From the NCBI GenBank assembly GCA_028554645.1, contig JAQOOI010000021.1, forward strand, positions 2,604,001 through 2,668,000: a DNA stretch of 64,000 bases, in the 5' to 3' direction. Below are positions 1-64,000 of the stretch, one piece after another (within the stretch, counting starts at the first letter, position 1; each line of letters begins with the position of its first letter). The notes below the pieces were generated by a model. That model did not search any database and was not told the origin of the DNA. It saw only the letters and a program-made list of their open reading frames with translations. A program made the translations under genes and the position numbers. Source of the stretch: Omphalotus guepiniiformis (Eukaryota; Basidiomycota; Agaricomycetes; Agaricales; Omphalotaceae).

Positions 1-415
1 AACGACATCGCATCGGCAAGAATGAGCGCATATACAGGCGGTTCTGATACGAGAACCACCTCACCTTTACCTAGTTCCACATTGATTGGATCCAGGCAAT
101 TTCAATGGTTACCAGTTTTCCCTGGCAGTATCTCTGTGCCATGAAGCCCAATCCGAGCGTAGGACTTGATCGCATACCTTCACTCGGAGACCAAGCTCAA
201 CTGCCCTATGTGTCTGGTTTCGTTCAAGAATGCCTTCGAAACTGCCTAGGTATGCACCTCATCTGGACACACGCTGCGAGCATTCTCTGGGCATTCAAGG
301 TGAAGCCTAAAGATAAGGTCGATGATACTGCGGCAGTCTGGAAGAATGCCGAGTTCTCCGACGGAACCTCTACTTCTCTCTTCCTTTACTCCTACATAGA
401 TTCAGCGTCGCAATT
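1..415 (+). pseudogene. Cytochrome P450 remnant (truncated, internally deleted)
   Basis: Three P450 landmarks appear in order but in different frames. An I-helix-like segment with GGSDT lies at about 31-50. A segment reading DRIPSLGDQAQLPYV followed by ECLR (the K-helix E-x-x-R) lies at about 160-240. A heme-loop-like N-C-L-G-M-H-L follows directly, then WTHAASILWAF and a C-terminal FSDG-type end near 350-390. In an intact P450 roughly 90 residues separate ExxR from the cysteine ligand; here they abut, so the centre is deleted. A frame change near 100 separates the I-helix part from the rest. The N-terminal part would lie left of the window. Seen: the motifs and frame change. Inferred: a dead gene. 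Confidence 0.55.
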
Positions 416-1783
416 TTTTGGGCGCGATTGGCAAGCGATGTTTGCTGTAAGCGACTGTAATAATCAATGCCATTTTATCGCTGATTACCCACCAAGGCTC
501 ATTGTTGCTGCATTTGCCTTGCAGGAATATGATCTTTGGCGCAGCGGTACTGGAAGAACAAGACTTACTTTCACTTGGTGATGCCACTTCCAACAAGCAT
601 GTCTTCAAAGTCGTCCCGCTTTGCTTGTTTTTGGTCTGCTACCCGACGGATTTCAAGCATCGGAACACGATATACAAAGCAGAAACGCCCTGGATAGCGT
701 GACGCTTCTGATAGACTGAAGCAGCCCTCGCGGTTTCGTTTGGTCTCTCTCGAGAACAGTTTGCCTGCTGTTGCATGACGAACCAGTACGTACATTCATC
801 CTCCTTTCCCGGTATTCTGTTACAGTTCGTCACTCAGGAGTCGGGCTCTCAACAAATCCGGTTCTTTCCTTTCTGAAACTCGGTTTCTGCATCAAATACA
901 GTCTAGCGTTTTCTAGGCAGCTTTAGTCAAGACTGAAAGACCCGATTCACAAAGTACTCGCAGTAACACTTCAACCAACAAAAGCCGGAAAATCGCCATA
1001 GTCTCGATTTAGCAGCTGTACGTCGAGGATCCTCCTGCCCAGCCCTTCTTGGGCTGATACTAATAGAATTCTTCATAGCATTTTTATTAATTACCGTCTC
1101 AGGACTGGTTCGTTGTTGTGCTTGATGCCGCGGATATTTGAAGATGGATAAAAGGCTCAGTCTTGGACCGTACTCAAACGATCGCGACGAGGCGGAGGAA
1201 GCGAATGAGGTTCTTGGCTCTTCGATTCCTCTTGCGAAGAATCTAAGGTTCATACGCACTCCTAGCAAGTTCGTTCGCCTTGATCTATTCTTTCTGTAAA
1301 TGCTGATAGGGGTCAATAGTTCATTAAGTTAGGGGGTACCATTGTAACTCTGCTCTCAACTTGATATTTCAAGTCTTCCTTTTACATTGGTCTCATTATG
1401 ATTCTAACTAAAGACGGCGAGTAATTGCCAGTGACGATGCAGTTGTCCTATCATTAATGCATTCTTTCTGTATAGATGCTTGCTACTCAGACTCACCATG
1501 GCAAGAGTTGCTTGCTGGGAAGTTTTGATGTAAAAGTGTTTGATCACCTTACATCCGATAAATGAGTAACACTTCTTCACTAGAAACATGATTCTGGCAT
1601 TCCCATGACCAAATTATAGATATTGTTTGACTTGAAGGAATCTTGGCTTTGTCGTTCACCTCCGATTACCGGAAATTTTACGCCCCGAAAAAGGCACTGT
1701 CGCTTTCTTCAAGACTTAAATATGGACCGCTCGCTAGAGCTCTTGCATTACCAGCATCCCCTTTACGCTCTACGATCTATAAC
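416..1783. other. Intergenic, no gene recognised
   Basis: Only short reading frames without recognisable motifs or consistent splice sites are present. The right end is presumably the promoter and 5' UTR of the isopropylmalate synthase gene. Confidence 0.5.
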
Positions 1784-3732
<1,949 letters not shown>

Positions 3733-3901
3733 AGAATGGGGATTGGTTTCACTGAGCAAACATATACTGGCAATTTGTTGTATCTGAATACATATAATGG
3801 TTAAGCATAAGTACACATATTGTTGTCGTTCGTGAGATCATACATGGAAAAAATATCTACAACTCATCAAAGTTCCTGAAGAGAAAACCAGCATCAACAG
3901 T

Positions 3902-5281
3902 TCAATATCTACTGCGATGCGCAGCATCATCCTTCCGGCTGTGTCCGCTTTGCTCGTTAGTATACAAAACAACAGCATCGGCAATGTCCTTCACGCTGCG
4001 TCCGCTTTGCTGAGCGACTTCATACACAATACAGAGCATCGTGTCCTGGAGCTGTGCCAGGGTGGTAGGCGTCCATATGGCGCTCATATCAGGCCTCACC
4101 TTCGATGCCTGTTTCGCGAAAGCCCTGATCATCCGATGGGCATACGGGCCATGGTCCTCCCTATCATGATACAAGGTAGAAGAAGCGAGGAGGATCCTGA
4201 TAGCCTCCACATGCTCGATGGACGAAAGTTGAAAGATGAGGTCGCGGAGGCAAACAAGGACGCAGAAGTCAGAGAGCATTCCTTCCTGGTATAATAGTCC
4301 GATAAAGCTAACAAGTCGGAAAGCACATTGCAAGTATCCTGGCATGCAAGGTTCAGTTGGATTGAAGCGTATCGCAGTGTCATTCTGCAAATCCCAAGTT
4401 CATGAGCGAATCATCCCGTCCACCCAGCGTAAAATGCTTACCTCACGGTGCCAGCACCTCTGAAAAATCCCAAGCACATTCACCTTCAACCCCGTCGCAA
4501 ATGAGTTCCAATTCTCAATCTGTCCCTCTAATTGAAACCGATTTCCGATTTCCCTTGCGAATACCGCGAGCGTGTGCGGATTAACACACGAAAAGGGATC
4601 AGACGCTGGCCAGATAAAATGCCGCGCGAGGTCCAGAAGTTCCTTGATATCCCATTCTCGCGAACGCACCAACGTACTAGCATGCGCCTGGAGCGCATCA
4701 AGCGCTTCCGGCTGCTCCCGTACAGCGATATCGAAAATCTCTACCACCCGAGCCGGCGGGAGGTTGTCCCATGGTATGCTGGCTAGTGGTGACACGGAAT
4801 AAGAATGCGGAGGAGTATAATTGGGTGGCGTAGGATAATTGGGTGGAGTGGTATAAATGGGTGGAGTGGTGTAAATGGGCGGATTGGTATAAACGGGCGG
4901 AGTGGTATAAATGGGCGGAGTGGTATAAATGGGTGGAGTGGTGTAAATAGGTGCGCCGGGACCGCAGGTACCGAGCGAAGCTTTAGGCACAAACACCGAG
5001 GCTTTAGGATCGAGACGCTTCTTCGGTTCAGAGACATGGGGGCACTTTTTGGTATGACCATCCCCGATGGCCAGCATGGCCTTAATGTTCGTGGCAGCAT
5101 GGGGAGGGATGCCATTGTCGTACATTAGCCAATCCGAGTCGAAGATACTGTATTGGTCATCCCTGAAGAGCTTGGTTTCGGGGCACGAGTTTTTTGAGAC
5201 TGGCCTTAAAGAAGCACCGGGTGTGTATAGGTTAATGAAGAACGCCTTCAAGGCATCTCCTTCGGCAGCAGTGTTGAACAT
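3902..5281 (-). CDS. Hypothetical protein with IYTTPP tandem repeats
   Basis: Two exons, 5281-4442 and 4384-3902, joined by a 57-nt intron (GTAAGC donor, TTTGCAG acceptor) that removes an in-frame TGA; product 440 aa. The N-terminal third (to about residue 110) is globular-looking and ends in a lysine-rich patch. About eight six-residue units of the type I-Y-T-T-P-P follow (roughly residues 112-160). The C-terminal half is a helical region rich in Leu, Ala and Glu, for example VVEIFDIAVREQPEALDALQ. No catalytic motif, signal peptide or membrane segment is recognised. The start is the first ATG after the repeat-free N-terminus. Function unknown; it may be a lineage-restricted fungal protein. 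Confidence 0.65.
4813..4955 (-). repeat. 18-nt coding tandem repeat
   Basis: About eight copies of an 18-nt unit (forward strand variants of ggtataaatgggcggagt) encode I/V/N-Y-T/P-T/N-P-P hexapeptides in the gene at 3902-5281. Units vary by one to three bases and keep the frame, as expected for a coding minisatellite that can change copy number. Confidence 0.85.
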
Positions 5282-5890
5282 AGCGAATATTGATGATTGA
5301 TGAAGATATTTCGGTGAGATGGATGAGATGAGGAAAAATTAAGATGAGCCATTATGGGGGTTGGGCCTAGGTTATTATATGTTGCGCTCTATAGCGCTTT
5401 GACCAAAATCCGTGGCCGCTGCCACATTTATATGTCAAAGCGAACGCAGCCCAGCGTAGTCAAAGCGCAAGAACTATGGGAGATGAAAGGGACAAGCGTA
5501 AGTTGATTGTTCAGAAAGACAGACTTTCCACTCACGCTGTACCGACAGCCATGATTACAAAATATCTGGGCCACTGAAGATATGAGACATCCAAAGTCAA
5601 AGCTGGTATTGTTAGAGAACAAAGTTGGAACAAAGAGAAACGTGACCGAATATCACCCATTACGTAAACACATTTCACAAAGTCGAATTGCGTTGGGTCA
5701 GTTCTTTCCCTCCACCATCATGATCAGGATTCAGTATTCAAATCAAAGCGGAGAATCGAAGAAATCGTTTGGATGTCGTTTCGGACAGCCACAGTGGTGT
5801 CAGACTTGTCTATCCTGTCTCACTGCTCACACTATATAGAAACAGGCAGCTCAAAGGCTGGTGCGCTTGTTCTACTAGGTTTCACTCGCC
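5282..5890. other. Intergenic, divergent promoters
   Basis: Lies between the starts of a minus-strand and a plus-strand gene. Only short unsupported frames are seen. Confidence 0.5.
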
Positions 5891-7630
5891 ATGAGCTATG
5901 ATCCTTCTGCACACGCGCTATGGGCCAAAGCATGGGGCAAAGATTGGCCCAAGTCATCTGGGAAGGTTTCTAGGTCGGCTCTGTTTCTCGACGAGAACAT
6001 GTTAACTGCATACGCACACAATCAGAGTGTGGTTGGCGCTGCCGATGTTGACGAGAAGGAGGAAACCGAGTGGGAATACGACTGTTTTTGTGGCATGAAG
6101 TTTGTTGTACGGGCGTGCAATGGGAACAGAGATGCGATCCCGGATGTCCTCATCATTCGTGACGAATACGTTTGGTTACGGGAGGCTATGGAGTTTGGCC
6201 ATTTGGCGGAGGTGACGAAAATGGCGGTGACAGGCCAGCCTGGCAGTGGTGAATCAAATCCGTTCTACGTCGTCTATTCGACATGTGACTAAGATTTTTC
6301 TAGGCATGACTGTCTTTCTCTTTTACCTTCTCATACATCGTCTCCAGAGGGCACTTCCTACAGCGATCCAACTGAGAAAGGATCATTTCTACTACTTCGA
6401 TAGAAATGGCGTAAGAATAATCAGCACAAGCGCTATAGTCGATGTCGATGAGGGTCCCGTTGTTTGGGCTCTTGTGGACTCCAACTACGACGTTCATTCA
6501 CCATCTGCAGCCCTCATCAACTCGGGAGCACGCGTTATTCAAGCCTTGCCTCCACAGAGAGACCGATGTAAAGAGTGGCTCAAGCAAAGCCACGGTACGC
6601 TCGTCATTTCGGAGCTGCCGCGCCTCCTCGAGATTGGGGCCATTGTGTGAGTACATTGTGTAGCTCGTAATTCGCAGCAATTTCTCACAGCGTTTAAATC
6701 CTTAGGCATGAACAAGGTCTCAATATAGCCCGGGTGGGTGAATTGGTCGTCAAATGGGGGCCGTGTACTGGAACAATCGTCGATATCTTGAGGTCTGTCG
6801 TCGAGGAGGAATATTTAACCAGAAAAGCGGCGTATGCAGCATTCACCTTCTGTGGCAATCCCCTATCTTTCGGTTTTGCACCAATGCTGCCCGTCAACAC
6901 TGAAGGCTCTACCCTGTTCTATATTCGCCCTATTCGTCGACTGGTGCCAGGTCAGGGACATGTTCGGAAAACAAATCTCCCCAATTATTTCATACCTACT
7001 GCTTACCTCGCCAACATCTTCAACGAAGCGAATGCCATGCTCACAAACAACCAAGCTTTGAACTTGCTAGATGATCTCAGTTCAAACCTATACACAAAGA
7101 CAACTTCCTGCTGGACATATGAGCGAACAGTACACGCCACCTTATGTAATCCCTCCGCCAACGCTCTCGAAATCTTTTGCATCAATGATACTCGGACGAT
7201 CCAACCCACATCGGAGCTTCTCCCTGCCACCTTTATCGGCCTTGAGCAACACATTCAAAAAGATTCCTTCTATTGGGTTCCTTTCCATTCAAATTTCCCT
7301 GGCATTGACGGTGTTTTTGCTGATAGAGACAATTTCTATGCTGTACAGGCAACGAAAGCAAACGAGTACACGGATCCTATGGCTGGGGTTCAGAAATTAT
7401 GGTCATCTCTTCCACCAAATGCCCGAACAGAACGTTCATGGAATGTCGTTGTATTCTCTAATGATCGTGCAGTGGCAGAGCAACATAGGATCATGTTCTC
7501 GCGAGAGCGCGTAACTCTCGGAACAGCAAGTACTCCTGTAGAGGTTTGGGCTTGTGTTTTTCCGCCTTCGGTTCAAGCTCCTGGTCGTCGCGCTATAAAA
7601 AGGGTTAAGCTCGAGTCGCGTCGCGTTTGA
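5891..7630 (+). CDS. Crinkler/RHS-like NTPase-nuclease family protein
   Basis: Exons 5891-6248, 6304-6646 and 6706-7630 (introns 55 and 59 nt) give 541 aa. The N-terminus (SYDPSAHALWAKAWGKDWP) is typical of large agaric families of this type. A P-loop-like GQPGSGMT spans the first splice junction at about residues 115-122, followed by FLFYLLIHRLQRALPTAIQL and a Walker-B-like ALVDSN near 176. The C-terminal third has WVPFHSNFPGIDGVF, YAVQAT and VWACV, the pattern of the restriction-endonuclease-like domain in Crinkler-RHS effectors, and ends in a basic KRVKLESRR stretch that may be a nuclear signal. These families are linked to transposons and genome conflict in the literature; that is family knowledge. 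Odd: the Walker A lysine is methionine, so ATP hydrolysis may be lost. Frame is otherwise intact. Confidence 0.7.
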
Positions 7631-7852
7631 CCTAGGGCTGCCTGGCATTCTTTCAAACTTGTGGCTGCAGAACGTAAAGTGACTTTGTGTATTAAAGCAA
7701 AGTTTGATACAATGTAGGCTTTGTCGATGGACCTGTCCTGCAAAGAAGTAAATCCAAATACTATGTGTACAAGACACGCAGACCTCTCGAATTAAATAAC
7801 TATTAACATACAAGCCTCCTAGTATATATATGTGGTGTAAATGTCGCAAAAA

Positions 7853-9507
7853 TCAGTAGAAGCGGATACTAATGGGTTCCTTTCCATCTACTAAACGCAT
7901 ATGAACAATGTTGCTTGTGAATGATGACCACTGTAAAACAAAAATCTTAGTCTTAGCGTATACGAGAGAAAGTAGTAAGGCTTACTCCGTTCCCAATAAA
8001 TACAGCAGCCTTCCTCGCGATGTCCATATCGATAGCCATATTGACATCCGTCTGTTCCTGGTCGAGGGTCAAATCCCGACTCGTACGAATAGTATGCCAC
8101 CCGTCCTTTCGCAGCGTGTCCTTCAACTGATCCAACCACTCACTATCTTCGTTAGTCAACAGATAAAGTACATCCAACGTCCTTTGCATCGCCTCTCCTT
8201 TCTCCTTCCCAGCTCGTATATAATCTGCCTTCGAATCCTTCACTTTCTGCACTATCGCTTCAAAAGTCGGCAAACAATGCTCCATATATTTTTCCGTGTT
8301 TTCAGGTGTATTTTGACCCCAGGAGCCACCTGGAGGAGGGATAAAGCGATCGGGGAGGACGTCAAGTAGATTCCAGCTGTAGTATGTCGAGTTCCAGGTG
8401 GCAAGACTTATACAGGCTTCTTTGAAATCACCACGACGAACATGCATAGCAAGCATACGGTCGTAAGGGTTGTTAGAGGTAGGTTGAGATGGACGTGGAC
8501 CGTGTGGAAGGAAGAGGTATTCATTCCTGTCGACGGCGCTCGTGACGATAGGAGAGGATCCGAGAAGGCGAGAAATGGGTGAACGAGAGAATGGTTCCCA
8601 GAGCGACAAAACACGGTAGCTGCCCCATAACCAAAGATCGAATGTTTGTGGATAATGGTCGTCTTCTGTATCACCAGGTATGATTTCAATACATCGCTCG
8701 GTAGCCTCTAGGAGTAATGTTTTCCATGTATCGAAAATTTCGTTACCCATGAGCCATTCAATAGGAGGTTTGATATCACTGGTGTTAATCAAACGACGTT
8801 CTTCCTGCGGACAGACGACGTCGAACCATGCATCACTAATGGATCGCGGGGCTAAATCGCCGGGTTCCCATAGACCACCAACGACAGGACCAGAGATGAT
8901 AGCGCTGAGAGGGGTACGGGGAGGTGAATCGAGGAATTCTTCCTCAGGCCAGGAGTAATAATCAGGTTTCCACACGTAATCTTGGAATACATAAGCCCGT
9001 TTAGACTCATAAGCAAGAAATGCGTTCATAAGACTAGTTAAAAAAAAAAAGATGTTGCATTGAGCCAAGGGCGTTGAGGAGACCAAGGACCACTCACAGT
9101 TCATTAAGAGCATTATTCCACCCAAGCCTCTGTACTTGATTCGTGAACTTGACATAGCGCCCAGTTTTCCCCTCCGGAAACGGCAGGTCCAAATTATGCT
9201 GCGGTAACTCTTCCTCCCACTGTCTCAACTTCGCGTAACTCGGTGGGCCGAACCCAAGCTTGGCAGAACCTTTCGCATCAGCATTAGGTTTATTCCCTCC
9301 CATCGACAGATCAGCCAAGTTCTGTCCCATTCCTCTGGTAGTAGGATGTGCAATGAGTAATAGAGAAGTGAATCCCAACACAGAAACAGCAATGAATATC
9401 AGTCGTCTTCGACCTGTTCCTATGAATTGAGATAGAAGAACAGGAAAGGATTGTCGTGAATGGGGAGCGACATTGGTAGGAAGTCGTTCGTACGACCATC
9501 CAGCCAT
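7853..9507 (-). CDS. O-fucosyltransferase-like type II membrane protein (copy A)
   Basis: Exons 9507-9098, about 9033-7986 and 7930-7853 give 511 aa; the 5' end of exon 2 lies by an A-run near 9041 and may be a base off. The ATG at 9507 was chosen because it starts MAGWSYERLP and puts a single membrane anchor (IFIAVSVLGFTSLLLIA) after a basic RRR, the layout of a Golgi type II enzyme. Conserved parts: KFTNQVQRLGWNNALNE, AYVFQDYVWKP, LAMHVRRGDF (the nucleotide-sugar loop of GT-B O-fucosyltransferase-like enzymes), and C-terminal AVFIGNGWSSFTSNIVH, which is only restored by splicing intron 2. A paralogue lies at 49042-50833. Acceptor substrate unknown. All exons are open. Confidence 0.75.
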
Positions 9508-10432
9508 TTTGGTATCAAAGAGAGGTGAGTGAGCGGGGTGAATGGCTGAACCCCAACCCAAGCAACATTTTTTTTTGTATAGCTTAGGGACACGCGACAC
9601 CGCTTCTGCAACGAGCGTCTAAAGAATGCGTTTTTTTTTCAAATCTCATCAATTCAAAGCGGTGCCGGGTTGATAGGGTGTGAATATTTTGCGTTTATGA
9701 ACATCAAAGTTTATTTCAGTATGTAGTAAACGGTCAGAACTCAAGCTAGGGGAAAAGAAATCTAATCCAAAGGTGAGTTGTTCCATGAATTTATGGTCTA
9801 CTTGACGAGCTTTCGGCTTAGAAGCCGAATACACTCAAGATCAGGAGTTGATGGACCTCCTGGAGTAAGTATTCAAATATTGAAATGTGGTGGTAAGTAT
9901 GACATCTTCTCTTCCTTACACCCGGCTTGAGGATTCCATCTTTTCGCACTGTCTCCTACTGTCGCCGGACAATTAGGACAATTAGGACATTCACCCATAT
10001 TTTAAGATCCACTGTCGGAGGTCACGGTGCAACTGCATCAGATGCACATCAGCCGTTACCAGATACCAGAAGAACTATCATAGATGCATATCAATTGGCC
10101 AAGAGACTATGGCCCTAACCCAATCCGAATTATACTCCTTGTATCGTTGTCCCTGCATGTGTAAAAGGGGGGAAGCGCTGGTCAACCGTTGAAGGGAAGG
10201 ATGTTTAATACCGGCATGGGTGCAAATGCTGAACAAGGGAAACATGCATTCTATGATACGTTTGATAAGCATCTAAATTCTTTGGAAGGTAACGCGCGAC
10301 GCAGAATGCTTGAACCTGCTTGAACGCCTATGTAGGGGGATGATCTGGGGATTATGCAGATTTTGTAAGAAGATGTGAGACCGATAATTGTGCAGACAAA
10401 CACCAAGTCATTCCTGTCGATTGGAGGGTTGC
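9508..10432. other. Intergenic, no gene recognised
   Basis: Promoter side of the fucosyltransferase-like gene and a stretch without credible coding sequence. Confidence 0.45.
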
Positions 10433-11205
10433 CCATGCAATGCGAAAATTCCTCGCGCCAGCGTAGAGCTCTTGTATAATCGTGATCGCGAAAAGAGGTA
10501 GTTTGAAGGAGAGGAGCCACCTGTCTTCTGATTTGAGGGTCGTAAAAGGTCGACGCGGACGCTATGCGAGCGACGGGAGATGCTGAAGAAAGGGATATAG
10601 TGAGGGGTAGGAGTAATACCAATCAATATGTAGAAGGCTGGTAAGAGGCGCTGGCGCTAAGCGCCTCAATTCGATGTCCGATTCCACTCCCGATTTGCTG
10701 GCCGGGGCCAGGGGCTTAAGTTACTACACGCACCTCCACTCCATCAATTCTCGAGCACAACCTCAGTACGGAAACTACAAGAAAAGCGGTCAAAGGCTAG
10801 CAGGTCAATTTGAGCGCTTCCTGGAGAGCCCAAGATGTCCATCCCAACGCTGCTCTATTGAAAAAAACACGCTTTTCTCAAATGAAGACGGGATTGAGTA
10901 CAGGCTCCGCGCAGTCATCAAGTTTTCACACTGTGCAATCAGTACTGTTTTCAGATTCAAGATGAACAGAACAGAAATTGCGATTGCCAAGTTGCAAGTT
11001 GTGCAACCTGTAACAACCCAGGAGTTCGTTCACCCGGACCTCAGGAGCCTTCTTGTTCATTTGTCGAACTATCTTTCCCGCAGAATGATACAGTATTAAT
11101 CCATCCAATTCTATCAAAGCAACCAGAAACATGAGATGAAGTAAAGAATCGAAACAAAATGATAGTTTTCTCAGTTTCCATCCAAATCTACATCACAAGT
11201 CGTCC

Positions 11206-12553
11206 TCACGCGCTGGGGCCAGTCGAGTTGAGATAGTTGGTGTTCGTGATATCATAAGAAGCAGAAGAGTTCACTCCGACCGCTACAACGAACAAAACAC
11301 TCAGACATCGGTAATAAACCACTTTGGAAGGAACTCACTGATATAACCGAGGATACCCTCAGAGATGTCGTCACCGAGAAGCTCGAGGTCGAGGTAGGCA
11401 TCATTTCCATCAGAATTTTCTTGCGCAAGAATGTAATCCCCAGTATTAAGAGTACGATTATTGGTATTCGTGGTGTAAGGTGAAACGCTATAGACCCGGT
11501 CATTCCAGCTCTCGTTGAAGAAGAATTGCCCGATGTGTATGAGAATTCCAGAGTGTGAGATGAGGGTGCTTAAGAAGAAGATTATATCTGAGTCACGCGA
11601 TTCTCAACGTAGAACATAGAGTCTTACCCATTTGCAGCTTCAGTAGTGTTAAGGTGGATCATGGTGTGTATGTGAGCGGTACGGCCTTCGTAAAAGCCAG
11701 GGTAGATGGTGACGAGTTCGACGATACCGTTGTCGTCAGTGGCAAGTCCACCACGCAAAAAGGTTTCATTCCTGACGAGCGGGATGTCAAATGCGCCGCC
11801 AGGTACATCAGTCGGAGAGGAGCCACCACTCGTGCTAGAAGGAGGAGGAGGTAAGCCAGATAAGGTGGCACTGTAGCTTCCGTAGACTCCGGTGGCATTA
11901 GCTATGAAAGATCGATTAATATTGAGTCTTGCAAGGTGAACGCGGTGTACTTGCCACTCCAGATTTCAACGAAGGCGTTCGGAAGCGGCTCGCATGTCGT
12001 GATATCGAGGACACCGATATCCAAGATCAATGAGATTCCCCTGAAACCGAAAGACGTTGACGATACGAGACAAACTCAGGCAGATACTTACGGTTGGGTC
12101 TCAGTCAAGTTTCCACGAACAAGCTCGTTGTTGATGTAGTACGGGCCCTCAGTAACTTCCGGAGCAGTGATGCAAGTGAAGCTATCGAAGCGCGATGGTC
12201 CATTGCCCGTGCTTGACTCAAAGGGAGGCTACGTACTTTTGCAGCTCAGTGAAATGAGGGCTAGAGGCACTAGTGGTGGAGCTCGCCACCTGTCTCTTGG
12301 CAAGAGCCCTCCTGGCTTTTCGTTTGGCATTGAAGGCGGCGACGCTACCAGCGCAGGACCTGGCGGCCAAGTGACGGTGCTGAGCAGCGAGCTCCCGACG
12401 GACGATCTCCGCCTCGCTGAATATTTCGTCAACATCACCGGGGTGAGCTAAAGACACTGGTCAGTGAACAGACCATTGTTACGAACGACATCAACACTTA
12501 CCTGCAACCATGGCAGCAAGGGTGACAAAGGGCAGCAATGTAGAGAAAAGCAT
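11206..12553 (-). CDS. Secreted intradiol ring-cleavage dioxygenase (copy 1)
   Basis: Exons 12553-12502, 12447-12237, 12181-12092, 12040-11955, 11901-11628, 11568-11339 and 11282-11206 close in frame to 339 aa. A hydrophobic start (MLFSTLLPFVTLAAMVAG) is a signal peptide. An Arg/Ala-rich propeptide-like stretch (HRHLAARSCAG) follows, then the core: EGPYYINNELVRGNL, LDIGVLDITTC, ATGVYGSYSA, YPGFY, HIH. The two Tyr (GVYGxY, PGFY) and two His (HIH) match the Fe(III) ligand set of catechol-type intradiol dioxygenases (family knowledge). Likely role: oxygen-dependent opening of catechol-like aromatics outside the cell. Intron 4 (11902-11954) starts with GCAAGT; copy 2 has GTAAGT at the same place. 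Intron 5 has an AAG acceptor where copy 2 has CAG. Confidence 0.85.
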
Positions 12554-12650
12554 GGCTAGAGGCGATTGTTGAGAGCTGGGATGGTTTTGAGTGTACTAAA
12601 CTGATTAAGTGGGAGTACTCGACGCTTTTCTGTTCTTTTTGCCTGCCCTC

Positions 12651-12658
12651 TTTTTATA
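12651..12658 (-). promoter_or_regulatory. TATA box, dioxygenase copy 1
   Basis: TATAAAAA on the minus strand about 100 bp before the start codon, in a stretch conserved with the second copy. Confidence 0.6.
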
Positions 12659-12669
12659 CGCAGGCGTAC

Positions 12670-12985
12670 AAAGGCTTGCACTCAAGAAAACGAGTCCCAT
12701 CGGAGAAGATGAGTCGAGGAATATTTAGATACATATTCAGCTACTCACTCTACGTCTTCACTGAGGTTGCCCCTGACGTACTCATTGTTGACGTAGTACG
12801 GACCTTCAAGGACTTCCGGAGAAGCGAGGTAAGTAGAGTTATCGTTTGCGCTGCGCACCGAGGGAGAAGTGAGGTAAGTCAGCTTTGCCTCATATTCGGA
12901 AAGGATAACAAGCAAGTAAGATTGAAGTATAGACGTACTGTTCAAACGTAGAAGAAGCATATGCTCCCATGAGACTTTCATTACA
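12670..12985 (-). pseudogene. Dioxygenase fragment
   Basis: The minus strand matches the exon 2-3 region of the dioxygenase at 46198-47606, including exon-3 words such as LASPEVLEGPYYVNNEYVR and GNLSEDVE and the end of exon 2. No first exon and no later exons are present, so this is a truncated leftover of a fourth copy lying head-on to copy 1. Confidence 0.65.
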
Positions 12986-14032
12986 TGTTCAGGTCATAGA
13001 GATCTCAGGTAGATGTAAGCCCATTACAACTCTGAGTCACGCCGCGCTCCGACCACAAAATAGATCCTGCATGCTGAAGAAGAACAGATACATCATTTGA
13101 GGTGAGGGCCTTCGCCTTTCAAAGCTGAAGACAATACTTATTGAGGTCTCTGATAAAATAGTACATCTCAGAACGAATCATATGAATAGAACTCACAGGG
13201 ACGAGTTTAAGGTCATCGGGTCAGTGTCCACTGTCATGAGGCTTGAAGCTGTCGGCGAACGGCGATTAGCGCACCAGGATCTAACGTGAGTCCACCCGCA
13301 AACGGGACATCGTATTTTCGGACTTGTAGATGCATTTGTCGCCCAGTGTAATTTGCTCACCGTAGTTGGTGGGGCGTGATGAGAGTGTGGCACGATGGCG
13401 TGGCAAATGCTCGGCGAGCCTAATTTGACTCTCAGCCAAGGCGCCGCTCTAAGCACCGGCATCTTTTTTCAGGCTATCCGAAAGTTCTTTCTCTCTCCGC
13501 GTTGATACTTTCAGAGCTAATTCCTCTAATGCGCCAGTAAGGAGCGCGTGGTATATATGCTCTTGTCCTGCTCTATAAATAAAATTTCTGATTGATTTTT
13601 TGGTCTCATAGGGTCATTTTCGGACTGAATATACGGGCATTTTGTACCTTTGTGATTGCGATCGTGACATCAGCTACAGATGTCAGTGAGATGGAACGTT
13701 TTTGTGATGAGTTCTGGTCAGCACCGGTGCGGCGTGGATTTCCTGCGCCTTTTCACTCGATGTACTCGTTCACGGTCTACATGTGAGAGGAACGTTTGGT
13801 TCAATAAGTACTCTTCCAGGTGTGTAGACCGAGTTCCTATCGCTTATCCCTGCTTATCATGTGTACCTCAAACGCAAATAGTTAACTGGTGATACGCGTT
13901 AAAGCGCATGTGGGCTTGCTTCCAGAAGTCAAGACGGGCCGCAGATCGACCTACTGAGGCCACTAGCACCATACATTTACTCAATCTGAGTCTTGAAACC
14001 TTCCCATCTTACCACTACCAGCTCCCCCCGAG
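12986..14032. other. Intergenic, no gene recognised
   Basis: A minus-strand frame at 13193-13462 contains CPVCGW and a few more cysteines but no family match or supporting splice sites. The rest holds nothing I can name. Confidence 0.4.
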
Positions 14033-16276
14033 ATGCTAGGTCTCTCATTCATCCTCGCTGCCTCTATTGTTCCAACGTCGGTGCTCGGCATTTGGCCAAT
14101 ACCCCGGTCGTTGCAGACTGGTACACAACTCTTGAAGCTATCACAGAGGTTCGACATATCAGTCAAAATTCCCGATCCTCCCCAGGATGTACTAGCGGCG
14201 GTTTCTCGAAGCAAGGGATTCATTCATACGGATAATCTCGGGCGACTCGTAGTTGGGCGTGGCTCGTCAGACAGCGAGGGTCTCAAGAGTGCGGCATCAT
14301 TGTCGAGCCTAGTGGTTATGCTCGAGAATGGCGCACCCTTGGCTCGCCCTATCGCAACGGAAGCAGCCGAGGACTTGTCTACAAGAGACGAAAGTTACTC
14401 CCTTTCGGTACCATCGGATGGTTCGCCTGCCGTTATTACGGCTAATTCAACACTGGGCTTGTTTCGCGGCCTCACTACATTCGAACAATTGTGGTATACC
14501 TACGAAGGGACTATATACACCACGGTAGCTCCATTGACCATAACGAACGACTCTCCTGCATACGTGAGTTGCCTTCGTTAGCATTGAGTCCTATCCTCTG
14601 AGTTGAGCGATATAGCCGTATCGTGGATTTATGTTGGACACCGCCAGGAACTTGTGGGTATATGCTTTGCTTCACCGTAGGAACAAGGAGCCTAAATTCA
14701 CGCAGTTTTGGAGTCGTGGATATCAAACGAGCCTTGGACGCGATGAGCTTGGTCAAGGTGTGCTTAGCCTCGGAGTGTTTTATGGTCCGTGTTGATTGAC
14801 GCGTACATCTGCAGATCAACACATTCCACTGGCATATCACTGATTCGCAAAGCTGGCCTCTTGGAATAACCGAGTTTCCTGAACTAGCCCAACAGGGAGC
14901 ATATTCTGCGAGTGAGACGTTTTCTCCCGCAGATGTCCAAGATATTGTCACCTATGCCGGCGAGAGGGGGATTGATGTTTTGATGGTGGGTAGTGAATTG
15001 TGTGCCGAATGGCCCATTCATACTGACGCTGACTCTAGGAAATTGATACTCCTGGACATTCGTCTATTGTTGGCACCTCTCATCCCGAGCACATAGCCTG
15101 TTTCCTTTACACCCCTTGGTCAACATATGCCGGCGAGCCTCCAGCAGGTCAACTGCGTCTTGCATCAGCTGCCACGACCAATTTCACTGCCGAGGTTCTT
15201 AGCGCGGTTGCAAAGACGCTACCATCCAGACTTTTTTCGACTGGCGGAGATGAATTAAATACGGCGTGTTATGCTGCGGACGAGGAGACGCAGGCCTCGC
15301 TGAACGCCACTGGGAGGACGCTAGAAGAGGCGCTGAGCGATTTTACGGTTGTTACACATAACGCTCTACATGTGTTGGGTAAAAGTCCTGTTGTGTGGGA
15401 AGGTGTGTCGGTCGATTCTTTGTCCGTCTTCTATGGTGGCGATAACACGTCCCTTCTAGAAATGGTCCTTGAACATAACGTTACGCTGTCCAACGATACT
15501 GTGGTGATGTACGTGTTTCACAGCTTCTCGGTAGGTGTTTAGTGATAACTGTTTGCCTAGGGTTTGGATATCCTCTCAAAATGCTGCTTCTGTCGCTGCA
15601 AAGAATTTCCGCTTAGTCCACTCTCCTTCGGATTATTTTTATCTGGTATGTTTATGTTGTTGCCGCAAGACCGCTAGCTGATTTACGATAATCAGGATTG
15701 CGGTGCAGGTGAATGGATAGGCAATGATCCTTCTGGGTATGTCAAATTTTAGTCTCTTGACCTTTGACATACCGACAAGTATTGCCATTGCCTGCAAAAT
15801 CATAGCAATAGCTGGTGCGACCCATTCAAAACCTGGCAAAAGGTAAGTTTTCGAGCGCTTCTGGCTCCGTGGATATCGTTGACGCGTGATCTGTATAGTC
15901 ATATACCTTCGATCCTTTGGCCAATATATCCTCCGAGCATACCTCCCTTGTTCTCGGTGGTAGGTGGATCCTTTAGCGCCTCGCAGCGTTGTTCTCATTC
16001 TTGTTCTTGCCGCCCATAGGTCAACAACTCCTCTGGACCGAACAATCCGGGCCTGAAAACCTCGACTCTATCGCGTGGCCCCGTGCTGCGATTTCTGCAG
16101 AAGTATTTTGGACGGGAGCTACATTGCCGGACGGCTTTGACAGAGTTGGGAACATTTCTGAGGCACTTCCCCGGCTCCATGAGGTGAGGTATCGGATGGT
16201 ACAGCGAGGTATAGGAGCGATTCGTCTGCAGCCTCATTGGTGTGCGTTGAGGCCTCATGAAGAATGTGACGGGTGA
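14033..16276 (+). CDS. Secreted beta-N-acetylhexosaminidase (GH20)
   Basis: Removes terminal N-acetylhexosamine from chitin oligomers or glycans. Eleven exons: 14033-14563, 14616-14653, 14706-14757, 14815-14985, 15039-15402, 15460-15508, 15561-15645, 15696-15736, 15806-15842, 15899-15959 and 16020-16276; together 561 aa, the usual fungal size. Signal peptide MLGLSFILAASIVPTSVLG. GH20b-type N-terminal domain to about residue 175, then the barrel: PYRGFMLDTARNF, DIKRALDAMSLVK, INTFHWHITDSQSWPL, EIDTPGHSS, STGGDEL with the catalytic Asp335-Glu336 pair, NSWCDPFKTWQK, and LLWTEQSGPENLDSIAWPR near the end. Every splice junction restores conserved sequence, and the gene is intact. Confidence 0.92.
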
Positions 16277-16684
16277 GAAGCTTTGCAGCCCCAGAGATGG
16301 ATGGATGCAGGGGGAGATAGGCGGTGTTCAAAGAAGTCACCGGGTCCTATAATCTTGCGTTGATCGAGTGACTCATGTAGAATATGCAGCTTAGAAGTTT
16401 GCGCGATCACATATGGGGCTGATGTACCACAAATGTTATTGCTCATGACTGCCTTATAGTTCGAGGCGTTTACAACAACAGCGCTTATCCGCAAGCCGAT
16501 CTCTATCCGCCGGTGCCTACACACGACTCGTGGCGGCATTACACTGCAAACAACAATCCCGCATCACTACATCGCGGGAACGACGGAGGTGTGACGAAGT
16601 TCTGTAACATACCCCAGGTCGCATATATAAGAGCTTTCGAAAGAACAACTTTCCGCCCGAACAACTCGCCACTGCACCACCACC
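16277..16684. other. Intergenic, no gene recognised
   Basis: 3' flank of the hexosaminidase gene and presumed promoter of the next small gene. Confidence 0.45.
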
Positions 16685-17185
16685 ATGAGTGTGAGCCTCA
16701 ATTGTCATCGTGTGTGCAGCAATCGTTGATATATATTTTTTCTTCAGCAATCTACTGCTTGGAGCGAGTTGAAGCCTATTATGGTCGTGCTCATTGTCTT
16801 TGGTATATTGGTGTTCTTGCCTAGTGAGTGTTGTCAACATACGAGCTTCTTCCTCTATCTGGAGCACAGTGGCTTTATTGACACCTTCTTCGAAGTCGGC
16901 ATCTACTTTCTAGGTATTCGCTTCGGTCTCAACAGTTTTAGGGTTCCTTGGCTACAAAGGAGTCGTGCTCAGCATGCATCTTCAACGTTTTCAACTGATG
17001 TACGACACGACAACGATGTGTATACAACGTACGCCGTCGATTTTCCTCGACAATCCACGTCCACCTTGGAGTCGTTGGATTCTATTTCTAAGCACGACGA
17101 CATCCTTCCGCCTCCTGTCGTTGATTCTCGGGTTGTTGTGGGACGAGGCGCTTGGTCCATTCGGAAGTTATCGTCGAAGGGGTAA
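16685..17185 (+). CDS. Small single-TM protein
   Basis: Exons 16685-16690 (ATGAGT only), 16748-16823 and 16914-17185 give 117 aa in frame. After MSQSTAWSELK comes one membrane segment (PIMVVLIVFGILVFLP), then a polar tail rich in Ser, Asp and Val that ends KLSSKG. No known domain. Supported by three matching splice sites and a sensible transmembrane layout, but another exon reading downstream to about 17405 is possible. Function unknown. Confidence 0.5.
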
Positions 17186-18883
17186 GGGTAAGTCGTTTTG
17201 ACTTCCACTGTGTTGATACGAGCTACATAATTTTTTTTTCTTTCAGGATGTATTTTTACCTCGTCAACTCTCAGTCTCAAGAGCTTGAGGATGTGAATGC
17301 CAAGTTGGCTGCTCATAATGGACGCATAGGCTCCCCGAGGCTGGTCCTTTATACATGCAGGCATGGATGTGTATGTTATTGTGCTGTACAGAAGCGGTGG
17401 GTAATGTAATAACGGCCTAGTCGCTGGAGGATACGGTCTTTACTGTTTTTTTGTCGTTTCGAATGTGATTCATGGACGTGTTAACTGTAATATTGTTTCG
17501 AGGGATGTGAGAGTAGACTAGACAGACAAGAAGGCCGGGACCGCGTTCGAATATGTGCCTATTGCCTTGGGCAGGTTGCGTTCGGTGCACGACAGGGTCG
17601 CGTGTGGTAAGTGACATGATGAAGGCCCTTCCTACATGCCCGACACGCAATATCTACATGATGTAGGCCCTAGTCCGGTTTCAACTTTTATCTTTCTGTC
17701 TAACTTTAGATGGATGTTTTTCATTGAGCGGCTGAGGAAGTTGCTTTGTTTCTAGGTATGTATATCTCTTTGTCAGAAAATACCGAGCTGTGATACATGA
17801 GATGATTTCGAACGAATATAATAACTGGACGACACTTGATACACCTTCTCCTACTTACTCGAGTAACTGTTCCAGCCTGGAATTTGCCGGGTGCCGAGTG
17901 GCGGCACTGACTTTAGTCACATTCGGCGCCAATGCGGCCAAGCCTATTCAACAGCAGTTCAGTTCAGCAGCGTCTCACGACTGCTCTCTTCAGCTTCTAT
18001 TTCTGTCAAGCTCCTCATGTACTCTCATGTCAAGCTCCTCAAGGTCTCTAACGCTCTATCTACGGATGCAATTCTCTTGGAAATTTCGTGAGGCACTGTC
18101 AAGTTGGCCAGAGTTGGCGGTGCATATGTACGGCCGTAGGACGATTACGGCACAGTATAATCCTGCAGTGAGTTTCGAGTTTCGACACGACACGAGACAG
18201 CTTTGCCACCTGTCGTTTACTATCCTACTCATACTCCTACCACATACAGGGCTCAGACTGTAAAGATTTGTTTACAAGGTTCAAATCATGAAGAAGAAGG
18301 CGCGTCTTGGGCGCGTCAGTGCGTCATAACGTTGTTTCAAGCAAAACAGGGCCTGTACTTAGCGACAAACGACTTCCGAATTGAAATACAGTTTATTACA
18401 GGAACATAAACCGATGCATGGCCGATGGCCGATGGCCGAGGTGCTGGAGTGTGCGTGCTGATCTTTATCATCTTAAAATGTTTATTCGCATATTCACCTG
18501 CTATCGATTGTGAAGGTGGTAAGCTTTTTTTTCGAGAGAGGGCATACGTTCAAACTCTCAGCCTCTCGTCGTCCGTGGTCACATTAGCTTCCACAACTCC
18601 ATCTGCATCGCCGTCAAAACGAATGAGCAGCACAAGAATTCATTTTGTTTTTCAATTCGACTTCATCCTTGATCGTTACTCTGGCTCACTGTGCCCCGCA
18701 GTAGTCATTATTGGAGAGGCGGTGGTCAGGTCGGAAGTCAAAGTACCGGATGTGGATAGTCTTCCGTTTGTAATTTCGTAGATCTCTAACAGCGTTTCTT
18801 TTAAAAAGAGGTCAAGATTTGCAGTAATGCTACAACGTCGACTCGAACCGTTTTACATACTTGTTTCTCTCTGACGCCACAAA

Positions 18884-21551
18884 ATGTCGATGCTATTTCT
18901 ACGGGACAACTCTCAGCTAGATCAAGAGTCATCATATGGATACGTGCCTACATTTGCTGTTTGTGTTCTGTTTATCGCTCTCTTTTCGTTGTCTACATGT
19001 GAGTGCCTACCTATCTACCTCGTATTGTGCTCAATACAAACGTCCTACAGTTGTACATTTTGTACAAGCGATATATTTCCGTCACTGGTTCATTCTTCCC
19101 ACCGTCGTGTTCGCTGGTCTTTTGGAGATTCTCGGATGGTCTGCACGACTATGGTCGAGTAAAAATGTTCTAGCTGATGCCCCCTATTCTATTCAGTAAG
19201 CATCTTCACTGTTGAGTGATGTTCAAGCCTCGTAACCTTCTTCTTTGTAGAATCGCCATCCTAATCATCGCACCTACCCCTCTTCTTGGAGCACACTTCA
19301 TTATATTCAGCAGAATAGTTCAGATTCTTGGCACACAGTACAGTCGTCTCTCACCAAGACTTTGTAAGGAAATTAGTCTCTACTGTACTGCCTTGACACT
19401 TACTTCAAATTATATTCGCGATACAGATGCAAGACTATTTTTAACCTGCGTACGTTTTCTACCCGTGTCCCTGTTCGTGAAACTTACGTGTGTTGCATAT
19501 TCAGGATATCATCTCTCTCTTTGTCCAAGCGGCGGGAGGTAGTTGGGCTTCCAGCAGTGACGATGATTCCGATTCTGATGATTCCAGTGATATTAGCGTC
19601 AAGGGAGTGAGTAGTTGAACCACTGTCTACTGTATCGATTCATTCTCATTCTCATTTGAACCTGTCTTCTTTCAGGGAACGGATCTTATGCTAGGTGGTA
19701 TAGGCTTCCAGCTTGGTACGGTCAACACGAATAGGCAATGAACAGGATTCCTGACTTTTTTTTTCTCTTACAAGGTGTCATCGTGACGTTCGCCATCCTC
19801 GTCACTGAGTTCTTGATCCGATACGTGCATGACAGACCTGTACGCCGTTGATGTGCTTGGTATGGGGTATGAATGAGAAGAAGTGCTAACTAACTCGAAT
19901 GAATCTATCAAGCACTCAAAACACACACACAGCACACAAAGACTTTTAAGTTCGTGGGGTTTGGGGGACTAACAAACTCTGTGAAGCGAATAAGGTTGTT
20001 GTAAGAGGAACGCGGAGACACAGTCAAAACCGACGCGGCACAGATAACTCTATGCTACACACCACTCAAACGAACTAACGCGTAACTTTAACAAATCACC
20101 GCGACCAGTGACTACAAACGATACAACAACCAGACGATTGTTGGGAGATGCCAGACGACTTCTCACTTAGTGGAGTTGGGTATAGGAGGATTTCAGAACT
20201 GCCAGACGACGAGTTCAACGAGTGACCAGACGATCCACTCTTATTCGCACTACACACACAGGCTCCGCGGTACCAGACAATCCCGCTTGTAAACACTTAG
20301 GCACACTGACTTATGAACTAACGCGACGGTTAACACTTTAAAACTTCTAATCACTCAGAGGGACTTAAGCTTTTCCACACACAAATGCTATTAGCTCTAT
20401 GGGGGGGCTCGGGAACCTGTCCTTCCTTGCCCAGGTTCTATTTCTTATATACAGTATCTCTATTTACATAGTACAAACAAATGTCGCGATACTTGACAGT
20501 TATGAGATATATGGTGCATATGGTGCACCGCGTAAGGTAGGGATGAAGTATAGTACGCGGTAACAGGGTATCCTATATCGGGTTATAATCTTGCCGCTTT
20601 TAGAAAGTATCGCGGTAGTTCGCTAACGCTGTGTCTCCTTACGTGTTCTACTTCCGCGTCGTCGGAAGTACTTCGTGTTACATCGTACGTCTAGACCCTT
20701 CTGTGGCTCAACAGTGGTCATTAGATATGACTAGTGCACGGAGCTACTGCTACCTGGTTTCTAAGTCTGGCCTTCTGAGTAGTGCCGCGGTACCTCGTTA
20801 CCTACGCGTTGGTTTATACAGTATTGGGGCCATCAAGTTATACACGTCGGACCTTAGAACAAGTGCCGCGACACTTTACTTGAGTGCATACTTAGGTAAT
20901 ACCTACACTGAGAAGACCCATTTAGTGCCGTTCTACAGTCTTGTACACCTTTGTACACATATACTAGTGGTTGAATGTGCGTAATACACCGCGGAACTTA
21001 GGACTATACAGTGTACTTAGTAGGTTTGTACTGGAGTGATCAATCCCGCGAGGCCGAAAATGGTAGTGGTATTCCCGCGGTCGTATCACCGTGTATCCGA
21101 GACCAGTACAAGAGGCGTGCTGGACGTCCGACGAAAATACGCTTTGGTGGCTGTCGCGCTCGCTACCTTTTTCTTGTTTGTGCGGTGAGTAGAATCGCTC
21201 CACGTAAAGTCGCTGTACATGCTGACTTTGAACAACTTCAGAGGTACCTATCGCTTGGTTGAGCTTGGCACTGGATGGGGAGGGCCGGTCATGGATACTC
21301 AATGGCTATTTGGTATGTTTTACTTCCTATGTGATATCACTATAGACTTCAACTCTCTTTCACTGGCATTTTCAGGCTTCTTGGAGGCAGGTATGGTGGT
21401 GTTGGCATTCTACACTTGGAACTTCCTTCATCCTGGTTGGACCTTAAACAAGCCTGCGACATATCCGGTCGCTGATCCAGAAATGTCCTCCTCGTATAGT
21501 GGCTCTGGTGTACCATTGACATATCCTGTCAGGGAGACTGGACCGTACTAG
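18884..21551 (+). pseudogene. RTA1-like membrane protein, split by solo LTR
   Basis: Seven-TM RTA1-like family, implicated in resistance or lipid translocation in fungi. Exons before the insertion: 18884-18998, 19051-19195, 19251-19363, 19427-19449, 19505-19606, 19676-19715 and 19775-19848. After it the same exon resumes at 21089 (VSETSTRGVLDVRR), and two more exons reach the stop at 21551. Conserved pieces: YGYVPTFAVCVLF, RHWFILPTVVFAGLLEILGWSAR, YSRLSPRL, GTGWGGPVMDTQW, AGMVVLAFYTWNFLHPGW. Apart from the LTR and its CCGT duplication every exon is open, so the insertion is the only visible lesion. The loop encoded by exon 5 has an extra Asp/Ser-rich run relative to the intact copy. Confidence 0.85.
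19849..21088 (-). mobile_element. Solo LTR of the 25777-40129 element family
   Basis: A 1240-bp sequence with TGATGTGC...CGTATCA ends and a perfect 4-bp duplication CCGT (19845-19848 and 21089-21092). It matches the two LTRs of the full element over its whole length with scattered substitutions, so it is an older copy, left by recombination between two LTRs. Oriented like the full element (minus strand). Confidence 0.93.
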
Positions 21552-23039
21552 ACTTGATTCGATTCGATTTTTTGTTTGTTTCCCTGGTACTTTCGGCGTG
21601 GGATTGGACAGTATTACGCTCTTCATAATATTTAATTTAGAACGACACTACTAGTGGCGATACGTATATCACTTTGAAGTCGGACTGTTGTTCATGTGTA
21701 TTTAAAAAATTATTCAATGGTTACTTACTACAGTGTATCCTTTGGTGTTTCAATCCGATGGGTAGTAATCAGTAGAGCCAGTCTCTAGTTGTTTTCGTTC
21801 CGAGCGTGATACATGTCGGATATTTAAACTTCAATGCCGTTTCGAAGGACAGTGAGAGGCAGACGAGACAAGACGCCCAAGGACACACAGGCGGCTGATA
21901 TTTCTTATCCAGGACCGGATCCATGTTCGACTCGGAACTCTCAGTCCATTGCCTTGGGAAGATGCACGACAGGGCCGCGTGTGCTAGTGACATGATGAAC
22001 GCCCTTCCTACATATGCATGTCCGACACGCAATACCTACATGATACTTACTACATGATGGTCCAATTTCTTTCATCTTTCTAACTTGGAATACTTTCTCA
22101 TTGAGCGGACGGAGCAAGTCGGTCTGCATCCAAGTAGATAAATATCTTGCTGGTTGCAACACAAATGCATCCCGAGTTGTGATACATGAGATATTTCGAA
22201 CCTGGCGCCAAACTAAACGCCCGAGTATTTCGGCATGTGAGTGCCGCCACTCGGCATGCTCGGCAGATCGTCCTTGCCAAGCCTATTCAACAGCTTTTCA
22301 CGAATCACGACTGCGGTCTGTCCCTCATCTCTGTCCTCTATGTCCTCATGTCAAGCTCCTCAAGGCGGCAGGCCTCTATTAACAATGCAATTCTTTTGGA
22401 AATTCGTGAAACTTGCAAATCAATAAGCGCTCCCGCTGTCAAGTTTCCGATTCCAGCGCGTCAGAATCTTGCAGTGAGTAAAGTCGTGGACGCGAGAATG
22501 CCTTTTAGCCGCAAAGCGAAGACGCCTGGAGTGACAAACGACTGGGAAACGACTTCCAAATGATGTTTTCTTCGAGTTGGGATTTGAAAATAATACAAAC
22601 CGATGCTTTTTGTTACACATGGCCGAGTATTGGAATGGGTATGTGTTGATTTTCTTCATCGTAAACTTAAGGGATTTTCTTCGAGATCTAGAGAGAGAGC
22701 GCGTTACTCTCATCCTTTCGACATTCGTGGCCACATTAGCTTTCAGGTCATCGTTCGTATTGGCGTCAAAGTGAATGGGCAGCACAAGAACTTAGCATTC
22801 TTCAGATTTACTTCATTCTTGATAACGATCTTTGGTCCACTGTGCGCCGCAGTTTAGGTGTCATTCAAGTTGCAGGCGATATTCAAGTGCAACTTGAAGG
22901 CGATGTCAGGTCAGTCAGCTTACCGGTAGCGGTAGCGGCGGGCTTTAACAGCGTAACCTTTAAAAAGAGTTCAAGACATGCATTGGTGCTACAAATCAAC
23001 TCGAGCTGCTTTACTTATTTCTCTCTGAGTCTTTACAAT

Positions 23040-24439
23040 ATGCCGATGCTTTCTCTACGCGATGACTCTCAGCAGCATCAATTTTCACCATATGGATACG
23101 TGCCTACATTAGGTATCTGTATCCTTTTCGTCGTTCTCTTTTCGTTGACCACACGTAAGTGTCAATATTGCCCCACCTATCTACCTCGTAATGTGCTCAA
23201 TGAAAATGTCCTACAGTTGCGCATTTTCTGCAAGCGATATATACCCGTCACTGGTTCATTCTTCCCACCATCGTCCTAGCTGGTCTTTTGGAGATTCTCG
23301 GATGGTCTGCACGACTATGGTCGAGTGAGAACGTTCAGGATCATACCCCATTTTCTATTCAGTAAGCATTACCATTGAGTGATGTTCAAGCTCTAAAATT
23401 TTCCTCCTTCGTTGTAGAATCGCCGTTTTAATCGTCGCACCTACTCCTCTTCTTGGAGGGATCTTCATTGTATTCGGCAGGATAGTTTCAATTCTCGGCA
23501 CACAGTATAGTCGCCTTTCACCTACGCTTTGTAAGGACATTCGTCTCTGTTGTGCTACTCTGACGCTTACTTCAATATATTGACAATACAGACGCCAAGA
23601 TATTTTTATCCTTCGTATGTTCTTCACCCTTGTCTCCTTACATGAAAAACTTAATGTGTTGCATATTCAGGACATCATCTCTCTTGTGATCCAAGCGGTT
23701 GGGGGAAGTTGGGCTTCCAGCGCTGCCAATGATCCCAAGCATAACGTCCGGCCAGTAAGTCAATGAACCACTGTCTATGCATCGCTTCTTTGTTCTCATT
23801 TGAACCTGTCTTTCAGGGCACGGATCTCGTACTAGCTGGTATAGGCTTTCAGCTTGGTACGATCAACGCATTTAATCAATGAACAGGAATCCTGACATAT
23901 CTTTCTTACAAGGTATCATCGTGACGTTCGGCATCCTCGTCACTGAGTTCTTGTACCGATATATGCATGAGAAACCTGTTCGTGTATCCGAGTCCAGTAC
24001 AAGAGGTGTTTTGGACGTCCGACGAAAACTTGGTTTGGCGGCTGTCGCATTTTCTACCTCGTGTTTATTTGCGCGGTGAGTAAAAGCGTTCCATGTATGC
24101 CGCTCTACACGCTGACTTTGAAACTTCTTCAGAGCTATCTATCGCATGGTGGAGCTTGGCACTGGATGGGGAGGGCCGGTCATGGATACTCAATGGCTTT
24201 TTGGTGCGTTGTATTCCTATCTGCTGCAATTAGACTCTAATTCTCTTTCGTTGGCATCTCTAGGTTTCCTGGAGGCTGGTATGGTGGTGTTGGCATTCTA
24301 CACTTGGAACTTCCTCCATCCTGGTTGGATCTTGGGCAATCCCGTGGAACATATGGCTGTTGATCAAGAAATGTCTTCCTCGTACAGCGGCTCTGGTGAA
24401 CCCTTGACTTATCCCCTCAGAGAGACTGGACGGCTCTAG
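23040..24439 (+). CDS. RTA1-like seven-TM protein (intact copy)
   Basis: Nine exons (23040-23154, 23217-23361, 23418-23530, 23592-23614, 23671-23754, 23817-23856, 23913-24075, 24133-24203, 24264-24439) give 309 aa, typical for RTA1-like proteins. Hydrophobic stretches include LGICILFVVLFSL, FILPTIVLAGLLEILGW, VLIVAPTPLLGGIFIVFG, IIVTFGILVTEFL and AGMVVLAFYTWNFL. The signature GTGWGGPVMDTQW and the polar cytoplasmic tail are present. Plasma-membrane location and a role in resistance or lipid movement are family knowledge. Sister of the LTR-broken copy; all splice sites match between the two. It probably supplies the activity alone now. Confidence 0.88.
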
Positions 24440-24500
24440 ACTTGATTCAAATTTTTGTTTCCCTTTCCCTAATATCTTTGTTGTTTTCTGGCGTTACATC

Positions 24501-25304
24501 GGATGGTGGGAGGATTGGTAACTTTATCATGCTCTTCATAGATTCTTTCAAATAAATTGGGACTTTTAGCGTTACGTATACCTTTTGTTGGACTGTTGTT
24601 ATTGCGTGCAATACTTACCACGTACAGTGTCTACATACTACAGTGTCATACGCAGGTTTTCGTTCAATGCGATTATTCAGTTCCACTTTGCCGGCTACCG
24701 GATCGGCCCGGCCATTCCACCGACTTCTGGCGCCCGGTGCCCGAAACTGTTACAACCGCAGCACGGTGCCAAGACTCGAACTTGATGATTACTTCTCTAA
24801 AGTTCGCGAGCGTTCTGATTTGACTCTGACTAGAATTGGCAAAGATCCCGAACAGTCTCATCTGTTCAAGTTATTGAAGCGTGAAAGCTGAGCGCTGCAC
24901 CTTTACATTTTTAATTTGGATACTGACTTGGTATTATAGTTCACCACTCTATCGATGGGGCTACAGAATTACCGACAATTTTTGACGCAATTTCACGAGA
25001 AATACACCTAATTCCACCTGGTATCGACAATTTTATGATTCACTCCAGTTTCTCTCTGCGAAATGTCGCAAATCCTTTACCTCGCTTAGAGGCCGTTGAA
25101 GGGTTCCACACACCATCACATCATCACCTGCAAGGATACCGCGTCCTCGGCATAATTCGAGCTTTGCGATTGGCTCTCTTATTTTCCGGGGTGGAGCCTC
25201 TTGCTGCGGTGGTCATTCACTCATCGAATTTTCATGCCTTTCGAAGGCGTTGGCATAGTACACTTCGTATGCGCGAGCTCGCATCCTGCAAACTTATGGC
25301 ATGT
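24501..25304. other. Intergenic, no gene recognised
   Basis: A short plus frame to about 24891 (ends LFKLLKRES) has no recognisable motif. Nothing else is supported. Confidence 0.4.
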
Positions 25305-25324
25305 AAGCCTTTGTACTCCTACTG

Positions 25325-25331
25325 TATAAAA
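25325..25331 (+). promoter_or_regulatory. TATA box, dioxygenase copy 2
   Basis: TATAAAA about 105 bp before the ATG at 25430, at the same relative place as in copy 1. Confidence 0.6.
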
Positions 25332-25429
25332 AGAGGGCAGGCAAAAAGAACAGAAAAGCGTCGAGTGTTCCCACTTCATCAGTTTAGTACACCTAAAACC
25401 ATCCCAGCTTTCAACAATCGCCTTTAGCC

Positions 25430-28400
25430 ATGCTTTTCTCGACATTGTTGCCCTTTGTCACCCTTGCTGCTATGGTTGCAGGTAAGTGTCGATGTCGTCC
25501 GTAATGATGGCCTGTTCACTGACCAGTGTCTTTAGCACACCCCGGTGATGTTGACGAAATATTCAGTGAGGCGGAGATCGCCCGTCGGGAGCTCGCTGCT
25601 CAGCACCGTCACTTGGCCGCCAGGTCCTGCGCTGGCAGCGTCGCCGCCTTTAACGCCAAACGCAAAGCCAGGAGGGCTCTTGCCAAGAGACAGGTGGCGA
25701 GCTCCACCACTAGCGCCTCTAGCCCTCATTTCACTGAGCTGCAAAAGTACGTAGCCTCCCTTTGAGTCAAGCACGGTGATGTGCTTGGTATGGGGTATGA
25801 ATGAGAAGAAGTGCTAACTAACTCGAATGAATCTATCAAGCACTCAAAACACACACACAACACACAAAGACTTTTAAGTTCGTGGGGTTTGGGGGACTAA
25901 CAAACTCTGTGAAGCGAATAAGGTTGTTGTAAGAGGGACGCGGAGACACAGTCAAAACCGACGCGGCACAGATAACTATATGCTACACACCACTCAAACG
26001 AACTAACGCGTAACTTTAACAAATCACCGCGACCAGTGACTACAAACGATACAACAACCAGACGATTGTCGGGAGATGCCAGACGACTTCTCACTTAGTG
26101 GAGTTGGGTATAGGAGGATTTCAGAACTGCCAGACGACGAGTTCAACGAGTGACCAGACGATCCACTCTTATTCGCACTACACACACAGGCTCCGTGGTA
26201 CCAGACGATCCCGCTTGTAAACACTTAGGCACACTGACTTATGAACTAACGCGACGGTTAACACTTTAAAACTTCTAATCACTCAGAGGGACTTAAGCTT
26301 TTCCACACACAAATGCTATTAGCTCTATGGGGGGCTCGGGAACCTGTCCTTCCTTGCCCAGGTTCTATTTCTTATATACAGTATCTCTATTTACATAGTA
26401 CAAACAAATGTCGCGATACTTGACAGTTATGAGATATATGGTGCATATGGTGCACCGCGTAAGGTAGGGATGAAGTATAGTACGCGGTAACAGGGTATCC
26501 TATATCGGGTTATAATCTTGCCGCTTTTAGAAAGTATCGCGGTAGTTCGCTAACACTGTGTCTCCTTATGTGTTCTACTTCCGCGTCGTCGGAAGTACTT
26601 CGTGTTACATCGTACGTCTAGACCCTTCTGTGGCTCAACAGTGGTCATTAGATATGACTAGTGCACGGAGCTACTGCTACCTGGTTTCTAAGTCTGGCCT
26701 TCTGAGTAGTGCCGCGGTACTTCGTTACCTACGCGTTGGTTTATACAGTATTGGGGCCATCAAGTTATACACGTCGGACCTTAGAACAAGTGCCGCGACG
26801 CTTTACTTGAGTGTATACTTAGGTAATACCTACACTGAGAAGACCCATTTAGTGCCGTTCTACAGTCTTGTACACCTTTGTACACATATACTAGTGGTTG
26901 AATGTGCGTAATACACCGCGTAACTTAGGACTATACAGTGTACTTAGTAGGTTTGTACTGGAGTGATCAATCCCGCGAGGCCGAAAATGGTAGTGGTATT
27001 CCCGCGGTCGTATCATCTCCCCCTGACTAAAATATCGACTGTCCCAGTCGCTGGGGTCCTACTCAGGGTCTATCCCGGAAAGGCGCATCAACCTCCCTTT
27101 TCTGGATATCACAAACTTCTTTCTGACTCATGTAGCGCTCTCCCTCCTTCTTGTCACATCACATGCCATCACGTTACCTTATTGGTAAATCGCCGCGTCT
27201 CTTCATTCCTCATCGTCCGGTTACGTTAGTTCCCGGACATACCGGTTATTCAGTTAATGGATTGCCATCGCTTCTTTGTCAAAGCTGTATGTCGTACCCT
27301 GAATAAGTGTGTAATACATCAAACTTTTGCTCTCGCGTCTTCTAGGAATGGAACTTGATACTGGCACCATTCTGAGGACCCCATCGCCGCGAGGTGTATA
27401 TAACCTTCAGCGCCCGGGTGTCGAACTTCAACTTTTTGCTCCCTCTTTCATCACTGGTTTATGCCTATCAAGGCTGAACCCCTTGACTATAACTCTTTAA
27501 TAGTAAGTGACGCGGTACTTTTTGCGTGTCTTCTTTGCTTAGCTCCGTTTGATAGGCTTTTTCTCCTACTGCTTCTGAGGCCGCCTTTATTATGCTTTCT
27601 TCTCAACCCTCGACTTCACGCGTACACAAACGAAGACGACGCGACGCTTCGCCTCGACCCTCTTCTACTTTGCCTTCCGTCCCGGACAGCTCACAGCGGT
27701 CTATATCCGCCGCGGAGCTTATCTTGCTTGAACAGATCCGTACCGGGCAACTTTCCGTTCAACCTTCCGTGGTACTTCCCATTCCTTCGAACATTCCCGA
27801 GGCTTTAGCACCCGTACGCCGTCGTCGAGAGCGCCGTGATAAGGCTTTGTCTGTTCTCAAGAAACGTCGTGCTCGTCATCCTAGTCAATCTGCTCTGGTT
27901 AGTTCCGCGTTCGTTTTATCTGTTGTATTTAACTAACTTGCGGTAGCTTACTCCCGTTACCGCTGAGGATCAGGCGAAATTCGCCGATGACTTTTTGGCG
28001 TCCCGTGACGAGACCTATTCGCTCCCTCCCGCGACTCCTGTGCCTACTGCCGTTACAACTCGTCCGCGGCCTCCTCGTACTTTGTCTGACTTGGAGCGCC
28101 AACCCTGGCCCACACGTCTAGTAAGTACTCCTTTGTTCCTTGTCTACTAACTCTTCTTCTCATTCTTATCCTTAGTTTGACGACGAGGCGGTCGAGTCTT
28201 CCAACGAGGGCTCTCCTCCTGCTGCCAAGCGTCGCCGTGGCCCTTTGCGCAAACGAGTAGAGAGTGATTCTGAGGCTTCCGCGGTGCCTGATAACTCCGT
28301 TGGTATTGTGGCTGCTGTATCCTCAGTGACGCGAGACTTGCCTCCCACAGCGCCAACTCCTCGCTTCGTGAGTAATTCCTGTTATTCCAACTAGTTTTAC

Positions 28401-31400
28401 TCACTCTACTTCCCAGTCTTTTTCTCGTTCTCCCCCTCCTGTGGACTTATCGCAAGGGTTCACTGTTACTGCCGCGGAACCTTCGGTTCCTACGAACCTT
28501 ATTCCTGTCACTCCTACACGGTCCCCACTGGTGGAATCTGGTCCCGCGCCTCTCACTCCTTCTGGTGTCCCAGCCGCATTTTCTCCTCTGACTAGTACCG
28601 TACCCGTTCCTCCTGCTGTACCTGTGCTACCTTCAACTTCCGCGGTTCCTTCTTCTGTGGCAGGACCCTCGACTTTCGTGGAGCCTCCTGCTACTACTCA
28701 GGTTGGAACCAAGGTGAGTTCCTTCCCTGTTTAAGCTGCTTCGTTGCTTATTTCTTTTTCAGGGCAAAAGAAAAGCTTCGCGGAAGTCTAAACTAGCGAC
28801 AAAAACTACCGCGTCAACTATTCAAGAGGCCGACCGCTTTCGTACTCCCTCTCCTCGCCCAGGCGACCTCGAAACTAGACGTCGGTTTCTTCGTGAAGTC
28901 GAGGGTTACCCCCAATATTGGTACGAGAAAGTTTTCCCCGCCGCGGAGCACTTTGGTGCCTTTATTCCTCACAACCTTCATCCCATCGAGAAGGGGGACA
29001 AAGCCACCGCGGTGCCTACTACCGTAGGTGGCTCTTACGAAGGAGGGGTCCGCTGGTATACGGCTAACAACATCCCCGCAAATGGTTTCATTAACTATGA
29101 CCTACCGGGTATGGTACCTCCGCTGATGACAAGTCACATTCGCCTTCGCCAGATTGTGGCTTCTTCCGTGAACCTGGTAAGTTCTTCGATACTTTTTCTT
29201 CTTACTTCTCTGATTACTTCTTAGCCCTCCATTCGCTGTGGGTCGTGCATTATTCACGGCAAGCCTTGCGTCTTCGTCAAGGCCGGGGAGTCATGTAACG
29301 AGTGTCTTAGCAAGAAGGACTCCGCGTGCACCTTTCGTTATGGGATTCGCAAGATCGCGTTGGAGGATGAAGCTTTTCACAACCGCGGACTCTTTTCTGC
29401 GCGCCGTATGTCTTCTCCCTTACTACTTTCCCTTTTCTCTGATCTTTCCTTTAGATGCTATGTCTCTGCAACTTGAAGCGTCAATGCTTACTGACCGCTT
29501 GAATGAACAAGTTGCCGCGATGCACGGTATTCAGAAAATGGCTCAAGCCAAGATCGACGAACTCGCGGATGTTTTAGTACAGGGTTACTATAACTTCGGT
29601 CGCGACTATTTGACGCAGGTCCGCCTTAGTGGTGACCTTGCTCAAATGATTGTGGATGAGAAGATCCTGCCCGCCATCGAGGCTGGGCAGCTCAAATCAA
29701 TCAACGCGGCATCCGAACATCAGGCATATCAGAAATAGTGGTCCCTGCCTTCTCTGTTCATTTTCTTGCTCTGGTTCCGCGGAAGTAAAAGCTCTTAGTC
29801 TCGTAGTGTTTGTAGTATCGCGGAGCTTGTTTTTTCTTTATTTTATTACTTGGAAATGTTATTAGCTTTGTCTCGAGTGATTTTAAACTGTGTGACATTT
29901 TCCTTGTTCTATAAAATCGAAAATATTCAAGAACTTCTACGCGGCACTTTTCCCAAATTCACGCGATTCTACGCGGTACTAAACTGTACGCGGTGCTTTC
30001 TATTCCTACGACCCTTCCCCATCTTTGAAATCACAACTGTCCCCAGTTGTTCAGAACACTCGCGACGCTTGGTAAAGTACCATATGTTCCACCGCGTCAA
30101 CTTTGAAGGACGGTGCGCGGAATTAGAATTCTACGCGGACAAGGTTCCTTCTGGTCCAGACTGCCCTGGCCAGTTATAAAAGGACCTCCAAACACTAAGT
30201 TCTTCCTATCTGAATCACTTATGTCTACTGATACTTCTTCTGTTGACGTCCAGTTTCTCGTGGAAGAGGTAGCACCTCTTTACAAGTCGTTTAGCGAGCG
30301 TCGAGTCAAACGTGGTGCCGACGATGCTAATCGCGTCGCGATGTCGTGTGCACAAAAACTCGCAAGTTTTCTAATGTTCTGCCTTCTGTTCCTGCGCCTT
30401 ACTTCACTCTTTTTAGCTCGAGCTCTGGAAAGCTCACCCTGATGCCGCGTTGGCTAACGCTGACATTCGTACTTTCACTCTGTTCTTCTTTGAACAACTG
30501 CCGCGGGACCCAGTTACCGCGAAGTATACACCAACTCATCATTTACTTGGTCCGTACCGCGGTAAATGTGTTCAGTTTGGTAAACCCAAGGAGGTTCCCA
30601 AAGTCGCCGCGGCTGCTCCTGTTCCAACTGCTGTAACCCCAGCGCCCGTCAAAGGCAAAGGTCGCGTTCGTACTAGCCGCCGCGTAAGTAATCAGTTCTT
30701 TTTCTTGAATAACCACTGGTATTAAAACTTTTTCCTAGATTCGCAAGCGTATTGCATCCCAAGCTCGTATTGATAGTAGTGACGAGGAGGTTGACGACGA
30801 CGCGGCGGGTAGCGATATTGCTATGGGTGACGATGAATCCCCCTCTATTGCAGATTCCACTACTAATACCACGGTAGGTCGCCACCCTACCCCGAGCCAG
30901 CTTGCTCTGTTGCTAAAACTATGTACCTCGCTTCAGACTCTCGACCTCGCCGCAGTTGAAGAAGTTACCCGCGTTGCCCCCTTTACTCCAAAGGTTGAGC
31001 CTAGCGTCGCGGCAGTTAAAAGGGTACGACCACCATTCCTTCTCCCAATGTTATTCTGACATAACGCTCCTTTCATAGCCTCACGCGTCGACTAATCACC
31101 CCGTAAGATATCTCCACTTTTCTGAGATACCACGCATGCTTATTACTTCACGGCAATACCTTAAGGCAGTTGCCGCGGTGGATAAGAGTACCATCAATCC
31201 TCCTGCCAAGAAAGCTAAGATGGAGGTGGTTAGTGTCGCGGCAGCTCCTCCTACTTGGGCGCACAACTTCTCTATGCTCGATCCACCTCTGGCACCCCCT
31301 AGTACGTGTCACGTTTTCATACTGCCGCTAGCGACTTTTCAACTAACCTATCTTTTGGTAGACCCTGTCTCCACTTTCTCTAACTCGGTTGTGCAGTCAC

Positions 31401-34400
31401 TCGTTGATCGTGCCAATCTCGCGGTGCTCGAACCCGTTAGTGGGCCTACTGATCGTAGCCTCACCATGCTGGAGTTCGAGACTCGCTCTAAACTTATCGC
31501 GGTCAACCATCAGATCAGTCTCCAGCTCCAAATGCGGGATTTGCTGATGAAGAGCTACCAGAGCATCGCGTCGCAGCAGAAGGAGCTGGTTAATAAAACT
31601 AACGTTCCCCTTATCGATATGACTGGCGACGAAGATATGCCCTCCGTGACTGATACTTGAACTGCTTCTGGAACTTTTCTTGTGCTTCCGCGACACTTTT
31701 TAATCTTCTTGTCGTGAATAGAGGTACCGCGTAACTTTCCGTTTCCCTTCCGCACTTGTATTCAACTATCGCGTAAACTTATTTATTTCCAATTTGTCGC
31801 GTATATTTCAACATAACACGTACAGATCATACACTCGTTTTTATAATAAAACTGCCATGTGGCCCTATCTTTTGAGTGATTTACTGAAAGATCTTCGGCT
31901 TCGATATCCAGTGCTTCGCGTCGTATACTGAAACGTCCGCGTGAATTTCACCATCTAGGTCTGCTTGATCGTGTTCTACGGATAAATCTTCTTCTTCTTC
32001 TTCTAGACCTTGTTCAATTCTCAACAAGCCATCTTCTGACAAACCAATCAACTCACTTAGGTTCTCAGGGAGTTCAATGTGCGACCTTGGCCAATATGGA
32101 ATTACGCGGAAGGCTCCGATTTTATTCTGGAACACCGCACCATTTAGGTCTGCCACAATGTAACTGCCACCTGTGGTACGCCTGAGTACTACCATAGGTC
32201 CTAAATAGCGCGGCTTCGTTTTAGAGTTCAAAGATTTTTCAATCTGAGTATTCCTAACTAATACCAAACTACCTGGCTTAAACGCGTAGTCCTTAATAAC
32301 ATACTTATACTCTTTTTCGAACTTCAACAACCGTGACCTTTTCTCGCGTGTTACGCGTTCCCGCAATTCAACTACGTGCTTCGCGTGCTTAGCCAATGCT
32401 TTCGCCCGTAGTCCAATTAGTTCCGCGTCACTTATGAAATGATCAGGATATTCTACAAGCCATGTTGCCTCAACGATATCAAAAGGTAGCGAGGGGTGCG
32501 CACCAGTTACTGCGAAGAATGGGGAGCACCCAAATCTCTTTCTTATGGTACACCTATCAGCCCACATTACTAAGTAGAAATAGTAAAACCATTTTGAATC
32601 GTCACCTCCCGCGGCCTTTATGAGACTGTGTCGCACATCATAATGCGCGTGTTCCACGATACCGTTGGCTTGGGAGTTATAAGGTGATATGCGAATACCG
32701 CGCACGCCATATTTCTTCTCTAACCATTCCAACGCCTTTAGAAAAGGTCCGCCATTATCTGTTACTATCTCTATAAGACAGCCCCAGCGGCATATAATTT
32801 CTTCCCACAACCACTGCCCAATCGCTCTTGCGGACTCTGCTTTCAACGGTCTTCCTTCCATCCAGCCGGTTAACGCGCACCTACCATGTACAATCAGCTT
32901 GTAGCCATTCGACGCCGGCATATACATGGTGTCAGCGTGAATTTTCTGAAAGATTGACGGTGTCTTCGTCTCGGTAGGAGGAATCCTGATCTTTGTCTTT
33001 TGTCTTACTTGGCACGTATGACAGGTCTTCACATACTCATAGATGTCTTTCTCCATTTCAGGCCACCAAAAGCGTTCCATAAGTAAGGATTTAGTAGCGA
33101 AGAAGCCGCGGTGCCCCAGACTATCATGACAAGCATGGATCATGGCGACGCGACGCGACTTCTCAACTACCAGCTTATGTTTTGCCTCAATTCCACGTCG
33201 ATAGAGTTTTCCGTCTTGTATAAAGAAGTTCCGCGCTAACCTTAAAAAGTTCTTGAAGCGTTTGTTATTCTCATAGCCTACAGGCCTCTTAGAAGTGTCT
33301 GTTAGCCATTTGAAAACCTCCGCGACTGTTTTATCTTGGTTTACCGCTCCCTTCGATCGCTTAGACTCATCATACTCTGTTTCGTCAATATGCTCTGGTG
33401 GCTCCTCGAGTTCTGGTACTTCACTAGCCAATTTCGCGGCTACAAACTGTTTTACTTCTGGTATGTCGCGGAACTCTCGTTCTTGCTTATAAGCACGCGT
33501 CAATTCTTCCTTAAAGTCGTCTACTGACGCGGCTAAACCAGTCATATAATTACTTTTCCATTCTTCTTTCTCATCAACTAATACGTGTGCGTAACCATGC
33601 TTAGAGTCGATCTTATCTACAAACTCCTCTAATTTGTAGGGTTCTTGAACTTCACCATCTTCAGGATTGTCATACTCATCATCACCTACTTGCTTATCCC
33701 GCCGTGATAGTCCATCAGGTCCGTGAACCTTGCCTGGTACGTGCTTCAGTTTAAAATGAAACATCATGATCGACTCTATCCACCTATTTATCGCGGCGTT
33801 TGGCATTTGATCAGGATGCTCTAACATGCCTTTAATGTACTTCGCGTCAGTTTCGATTATAAGGTTGCGAATACCAAACAACCAATACTGGCACGCTCGT
33901 AACGCGCGATACAAACCAAACAACTCCCGTTTCGGCTGTGAAAACCTAGCTTCGCGATCACTTAGTGTAATCGAACCGAATCTGGAGTAGAACCTTCGTC
34001 GCGGATTCTCTGGATCCACTTGACAAATATAGAACCCAACCGCTTTCCACGACGTATCTACTGCCAATATAACAGGGTCTTCCACATCATACTTTAGTGG
34101 TCGTAATGCCTTGCTATTCTTTACTGCCTCTTTCAACTTTGCCAACGCGTCACTTTGCTCTTGTCGCCATTCGAACGGAATATCTTTACGCGTAAATCGG
34201 GTTAAAGGCTCCGCGATCTTTGCATAGTCTTTGACGAACATTCTTACTAGTCCCGCGGTGCCTAAGAATGGTCTTATATCCTTCTCTTCTAGGATATTCT
34301 CAGGTCCACCCCAGTTGGTAATAGTTTTCGCTCGTTCCGGGTCGATCTCTCTCCCTTCTCGTGTACACCTATGTCCGACCACGGTAATCTCGCTTTTACA

Positions 34401-37400
34401 CAATACAGCTTTGGGGCCTGAGAAAGTCCCACCACAGTACTTCATTCTTTGAATGACCCTATTCATATTGGTGAAATGTTCCCAAATAAACCTCCGTATC
34501 CCATCATTACCAGGAATGGTCTCGTACGTACCATCTTCACTTTGATAAGTCGTTTCAGGACCGCGTACAGGAACATCATCGATGTATGGTTGCGTAAACT
34601 CCGGGATCTCTTCTTGTAATATGTGTGTTACATCATCGTGGAAGATTGGTACTGAATTCGTCCATCCCATCGGTAGTGTTACTAACCTCAGGGCTCCAAA
34701 GGGAGTCTGGAATGTAGTTAAGTCTCGCGATGCTATTGCCAACTCTCTTTCATCATAGCCAACATATAAATCTAGAATTCCTCCACAAGCTCTACCACAG
34801 AATTTCTCCGCGAGCTCTTCAGTAGCAGGCGGTATACCAGAATGTGCTATTGTTACCGCGTTCAACGGTTCCAAACTATGTACTAGTCGAATACTCTTTC
34901 CGTCTTTCTTTAACACCGCGAACCACTTCGATCGGTAAGACGAGTTCGATGGTTCGTAAACTCCCGCGTCAATCTTTCGTCTAACTGCCGCGCATACTTC
35001 ATTAAAAATACCAGGGGGAATAGGAATGTTCCTCTCAACCCAAGGTGTATGAGGTATCACGGGCATCTCTACTGAAGGAAAGAAATCTGTTCTGAATCTT
35101 CCGCGTTCACTGTCGTCCCACGCGAACCCTTTCTCTTGCTGCATCATCATATGATGCATCAACTTCCGTTCTTCTGGCCAAAGGAATTCTTCCTTATGTA
35201 TCTCGTCTATTATCTCTTTACGTTCCTGAGTATACCTACCAGTCGGCGTGAATTCTGGAGGATTAGGCGAAAGCTGCGGCATATCAGCCAATGGATCTCC
35301 TTTAATCTCTCTTATGATTCTAAACTTCGATGGTAAATCTCCTAGAACAGGGCGTGTTTTCAATGCGACAGGTTTGTATTTCTTCCCTGCCAAGATACTA
35401 ATTGGTTCGTAACGTTCCTTCCACAGCCGCGACGCGTGCCTCCTCACTTGATCTTTCATATCAGGGGATACATCAAGCATCGCGATGCTCCTTACATCAA
35501 ACAGGGGAATTTGCTGTAACTCTTCTACGCCGTCTTCTAGCTCTACTTCTTGCACCGTGAAATTTGCTTGAGAGTACGCGGCAGGATTTTGCGCTCCATA
35601 CACCGAACTCAAATAGGATCTCAATACGGGTCTCGTCGTTTCTTTATCACTTTTTAGATCAATATACTTTTCCACGGCAGATAAGTATAGATCGCGTAAC
35701 TCTCGCTTCTCAAACTTTGATTTTTGCTCTTCGTTTATATCTGCAAATACTACATCACTTATGCCAATGGGAATACCTTCGTCATTTAATTCAAAAACCA
35801 CCGCGGCTTCTCCTTGATCTGGGATCAATTCCTCGAAGCTGCTGAAAAACCCTGAGTCTGTTCCTTGTCTTTGCTTATAGGTACAGAACCTTTCCCTCTC
35901 TCATAGGTAGGTACAACAGCTCGCTTCTTAGTGTTAGGGTCCTGAATAACGAGGTCCTGCGTTCCATCTGCATGATTATCCACTAAACTCTCCGTGATCG
36001 TGTCAAAAGGCCGTCCCAGTAGCAATTCATATGCGGGGTCTCGAATTACATGTACTTGTAAGTACACGGTGATTCCGCCTAGTAAGAATGGTACATTACG
36101 TGCCAATCCCAAAGACTTCTCAACACCCTTGTTAGCCGATTGCATAAAGATTACTATGTCCGGGTCCCACGATAAACCTGCTTCGCGAGCTCTTTTCTCC
36201 GATGTAGAGATAATCTGTGAACCCGAGTCTAGTAGACTTTCGATCTTCGCGGTACCATTTACCAAAGGATACACGCATCGAAGCGACTCTGAATCTCTTG
36301 CCACGTAGATCTGAATTGGGTTATCTTTGCTTCCCAGGCTTTCCACGTACTGTTCAACTGGATCGCTAATCACAACTGCTCCTGCTGGAAGATCTCCTTC
36401 CGCCTGTTTCAGAACAAAAACTTCCGCGGTGACATTAAGGTCAGCTAACGCGACTGTATTTGCTGTTACGTGATCCTCTCCTACATTTTCCTCGCTAAAA
36501 GGTAATAGGGGGCTTTTGGCTAGGATCTCTCTCAAACCTCCCGCGGTCTCTTCAGGCTTCAATTTGACTCTTGACTTGATCGTTCCTCTGAGTGAAATTT
36601 CTGATTCCACTACTGTTTCTTCCGCGTCAGGATGTTTAGTTAATGGAATAACAGGAGACTCCGCGGCCTTCTCATTCCTTGTCTTCCAAATTATCCCCCT
36701 TGGGTTCTCTAACCGCTCTTTCTGAGCTTTCAGTTTCTCTTGCTCAGTTGGCGAATACGACACATCAGGTACGTTCGCGTAAGGAACCTCTGGTACGCGG
36801 CTCTTCTTCACTACTGTAGGTAGCGGAGGCATCTCGACACCATCGAATCTCAAACGTTTTTCCCTCTTGACCAACTCCTTATACTTATCTTTCTCTAGGC
36901 TCGCGTCCTTCTCAGGTTCCGCGTCCTTTTCTTTCCACAACCGTCGTTCATTACCCTTGTTTTCAGTATCGTTCTCAGGTGCCGCGGCCCTAACAGGATT
37001 TTTCTCTTTTGTAGGGGCCTGGCTTTCCATCCTCGAACTTACCGAAAACCCTCCTCGAACCTTCCTTTCTCATTGTTACTAACTGCCACGTTACTTATTG
37101 AATCTCTTGCCGACCCTCGAATATAGGCCGCGCTGAGATTGGATTCTAACACCCTTTCTTGAGCACGCTTCGCCTCTTCATATTCTTGCCAAACTCTAGT
37201 GTACTGTTTATTGTACGACTCGACCTCCTCTAGTTGCATCTGTAGTACCTCAACCTGAGAAGCTTGTACTTTCTTTTCAGACAGTCTTCGATCTACAAAG
37301 TCTTTCTGAGGAGGCCCATTTGGAGCTTTCTGTGCTACTGGCTCTCCATCTGGCATGCAAGTGATCCCTTCTTTCAAAATGATCTTTCCATCATCTACGT

Positions 37401-40400
37401 ACTGCTTGCGTACCATACATTGCCCTGCCATATGTCCGTTTAAGCCACAGAACCAACACGTCGCGGCTCGAAAGTAGTCGGGACGGTTGTCATTCAACGC
37501 GGTTCTCCCATAGTCCCGCGGCGCCATATATGGTATACGTTCTGGATGCCTGGTACCGCTACTCGTTCCAGGTGCCGCGAGCTTTAATTGCTCTAGCAGT
37601 TTACCCATCATTTCTTCTTCTCTCGCGGCTCTCTGGGTAAGGTTCTTTGTTTGGATCGTGATTAGATCTTTCAATTCCGCCACCCATCCTTCCGTTTGCT
37701 CATGCTTCACTTTTTCTACCCTCTTTCCTCTATCTTCCTTCGCGGCCCTTACGTTCCCAAGACTAATTACTTCCTCAACCTGAGATCTCGCGTTAAATTC
37801 TGCCTCGTCCAGAATCTCTTCTGCTGTATAGGCATCATCTCGCGGTCTAGCTTCTGCAGGTGGGTTCGCACGCTTTTGTAACTTCAAAGTCAACGTGATG
37901 GATCTCCAAAATTCATCTTCAAACATTCCGCGGAGGACTCTGACAATTTCTCTGTTAGTATACAACGCGGTCGTAGTGTAGTGCTTAAGGAACGGCCGTA
38001 GGGTATTCCTCATTCTTAATACATCTTCGAGATCTTCCATCGTTATATTCTTATACTTCTTCGCGGCTCTTTCAAATTTTGCGAAGGAGAAAGTTCCCTC
38101 GTCCGATCCTCCATCATAACTCTTCAAAATCTCGTCGCGGAACTCGATAAACGTCCCTTCCTCTTTCTCGTACGTAGGCAACGCCTTCCATTGTTCTCTT
38201 ATAGTTGCGGGTAGGTAACGCAACGCGACTGATTTCTTATCCGCTTCTTCCTCTATTTTGAAATCTTGGATAATATCCTCAATCTCCCCCAGATAGTCTC
38301 TGACGTCGTCTACATCATGATCGCGACGCAAATCTGGTGCTCCACGTTCTCTTCTCCTCGGAATCTTATCCATAGCCGGCATTTTTATGATATTTTCTTG
38401 AATTATAGGTAAATTAGGTGCAGAGTTCGGTGAAATATGTAAATCAAATAGAAGTGTGTGGACTTCGGATAGTTCCTCGTCCGAATGAGAATGTCTATCA
38501 ATAGTTGGTGGGACTACTGAGTTTCGACGCGACGGTGGGTCTGGCCTAGGAAATTGAATTGAAGTACCTTCTCCGTAATCAGATAGTTCTTCGTCAAAGT
38601 TCCGCGACTGTCTAATACTCGAATCTTCCGCGTCAACTACGTTAATCGATTCTCGGGGTTGAGCAACAACTTCAGGATGTGACTTCCTGTAGCTACTAAC
38701 TCTTTTGATTGCCTTTGCACGTGCTAACGACTCTCTGGTATTCTCTACCGTTGAAGGCCGTGAACTTCGTCTAGACGTTTTGTCTGATTGTTGGTTAGAC
38801 AACCGCGACTATAACTCTTCGGTCTCGTACGAAACCTAAAACACTTCACTTAGTTTATTAATCAGAAACCCCTCGCGGTGGGCTCCAGATGATGTGCTTG
38901 GTATGGGGTATGAATGAGAAGAAGTGCTAACTAACTCGAATGAATCTATCAAGCACTCAAAACACACACACAACACACAAAGACTTTTAAGTTCGTGGGG
39001 TTTGGGGGACTAACAAACTCTGTGAAGCGAATAAGGTTGTTGTAAGAGGGACGCGGAGACACAGTCAAAACCGACGCGGCACAGATAACTATATGCTACA
39101 CACCACTCAAACGAACTAACGCGTAACTTTAACAAATCACCGCGACCAGTGACTACAAAACGATACAACAACCAGACGATTGTCGGGAGATGCCAGACGA
39201 CTTCTCACTTAGTGGAGTTGGGTATAGGAGGATTTCAGAACTGCCAGACGACGAGTTCAACGAGTGACCAGACGATCCACTCTTATTCGCACTACACACA
39301 CAGGCTCCGTGGTACCAGACGATCCCGCTTGTAAACACTTAGGCACACTGACTTATGAACTAACGCGACGGTTAACACTTTAAAACTTCTAATCACTCAG
39401 AGGGACTTAAGCTTTTCCACACACAAATGCTATTAGCTCTATGGGGGGCTCGGGAACCTGTCCTTCCTTGCCCAGGTTCTATTTCTTATATACAGTATCT
39501 CTATTTACATAGTACAAACAAATGTCGCGATACTTGACAGTTATGAGATATATGGTGCATATGGTGCACCGCGTAAGGTAGGGATGAAGTATAGTACGCG
39601 GTAACAGGGTATCCTATATCGGGTTATAATCTTGCCGCTTTTAGAAAGTATCGCGGTAGTTCGCTAACACTGTGTCTCCTTATGTGTTCTACTTCCGCGT
39701 CGTCGGAAGTACTTCGTGTTACATCGTACGTCTAGACCCTTCTGTGGCTCAACAGTGGTCATTAGATATGACTAGTGCACGGAGCTACTGCTACCTGGTT
39801 TCTAAGTCTGGCCTTCTGAGTAGTGCCGCGGTACTTCGTTACCTACGCGTTGGTTTATACAGTATTGGGGCCATCAAGTTATACACGTCGGACCTTAGAA
39901 CAAGTGCCGCGACGCTTTACTTGAGTGTATACTTAGGTAATACCTACACTGAGAAGACCCATTTAGTGCCGTTCTACAGTCTTGTACACCTTTGTACACA
40001 TATACTAGTGGTTGAATGTGCGTAATACACCGCGTAACTTAGGACTATACAGTGTACTTAGTAGGTTTGTACTGGAGTGATCAATCCCGCGAGGCCGAAA
40101 ATGGTAGTGGTATTCCCGCGGTCGTATCAACGGGCAATTTACCATCACGCTTCGATAGCTTCACTTGCATCACTGCTCCGGAAGTTACTGAGGGGCCGTA
40201 CTACATCAACAACGAGCTTGTTCGTGGAAACTTGACTGAGACCCAACCGTAAGTATCTGCTTGAGTTTGTCTTTTTTGATCGTATCGTCAACGTCTTTCG
40301 GTTTCAGGGGAATCTCATTGATCTTGGATATCGGTGTCCTCGATATCACGACATGCGAGCCACTTCCGAACGCCTTCGTTGAAATCTGGAGTGGTAAGTA

Positions 40401-41140
40401 CACCGCCCTTATCTTAAAGATCAACTCTAATCGATCTTTCATAGCTAATGCCACAGGAGTTTACGGAAGCTACAGTGCCACCTTATCTGGCTTACCTCCT
40501 CCTCCTTCTAGCACGAGTGGTGGCTCCTCTCCGACTGATGTACCTGGCGGCGCATTTGACATCCCGCTCGTCAGGAATGAAACCTTTTTGCGTGGTGGAC
40601 TTGCCACTGACGACAACGGTATCGTCGAACTCGTCACCATCTACCCTGGCTTTTACGAAGGCCGTACCGCTCACATACACACCATGATCCACCTCAACAC
40701 TACTGAAGCTGCAAATGGGTAAGACTTTATGTTCTACGTTGAGTATCGCATGACTGAGATATAATCTTCTTCTTCAGCACCCTCATCTCACACTCTGGAA
40801 GTCTCATACACATCGGACAATTCTTCTTCAATGAGAGCTGGAATGATCAGGTCTACAGCGTTTCACCTTACACGACGAATACCAACAACCGTACTCTTAA
40901 TACTGGGGACGACATTCTTGCGCAAGAAAATTCTGATGGAAATAATGCCTACCTCGATCTCGAGCTTCTCGGTGACGACATCTCTGAGGGCATCCTCGGT
41001 TATATTAGTGAGTTCCTTCCAAAGTGGTTTATTACCGATGTCTGAATGTTTTGTTCGTTGTAGCGGTCGGAGTGAACTCTTCTGCTTCTTATGATATCAC
41101 GAACAGCAATTATCTCAACTCGACTGGCCCCAGCGCGTGA
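25430..41140 (+). CDS. Secreted intradiol dioxygenase (copy 2), 14.4-kb TE in intron 2
   Basis: Exons 25430-25481, 25536-25746, 40159-40248, 40308-40393, 40445-40718, 40778-41007 and 41064-41140 have the same lengths as in copy 1 and close to 339 aa with no stop or shift. Same signal peptide, propeptide-like region and iron-ligand pattern (GVYGSY, YPGFY, HIH). The retrotransposon sits inside the former 55-nt intron 2, between donor GTACGT (25747) and acceptor GATAG (40158). The coding sequence is therefore undamaged, but correct mRNA would need removal of a 14.4-kb intron, far beyond the usual size here. Functional status uncertain; a hypomorphic or null allele is likely. Confidence 0.8.
25777..27015 (-). 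repeat. 3' LTR of retrotransposon
   Basis: 1239 bp with TGATG...GTATCA ends, nearly identical to 38890-40129. Lies at the 3' end in element orientation, next to the polypurine tract. Confidence 0.95.
27016..27028 (-). promoter_or_regulatory. Polypurine tract (plus-strand DNA primer)
   Basis: On the element strand this reads AGTCAGGGGGAGA, directly before the 3' LTR. Position and purine content fit the primer for second-strand DNA synthesis. Confidence 0.75.
27397..27403 (+). promoter_or_regulatory. TATA box of antisense gene A
   Basis: TATATAA about 60 bp before the ATG at 27461, inside the element and on the strand opposite to gag-pol. Suggests an own RNA polymerase II promoter. Confidence 0.55.
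27461..29738 (+). CDS. TE-borne antisense gene A: Zn2Cys6-like cluster protein
   Basis: Eight exons, 27461-27502, 27580-27897, 27947-28120, 28176-28367, 28417-28713, 28763-29176, 29225-29405 and 29455-29738, close to 633 aa; six of seven introns are phase 0. N-terminal part: basic nuclear-type stretches (HKRRRR near 27, RRRRERR near 97, AAKRRRGPLRKR near 200). Residues 245-340 are Pro/Ser/Thr-rich and disordered-looking. A folded block follows (YPQYWYEKVFPAAEHFGAF, GGVRWYTANNIPANG). Residues 484-514 have C-x2-C-x6-C-x8-C-x2-C-x7-C, which fits the fungal Zn(II)2Cys6 spacing. The tail is helical and coiled-coil-like (SLQLEASMLTDRLNEQV). Seen: exons, motif, promoter. Inferred: a nuclear DNA-binding regulator. 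Not a gag, env or integrase part. An internal ATG at 27592 is an alternative start. Confidence 0.72.
30175..30180 (+). promoter_or_regulatory. TATA box of antisense gene B
   Basis: TATAAA (then AGG) 46 bp before the ATG at 30221, between the two antisense genes. Confidence 0.6.
30221..31660 (+). CDS. TE-borne antisense gene B: acidic/coiled hypothetical protein
   Basis: Five exons, 30221-30361, 30417-30683, 30739-31023, 31079-31301 and 31362-31660, close to 404 aa. The first intron (55 nt) begins GCAAGT, a GC-AG intron; the fourth (60 nt) is in frame and could be retained. N-terminal domain about residues 1-80 (VDVQFLVEEVAPLYKSF, FFFEQLPRDPVTAKYTP), a Lys/Arg/Pro linker with VKGKGRVRTSRR, an acidic stretch (SSDEEVDDDAAGSD), then helices (LALLLKLCTSLQTLDL). 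The C-terminal half has a long amphipathic, coiled-coil-like run (LEFETRSKLIAVNHQ, MKSYQSIASQQKELV) and an acidic SIM-like end (PLIDMTGDED). No known family. It converges with pol, leaving a 220-bp gap. Possible partner of gene A, by proximity only. Confidence 0.65.
31881..35828 (-). CDS. pol: Retrotransposon pol: reverse transcriptase-RNase H-integrase
   Basis: 1315 codons open from the TTG at 35828. RT with Y-I-D-D at about residue 415 and SKWFAVLKKDGKSIRLV before it; RNase H from about 588 (VDTSWKAVGF, RELFGLYRALR, ETDAKY, GPDGLSRRD); integrase zinc finger near 896 (HDSLGHRG...CHTC); D-D-E residues in HADTM (964), TDNGGPF (1024) and NGIVEHAH (1057); GPY/F-type module near 1209 (KPRYLGPMVV). 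The Glu/Asp-rich tail has no chromodomain. There is no ATG at the 5' end: the frame is open upstream into the protease gene, so pol is made by frameshift or by splicing from gag, not by separate initiation. Order RT-RH-IN defines Ty3/gypsy. Confidence 0.95.
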   Translation of the reverse strand: MIPDQGEAAVVFELNDEGIPIGISDVVFADINEEQKSKFEKRELRDLYLSAVEKYIDLKSDKETTRPVLRSYLSSVYGAQNPAAYSQANFTVQEVELEDGVEELQQIPLFDVRSIAMLDVSPDMKDQVRRHASRLWKERYEPISILAGKKYKPVALKTRPVLGDLPSKFRIIREIKGDPLADMPQLSPNPPEFTPTGRYTQERKEIIDEIHKEEFLWPEERKLMHHMMMQQEKGFAWDDSERGRFRTDFFPSVEMPVIPHTPWVERNIPIPPGIFNEVCAAVRRKIDAGVYEPSNSSYRSKWFAVLKKDGKSIRLVHSLEPLNAVTIAHSGIPPATEELAEKFCGRACGGILDLYVGYDERELAIASRDLTTFQTPFGALRLVTLPMGWTNSVPIFHDDVTHILQEEIPEFTQPYIDDVPVRGPETTYQSEDGTYETIPGNDGIRRFIWEHFTNMNRVIQRMKYCGGTFSGPKAVLCKSEITVVGHRCTREGREIDPERAKTITNWGGPENILEEKDIRPFLGTAGLVRMFVKDYAKIAEPLTRFTRKDIPFEWRQEQSDALAKLKEAVKNSKALRPLKYDVEDPVILAVDTSWKAVGFYICQVDPENPRRRFYSRFGSITLSDREARFSQPKRELFGLYRALRACQYWLFGIRNLIIETDAKYIKGMLEHPDQMPNAAINRWIESIMMFHFKLKHVPGKVHGPDGLSRRDKQVGDDEYDNPEDGEVQEPYKLEEFVDKIDSKHGYAHVLVDEKEEWKSNYMTGLAASVDDFKEELTRAYKQEREFRDIPEVKQFVAAKLASEVPELEEPPEHIDETEYDESKRSKGAVNQDKTVAEVFKWLTDTSKRPVGYENNKRFKNFLRLARNFFIQDGKLYRRGIEAKHKLVVEKSRRVAMIHACHDSLGHRGFFATKSLLMERFWWPEMEKDIYEYVKTCHTCQVRQKTKIRIPPTETKTPSIFQKIHADTMYMPASNGYKLIVHGRCALTGWMEGRPLKAESARAIGQWLWEEIICRWGCLIEIVTDNGGPFLKALEWLEKKYGVRGIRISPYNSQANGIVEHAHYDVRHSLIKAAGGDDSKWFYYFYLVMWADRCTIRKRFGCSPFFAVTGAHPSLPFDIVEATWLVEYPDHFISDAELIGLRAKALAKHAKHVVELRERVTREKRSRLLKFEKEYKYVIKDYAFKPGSLVLVRNTQIEKSLNSKTKPRYLGPMVVLRRTTGGSYIVADLNGAVFQNKIGAFRVIPYWPRSHIELPENLSELIGLSEDGLLRIEQGLEEEEEDLSVEHDQADLDGEIHADVSVYDAKHWISKPKIFQ
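35825..37030 (-). CDS. prot: Retrotransposon aspartic protease
   Basis: 401 aa from the ATG at 37030, in the -1 frame relative to gag and overlapping the pol frame. The first 230 residues are charged and low-complexity (Lys/Glu-rich). The retropepsin domain follows, with L-L-D-S-G-S at about residue 267 and ELLLGRPF near 338, giving the usual hydrophobic-G pair. Ends FSAASRN before TGA. A separate protease frame between gag and pol is like betaretrovirus layout and uncommon in fungal Ty3/gypsy (family knowledge). Confidence 0.9.
   Translation of the reverse strand: MESQAPTKEKNPVRAAAPENDTENKGNERRLWKEKDAEPEKDASLEKDKYKELVKREKRLRFDGVEMPPLPTVVKKSRVPEVPYANVPDVSYSPTEQEKLKAQKERLENPRGIIWKTRNEKAAESPVIPLTKHPDAEETVVESEISLRGTIKSRVKLKPEETAGGLREILAKSPLLPFSEENVGEDHVTANTVALADLNVTAEVFVLKQAEGDLPAGAVVISDPVEQYVESLGSKDNPIQIYVARDSESLRCVYPLVNGTAKIESLLDSGSQIISTSEKRAREAGLSWDPDIVIFMQSANKGVEKSLGLARNVPFLLGGITVYLQVHVIRDPAYELLLGRPFDTITESLVDNHADGTQDLVIQDPNTKKRAVVPTYERGKGSVPISKDKEQTQGFSAASRN
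35846..35852 (-). promoter_or_regulatory. Slippery heptamer GGGTTTT at prot-pol junction
   Basis: In the protease frame the codons are G-GGT-TTT, the X-XXY-YYZ pattern for -1 frameshifting, 18 nt before the stop codon. Slipping back one base joins an open frame into pol. Confidence 0.6.
37039..38802 (-). CDS. gag: Retrotransposon gag
   Basis: 587 codons from a TTG at 38802; the frame is open to just after TAG at 38809-38811 and has no ATG until about codon 142 (KMPAMDK), so initiation is at a non-AUG codon or after splicing from a leader exon (a TATAG acceptor-like site lies right after the TAG). Capsid-like helical centre (DYLGEIEDIIQDFK, LRYLPATIREQWKAL, RNTLRPFLKHY) and a CCHC knuckle C-x2-C-x4-H-x4-C at about residue 449 (CWFCGLNGHMAGQC). 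Ends GRFEEGFR before TAA. Packages the element RNA. Confidence 0.9.
   Translation of the reverse strand: MSNQQSDKTSRRSSRPSTVENTRESLARAKAIKRVSSYRKSHPEVVAQPRESINVVDAEDSSIRQSRNFDEELSDYGEGTSIQFPRPDPPSRRNSVVPPTIDRHSHSDEELSEVHTLLFDLHISPNSAPNLPIIQENIIKMPAMDKIPRRRERGAPDLRRDHDVDDVRDYLGEIEDIIQDFKIEEEADKKSVALRYLPATIREQWKALPTYEKEEGTFIEFRDEILKSYDGGSDEGTFSFAKFERAAKKYKNITMEDLEDVLRMRNTLRPFLKHYTTTALYTNREIVRVLRGMFEDEFWRSITLTLKLQKRANPPAEARPRDDAYTAEEILDEAEFNARSQVEEVISLGNVRAAKEDRGKRVEKVKHEQTEGWVAELKDLITIQTKNLTQRAAREEEMMGKLLEQLKLAAPGTSSGTRHPERIPYMAPRDYGRTALNDNRPDYFRAATCWFCGLNGHMAGQCMVRKQYVDDGKIILKEGITCMPDGEPVAQKAPNGPPQKDFVDRRLSEKKVQASQVEVLQMQLEEVESYNKQYTRVWQEYEEAKRAQERVLESNLSAAYIRGSARDSISNVAVSNNEKGRFEEGFR
37045..37051 (-). 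promoter_or_regulatory. Slippery heptamer GGGTTTT at gag-prot junction
   Basis: Gag codons read GAG-GGT-TTT-CGG-TAA, so the heptamer lies in the right phase one codon before the stop. A -1 slip enters the protease frame, which is open through this point to the ATG at 37030. Confidence 0.6.
38871..38887 (-). promoter_or_regulatory. Primer binding site
   Basis: Two bases (TC) after the 5' LTR the element strand reads TGGAGCCCACCGCGAGG. The leading TGG pairs with a tRNA CCA end, so first-strand synthesis is tRNA-primed. The tRNA would end CCTCGCGGTGGGCTCCA; its amino acid is not known to me. Confidence 0.75.
38890..40129 (-). repeat. 5' LTR of retrotransposon
   Basis: 1240 bp, promoter-side LTR in element orientation. 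On the element strand a TATATAAG-like box lies near 39485-39492. Nearly identical to the 3' LTR. Flanked on the right by ACGG. Confidence 0.95.
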
Positions 41141-42068
41141 GGACGAATTGTGACTTGTCCTTTCTCACTCGTAATGTAGATTTGGTGGAAACTGAAAAAA
41201 ATCATCGTTTTGTTTTGAATGTTTACTTCATTGGCTCATGTTCCTGGTTAATTGTGTTGAATTGGATGGATTAATACTATGTCATTCTGTGGGAAACGAT
41301 AGTTCGACAATTAAACAAGAAGGCTCCTGAGGTCCGGGTGAAAGAACGAACTCCTGGGTTGTTACAGACCGCAACTTGGCAATCGCGATATCTGTTCTGG
41401 TCGTTTTTGAACCGTCTGAACACTTGATGAGTACGCGGAGCCTGTACTTAATCAGAACAGTCTGGTATTCATACAGAAGCGTTGAGATGGACGTGACGTA
41501 CTAGCTGCAGCTCGTTTCGAACACGAGCCGGCGGAAAGAGTTGTTTCTGGAAATGAACAGCTGAATATGTATCTGACCCCAGTGCCCGCTCCGGGAGGCA
41601 TGGATCCCAACAGAATCCCACTTAGATATTCTTCGTGGCCGGGATGTCAGAAACGTTATCTTGGGCTCTCTAGGAAGCGGTCAATTTGACCTGCTAGCAT
41701 TTGACTGCTTTCCTTGTAGTTTCCGTACTGAGGTCGTGCTCGAGAATGAATAGAGTGGAGGTGCGTGTAGTACTTAAGCCTTGCGTGTAGTACTTAAGAC
41801 TGGCATCGAGTATTGCCGGCCAGCGAATCGGACATTGAATTGAGGCGCTCAGTGCCAGCGCCTCTTACCAGCCTTCTACATATTGATTGATATTACTCCT
41901 ACCCGTCGCTCTATCCCTTTCTTCAGCATCTCCCGTCGCTCGCATAGCGTCCACCGTATACTTTTGACGACCCTCAAATCAGAGCGAGACAGGTGACTTC
42001 TCTCCTTTTCGTGATTACAAATTGTTCAAGAGCTCTACGCCAGCGCGAGGAATTTTCGCATTGCATGG

Positions 42069-43228
42069 AGCACGGCGTGACTCAGAGTTGTAATGGACTT
42101 ACATCTACCCTGAGATCCCTATGACCTGAACATGTAATGAAAGTCTCAATGGAATCTGGTATACGTGTAAAGGCCAAGATTTCTTAGTCTCTTCTGAGCC
42201 GCTAAGCATAAAGATACAGGGAACCCTGTGAAGGACCCGGTTCTTCAACCTCCGAATCTTCATTTTTCTCGCTCCTTCTGGCAAACCGACCTCCCGCTGT
42301 GCAGCCCTTCTGTCCATGCGTCGACGTTTTTGATATGAAGTAAGTTTACTTCATTTTGTTCCTTGATTGAATTACGAACAAGTTCAAAGGTTTCGTTTTA
42401 GATTAACACTTGCTTGCATATGGTGAGACGAGATCTTATTATCGCGCATCCAGTTCAAATGCATAATTCGTTGTATCCCTTCGAGGCAGCCATTGATTTG
42501 AGTGCAGTCCAAGCCGACAAACTCAAACCTGAAGGTTCACCGGCATCATTCAAAAGGACTGGGTACTTAGGTGAGTCAGACATGCAGTATCGGCTTGCTA
42601 CAACTTCTCGCAGCTTTTTGTTGACAATTTCTTCTTTGGTGCGGGAGCGACTGTTCATTCGCATACCATCATCTCGTAGATTCTAGGTATATCATGCTCT
42701 CGGATGATCCGAGAGTATTGACCTCTGGCCTTGCCTCGCAGATGCCATCAATATTTCACTTGCATTTTACAAGTAGAGGAAACATTATACAATGTCTCTC
42801 GCATCAATCGCTTCACTGAATTCCAGTACCCTTCGGTCTCCGGTGAGATCTCTGCTGCGTGTGAACGAGAGTTCTCAAGCCGAGTACCTTCAAAGATTTC
42901 AAGTCGTAGTAGGGCATCGCAATGGCTGTATACAACCAATGACCGGCTGAAATGGTAGGCAATCTTTTCTGAATTCCAAACACTCGAATTAATATCGCAC
43001 GAGAGACCGCCAATTCCGCCGAAGCCTCGGTATGAAGTGACAACCGTTCTACGTCACCGGATGAAATGTTCAATGTAGCCATGGATGTTTGATCGTTGAA
43101 GCTTGAAGCTTCACTGGGCAGTGTCCATATCAGGCCAATTCTGATGATCTGTGAAGCTTTCGTTTGATGTATAGGTCGAGGCAAGGTGCAGAATCTAATC
43201 TCTCAGACATCTAACAGTCCATACCCTC
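42069..43228. other. Intergenic, no gene recognised
   Basis: A minus-strand frame near 42813-43090 (starts MATLNISSGDVERLSL in its clearest part) could be an exon, but no partner exons or family could be found. The rest shows nothing. Confidence 0.35.
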
Positions 43229-43403
43229 ATTGCTGCCTTCTGTGATTTAGCAGCGCCTCTGGAAATATGAAGATTATCTGGTCCAAATGATTCGTATAGC
43301 TTTGACAGTTTAAACGCTTACTGCTGCCTTCGATGATTCAGCTGTGCCTCGGAAGTACGAATACTACCTGGTCCGAATGATTCGTATAGCTTTGATCCCA
43401 TCG
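43229..43403 (+). repeat. Two tandem ~88-bp units, dispersed repeat
   Basis: Units at about 43229-43316 and 43319-43403 share TGCTGCCTTC, TCTGGTCC/CCTGGTCC and GAATGATTCGTATAGCTTTGA. A third, more diverged copy lies inverted at about 62704-62800. In both places the repeat is upstream of a dsRBD gene in the same relative orientation. Confidence 0.7.
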
Positions 43404-43920
43404 ACATCACAATCGGTGCCTCGGAGCAAAACGCAGATCACGATGTTAGCTGCGACAAGCGTTCAGACGGCTCCAGTCAGATCTGTGTACTACGTAGACC
43501 GGTGAGTAGACCAATCGGTCGTACCTTATCAATAATGATTACCGGATGTAAGTTATACATCATTCTAGCACTACATATCCAAAGCACGGAGCTAATTTTT
43601 CCATCCTTTTCTTCGCAGGGAACCAGGCTTTTTCCAGGATCGTGAAGAATGGCATATTCATGTTGTGAACTTTGCTGATGAACTCACTACCAGTGATACA
43701 AAGAGAATGAGCTGATACTTTGTAAGTATTTAGTATGGAGTATCATTTTGTCCTTTTTTGATTCTGCTCTTGCATTTCTAGTGACTGGTTAGTTCCGCAA
43801 TAATTCGTAGTGCCATGGAGGATGCGGTGGCTCCAACCACGTCTCAACTTCTCTAAAATATGCGATCCTCCGAGCCTCTTCATCACCAACACCCCGACAT
43901 CGACCGTGAAGAATTTTGAA

Positions 43921-43990
43921 GGCACAGAACGAAGATGCTACCTCGATGGAAAGAGGTGTATAAATGCTCTCTATGTGTACTATGGAAGGT
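43921..43990 (+). promoter_or_regulatory. Promoter of dsRBD gene A
   Basis: TATAAA at 43959-43964, 114 bp before the ATG. The stretch AGAGGTGTATAAATGC and, after it, CTATGGAAGGTCAGAAACC are shared with the promoter of the paralogue at 61629, which is why I trust both gene starts. Confidence 0.7.
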
Positions 43991-44072
43991 CAGAAACCGT
44001 AAGCAAACTTGTCTCGTCTTCGCCTCTAATCCAATCGAACATACAACTCAACCAGCGGAGAAGTTTGTATTC

Positions 44073-44416
44073 ATGTCTGATCGTAAGTACCACAACCTAC
44101 TGGCTCGGAGGCGATTGAATATCCTAACGGTTTTTAAAACAGATCCACGAACAACACTCAACAACTGGGCTCAGTCCCTAAAAAAGACAGTGACCTATGA
44201 ATGTGACCAAACTCCCAATGGACGTAATAAGATACCGGTCTGGAGTGCCAAAGTCTATGGTGAAGCAAATTCATAACTGGTATCGTGCACGAACTAATGT
44301 TACCTACAGTTGACGGTGTGTTACAGGGGACCGGAATAGGTCTCAACAAAGGCGAAGCTCTGGATGCGGCTGCTGCTACAGCTTTGGAAGCTTTGAGAGC
44401 TTTAGGAATTCCTTAA
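44073..44416 (+). CDS. Mini dsRNA-binding-domain protein A (77 aa)
   Basis: Exons 44073-44082, 44143-44259 and 44310-44416 give 77 aa. Nearly the whole protein is one double-stranded RNA-binding fold: helix 1 (TTLNNWAQSLKK), strands (VTYECDQ, VWSAKVYVDG), the loop before the last helix with T-G-I-G-L-N-K, and a C-terminal Ala-rich helix (ALDAAAATALEALRAL). The pattern matches dsRBD, although the usual KKxAK basic patch is reduced to NKGEALDA, so RNA affinity may be weak. The paralogue at 61261-61629 has the same length, intron positions and promoter. Role unknown; could act with RNA-silencing or editing proteins. Confidence 0.75.
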
Positions 44417-44649
44417 GCAGTGGTTGCGAGTCAATAACGCAAACTGAGCTTGACGCGTACCTATAGGTTTGAAGGTTGGTGATACCTCACCTCAAGCCGT
44501 ACTCCTTATTTTTTCCTTTCTATACTAACATACGTAAACAAAACTCGTTATTTCCAATAATTCCTGTGCTCTGTGATAATGAGCTACTATACTATGTAGA
44601 TAATTCATATATACGATACTCGCGTTTACTTCTGCACTTAGGTGCAGTG

Positions 44650-45450
44650 ATTGTATCACTATTCATGTAGTTGAACTGCAAGAGTTGCAATCGCAGCGTT
44701 TGTTCCGGAAATTCCGACCCCTGATGGAAAGTTGTAACACCAGATCTGCTAGAGAGACATGTCATATGCAATCAGGAAAGGTACAAAGGACTTTCATAGA
44801 CTTATCACTACGATATTGAAGAAATCAAGTGCTTTGCCTGGTACTTACAAGTTATCCTCCATCAGCGCGTCTGTGGCGTGAGAAGACAAGCACGTGACCT
44901 GTGAAATCGGATTCCCCCGCCCAGCCACAACGTAGCGCAAACGCCCATGACCATTGTCAAAAGCACAAATGTACATCAATAGTCATACTTTCTAGACTAC
45001 TTACGAGGTGAGTACGGAATCGCTGTCCTCAGGAATGTATCACCGCAACTTACGTGCAAACCAAGTCTTCCTTGAAAGTGAAGTCATAACTGTGGCGGGG
45101 ACTGAAGCGATTCCGAATGCCTTGTGTGGACCCTTTTCTTTGTCAAAGCAGAAATACATACCCATTACCAAATACTCTATATCTCTATATATTTCTTGCC
45201 AAGACTTTACGAGGTGAGTGATGGATGGAAGTTCTGTCTTCAGGAATGTATGTATTGCCGCAGCAGAAACTTACGTGCAAGCCAAGACTTATACTGTTCG
45301 GGGACGGGTCCGAAGCGATTCCGAATATCTCAAGTGGACTCAGAAGAGCAAAGTAATACGTTTACACCTCAAACGACTTGGGGAATGTCAATATTCTCAG
45401 CGAAATGGGAAAAACTCAGAGAAGTAGGGGTTCCGCCACTTCTATGTTAA
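44650..45450 (-). pseudogene. Degenerate multi-exon locus with duplicated exons
   Basis: The minus strand has pieces that look coding: an ATG-led stretch near 44973 (CAFDNGHGRLRYVVAGRG, QVTCLSSHATDALM) and a last stretch near 44750-44690 (NFPSGVGISGTNAAIA, then TLAVQLHE and stop). The intron between them leaves the wrong phase. Upstream, two related exon-like segments (about 45215-45340 and 45000-45130) share a FGIAS start, a GTAAGTT donor and a following GACAG acceptor. I read this as a decayed gene with an internal exon duplication. Family not recognised. Confidence 0.35.
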
Positions 45451-45667
45451 CGCTATCCTAATAGCACACAAGCTTCAAAGAAAGCTAGAGTTCGTTGAGG
45501 GGATGAATCGTAGGTACAAACTATAAGGTACATAAAGCACTCGGCCTGCAAGGTACTGCGGAATGGTCAACTCAAACTTCTAGTCAGCTTTTTGGCCTTA
45601 TTCCCCAAGCCCAAATTCAATCCGGAGTTTTGATAGAGCGGGAGAAGATAGGCTCGATCATGATTGA

Positions 45668-45800
45668 GCTGTGTTAGGTGACTGGGTTCAAAAGTTCACT
45701 GTTCGTGATATCATATTCGCCTCCGTACATAGAGGACTGATGTTGCAATGTTAGAACATTGATACTCCAAACCCAACGTTCAATGAACCTGACGATGCAG
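45668..45800 (-). pseudogene. Dioxygenase last-exon fragment
   Basis: The minus strand ends GEYDITNSELLNPVT and stop, like the last exon of the dioxygenases (ASYDITNSNYLN). No other exons are intact beside it. Confidence 0.45.
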
Positions 45801-46197
45801 GGTGTGACCCGTTTCGCAAAAAAATTGTAAACTACACTGCGAATCTTTGAAGTAAGTAAGTGGAGGATGAATTTACTTACGTTTTTGCAATACGTTGTAC
45901 ATCTGTACAGCAAGGGAGGAAGTAAGGTAAGCTCACCTCACGGCGCTCTATGCGAATACAGCATATATTCTTCTAATCGACTCCGTAACTTGATTATTAC
46001 TTACTTTTATATTGCAGAATGCCAGATGCCAAACGTTAGACGTACGCATGTTCCAAGTCCGAAAATGGTAGAGACAGTATCGCTGGAAAGTATAAAAACT
46101 TACTCGATGGGGGCGAATAAGACTCAGCTCGAAGGCTCGTAAACCCGCTCTCCAATTCCTCACCCAACCATAACGCAGACGCGCAGAAGACCTCTCA

Positions 46198-47606
46198 ATG
46201 ATTGTCTCTAGTATCTATACATTGCTCTCGTTCGTAACAGTAGCTACCCTCGTTGTAGGTAAGTAAAGCCCACAAAGTTTCTATGCCAGTAGCCGACCGG
46301 TACTAACGATGTGTCCTTCTACCTCTCTTCTCTAGCACACCCTGGATCTGAACCCTCATACAGCGGCGAAGAACTCGCGCGTCGAGAACTAGAGTCAAGC
46401 CGTCGTCATCTTGCTGCTAGGACCTGTGCTGAGAATGGTGCTTTGGCCGAGTACAATGCTAAGCGTAGAGCCAAGAGGTCCGCGGAGGGAGCAAATGCTT
46501 CTTCTACGTTTGAACAGTACGTCTATACTTCAATCTGACTTTCTTGTTATGAGGCAAAGCTGACTTACCTCACTTCTCCCTCGTTGCGCAGCGCAAACGA
46601 TAACTTCACTTGCCTCGCTTCTCCGGAAGTTCTTGAAGGTCCGTACTACGTCAACAATGAGTACGTCAGGGGCAACCTCAGTGAAGACGTAGAGTGAGTA
46701 GCTGAATATGTACTTAAACATTCCTCGACTCATCTTCTCCGATGGATCTCTTTTTCTCGTACTGCAGAGGCCTCGAGTTAACTCTAGATATTGGCGTAAT
46801 CGATATAGCAACCTGTGGACCAATCCGAAACGCATTCGTTGAGATCTGGAATGGTAAGGTTCCTCATTTTGTCGTAAACTACTTATCTCCTAATTGTACG
46901 TGGTCGTACATAGCCAACGCTACAGGAGTCTACGGCGGCTACCCACCCTGGAACGATTCAAGTCTCCCTTGGGATAGTCCCCAGCACTACAGCGGCGAAA
47001 CTTACTTGCGCGGTGGACTATTCACGGACCACCGTGGTGAAGTTGAGTTGGTGACAAAGTACCCTGGGTTCTATGCGAATCGCCCTCCGCATGTACATAT
47101 CATGGTTCATCTTAACAGTGTTGAGGCTGCGAATCAGTGAGTCAGTTCCACTGACAAATGAATTTACGATTGTTAAACTTACGATGAACCATCTTCCCTC
47201 TCTTCTTCTCACCGCAAGCACGATCATCTCTCACTCCGGCTCAGTAGTCCACGTCGGTCAACTATTCTTCCACGACTCATGGAACGACCGAGTACTCAAC
47301 ACCTACCCATATACACTCAACACATACAACAGAACTTACAACTACGAAGACGAGTTTGTACCTGCTGCTAATGCGGATAGGAACGCTGCGATGTTTCACC
47401 TCGAGTTGCTTGGGAAGACGTTTGATAAGGGGTTGTTGGGATTTATTAGTGAGTGATCCTGAGTGAGTGAACTTGGGGAGTGCGATAGGCTGATTTGCTT
47501 TCGTCTTCTCCTAGCGATCGGAGTAAACTCTTCCGCTTCGTATGACATTCAGAACGGAAATTATCTCAGTCAGACTCCGACTCCTACTCCGACTCTGGAA
47601 CCATGA
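46198..47606 (+). CDS. Secreted intradiol dioxygenase (copy 3)
   Basis: Exons 46198-46258, 46336-46516, 46592-46693, 46768-46853, 46914-47136, 47219-47448 and 47515-47606 give 324 aa. Signal peptide MIVSSIYTLLSFVTVATLVVG, the same HLAARTCAE propeptide-like region, EGPYYVNNEYVRGNL, LDIGVIDIATC, GVYGGY, YPGFY and HVH with the Tyr/Tyr/His/His iron ligands. Intron positions equal those of copies 1 and 2, but the sequence is clearly more diverged and lacks the Pro/Ser loop after GVYG. It ends in a short Pro/Thr repeat (TPTPTPT). The two fragments at 12670 and 45668 belong to the same family. Intact. Confidence 0.88.
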
Positions 47607-49041
47607 TGGGTCCCCACGAGCGAGCGAAAGAGCGAAGGAGTTTTTAACTTTCTTTACGTTGAATCAGAATCTACATAGAAATCTTGAGTAAATGCGTTTC
47701 TTTATCTGATTTTGGATCTATACCTCCTACTTAATAGCGTTGTCCATAAGATTCTGGGTGATGAAAGAATAAGTCCCATGGGAAAGTGTTAGTGATTTAG
47801 CGTTCATGAAAATGTCTGTGAAACTTCACCTGCGCCGGAATACCTACGATTTTGAGCGCATATAGTGACTCGCCCCTCAGTCACTGATTCCACTCCCAAC
47901 TCCTGCTCTTGTCGATCCAGAGGTGCCACTAAGCAACATCTGCGCCTCCTCGTCCCTACTCTCCATCTAGTCAAGCCACCTGGCTGGGATCAGGTTCTGC
48001 AAGTGTTGGAAGGAGAGGTTTTGACTTTCCAATAGCTTCGTACTCCTTTGGTGACAGTCGTGGTGAGAGATACTGTAGCTATCGAGACAGTTTCGTACCT
48101 AGTCTCATCCAGACTACGTTGCCGTTTCGTCGCGTTTGAGCAATGATATCGATGTTGACGTTGTTCAGAAGTTTCAAGTTCCTACCGAGTGCTTGAACAG
48201 TTTCCGGATTGGTGAGTCTTGTTAAGCCTGCTTCCATCGTTTAACGTTTAAAGATGATTCTGTAGCGAGGTCATCGTGTTGGATTCCAAGGTTGAACAAC
48301 GCGAGAACGACACGAAAAGCCAGGGCGTTGGACGACGAGGGGCTGTAGTCCTAGAAAAGTGGAAGCAAAAAACGCGTGTTGCTGAATTTGGTAACGTCAC
48401 CGTCCGGCCTTCCGGACTCCGGGGGCGACCGCCGCCGACGTCTGATCATGATCTGGCACGCGTCGGACACAGCCTCGTCGCAATCTTATCTCATCTCAGA
48501 TCGAGATTCTCTTGGCACCCCTTGAGCCTTCCTTTAGAGTGATGGATGTATCTTTCACCAGTATTTCATTCTGACTCCTCAAAACATAACTAGATGTATA
48601 TACTTTGGAAGGTTACTACTGAAGCTAACCTGTATTGCCAAAATGTCTCGTGAGGAGAAGTAGTTTTGTGCGGTACTACTTACAGACTGGTCGGAGCCTC
48701 AGAGCAACGGACAGAGTTTATTTTCCCTATATCATTGTCAATTTTGTTTCTCGGCTGGATATAAACCATATCGAACCAATCCTCTGTGAATGGATTTTTG
48801 AAAGAGAACCGGAGAATGGGAATGTTGCCAGAATACTTCGTATTTTGCCCTTACCCCGGGTTTCCTTTTGTACAGCTCAGCCCGGAGAAGCAGTTTGGAA
48901 AGATTTCTTGTTTTTTGCGTGTAAGTATGTATATATGACAAGCTTTTGCACATGCCTTCTTGCACATACATTCACTACCACATCTACCCTCCATAACTTA
49001 CAATAATGATACACCCCTGCCCCGCGCCAATGCCCCGAGAT
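47607..49041. other. Intergenic, no gene recognised
   Basis: Short frames at 48276-48542 and 48635-49006 have no motif, no homologue in the window and no splice support. Confidence 0.45.
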
Positions 49042-50833
49042 CTACCAAAACCTACACGTCCTAGGTTCCTTCCCACTCGCCAACCTCTGATGCACGATAT
49101 TCGACGTAAACGAACTCCATCCGTTCCCTATGAACACAGCTGATCGACGTGCGATCTCCATGTCGATTGAACCGCTTACGGAGCGTGACCAGCCGTGTTG
49201 TGATGGTGGGAAGTTCGAATATGAGGAGAAGGGGGACGGGGAGGAGGAGGAGGAAGACGAGGGTGTTGTTGGTGGCGCCGGCGACGGCGGTGGATCCCTA
49301 GATGAAAACGAAATAAAAGGAAACTCCCAATCCCCCCAACTCCAACTCCACCATCGTCTAGTTTTCTCGCGTTCACCAATTTCATCAGGAAAAACAATAT
49401 CATCACTCGTCAAAACCTTCTTCCAACCTCTCCTATAAAACTCCTCTATAAGCCTCCCCAACACCTCATTCTTTTCATTCGTCAAGATAAACACCATATC
49501 CAACTTTCTCTCTTCTTTCCCGTTTCCTCCTTCTTCCCATTCCTTCTTGGCACCCTCAACAACCCCAAGAACCCTCTCAACACTAGGTTGACACCTCTCC
49601 AAATAAGTACTGATATTTTCTTCAGAATTCCACCCTGGGTGACCCGGTGAGCCTTCGCCACCAGGTGGAGGAACGAATCTATCTTCTTCAGCGAGAAACG
49701 GTAGATTATTCCACGAATAAAACGTCCAGTTTCCTGCTGCGAGGTTGTTAACGCACGCGTCTGAAAAATCGCCTAGACGGAGGTGCATCGCAAGTGTCGT
49801 CGATAGTGGGTCCTTCCTCTCTCCCTCCTCCGAATGCCCCCCAGCATCGCCGAACAACCCCAACTCCAAATTAAAGGCCACCGCCCTCTTAACAATCAAA
49901 CTAGCATCCAAAAGCCTACTAACCGGACTCCCAACAAACGCCTCCCAAATCCCAACAACCCTCGGCGTACCAAACATCATTAAATCAAACGTCTGCGGAT
50001 ACGGATCTTCATCAAGCGGAGCAGGTAAAACTTCCACACATCTCTCCTTCTCATCACCCCCACTCAATACTTTCCTCCAGGTCTCGAACGTCTCTACCGC
50101 GCTAGCGTTTATTAAAGCGGGTTTGATATCGCGTGTGTGGATGAGGAAACGTTCGTTTGGAGGACATACGAGGTCGAAATATCTAGATGAAACTGCTCGT
50201 GGTGCGGGGTCTCCTGCGTCCCATGGTCCACCTGCTGAAGGACCAGAGATGAGCGCTGTTAAGGGTGTACGTGGGTGTCGACGTGTAGATGAGAATGTTA
50301 TGAATGGGATTAACCAAGGATGATATTCGGACTTCCAAGTGTAATCTTGGAACACGTAGGCGCGATTTGAAGTGTAGGCGAGGTAGGTGTTCATTAGTCT
50401 GCGCGTTCCAACCGCAATTGCCAAGGTTAGTTAATTGGGGGTAATGTAAGTAGTTGTAATGAAGAACTATAGAACCAACTTACACCTCATTAAAAACATT
50501 ATTCCAACCCAACTGCTCAATTTGATTCGAAAACTTCACATACCTAACCTCCTTCCCCTTCCCTTCCAAATAAACCCTCTGATGCTGTGGTAACCCATCC
50601 TCCCACTCATACAACCCCCCATACTCAGGTGCCCCCTCCCACATAATCTTCCCCCCCTCCCAAAAGTCAACCAAACTCCTCGGATACACATACGTCTTCA
50701 CCCCAAACAACTTCAAAAACACAAACAACGTAATGAGAGTCGAGATGTAGATGTATATCTGACGACGACGGCGGGTAGCGGTTGATAGGAAGAGTCGTAG
50801 GCGAATTTGATGTTGGTGGAGGAGAAGTGGCAT
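49042..50833 (-). CDS. O-fucosyltransferase-like type II membrane protein (copy B)
   Basis: Exons 50833-50484 and 50398-49042 (85-nt intron) give 568 aa. Short basic cytoplasmic end, one TM segment (IYIYISTLITLFVFLKLFG), then the same landmarks as copy A: KFSNQIEQLGWNNVFNE, AYVFQDYTWK, LAMHLRLGDF (copy A: HVRRGDF), FILTNEKNE and AVFIGNGWSSFTSNIVH at the end. The intron splitting the FIGNG end in copy A is absent here. An insertion rich in Ser and Pro with WWSWSWGDWEF lies before the last block (about residues 460-520). The second Arg of the RRGDF loop is Leu, which could affect nucleotide-sugar binding. Probably Golgi; acceptor unknown. Confidence 0.75.
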
Positions 50834-51522
50834 TGGGGGAAATGGAGATGCGGAGGTGGCATTTGGGGTTTTTTTTTTACTTGTGTATAAGTGTAACTTG
50901 TCAGATGCTTGTCAGAAGGGTGACCGTATTGAATGGATTACATAAGTCGAGGGACTGGATTTTGTCAGTCGAAGACCAAATAAATGATAATCTGATGGTG
51001 AACCGTTACTGCGGCCATGTTCGAACGACTGTCGTGTAGGAAATCCTTTCGCCTTCAACTTCATGGTAAATGAACCACAAAAAAACACATATCAAGATCC
51101 AAAACAGACCCAGCATAACGATAACGAGTACCCCGGCGCATCCGAGTCGAAAAGAAAAGAACTCCGAGAAGGCTCAGGCTGTTCAAGATGCGCTGCGGAT
51201 TGATTCAATCCTGCTGATTCCGAGAACATTCAACCAAGCGGAAGTATCGAGCAGTTCGTCTTGCAAATGAATCATTCGATTATCTGACTGGGACGAACAG
51301 ACTTTCTTCGAGGGCTCGCTACTTCAAGTTAAATACCTCGCTCAGTCACACTGGATCCAGACAGTCTCAATACCAAAGTCATCTCGCAAGATAATCTTCA
51401 TAATACATTGTCTATACAAATCGAAAAGGTTAAGAAATACAAGTACAAGGGTGGTATACATCCAACAAGGTCGCGGTCCCATCACAAAACGATTATCCCA
51501 ATTGCACCTAAAGAATGGCGAA
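50834..51522. other. Intergenic, no gene recognised
   Basis: Promoter side of the fucosyltransferase-like gene and 3' side of the GH128 gene; nothing else seen. Confidence 0.45.
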
Positions 51523-52790
51523 TTACCAGGCTGCCTGAGTCCAGGCCGTACCCACAATGCACGCAGCTACTACTGTAACAATGCCATACAACCTACTAGA
51601 GAAGTCCGAGAGGAAAACAGACGGAGGTACGCCATTCGAGGCCAATGCACCATTTGCGCCGTCACCAGAGGAAGCCTGCATTGATGGTCCAGTTTTCACT
51701 ACCGTGTCGGCCCCGATGTATTCTTGTCCTAACGAGTTCAGGCTTCCATCATCGTTCATAAAGTCTACAAAGAGAAAGGTGTGAGAACGACAGGAAACCA
51801 CAATCACAAGGTGCCTGCACATCGCAGATACGTACTGTATCCATTTTTATGATCCGGTCTCTGTCATTAACATCAGTCTATGGCCAAATAGCACGAGAGG
51901 AGCAGACATACGAAGAAACCAAACCAAGCATACCGTTCGATCCAGTCCAACGTGTCGAGGTAATTTATCGTGGCGTTGAGGGCCGAGCTGACATCTATGA
52001 AATGCAAGCGTAAGCTCAATGAATTTCCTGGAAACAATCGTCAACGACTAACCTTCAGGATTCGTAGAAATATCTGCCCATTCGGTCACCCATACCGTGG
52101 CATTATTAAACTGTCCGTGGATTTGCCAGATATAATTATAAAACCCTTCAACTCCCGCGCCATACCTTGATAGGGCAAAGGTTACTCGTCGAAACACAAA
52201 CTCGCTTAAAACCACATTTCGAGCACTTACCAATGTATCGGAATGAAATCAAACGTGCAGCCTGAACACGCCGAAAAGAACGCAGTCAACCACGGCACAC
52301 CAGTGCTGTCACTCGACACGGCGGGTGCGCCAAGGCGTATGCCGGTAGACTTCAGAGGCTCGATGTACTTCTTCCATAACTCTGCAGCTTTCGCCGGATC
52401 GATATTAGACTGGTCATTGAAGTCGGGCTCATTGAATGTCTAAACCCACAATGGCGATGATCACAAATCACCATTAGAACACACCATATATGCTCACAAA
52501 CTCAAACGTACCAAAAGAACTTTAGCGTTCTGGCCTTTCAAACCCGAGGCCAACTTATCAATCCCTTGTGAACCCCATTGCATCGGAATGAATTCAAGAC
52601 CTGAAGATGCGAGATCTTGCGTAGGCGTGACGCCCCAGTTATACACCCACGAAATATTGCTGTTTGTTTGATTAGCGTTGGCTATATCGCCTGGATTGTT
52701 AGCGGAAGGGTATGAAATCCCTCGCTTGGGGTTTCTAGCAAAGGCGGGCAAGAGAATACAAGAGTAATAGAGAATGGCGGCGTATTTCAT
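51523..52790 (-). CDS. GPI-type GH128 beta-1,3-glucanase
   Basis: Six exons, 52790-52512, 52439-52231, 52165-52053, 51994-51912, 51860-51836 and 51764-51523, give 316 aa. Signal peptide MKYAAILYYSCILLPAFA, then the catalytic core known from Asl1-type glucan hydrolases: RGISYPS, ISWVYNWG, LEFIPMQWG, TFNEPDF (acid/base Glu), PIHWYGAG, VTEWADIS (nucleophile Glu), RYAWFGFF and NDDGSLNSLGQEYIG. After a Ser/Gly/Ala linker a hydrophobic tail (IVTVVAACIVGTAW) suggests a GPI anchor, so the enzyme would sit at the cell wall. Expected to act in wall remodelling. Every junction restores conserved sequence; gene intact. Confidence 0.88.
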
Positions 52791-53681
52791 GATGAAGTCG
52801 TGTGGGGATGGAGGTGGCGACGCGGTGGTAGGAAGCAAGAAAGTAGCCGCGCCGTGACGCCAAATTTAAAGGTAGGATCGACGGTCCCAATTCGTCAGCA
52901 TGACAGACATCACTATTTGCCCAGAAATGTACTTTACCAAGCACATCAATGTCACTAGAGACAAAACTTTGAACGAGCTCATTGCATTCAGGGAACCCAG
53001 GGCTCAACGCCACGTATAGAGCTCCTGAAAGAATACTCAACTACATGCGCAGAGTCCACGACAGCTATGCCAACATGTATGCTGCATCAGGTCAGATCAA
53101 TGAAAGAAGCATAATCAGGCAAAAACTTGTGATTTCAACACCTAAGTTGTACCAAAAACGAATGAGCGACAGAAGCAAATGAAAAGAGAAAAGGCGAGAA
53201 GAAGAAGAAGAGACTGTTCCGAGATCCTGATCAAGAAAAATGATTGTCTTTGAGTTTGTGGAGGCATGCAGTGTGTAGAACGAAATTGAAGTAAGAGTAA
53301 AGTTTGATGTTGTAGGTTCAAGATGTAAGTAGTACAATGGATGCGATGCGAATGAATGAATGGATGAATGTGAAGGGAAGGATGTGTCTAGATGAGGGGT
53401 ATCTTGAGCTGCCATATATGTATAGAAAGAGTGAGTGAGGCGCAGAAACCGAAACCGAAACCGAAGAACGAACGCTTGACGATAACATGATGACGAAAGG
53501 TATAAATGATGCGATAGGATACGATACAATAGAATAGGGAAGGGTCCAGTAAGGTGATGGACACGATATAAATTAGAAGAGGGCCAGAAAGCTCTCAGGA
53601 AAGCATAGAAATAGAACTGAAGGAAAAACAACAAAATTGATCCGGAGGAAAAGCGGAATAAACTTGAGGAGGGGAAAATTC
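52791..53681. other. Intergenic, no gene recognised
   Basis: GH128 promoter and 3' UTR side of the serine-rich gene. A minus frame through 53092-53781 is only the 3' continuation of that gene in another frame. Confidence 0.5.
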
Positions 53682-56600
53682 TCATCCCCTCGTTCTCGGA
53701 ACAAAAACAGCAATAAGAACGATGAATGGGACATAAGTGATTAGAGACACAGCAGCCATGATACGACACCTGGTCCGCCACGACTTTGCATCTACACCAA
53801 CCAACAACGAGTCACACATTCCGTCAATTGACATAAAAAGGAAAATAAACAAACAGTGACACGTACCATGCTCCAACTGCGGATCATCCAACAGCACACC
53901 CTTCTCCTCATCCCCCCCACTTCCACTTCCTAACCTCCGCGTTCTAGGAACAGCAACTAGAAACCCCGCAACCCACCAAACGGGAAACACCACAAACCCC
54001 AAAAAGAACAACCACGCATGAAGCGGACTCCCACCGCTCTCAGTCCACCTCACCGAAGACCGACGCGTCGCTCGCTCATCATCAATATCCCGTCTATCAG
54101 TATCACGCTCAGCATGAACGGGATCGTGCTCATCACCATGCATCCGTTTCTCCCCAACACCTACTACGTCCATTTCCCTACTTTTCATCTTCTTCCTCGT
54201 AAGCATCCCACTCAACCGTTCCACAGCCCCAGACAAAGTAATACAATCACCCCACCGCGCTGCAAAGAAACCCCTCTCAGGCAACGACAGGCTCCACGAC
54301 GTGTCTTGCACCCTCGGCGGTTTCCTCGGGTCCCGCATATGGTACCCCGCCCCGCGACCCGTCACCGTAGAAGGGTGTTGAGAACGAGCTATCGAAGGCG
54401 CATGAGGCGTCACAAACGCAGAGATGGGTATAGACACCTGTGATTGTTTAGAGATACTCTCGACTCTTTCTCGACTGCGGTTTGGGAATATTTGTGAACG
54501 CGATTGTAGTTGCGAGGGATGAGAGATAGAACCGTGTTGTTGCTGTTGCTGTTGCTGTTGTTGTTGTGAAAGTAAAGAGTGACGTTGGTAATGAGGCTGT
54601 TGATGCGATGACGCAGATGGAGAACGTGAAGGCTGGCTTCCACTGGGTACACGATGTGAAGAGTGGGATACAGATCGAGCCCTGCTGGGCTGACCAGTTC
54701 CACGGGATGATGGCCTCGAAGTTGACGCGCTCTGGCCACCCACTGAGGAAGGTGTGCTACCAGAACTCGATATTCTAGCGCGTTTTCGGGTATAATGGGG
54801 GGAACGGTTGGAAGTTTGGGAGGTGGTAGAAAATCTATGAGCTAACAAAGACCACGTTAAGCTCTCAGCCATTTCTCACTATTGAGATACACTCACGTCT
54901 AGGATCCTCAGCAAACGTCGCCTTGTGCTGCTTTTTTACCTCAAGCGTACCACCCGCTCCAAGCCCAAGCCCAAGCCCCAAGCCCAAGCCAATAACACTA
55001 TCCACCTCTGCCTCATCCGCTTTCCGCTTGCCATTGCTCGTGCTCCTGGCTACCGGAGATGGAATTGGAATTGGCATACCCGGGTTCATCATATTTCGCC
55101 TTGGTGTGGAAGGGGGAGAGACAGACGGTAGAGGAATTGTCATTGATCCTGCCAGAGGAGAAGAAACGCTCGGCGTTGTGCGAATAGAAGACTTTCTAGA
55201 AGAAAGTGAAGGGGATTCCGAGGCTCGTTCCCTACCCTTCCCTTTCGCGTTGGCCCCAATAGAAGATATTTCGGTGACCATGTTGTCTTGTTCAGAAAAA
55301 TGAGTCTGTTGATGTTCAGAGTCTTCGTTGATGTCACTTTCTTGTGAAGTCGAAAGAGCGGCAGGGTTTTCGGTGAGTATTGGTGAACTACCACTACCAC
55401 CGGATAAAATACGCGTGGTTTGAGTGTCTGTATCAGAAAAATTAGAGTGAGGAAACGAACGAGAGGAAAGCAGAAAACAAGGGAGACAAGATGTTTGTTG
55501 AAATCGCGTACACCTGAGAAAGTTGTATATGTATACAAAGCTTCGTGCTAAGACTACACTTTGACCCTTCACGGGACACGATCATGCTTGCATGCGCAGG
55601 CAGGAATTCGTATGACAAATGTGTCATGGGGCCTACCCATCGAATCCAAACAGAAGCAGAAAATACAAAGGGAAAGTTGACAACAGAAGATCCCAGAGAA
55701 AACGAAGAAGGTAAAGAATCACTCACCGATTGATCCTAGTGCAAGCGAAGGACCCTGCTCACTGAGACTTGCGCTAAACAGCCTTTCGGGTGACGATGCA
55801 GCAGCCTGCAATGAATGAGGTGAAAGAGTGGGTTTATATCAGTATCGAGATACCCCATTCCAGAAGCACGCCACTCAAGCACGGATGATGAAAAACAACA
55901 CGAGGAAGAAAAGGAACAAGGGTGAAATGACAATTACTAAAAAAGATTACGTACCTGCACGTTGTCAGCGCGTGTCATATTTCCAGAAGTGGAAGAACCG
56001 GCCGGCTCTCCGGACTTTTCCCCAATCCCTCCAATGTCGAAAGCACCTGCCAATGCCGGTCGAGCAGGCACTGGACGCGACCCTCTTCGCGTTCGACGTT
56101 TAACACTACTTCCACCAGAGCTCCGGGTCGTGACCGTTCGCGTCCTGCGAGACCCCGTACCAAGTTGCGAAGAAGACGACGAGCCGCCCAACGTGTTGAA
56201 AATATCCTGTGCTCTCGGCCTCGAAGATGAGGACCCTGCTCCGGACGTAATCACATTATCTTGGATGTGATTATCATAATCGGAAATGAGGCTGAGTGTA
56301 CGATAATCCGACATCGATGGCATGGAGGTTGACGTGCGTGGGTGCGGTAGCACTAAAGAATCAATGTTAAATTGAAACGCCCTTTCCTGGACTTCAGCCC
56401 CTACACCCTGCTCGCTCACGCTCACGTTTTGAGATTTCTCGTCTTCTTGCTCTTCCGCCGCCGTAGAAGCAGATGCTTGTCGCCGTCCACCAAAGAGACT
56501 AAGCCTCAGGATTGAAGTGGGAGGAGGACGGGTAGGACTGGCAAGATCCCCGGACCTCTGACCCGACCCCATGGAACCGAAAGTGAACCCAGACACAGAC

Positions 56601-57778
56601 GGTAGCTGTTGGCGATGAGATGGAGACGGGGTCATTGCGACATAGGAAGGAGACCGGGATTGAGGTTGCGAGTTTGGCTGGGATGACTGAGGTGATTGCG
56701 GAGAATTGGGAATGGAGTAGGGCACAGAATATGAATCCGGTATTGAACCGGCGCGCGACTGTGAGTAAGAATACGAGTTCGATTCTGATCCCGACGTGTA
56801 CCCCGACGCATCACCCTCATGCCGGTGCAATGGAGTCGTATTTTGCGAACTCTCTTGAGAACGCTGGGAACTTGCATACGAGAACTGTCCTGCACCTGAA
56901 CCAGAACTACCGGCACTGGTACCAAAATCCGACATATGCGGTACGGAGTTGACTCGACGTGTTTTCCGTCGTCCGAAGGTATTCCATGCTGAAGGGGGAG
57001 TTTGTTGAGATTGAGATGTTGGGGTTGACCGGAGCCTAATGTTGGTCAGTCGAGTTAAAATTCTATTTGCGCGCGAAGATTCGGGCGGGTTATTTGATGG
57101 TGCGGAATTAGCGGAAGAGGAAAAAGAGTGGTTTTGAACGTCGTGATCGTGAGAGGTATCCGCCGCAGCCTCGAGACCTGCAGGATCAGAGGTCGAGGCT
57201 GTAGATGATAATGATTGGGGTAAGGGGTTCTCCGATTGAAGATTATCATTCGAGTTTGAATTGTTCGTCTCCGTCTCGACGTTTGCGTTCGTATTCGTAT
57301 TTGTCATGTCAATCGTAGTTGGACCGGTGGTCGGCGGTGGAGCAGACGGTGCATTCATATCTGCAGGTCCGCCGGTGGAGTGTCGTCGCGAGCGTAGCCA
57401 TGGCGTCAAGGAAACGAAAGGAATGGTGCTGTCCGAAGAGGGTGTGCGGGTTATGTTACGGTTTTTGTCAGAGATTTCATGAGATCGGTTTTCCACTGGA
57501 TTGGGATGTGAAGTAGGGGAAGAAATGGATAGCTCTTCAGCAAGGGCATTCAGGTTTGGATGTATCCTCCGCTCAAGGGGTGACGTGGGCGGGGACGGTG
57601 AAGATACACTTAAACTGGACCTGGGTAAAGCATGATCGCTCTGTGAAGCTCTAGGAGCTCTAGGATTCTGCTCTTGTCGTGTGTTTGAGTCCTCCGTCGC
57701 CGTCTTTGAAGACGATGAAGGTGTCTCGGACATTGCACGTCTCCTAGATAGGAGCGTAAGCAGATTCAAATTCGGCAT
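53682..57778 (-). CDS. Large serine-rich membrane protein
   Basis: Five exons, 57778-55955, 55805-55727, 55427-54897, 54841-53867 and 53791-53682, join in frame to 1172 aa. About 1000 residues are low-complexity and Ser/Pro/Thr/Gln-rich, with short runs such as GLGLGLG and Q10, many RxxS and SP sites, and likely disorder. Two membrane segments are near the C-terminus: WLFFLGFVVFPVWWVAGFLV before the last intron and AAVSLITYVPFIVLIAVFV right at the end, each followed by a PRTR motif. A conserved-looking block (DTSWSLSLPERGFFAARWG, ITLSGAVERLSGML) lies ahead of them. Function unknown; heavy phosphorylation is plausible but inferred. Confidence 0.75.
54536..54567 (-). repeat. Glutamine-coding CAG/CAA repeat
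   Basis: Mixed CAA and CAG codons encode about ten consecutive Gln inside the serine-rich protein; a length-variable site candidate. Confidence 0.8.
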
Positions 57779-58514
57779 CGTACGTAGTGTTCCGCAACGT
57801 AGATATGATTCTGAAAGCGACGATACTCAATACACAGCCAACATACACCATTCCACCATTCATGACACGCACCAGAGTAATGTTACTACTTTCATCGAGC
57901 TCTGCTCTTGTGCTTCCAGGTCAACCGGGTGTATATGAACCGTTCTGCAAGATAGATCAGCTATTAGCACTCAAGCATATAAAAAGAGGTATACCATACC
58001 TAAAAAATGAAACACGAAGAACGAAGAACGAACAGAATAGAGAAGGACAGACAGTCACCGCGACTGGGTGAAAATGACCCGTCGAAGGTTGATCGTCAAC
58101 CACGTGCGCATGCTTCCGTTTTGGAAAGTGTGGCGCTTAACGAGGCGCTTGCTTCGTCGAGGTGCGCACTGACTCAGTCTAGGCCGTGCTCGAAAAGCTC
58201 GAATAAATAACCTTTCATCTTCATATGTATTCTAAAATTCCTCTTTCACCCACTCATGTATTTGAAGTTTGCAGACTCAATTGAAGATTGAATGTGTGAG
58301 AATGTGTGAACTTTTTTCCTCCGTTAATTTAACCATACCCTTGACTATCACTGTGGCGCTCATTTTCCTGGAAGCTGGCGCTGGAAGGTACTCGGAGCTA
58401 ACGGGATGCTTAGAAGCGGGGAGGATGAAACACCTCTCAGATTAACCTGACAGTTCCTGAGCGTCAAGAACGATAGCATATAAGCGGCTAAATAATTATT
58501 CGACCATCAATGCA
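57779..58514. other. Intergenic, no gene recognised
   Basis: Presumed promoter of the serine-rich gene and 3' side of the next one. No supported coding sequence. Confidence 0.45.
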
Positions 58515-59994
58515 TCACGAGCAAGTCTCCCCAAAGCACCGCGCAAGCACAGAAAGCACCTCCCCGACTCTCCGATCCCTCTCACTGACACCTGGCATAA
58601 CATTTCTCCTCAAAAACACACTACTACCATTCTGCAGCCCAGCCGTCTTCGCCAAAAATTCACGCTTGAAGATGTTCAAAGCCTCAAAAGCAACGCGTGG
58701 TTGCTCGGCGACCATCAGAGGGAGTGGGGCGAGGAAACTTGTTGGGGGCGAGGGCGGTGGGTTAAAGTGCCATATCGTAGGTCCGGCATGCGAGAGGAGA
58801 ACCCCAGTAGCTGTAATGTGCTCGAGTGAGTTGAGCTCTTGCATGAGAATGGATAGACAGAGCCTGATGTGCTGGATCAGAACGAGGTTGAATCTGAACA
58901 AGTCGCCTATGAATGCGCAGAGATATGTCGCAGAAAGGACATATTCGGGAGAAGGAGGGAAGTGGTATGAGATTGCTTTCGAGCTTTCCTGCTCATGGGA
59001 AAAAATTCAATAATTAGATTTGGGTTCGTGGCGTGGCTAAGCAAACGCTATAGAGACATACCTTTGCACACCAAGCAGCCTTGAACGTCCCAACAACCGA
59101 CTCCCTCAAGTGCCACACAAAAGACATAGCAGTCTCTTCGTCATACGTGTTGAACAATGCTCTGTAAACCTCCATCGCAAACGGCGCCATCGTCTCGCGA
59201 ATCGCGACCTGAGGGACAGACATAGCCGTTACCATGGAGACGAGCGCGCCCGCGTCAGGTGACGACGCCGTCCAGAGAAATTGCTGCGAAAGTTCGCCGA
59301 GGGCCGTCGGATGCCAGACATTGCCGTGCGCAAGCTCTAGCGCATGTGAGGCGAGTACGGAGGTGGCGTCAGGTGAGACGAGGGATGCGGCAGAAAATAT
59401 TCTGAGCCATGGTGCTTGAATTCGAGGTTTAGATAGAGGGATGGACGATAGACTGTGGTTGTCTTGGGGAAGCGAGGGAGAAGGCTCGGATACTGTGATG
59501 ATAGGCGGAAGTCGAGGACGAGTGCCAGCGAGAAGAATTGGTTGTTCAACGGGTCGAGCATCTGTAGGGGTAGGTACCCCAGAAAAAGTGCCCGAAGGCA
59601 CGAACGAAGGTGCTTCAGGATTGAGCTCCTTATACTGCTCAAACCGCTCGTCAAACGTGTCAGGCTCTTCCAGGAATTCCTGTATTTTCGAAATCACAGA
59701 AGGAGGAAGCTGGGACTCGAAGTCGTAGACTTCTTTGTCAAGAGAGAAGATGCTGAGAGGTTCGTCGTCATCAGAGGGAGCGAGAGTGCTGCTACCGGAG
59801 CTGCTGGGGCTTGAAGGAGAGGAGTCACCTGACTCGCTCTGATTATGAGGGTGGCTGAAGCTGTGTAGGCCAATGAAGAACTGTTTGAGATCCTCCGAAG
59901 AGGAATATAGCGGGTCATGATGGTTGGGATATTCGAGGACGTCATGAGAGCGACAGGGTATAAGAGGTGCTGAAGCAAAGGGTATAGTGTTCAT
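58515..59994 (-). CDS. Hypothetical protein, acidic N-terminus, helical C-terminus
   Basis: Exons 59994-59062 and 58988-58515 with a 73-nt intron (GTATGT donor, CAG acceptor) give 468 aa. The N-terminal 200 residues are Ser/Pro/Asp/Glu-rich (GDSSPSSPSSSGSSTLA, APSDDDEPLSIFSLDKE). From about residue 205 the protein is helical and Ala/Leu-rich (VLASHALELAHGNVWHP, AIRETMAPFAMEVYRAL, MSFVWHLRESVVGTFK), ending in RFNLVLIQHIRLCLSIL and a last helix. The layout resembles helical-repeat translation or decay adaptors, but I cannot assign a family. Starts with a clean ATG; no stops inside. Confidence 0.7.
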
Positions 59995-60002
59995 TACAAG
60001 AG

Positions 60003-60299
60003 TTTACTAGAGATATTGATGAACCAGTCAGTGGTGTGGTGAGATGGGTGGACAGTGAAGCTTTTCCAGACGCAGTCCATCCTCAAATACTCGGCCAGGC
60101 GCCCCAAAGGATCAATAGACCACGCAAACGAAAACAAGAACGAAGCGAGAACCTAGAAGAAAAGAGTTTGATGCCTGAAGGAAGACAGACAATTATCAAC
60201 TTCTTCTTCCCAGCAACGCAAAACCTTGACAGCGACGGTTCTGAGAGAGACAAAAAGCTTGAACAATTAAGAAGCGATGATCTTGATCCGGAACCATAG
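60003..60299 (+). other. Open frame with PIP-box-like motif, no start codon
   Basis: The frame is open from about 60003 to TAG at 60297, with no ATG in its first half. It contains RPRKRKQER and then QTIINFFF, which fits Q-x-x-I-x-x-F-F, the PCNA-interacting box, and ends acidic. Could be an exon of a larger gene, a remnant or chance. Confidence 0.25.
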
Positions 60300-61260
60300 G
60301 AAGCTTTGCGTGTATTCAATCCATAATTAAAGGCAGAGCCTCAATCTGAACAAAAGTGTTGCTTTCGAAAACTTGGCAACTGCCCTTGTGGACTGTGAAG
60401 CTGATGAGCGTCTGGAAGGAAGACTCTGGACTCTGTAATGACGGAAATATTGGATGAGTCATAAACTCAACTCAATGTCCGATTCGCCGGCCGCCAGCCT
60501 GTTAATCCGGACACTTTCACGGTTTGACCGGGCCCTTCAACCGTGACTTTCACCAGTATCTCTCACTTTTCAGCGCTGGCTTAGCATTACCCTCTACCAA
60601 ATCGTCCAGTAGTTGAAGAAACTCATTTTGTCATTGGGATCCTCGTGTATATCCACATATGTCGCTGACAATGCCGGAATACATCATAGCATACTGCACA
60701 ACCACTTAGGACGCGATATCGGTCTCCGTAACTTGTAAGTACCACTGTATAAAGTCATCAAATTCTTCTGGATCTTACATGTATCTGGTCCAGTAAACGT
60801 TTCGCTTGTCACTTAAACCATCAAATACACGCCTGTAGCTTTCAAGTCAGGGTTCGGAATTTCCGGGACAACTCAAGTTCCCTATGTATGTATGCCAAAC
60901 GCTGCAGGCACTGAATATTGATTTTGCGTACAGTAGCGCAAGCAAACAAGCATGTACCCAAAATTATATATATATTATATGTTTCTATTAAAACTGTGTC
61001 ACAACTTGTACCGCAGTTCTACGTACATTAAAAAGAACTGCAGCCGACTATCGTATAAATGAACAAATACATACTCTAGTAGCCCATCTATTCCCGAGCA
61101 CAACAGGACACGAAAAGAACTGGAAATGATTAGTTTTGTTTTATATATGTAGGAAAAGGGAAAAGGGGACAAAGGACAAAGTCGGCTTGAGGGAGCACCA
61201 GACTTTGAATTCTCTATACAGTACAGACCGCCTCAGTATGCGTTGCTGGCTTGAAATCAA
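60300..61260. other. Intergenic, no gene recognised
   Basis: Contains a short hairpin (CACGGTTTGACC...AACCGTG near 60519-60546) and AT-rich DNA near 60965-60985. No coding sequence supported. Confidence 0.45.
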
Positions 61261-61629
61261 TCAACGCTGCTGGTAGATGACCTGCAAAGCTTGAGCAGCA
61301 GCAGCATGCTCAGCATCGACCTTAGTGCGGGCCTTTCCGAACCCACATAGCTGGCCATCGACTGTAGGTGCGTTAGTACTGGACAGCGCAATGATAAATT
61401 CTATGTTTTCGCTTACTCAGGACACGAGAACTCCAGGAAGGGTTGTGGTTAGGACCTGCGCAAGTCGACTCGTATTCTACACGTCTCCCTACCTCCTGAC
61501 GCCAGTTGTTCAGGTCTACTTTGGGCTCTATCATTCATAGTGAGCGAATTGGACGTCAGGGCATAAGTATACTCGATTGCGCCTGAACAACCGGTTATAC
61601 TACTTACGGCCAGTAAGTGTAAAAGGCAT
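61261..61629 (-). CDS. Mini dsRNA-binding-domain protein B (77 aa)
   Basis: Exons 61629-61608, 61527-61417 and 61361-61261 give 77 aa, the same length as copy A at 44073. Helix 1 VDLNNWRQEVGRR, strand VEYESTCAG, NPSWSSRVLIDG, then the helix-2 motif GFGKARTKVDAEHAAAAQA. The basic K-A-R-T-K patch is better kept than in copy A, so RNA binding is more likely. The second intron begins GTAAGC and both introns sit where those of copy A do. An ATG at 61534 after a nearby stop was rejected because the promoter match with copy A places the start at 61629. Confidence 0.75.
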
Positions 61630-61689
61630 TGTGTTATGCTTCTTGGGTTGTAAGTTCGACTGGGTCTGAAGACGACGAGACAAGGCAGG

Positions 61690-61765
61690 TAAGTCTGCTA
61701 GTGGTTTCTGACCTTCCATAGTGCACAGAAAGTGCATTTATACACCTCTATCCATTGAGTGTAGC
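61690..61765 (-). promoter_or_regulatory. Promoter of dsRBD gene B
   Basis: TATAAA at 61742-61737 on the minus strand, about 112 bp before the ATG, within a stretch nearly identical to the copy A promoter (AGAGGTGTATAAATGC, CTATGGAAGGTCAGAAACC). Confidence 0.7.
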
Positions 61766-62200
61766 GCATTCATTCTGTCCTGTCCCGAATTTTCCTGGTC
61801 CATATCGCGGTATGCAAAATGCAGAGACCTAAAAAAGACACGAACACAGAGGATCAGACATCGCTGAAGTGAGTCTCCGTGTCCTACATGGTACTACGGA
61901 GTAAGTAGAATTGATCACTGGAGAATGCAAAAAGCAAAATCAGCAAACAGGATCAAAAAAAAAAAAAGGAACACAAAGTGAGGTACGGTACTCACCTCGT
62001 AATACTTACAAGGGTATCAGGCGCTCTCTTGGAACTACCGATAATTTGTATAGGCCATGACCTATGATGTTGGAACGCATATGATCGCAATGGCAAGCGT
62101 CTAACCCCCTGCATTGAAGAAGTTGGGCTGGTCCCATTGGTCCGGGAAATCGCTGGCTTGCATCCGGTAATCAGATTCAAAATTCGGAGTGAGGTGTAAG

Positions 62201-62622
62201 AGGACCCCGGATAATGGGAGGGAGTGTCAGATCCTAGTTCGGACACTGGAGACCAAAAATTTACTGGGAACCCAGACTCCGGTTCGGACATCGAGCCCGC
62301 CGCAGGCGGAGCCCAAGTGCCATGTTCAGACATGGTGGGCCAGATGGAGGGTCGGATTCCCGATGATGAAGCGTTGTAGTGCACAATGAGTAGACAATTT
62401 TTCAATGAACCCATTCCCTCTCACATCTCGTTGCTAGAGCCAGAAAGGCAATCGGGTGCTACTATAGGGCTAAAAAGCACCAGGCAAATTCTGGCCTACT
62501 ACACTTGGCCGTATCCCGGTTCGGACACGGACGGCCCCAAACGAGTGAAAATCGGTCCAGACACCAACGACGTCGGAGGGCTCTTTTGGGAAACGGCCTC
62601 CCCTCCCATTATCCGGGGTCCT
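62201..62622. mobile_element. MITE with 22-bp TIRs and 8-bp TSD
   Basis: 422 bp bounded by perfect 22-bp inverted repeats (left begins AGGACCCCGGATAATGGGAG; right 62601-62622 is its complement) and flanked by identical 8-bp sequences GGTGTAAG (62193-62200 and 62623-62630). Eight-base duplications are typical of hAT (also P) transposons. Inside, the word GGTTCGGACA and close variants occur about five times near the ends, like subterminal transposase sites. No coding capacity, so non-autonomous. Confidence 0.85.
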
Positions 62623-62703
62623 GGTGTAAGCGCTCCACATAGATGTCCAGCTCGAATTGCTTCAATGCTTGCAGCATATCATGATGCTTGTAATCGATCG
62701 AGA

Positions 62704-62800
62704 TGGCAATGGCGTTAAAGCTATCCGTTGTTCTAGGAAATCATTTGGACCGGATATCCGTATTTCGAGGCACTGCGGAATTATGGAAGGCAGTAAGCAA
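62704..62800 (-). repeat. Dispersed repeat copy near dsRBD gene B
   Basis: The minus strand matches the 43229-43403 tandem units (CTTACTGCCTTC, GTGCCTCG, GGTCCAAATGATT, TAGCTTT), in the same relative position upstream of a dsRBD gene. Confidence 0.55.
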
Positions 62801-64000
62801 AATTGTTAGGTATCTGAAATCTGAGAGAATAAGATGTTTTTTATGCCCTTCGTTTTGCCCTCGACCGAAAGATTGCAGAACTCTTGTCAGTTTCAGATAT
62901 CAGATACTAGAATAGAAAACTTCCCAGAATATCAAGCTTGGTCTGAGACGAACACTGCCACGGTGTTATTCAAGCGTTACTGATCAAGCCTTTCTCGACT
63001 TCATTCGGCGGCGTAGAACATGATGAGTTCATACTGAGGCCTCGTCGGGATTGAGGTTGATGTAAATCGCGAATGCATGACCAAAATCCTGATAGACATT
63101 GCTTGTTGACCATTGGTTGATCATAGCCGCCCAACCGCGGCGCCGAACTATGAAAGTAAGCCTGAGCGTTCTCATTGACGCGCAGCAAAAATGGAAAGCA
63201 AGCACCGCATCCATCGGAAAAGTACTGGAAGTAAGACACCTCTCATCCTATCGAAGCATGAATTTGGACCATTGATACGATAGTCCGTCATACGGGAAGC
63301 ACAGTGGTCCTCGATGGACCTAGATACATCGAACCTACGATGAACAGCATTAGTAACATCGTAAAATCCCGAGCAAGCAAGCGCCCTGCCTCGTAAAATG
63401 TTACACTTACTCGTAAAATGCAAGTGAAATATTGATGGCCTAGGCAAGTCAAGTCACCTCGTATCTATATCCTAGGGACTAACTTTTCTGCGAGATGATG
63501 TTCACGCGTACGCACAAGTCACTCGAAAGGAAGGATCCAATATCATCAACGAAAGGCTCGGGTGGCGGAAATGGCATTTATGAACCAACGTTATACCTGC
63601 CCAACATAAGCCTCAGGCCTCAAGGTCCAATCATTGACTGTGATACCCGGACCATACGAATCAACTAAACGAAATCAGCACCGCGCCTTGAAGATATACA
63701 ACGGAAATCATAGCTTCAAACCATCCAGAAATTCATCGGCAAGACTCTCTGACTCTGCGAAATGATTGTTATGAGAATCGATAGACGCTAAAGGCTAAGC
63801 AACCGCACGCTAAGCAACTTTAGCTAAAAAAAATGCTCACGATGACGCTGCATACACCGTTGACCCAGAATCGACACTCACCCGAGCATGTCGGGGTAGG
63901 TGAATACGCAGTTCAAGCGCCTCGAGTGGGATGACATACGACATACAAGATACTCTGATCTTCATTCAATCAAGGAACGAAATGAAAGACATTTTTTACA
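62801..64000. other. No gene recognised
   Basis: A minus frame near 63029-63214 (GWAAMINQW, YQDFGHAFAIYINLNP) looks mildly coding but has no partner exons. The rest holds nothing I can support. Confidence 0.35.

Follow-up and report, generated by a model that had tools for sequence, protein, structure and literature searches.

The window, the whole 64,000-nt stretch of DNA that we analyzed, contains a Ty3/gypsy-type element on its minus strand (Table 1). As the initial annotation had proposed, this is a retrotransposon of about 14 kb: its two long terminal repeats (LTRs), of 1240 bp each, align to each other with 0 substitutions and 2 gap columns, and its TG..CA ends and 4-bp target duplication (ACGG) identify it as an LTR retrotransposon. 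The element is young. Its pol frame carries RNase H (residues 554–689) and an integrase zinc domain (889–944) above the Pfam cut-off, and YIDD at residue 415, recognized by eye, marks the reverse transcriptase (RT); Pfam RVT_1 was not reported for this pol. The order RT, RNase H, integrase is that of Ty3/gypsy elements. The frame preceding pol matches aspartyl protease with an E value of 7.5e-5, slightly below Pfam cut-offs. We found no internal direct repeats of at least 60 nt in the element, no match in Rfam, and no pol relative in the viral collection searched. Families with pol at 72% identity lie in genome G000 (C21:174407 and C78:629592; C6:100260 and C69:81471), and among Agaricomycetes related pol occurs in Lentinula edodes and Armillaria ostoyae.

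Table 1. Coordinates of the element and of the features within it (positions in the window)
Feature	Position	Strand	Remarks
Whole Ty3/gypsy-type element	25777–40129	-	14,353 bp; 170 CGCG sites
3' LTR	25777–27016	-	
Full palindrome AAGNNNCGCGNNNCTT in LTR	26788–26803	.	Second copy at 39902–39917, in 5' LTR
Gene 1 TATA-like box	27397–27403	+	Starts 64 bp before ATG
Antisense gene 1, 633 aa	27461–29738	+	ATG 27461, stop end 29738
Gene 1 exons 1–4	27461–27502, 27580–27897, 27947–28120, 28176–28367	+	
Full palindrome in gene 1 intron 1	27505–27520	.	
Gene 1 exons 5–8	28417–28713, 28763–29176, 29225–29405, 29455–29738	+	
Gene 1 exon 7, six-cysteine cluster	29225–29405	+	Best conserved exon
Gene 2 TATA-like box	30175–30181	+	Starts 46 bp before ATG
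Antisense gene 2, 404 aa	30221–31660	+	ATG 30221, stop end 31660
Gene 2 exons	30221–30361, 30417–30683, 30739–31023, 31079–31301, 31362–31660	+	
Pol frame	31881–35828	-	RT YIDD, RNase H, integrase zinc-binding domain
Protease-like frame	35825–37030	-	Aspartyl protease match below Pfam cut-offs
Gag-like frame	37039–38802	-	CCHC knuckle, by eye
5' LTR	38890–40129	-	

Between pol and the 3' LTR lie two genes on the opposite strand, which close in frame across seven (gene 1) and four (gene 2) predicted introns, just as the initial annotation had described. Gene 1 has an equally open 641-aa alternative with the intron-1 acceptor at 27555, the form predicted by a gene finder whose training set was the window genes. 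Intron 1 of gene 2 is GC-AG in the window element; among six aligned copies it is GT-AG in four (L016, L020, L022, L023) and has GC in L010 and L015. By general splicing biology, antisense introns would escape splicing of the genomic RNA and hence survive retrotransposition, which fits the presence of introns in the copies. TATA boxes had been placed 46–60 bp before each ATG, which holds for gene 2, whereas the gene 1 box lies slightly farther upstream. The gene 2 box was seen in six of seven diverged copies, with L020 missed by an exact-match search, and that of gene 1 was readable in only one of seven (L020).

Exon 7 of gene 1 encodes six cysteines with the spacing C-x2-C-x6-C-x8-C-x2-C-x7-C, invariant in the four types compared, which we take to be the spacing of the Zn2Cys6 (Zn_clus, PF00172) family. 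Compared with L022, this exon has a dN of 0 and a dS of 0.97; the closed L022 gene 1 model has two non-canonical donors near exons 4–5, and values for those exons are unsure. The product had been called a zinc-cluster protein, and the cysteine spacing agrees with that name, whereas Pfam Zn_clus scores 11 bits against a cut-off of 21, with 13 positions matched. We accordingly rejected gene 1 as an established Zn2Cys6 member; the putative label reflects cysteine spacing only and has no Pfam confirmation. A PDB profile search with gene 1 returned two unrelated matches (E 1.2 and 1.8), Pfam assigned no family to either gene, and database searches found no relatives of either. The open-licence PMC literature yielded no description of a fungal antisense gene pair, in agreement with what had been stated before; in PMC3411680, on Laccaria elements, none of four words looked for occurs.

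According to the initial annotation, purifying selection between copies would support function, and related elements lacking the cassette or neutral decay of the frames would speak against it. The pair recurs with this pol in many copies in the genome, many of them nearly identical, and both antisense frames are open in all three near-identical copies tested (L010, L015, L016). Against diverged copies, dN/dS is 0.09–0.23 for both genes (for gene 1 without L023, L041 and L043; single frameshifts remain in the alignment-based models, and the protein-to-genome aligner is imperfect). Because the frames are open in near-identical copies and dN/dS is low, the pair is more than chance; both genes are under purifying selection, their introns are conserved, and neutral decay was not seen. 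Gene 1 is damaged in some copies, as at the intron-4 donor of L020, which counts against the explanation that we favor below.

A sister family in the same genome, with a pol 52% identical to that of the window family (family A), carries its own antisense pair of other sequences at the same place; these gene models rest on the gene finder trained on the window genes. That gene finder predicts additional introns in the spacer, joining the two genes of each pair into one, and it skips the cysteine exon of L040, which the protein-to-genome aligner includes. In both families gene 1 occurs in types that share about 57% identity, while the rest of the chassis is almost uniform, and silent sites are saturated between the window type and the L040 type. 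Gene 1 of one family cannot be aligned with that of the other (hhalign probability 0.4%), and we rejected their homology, a further point against the favored explanation. The observation made in the initial annotation is confirmed.

New beyond that annotation is an element-wide palindrome centered on CGCG. Its density is 11.8 per kb in the element versus 3.0 in host DNA, or 154 sites with one LTR counted versus 39 expected at the host rate, and the limits of the CGCG-rich zone coincide with the element boundaries. All five coding regions exceed synonymous shuffles that keep codon usage (z 3.7–8.4): 47 observed versus 16.9 in pol, 12 versus 4.1 in the protease frame, 18 versus 6.3 in gag, 22 versus 11.2 in gene 1 and 17 versus 8.7 in gene 2. 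Seven host frames showed no such excess (z 0.0–1.6), and the pol frames of five other retrotransposons gave z values of -2.2 to -0.8. Noncoding parts are equally rich, at 12.9 per kb in the LTR and 20.7 per kb in the spacer; the antisense introns are poor, with two sites in 601 bp, which again does not favor our explanation. The L040 type of gene 1 has 25 sites, only five of them in the same column as one of the 22 of the window type: density is kept while positions turn over. Since both types share the motif, its occurrence tracks the family rather than the type of gene 1, which also weighs against the explanation we favor.

The motif has palindromic flanks, AAG..CTT, and is symmetric on both strands; such flanks would be compatible with a dimer. 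The full form AAGNNNCGCGNNNCTT has 141 sites genome-wide versus 52 for the reversed control, and among 50 sites listed, 38 have words that also stand in the family A LTR or gene-1 intron 1 and 12 have other words. On these counts we rejected the idea that a strict 16-bp palindrome is the sole unit; most of the 170 CGCG sites are looser. G+C is 0.469 in the element versus 0.475 in the host, and CpG observed/expected is 1.12 versus 0.96. The copies show CpG-type decay, a sign of silencing-like pressure. CpGs within CGCG mutated no more slowly than the remaining CpGs (11 of 240 versus 21 of 414), so shielding of CGCG from methylation-type mutation is not visible, contrary to the favored explanation. 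CGCG is modestly more conserved than other CpG words when L039 and L040, which are not independent, are pooled (odds ratio 1.7, p 0.012), an effect absent in L020.

The sister family is without the CGCG motif and is enriched instead in CTAGACC, with 14 occurrences in 10.4 kb versus none in 53 kb of host DNA and none in 28 kb of other elements. In sister pol alone the excess (z ~4–6) is no greater than that of some words in one control element (L002, CCGAGG, z 6.2; the unbiased word lists of control elements are without L007, L008 and part of L003). This, and one CTAGACCC in the LTR of the window family, we counted against the favored explanation.

These features recall VANC of the Arabidopsis VANDAL DNA transposons, for which sequence-specific anti-silencing (PMC5735166) and binding with demethylation are shown, with motifs mainly in noncoding tandem repeats (PMC5735166, PMC10398659). 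As described there, an element-coded protein is paired with copies rich in a short motif rare elsewhere, as CGCG is dense in its own family and rare outside it, and related families differ in motif, as the window family and the one sister family compared appear to, with weaker evidence for CTAGACC than for CGCG. VANDAL differs in being a DNA transposon, in its demonstrated binding and demethylation, and in its noncoding tandem repeats, where the window motif is dispersed through coding and noncoding DNA.

We infer, by analogy with VANC, that the antisense proteins may recognize family DNA and regulate or un-silence it. The pair would then be an accessory module of a retrotransposon clade acting on the element's own DNA, to which we give a probability of roughly 0.4. 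The gene-1 protein would bind many palindrome copies along the element, probably as a dimer, through the cysteine cluster and the following exon, with the gene-2 protein as a possible partner. Bound proteins would hold family chromatin open or promoters on, a sequence-specific anti-silencing as by VANC for VANDAL, and the antisense position would let both genes retain introns and use their own promoters. Selection on both genes, the same layout in the sister family with its different enriched word, a CGCG excess beyond coding needs that persists while positions turn over, the palindromic flanks and the CpG-type decay of copies speak for this explanation. The interpretation in the initial annotation is partly supported, and its suggestion of regulating the element or silencing gains from the dispersed motif. 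In its full form the proposal is tentative: a fungal LTR retrotransposon clade may possess an antisense-strand self-recognition system. Its parts would be DNA-binding proteins that evolve fast and a palindrome, specific to the family, that runs through the entire element and its coding DNA as well; together they would free the family from host silencing or control it against such silencing, and old types of gene 1 would coexist within each family. If so, the same anti-silencing solution would have arisen again in a fungal retrotransposon, where even protein-coding sequence would have had to accommodate the target motif, and the two types of gene 1 found in each family would be natural test material.

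The motif could alternatively serve a host protein or RNA. Motif and antisense genes would then be unrelated, the former acting for a host factor or in dimerization or gag packaging of genomic RNA and the proteins doing something else, such as host interaction. The tie between protein and motif is one that we draw from sequence; moreover, the motif is present in everything that genomic RNA would contain, a palindrome can pair in RNA, and motif density is independent of gene-1 type. A common host factor would not, however, be expected to leave the sister family of the same nucleus enriched in another word, and the motif is symmetric on both strands. We consider this reading rather unlikely. Deeply diverged gene-1 types on near-uniform chassis in both families are expected under rare-type advantage, and in one copy of the sister family gene 1 itself is a mosaic. 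Both points suit a self-limiting repressor or exclusion system, in which antisense proteins would bind the motif to restrain the element or exclude competitors, and diverged gene-1 types would spread by escaping resident repression. We consider this improbable: the family A types share the motif, so their DNA specificity would not differ, and the many near-identical copies point to a recent spread that residents did not stop.

Capture of host genes as passengers, with the motif arising incidentally from base composition or codon bias, is highly improbable and already largely refuted. Having neither a Pfam function nor database relatives, the genes leave room for such an origin, but their dN/dS is low across large divergence and a pair occupies the same place beside the diverged sister pol. 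Composition is a poor source of the motif, given G+C and CpG values near those of the host, shuffles that fall short of the count and host frames that show no excess.

Antisense genes near a 3' LTR have precedents. HBZ of HTLV-type retroviruses is an antisense-strand regulator at a comparable position, but is one gene, in an animal retrovirus; to our knowledge it has no link to a dispersed motif. The available part of PMC11963269, which also mentions HTLV antisense genes, describes ORFs on the antisense strand of Retand and other plant Ty3/gypsy elements, placed, as in the window element, between pol and the 3' LTR, and suggests DNA binding and element regulation for them. Those ORFs mostly carry TRP28 (PF04195), which Pfam did not find in any of the antisense genes of the two families; unlike them, the window genes have several predicted introns each, and that description holds no element-wide motif (PMC11963269). 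Our proposal, if true, would supply a testable function for Ty3/gypsy antisense genes, which in plants, too, still await an assigned role (PMC11963269). TET/JBP dioxygenases are likewise accessory genes of fungal mobile elements and are proposed to counter methylation (PMC12730594), but they are enzymes and belong to DNA transposons.

The element (see table) is a very young insertion, since its two LTRs differ by two gap columns alone, and it looks, by eye, to split an apparent host gene. Across the genome (42.5 Mb, 80 contigs), its pol has at least 30 matches at 96-100% identity, at least 20 of them full length, among the 35 of 620 candidates scored. The closest pol relatives in a protein database search are two proteins at 65 and 62%, followed by Lentinula edodes at 60% and, lower in the list, Armillaria ostoyae at 57%; 1618 relatives were found among 8000 candidates scored, and those named were mushroom fungi, as the host presumably is. 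Searches of the same database with residues 340-633 of gene 1 (E 0.001) and with gene 2 (E 1) yielded no relatives. Metagenomes frequently miss intron-rich genes, and these missing relatives are therefore weak evidence.

Features in the window
Feature	Position	Description
Element	25777-40129	14,353 bp, 1240-bp LTRs
Solo LTR of the window family	19849-21088	4-bp duplication CCGT; 12-13 substitutions relative to the element LTRs
Inverted duplicate, left arm	12207-12659	453 nt, 95% complementary to right arm
Inverted duplicate, right arm	25324-25776	stops exactly where the element inserted
Gene 1, N terminus	27461-27502	MPIKAEP
Gene 2, near its end	31600-31650	PLIDMTGDED

The 453-nt inverted duplicate is a duplicated host gene.

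The antisense gene pair carried between pol and the 3' LTR is real. The exon chains proposed for both genes in the initial annotation were reproduced, and a gene finder trained on the window's own two genes recovered 11 of 11 introns, intron 1 in its shorter form, and inserted two extra introns in the spacer. In four of six aligned copies, the gene 2 intron that is GC-AG here reads GT-AG. Fifteen of the 44 genomic matches listed, the window's own included, span 85% or more of the 4.9-kb cassette that contains the pair (13 at 95-100% identity, 2 at 86%).

Both genes are under selection. For gene 1, dN/dS between the window and diverged copies in this genome is 0.088 (L020) and 0.090 (L022), and 0.166 and 0.167 against the variant copies L039 and L040, where dS is saturated at about 2.3; for gene 2 the values are 0.130 (L020), 0.233 (L022), 0.215 (L023), 0.121 (L039), and 0.128 (L040). 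Exon 7 of gene 1 has dN 0 and dS 0.97 against L022, and pN 0.09-0.10 against L039 and L040. The near-identical copies L016 and L015 carry too few changes to be informative, and some of their ratios run high (gene 1, 0.62 and 0.69; gene 2, 0.16 and 0.97); L010 differs from the window by one change in each gene.

Gene 1 occurs as divergent types on one chassis. In 150-bp bins, the variant copies L039, L040, and L043 are 97-100% identical to the window upstream of gene 1, and L041 68-92%; through gene 1 all four fall to 43-74%. Identity then climbs across the spacer to 92-100% from 30427 onward, except in L043, which is unrelated to the window from 31177. Matches to gene 1 residues of about 240-480 lie at 83-97% or 49-56%, with none between. 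In the sister family, a second family of this genome, gene 1 matches reaching residue 450 or beyond likewise divide (6 at 90-100%, 28 at 52-58%, six at 38-49%); among the matches listed for its last gene-2 exon, the 35 beginning at residue 236 or 237 show 86-99% identity, and 32 of these reach 95% or more. Rare-type advantage would explain old gene-1 types on one chassis, as would repeated exchange among old lineages. Exchange does occur inside the gene, as indicated by one sister copy (C20:67887) in which identity changes from 91% over residues 176-313 to 57% over residues 302-556.

The element is dense in a CGCG-centered palindrome. Its G+C content is 0.469 and that of the flanks 0.475, with CpG observed/expected of 1.12 versus 0.96, and it contains 170 CGCG per 14,353 bp; host DNA has 114 per 41,000 bp in the flanks and, in four other stretches, 44 per 12,000 bp. 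CCGCG/CGCGG shows a 10-fold enrichment relative to the flanks, its density climbing and dropping at the element ends, and the second such island in the window is the solo LTR. Cassette loci carry 7.2-12.8 CCGCG/CGCGG per kb, and eight other gypsy pol loci 0-1.1, three of these eight being nearly without CpG. AAG is preferred on one side of element CGCG sites and CTT on the other, a preference that host sites lack. The motif exceeds coding need: relative to synonymous shuffles preserving protein and codon usage, CGCG is in excess in all five element coding regions (z 3.7-8.4), with no excess in seven mechanically listed host frames (z 0.0-1.6) or five other retrotransposon frames (z -2.2 to -0.8). 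Among words of four and five letters, CGCG and CCGCG rank first in window-family pol. CGCG density is 12.9 per kb in the LTR and 20.7 in the gene-gene spacer, with 2 sites per 601 bp of antisense introns; the sites are spaced a little more evenly than at random (CV 0.84 vs 0.86-1.14).

Across gene-1 types, CGCG density is kept and position is not. The window and L040 types are 57% identical with saturated silent sites; the window has 22 sites and L039 and L040 25 each, of which 4 and 5, respectively, share a column with the window, and each type holds about twice its shuffle mean. Of the arguments that selection acts on the motif, this maintenance of density despite positional turnover is the strongest. 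The copies also bear signs of a possible silencing pressure. Twelve near-identical cassettes carry 95 singleton changes (41 from L016). C>T or G>A changes make up 32 of these at the 654 CpG positions and 12 at the 4208 other positions, a bias consistent with CpG methylation. Mutated CpGs number 11 of 240 within CGCG and 21 of 414 outside it (p 0.85); CGCG thus mutates like other CpGs, and any long-term motif retention would be due to selection rather than a lower rate. A separate gypsy family (L004-L006; G000 C43:113812, C43:126373, and C53:186485) has uninterrupted pol frames (1191, 1191, and 1318 aa) and CpG observed/expected of 0.13-0.14, versus 0.91-1.10 in L001-L003, L007, and L008, as if it had lost its methylation targets.

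The sister family is the next pol family, 52% identical (at least five matches with the window pol as query); its own pol retrieves at least 30 matches at 93-100%, as well as four fragments at 94%, among 45 of 596 candidates scored. In design it matches the window family, with a predicted pair of multi-intron genes on the antisense strand between pol and the 3' LTR. In copy L048 the first of these has C-x2-C-x8-C-x11-C-x2-C-x6-C directly 3' of a predicted intron, the same placement as in the window; on the reverse strand, the gene finder returned nothing beyond frames of 28 and 17 aa. The gene-1 proteins of the two families cannot be aligned, so common descent of the two pairs is a conjecture. 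At C31:124395 and C35:194843, about 1 kb from pol matches at C31:123339 and C35:193812, there are stretches with 48-49% identity to the C-terminal portion of sister gene 1; given this adjacency, further families may carry antisense genes.

A different word is used in this one sister family. CTAGACC occurs 14 times per 10.4 kb of sister sequence, 3 times per 13.1 kb of the window element, and not at all in 53 kb of host DNA or 28 kb of other elements. Genome-wide, CTAGACCC has 1449 sites and its reversed control 1096. One sister copy on C14 has five between its last LTR site (32936) and pol start (36633), with 0.13 expected; no more than about the final 460 bp of this interval have a counterpart in the sister sequence already analyzed. 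The copy at C12:660525-674312 has a similar layout and is not independent of it. Among the sites listed, at least one falls within 7 kb of C6:100260, a copy of a relative with 72% pol identity. In pol alone, the sister-word excess is not above that of a control element, and the window family's LTR has one CTAGACCC.

We propose that the antisense proteins may bind the motif, would do so as dimers, and could have an activating effect. The IKxE of gene 1, which we take to be a sumoylation-type site, is invariant across the four proteins compared, and the segment near the end of gene 2 presumably resembles a SUMO-interacting motif. Beside these, the sister genes contain TIKTE and SPLIIEDDDDDD.
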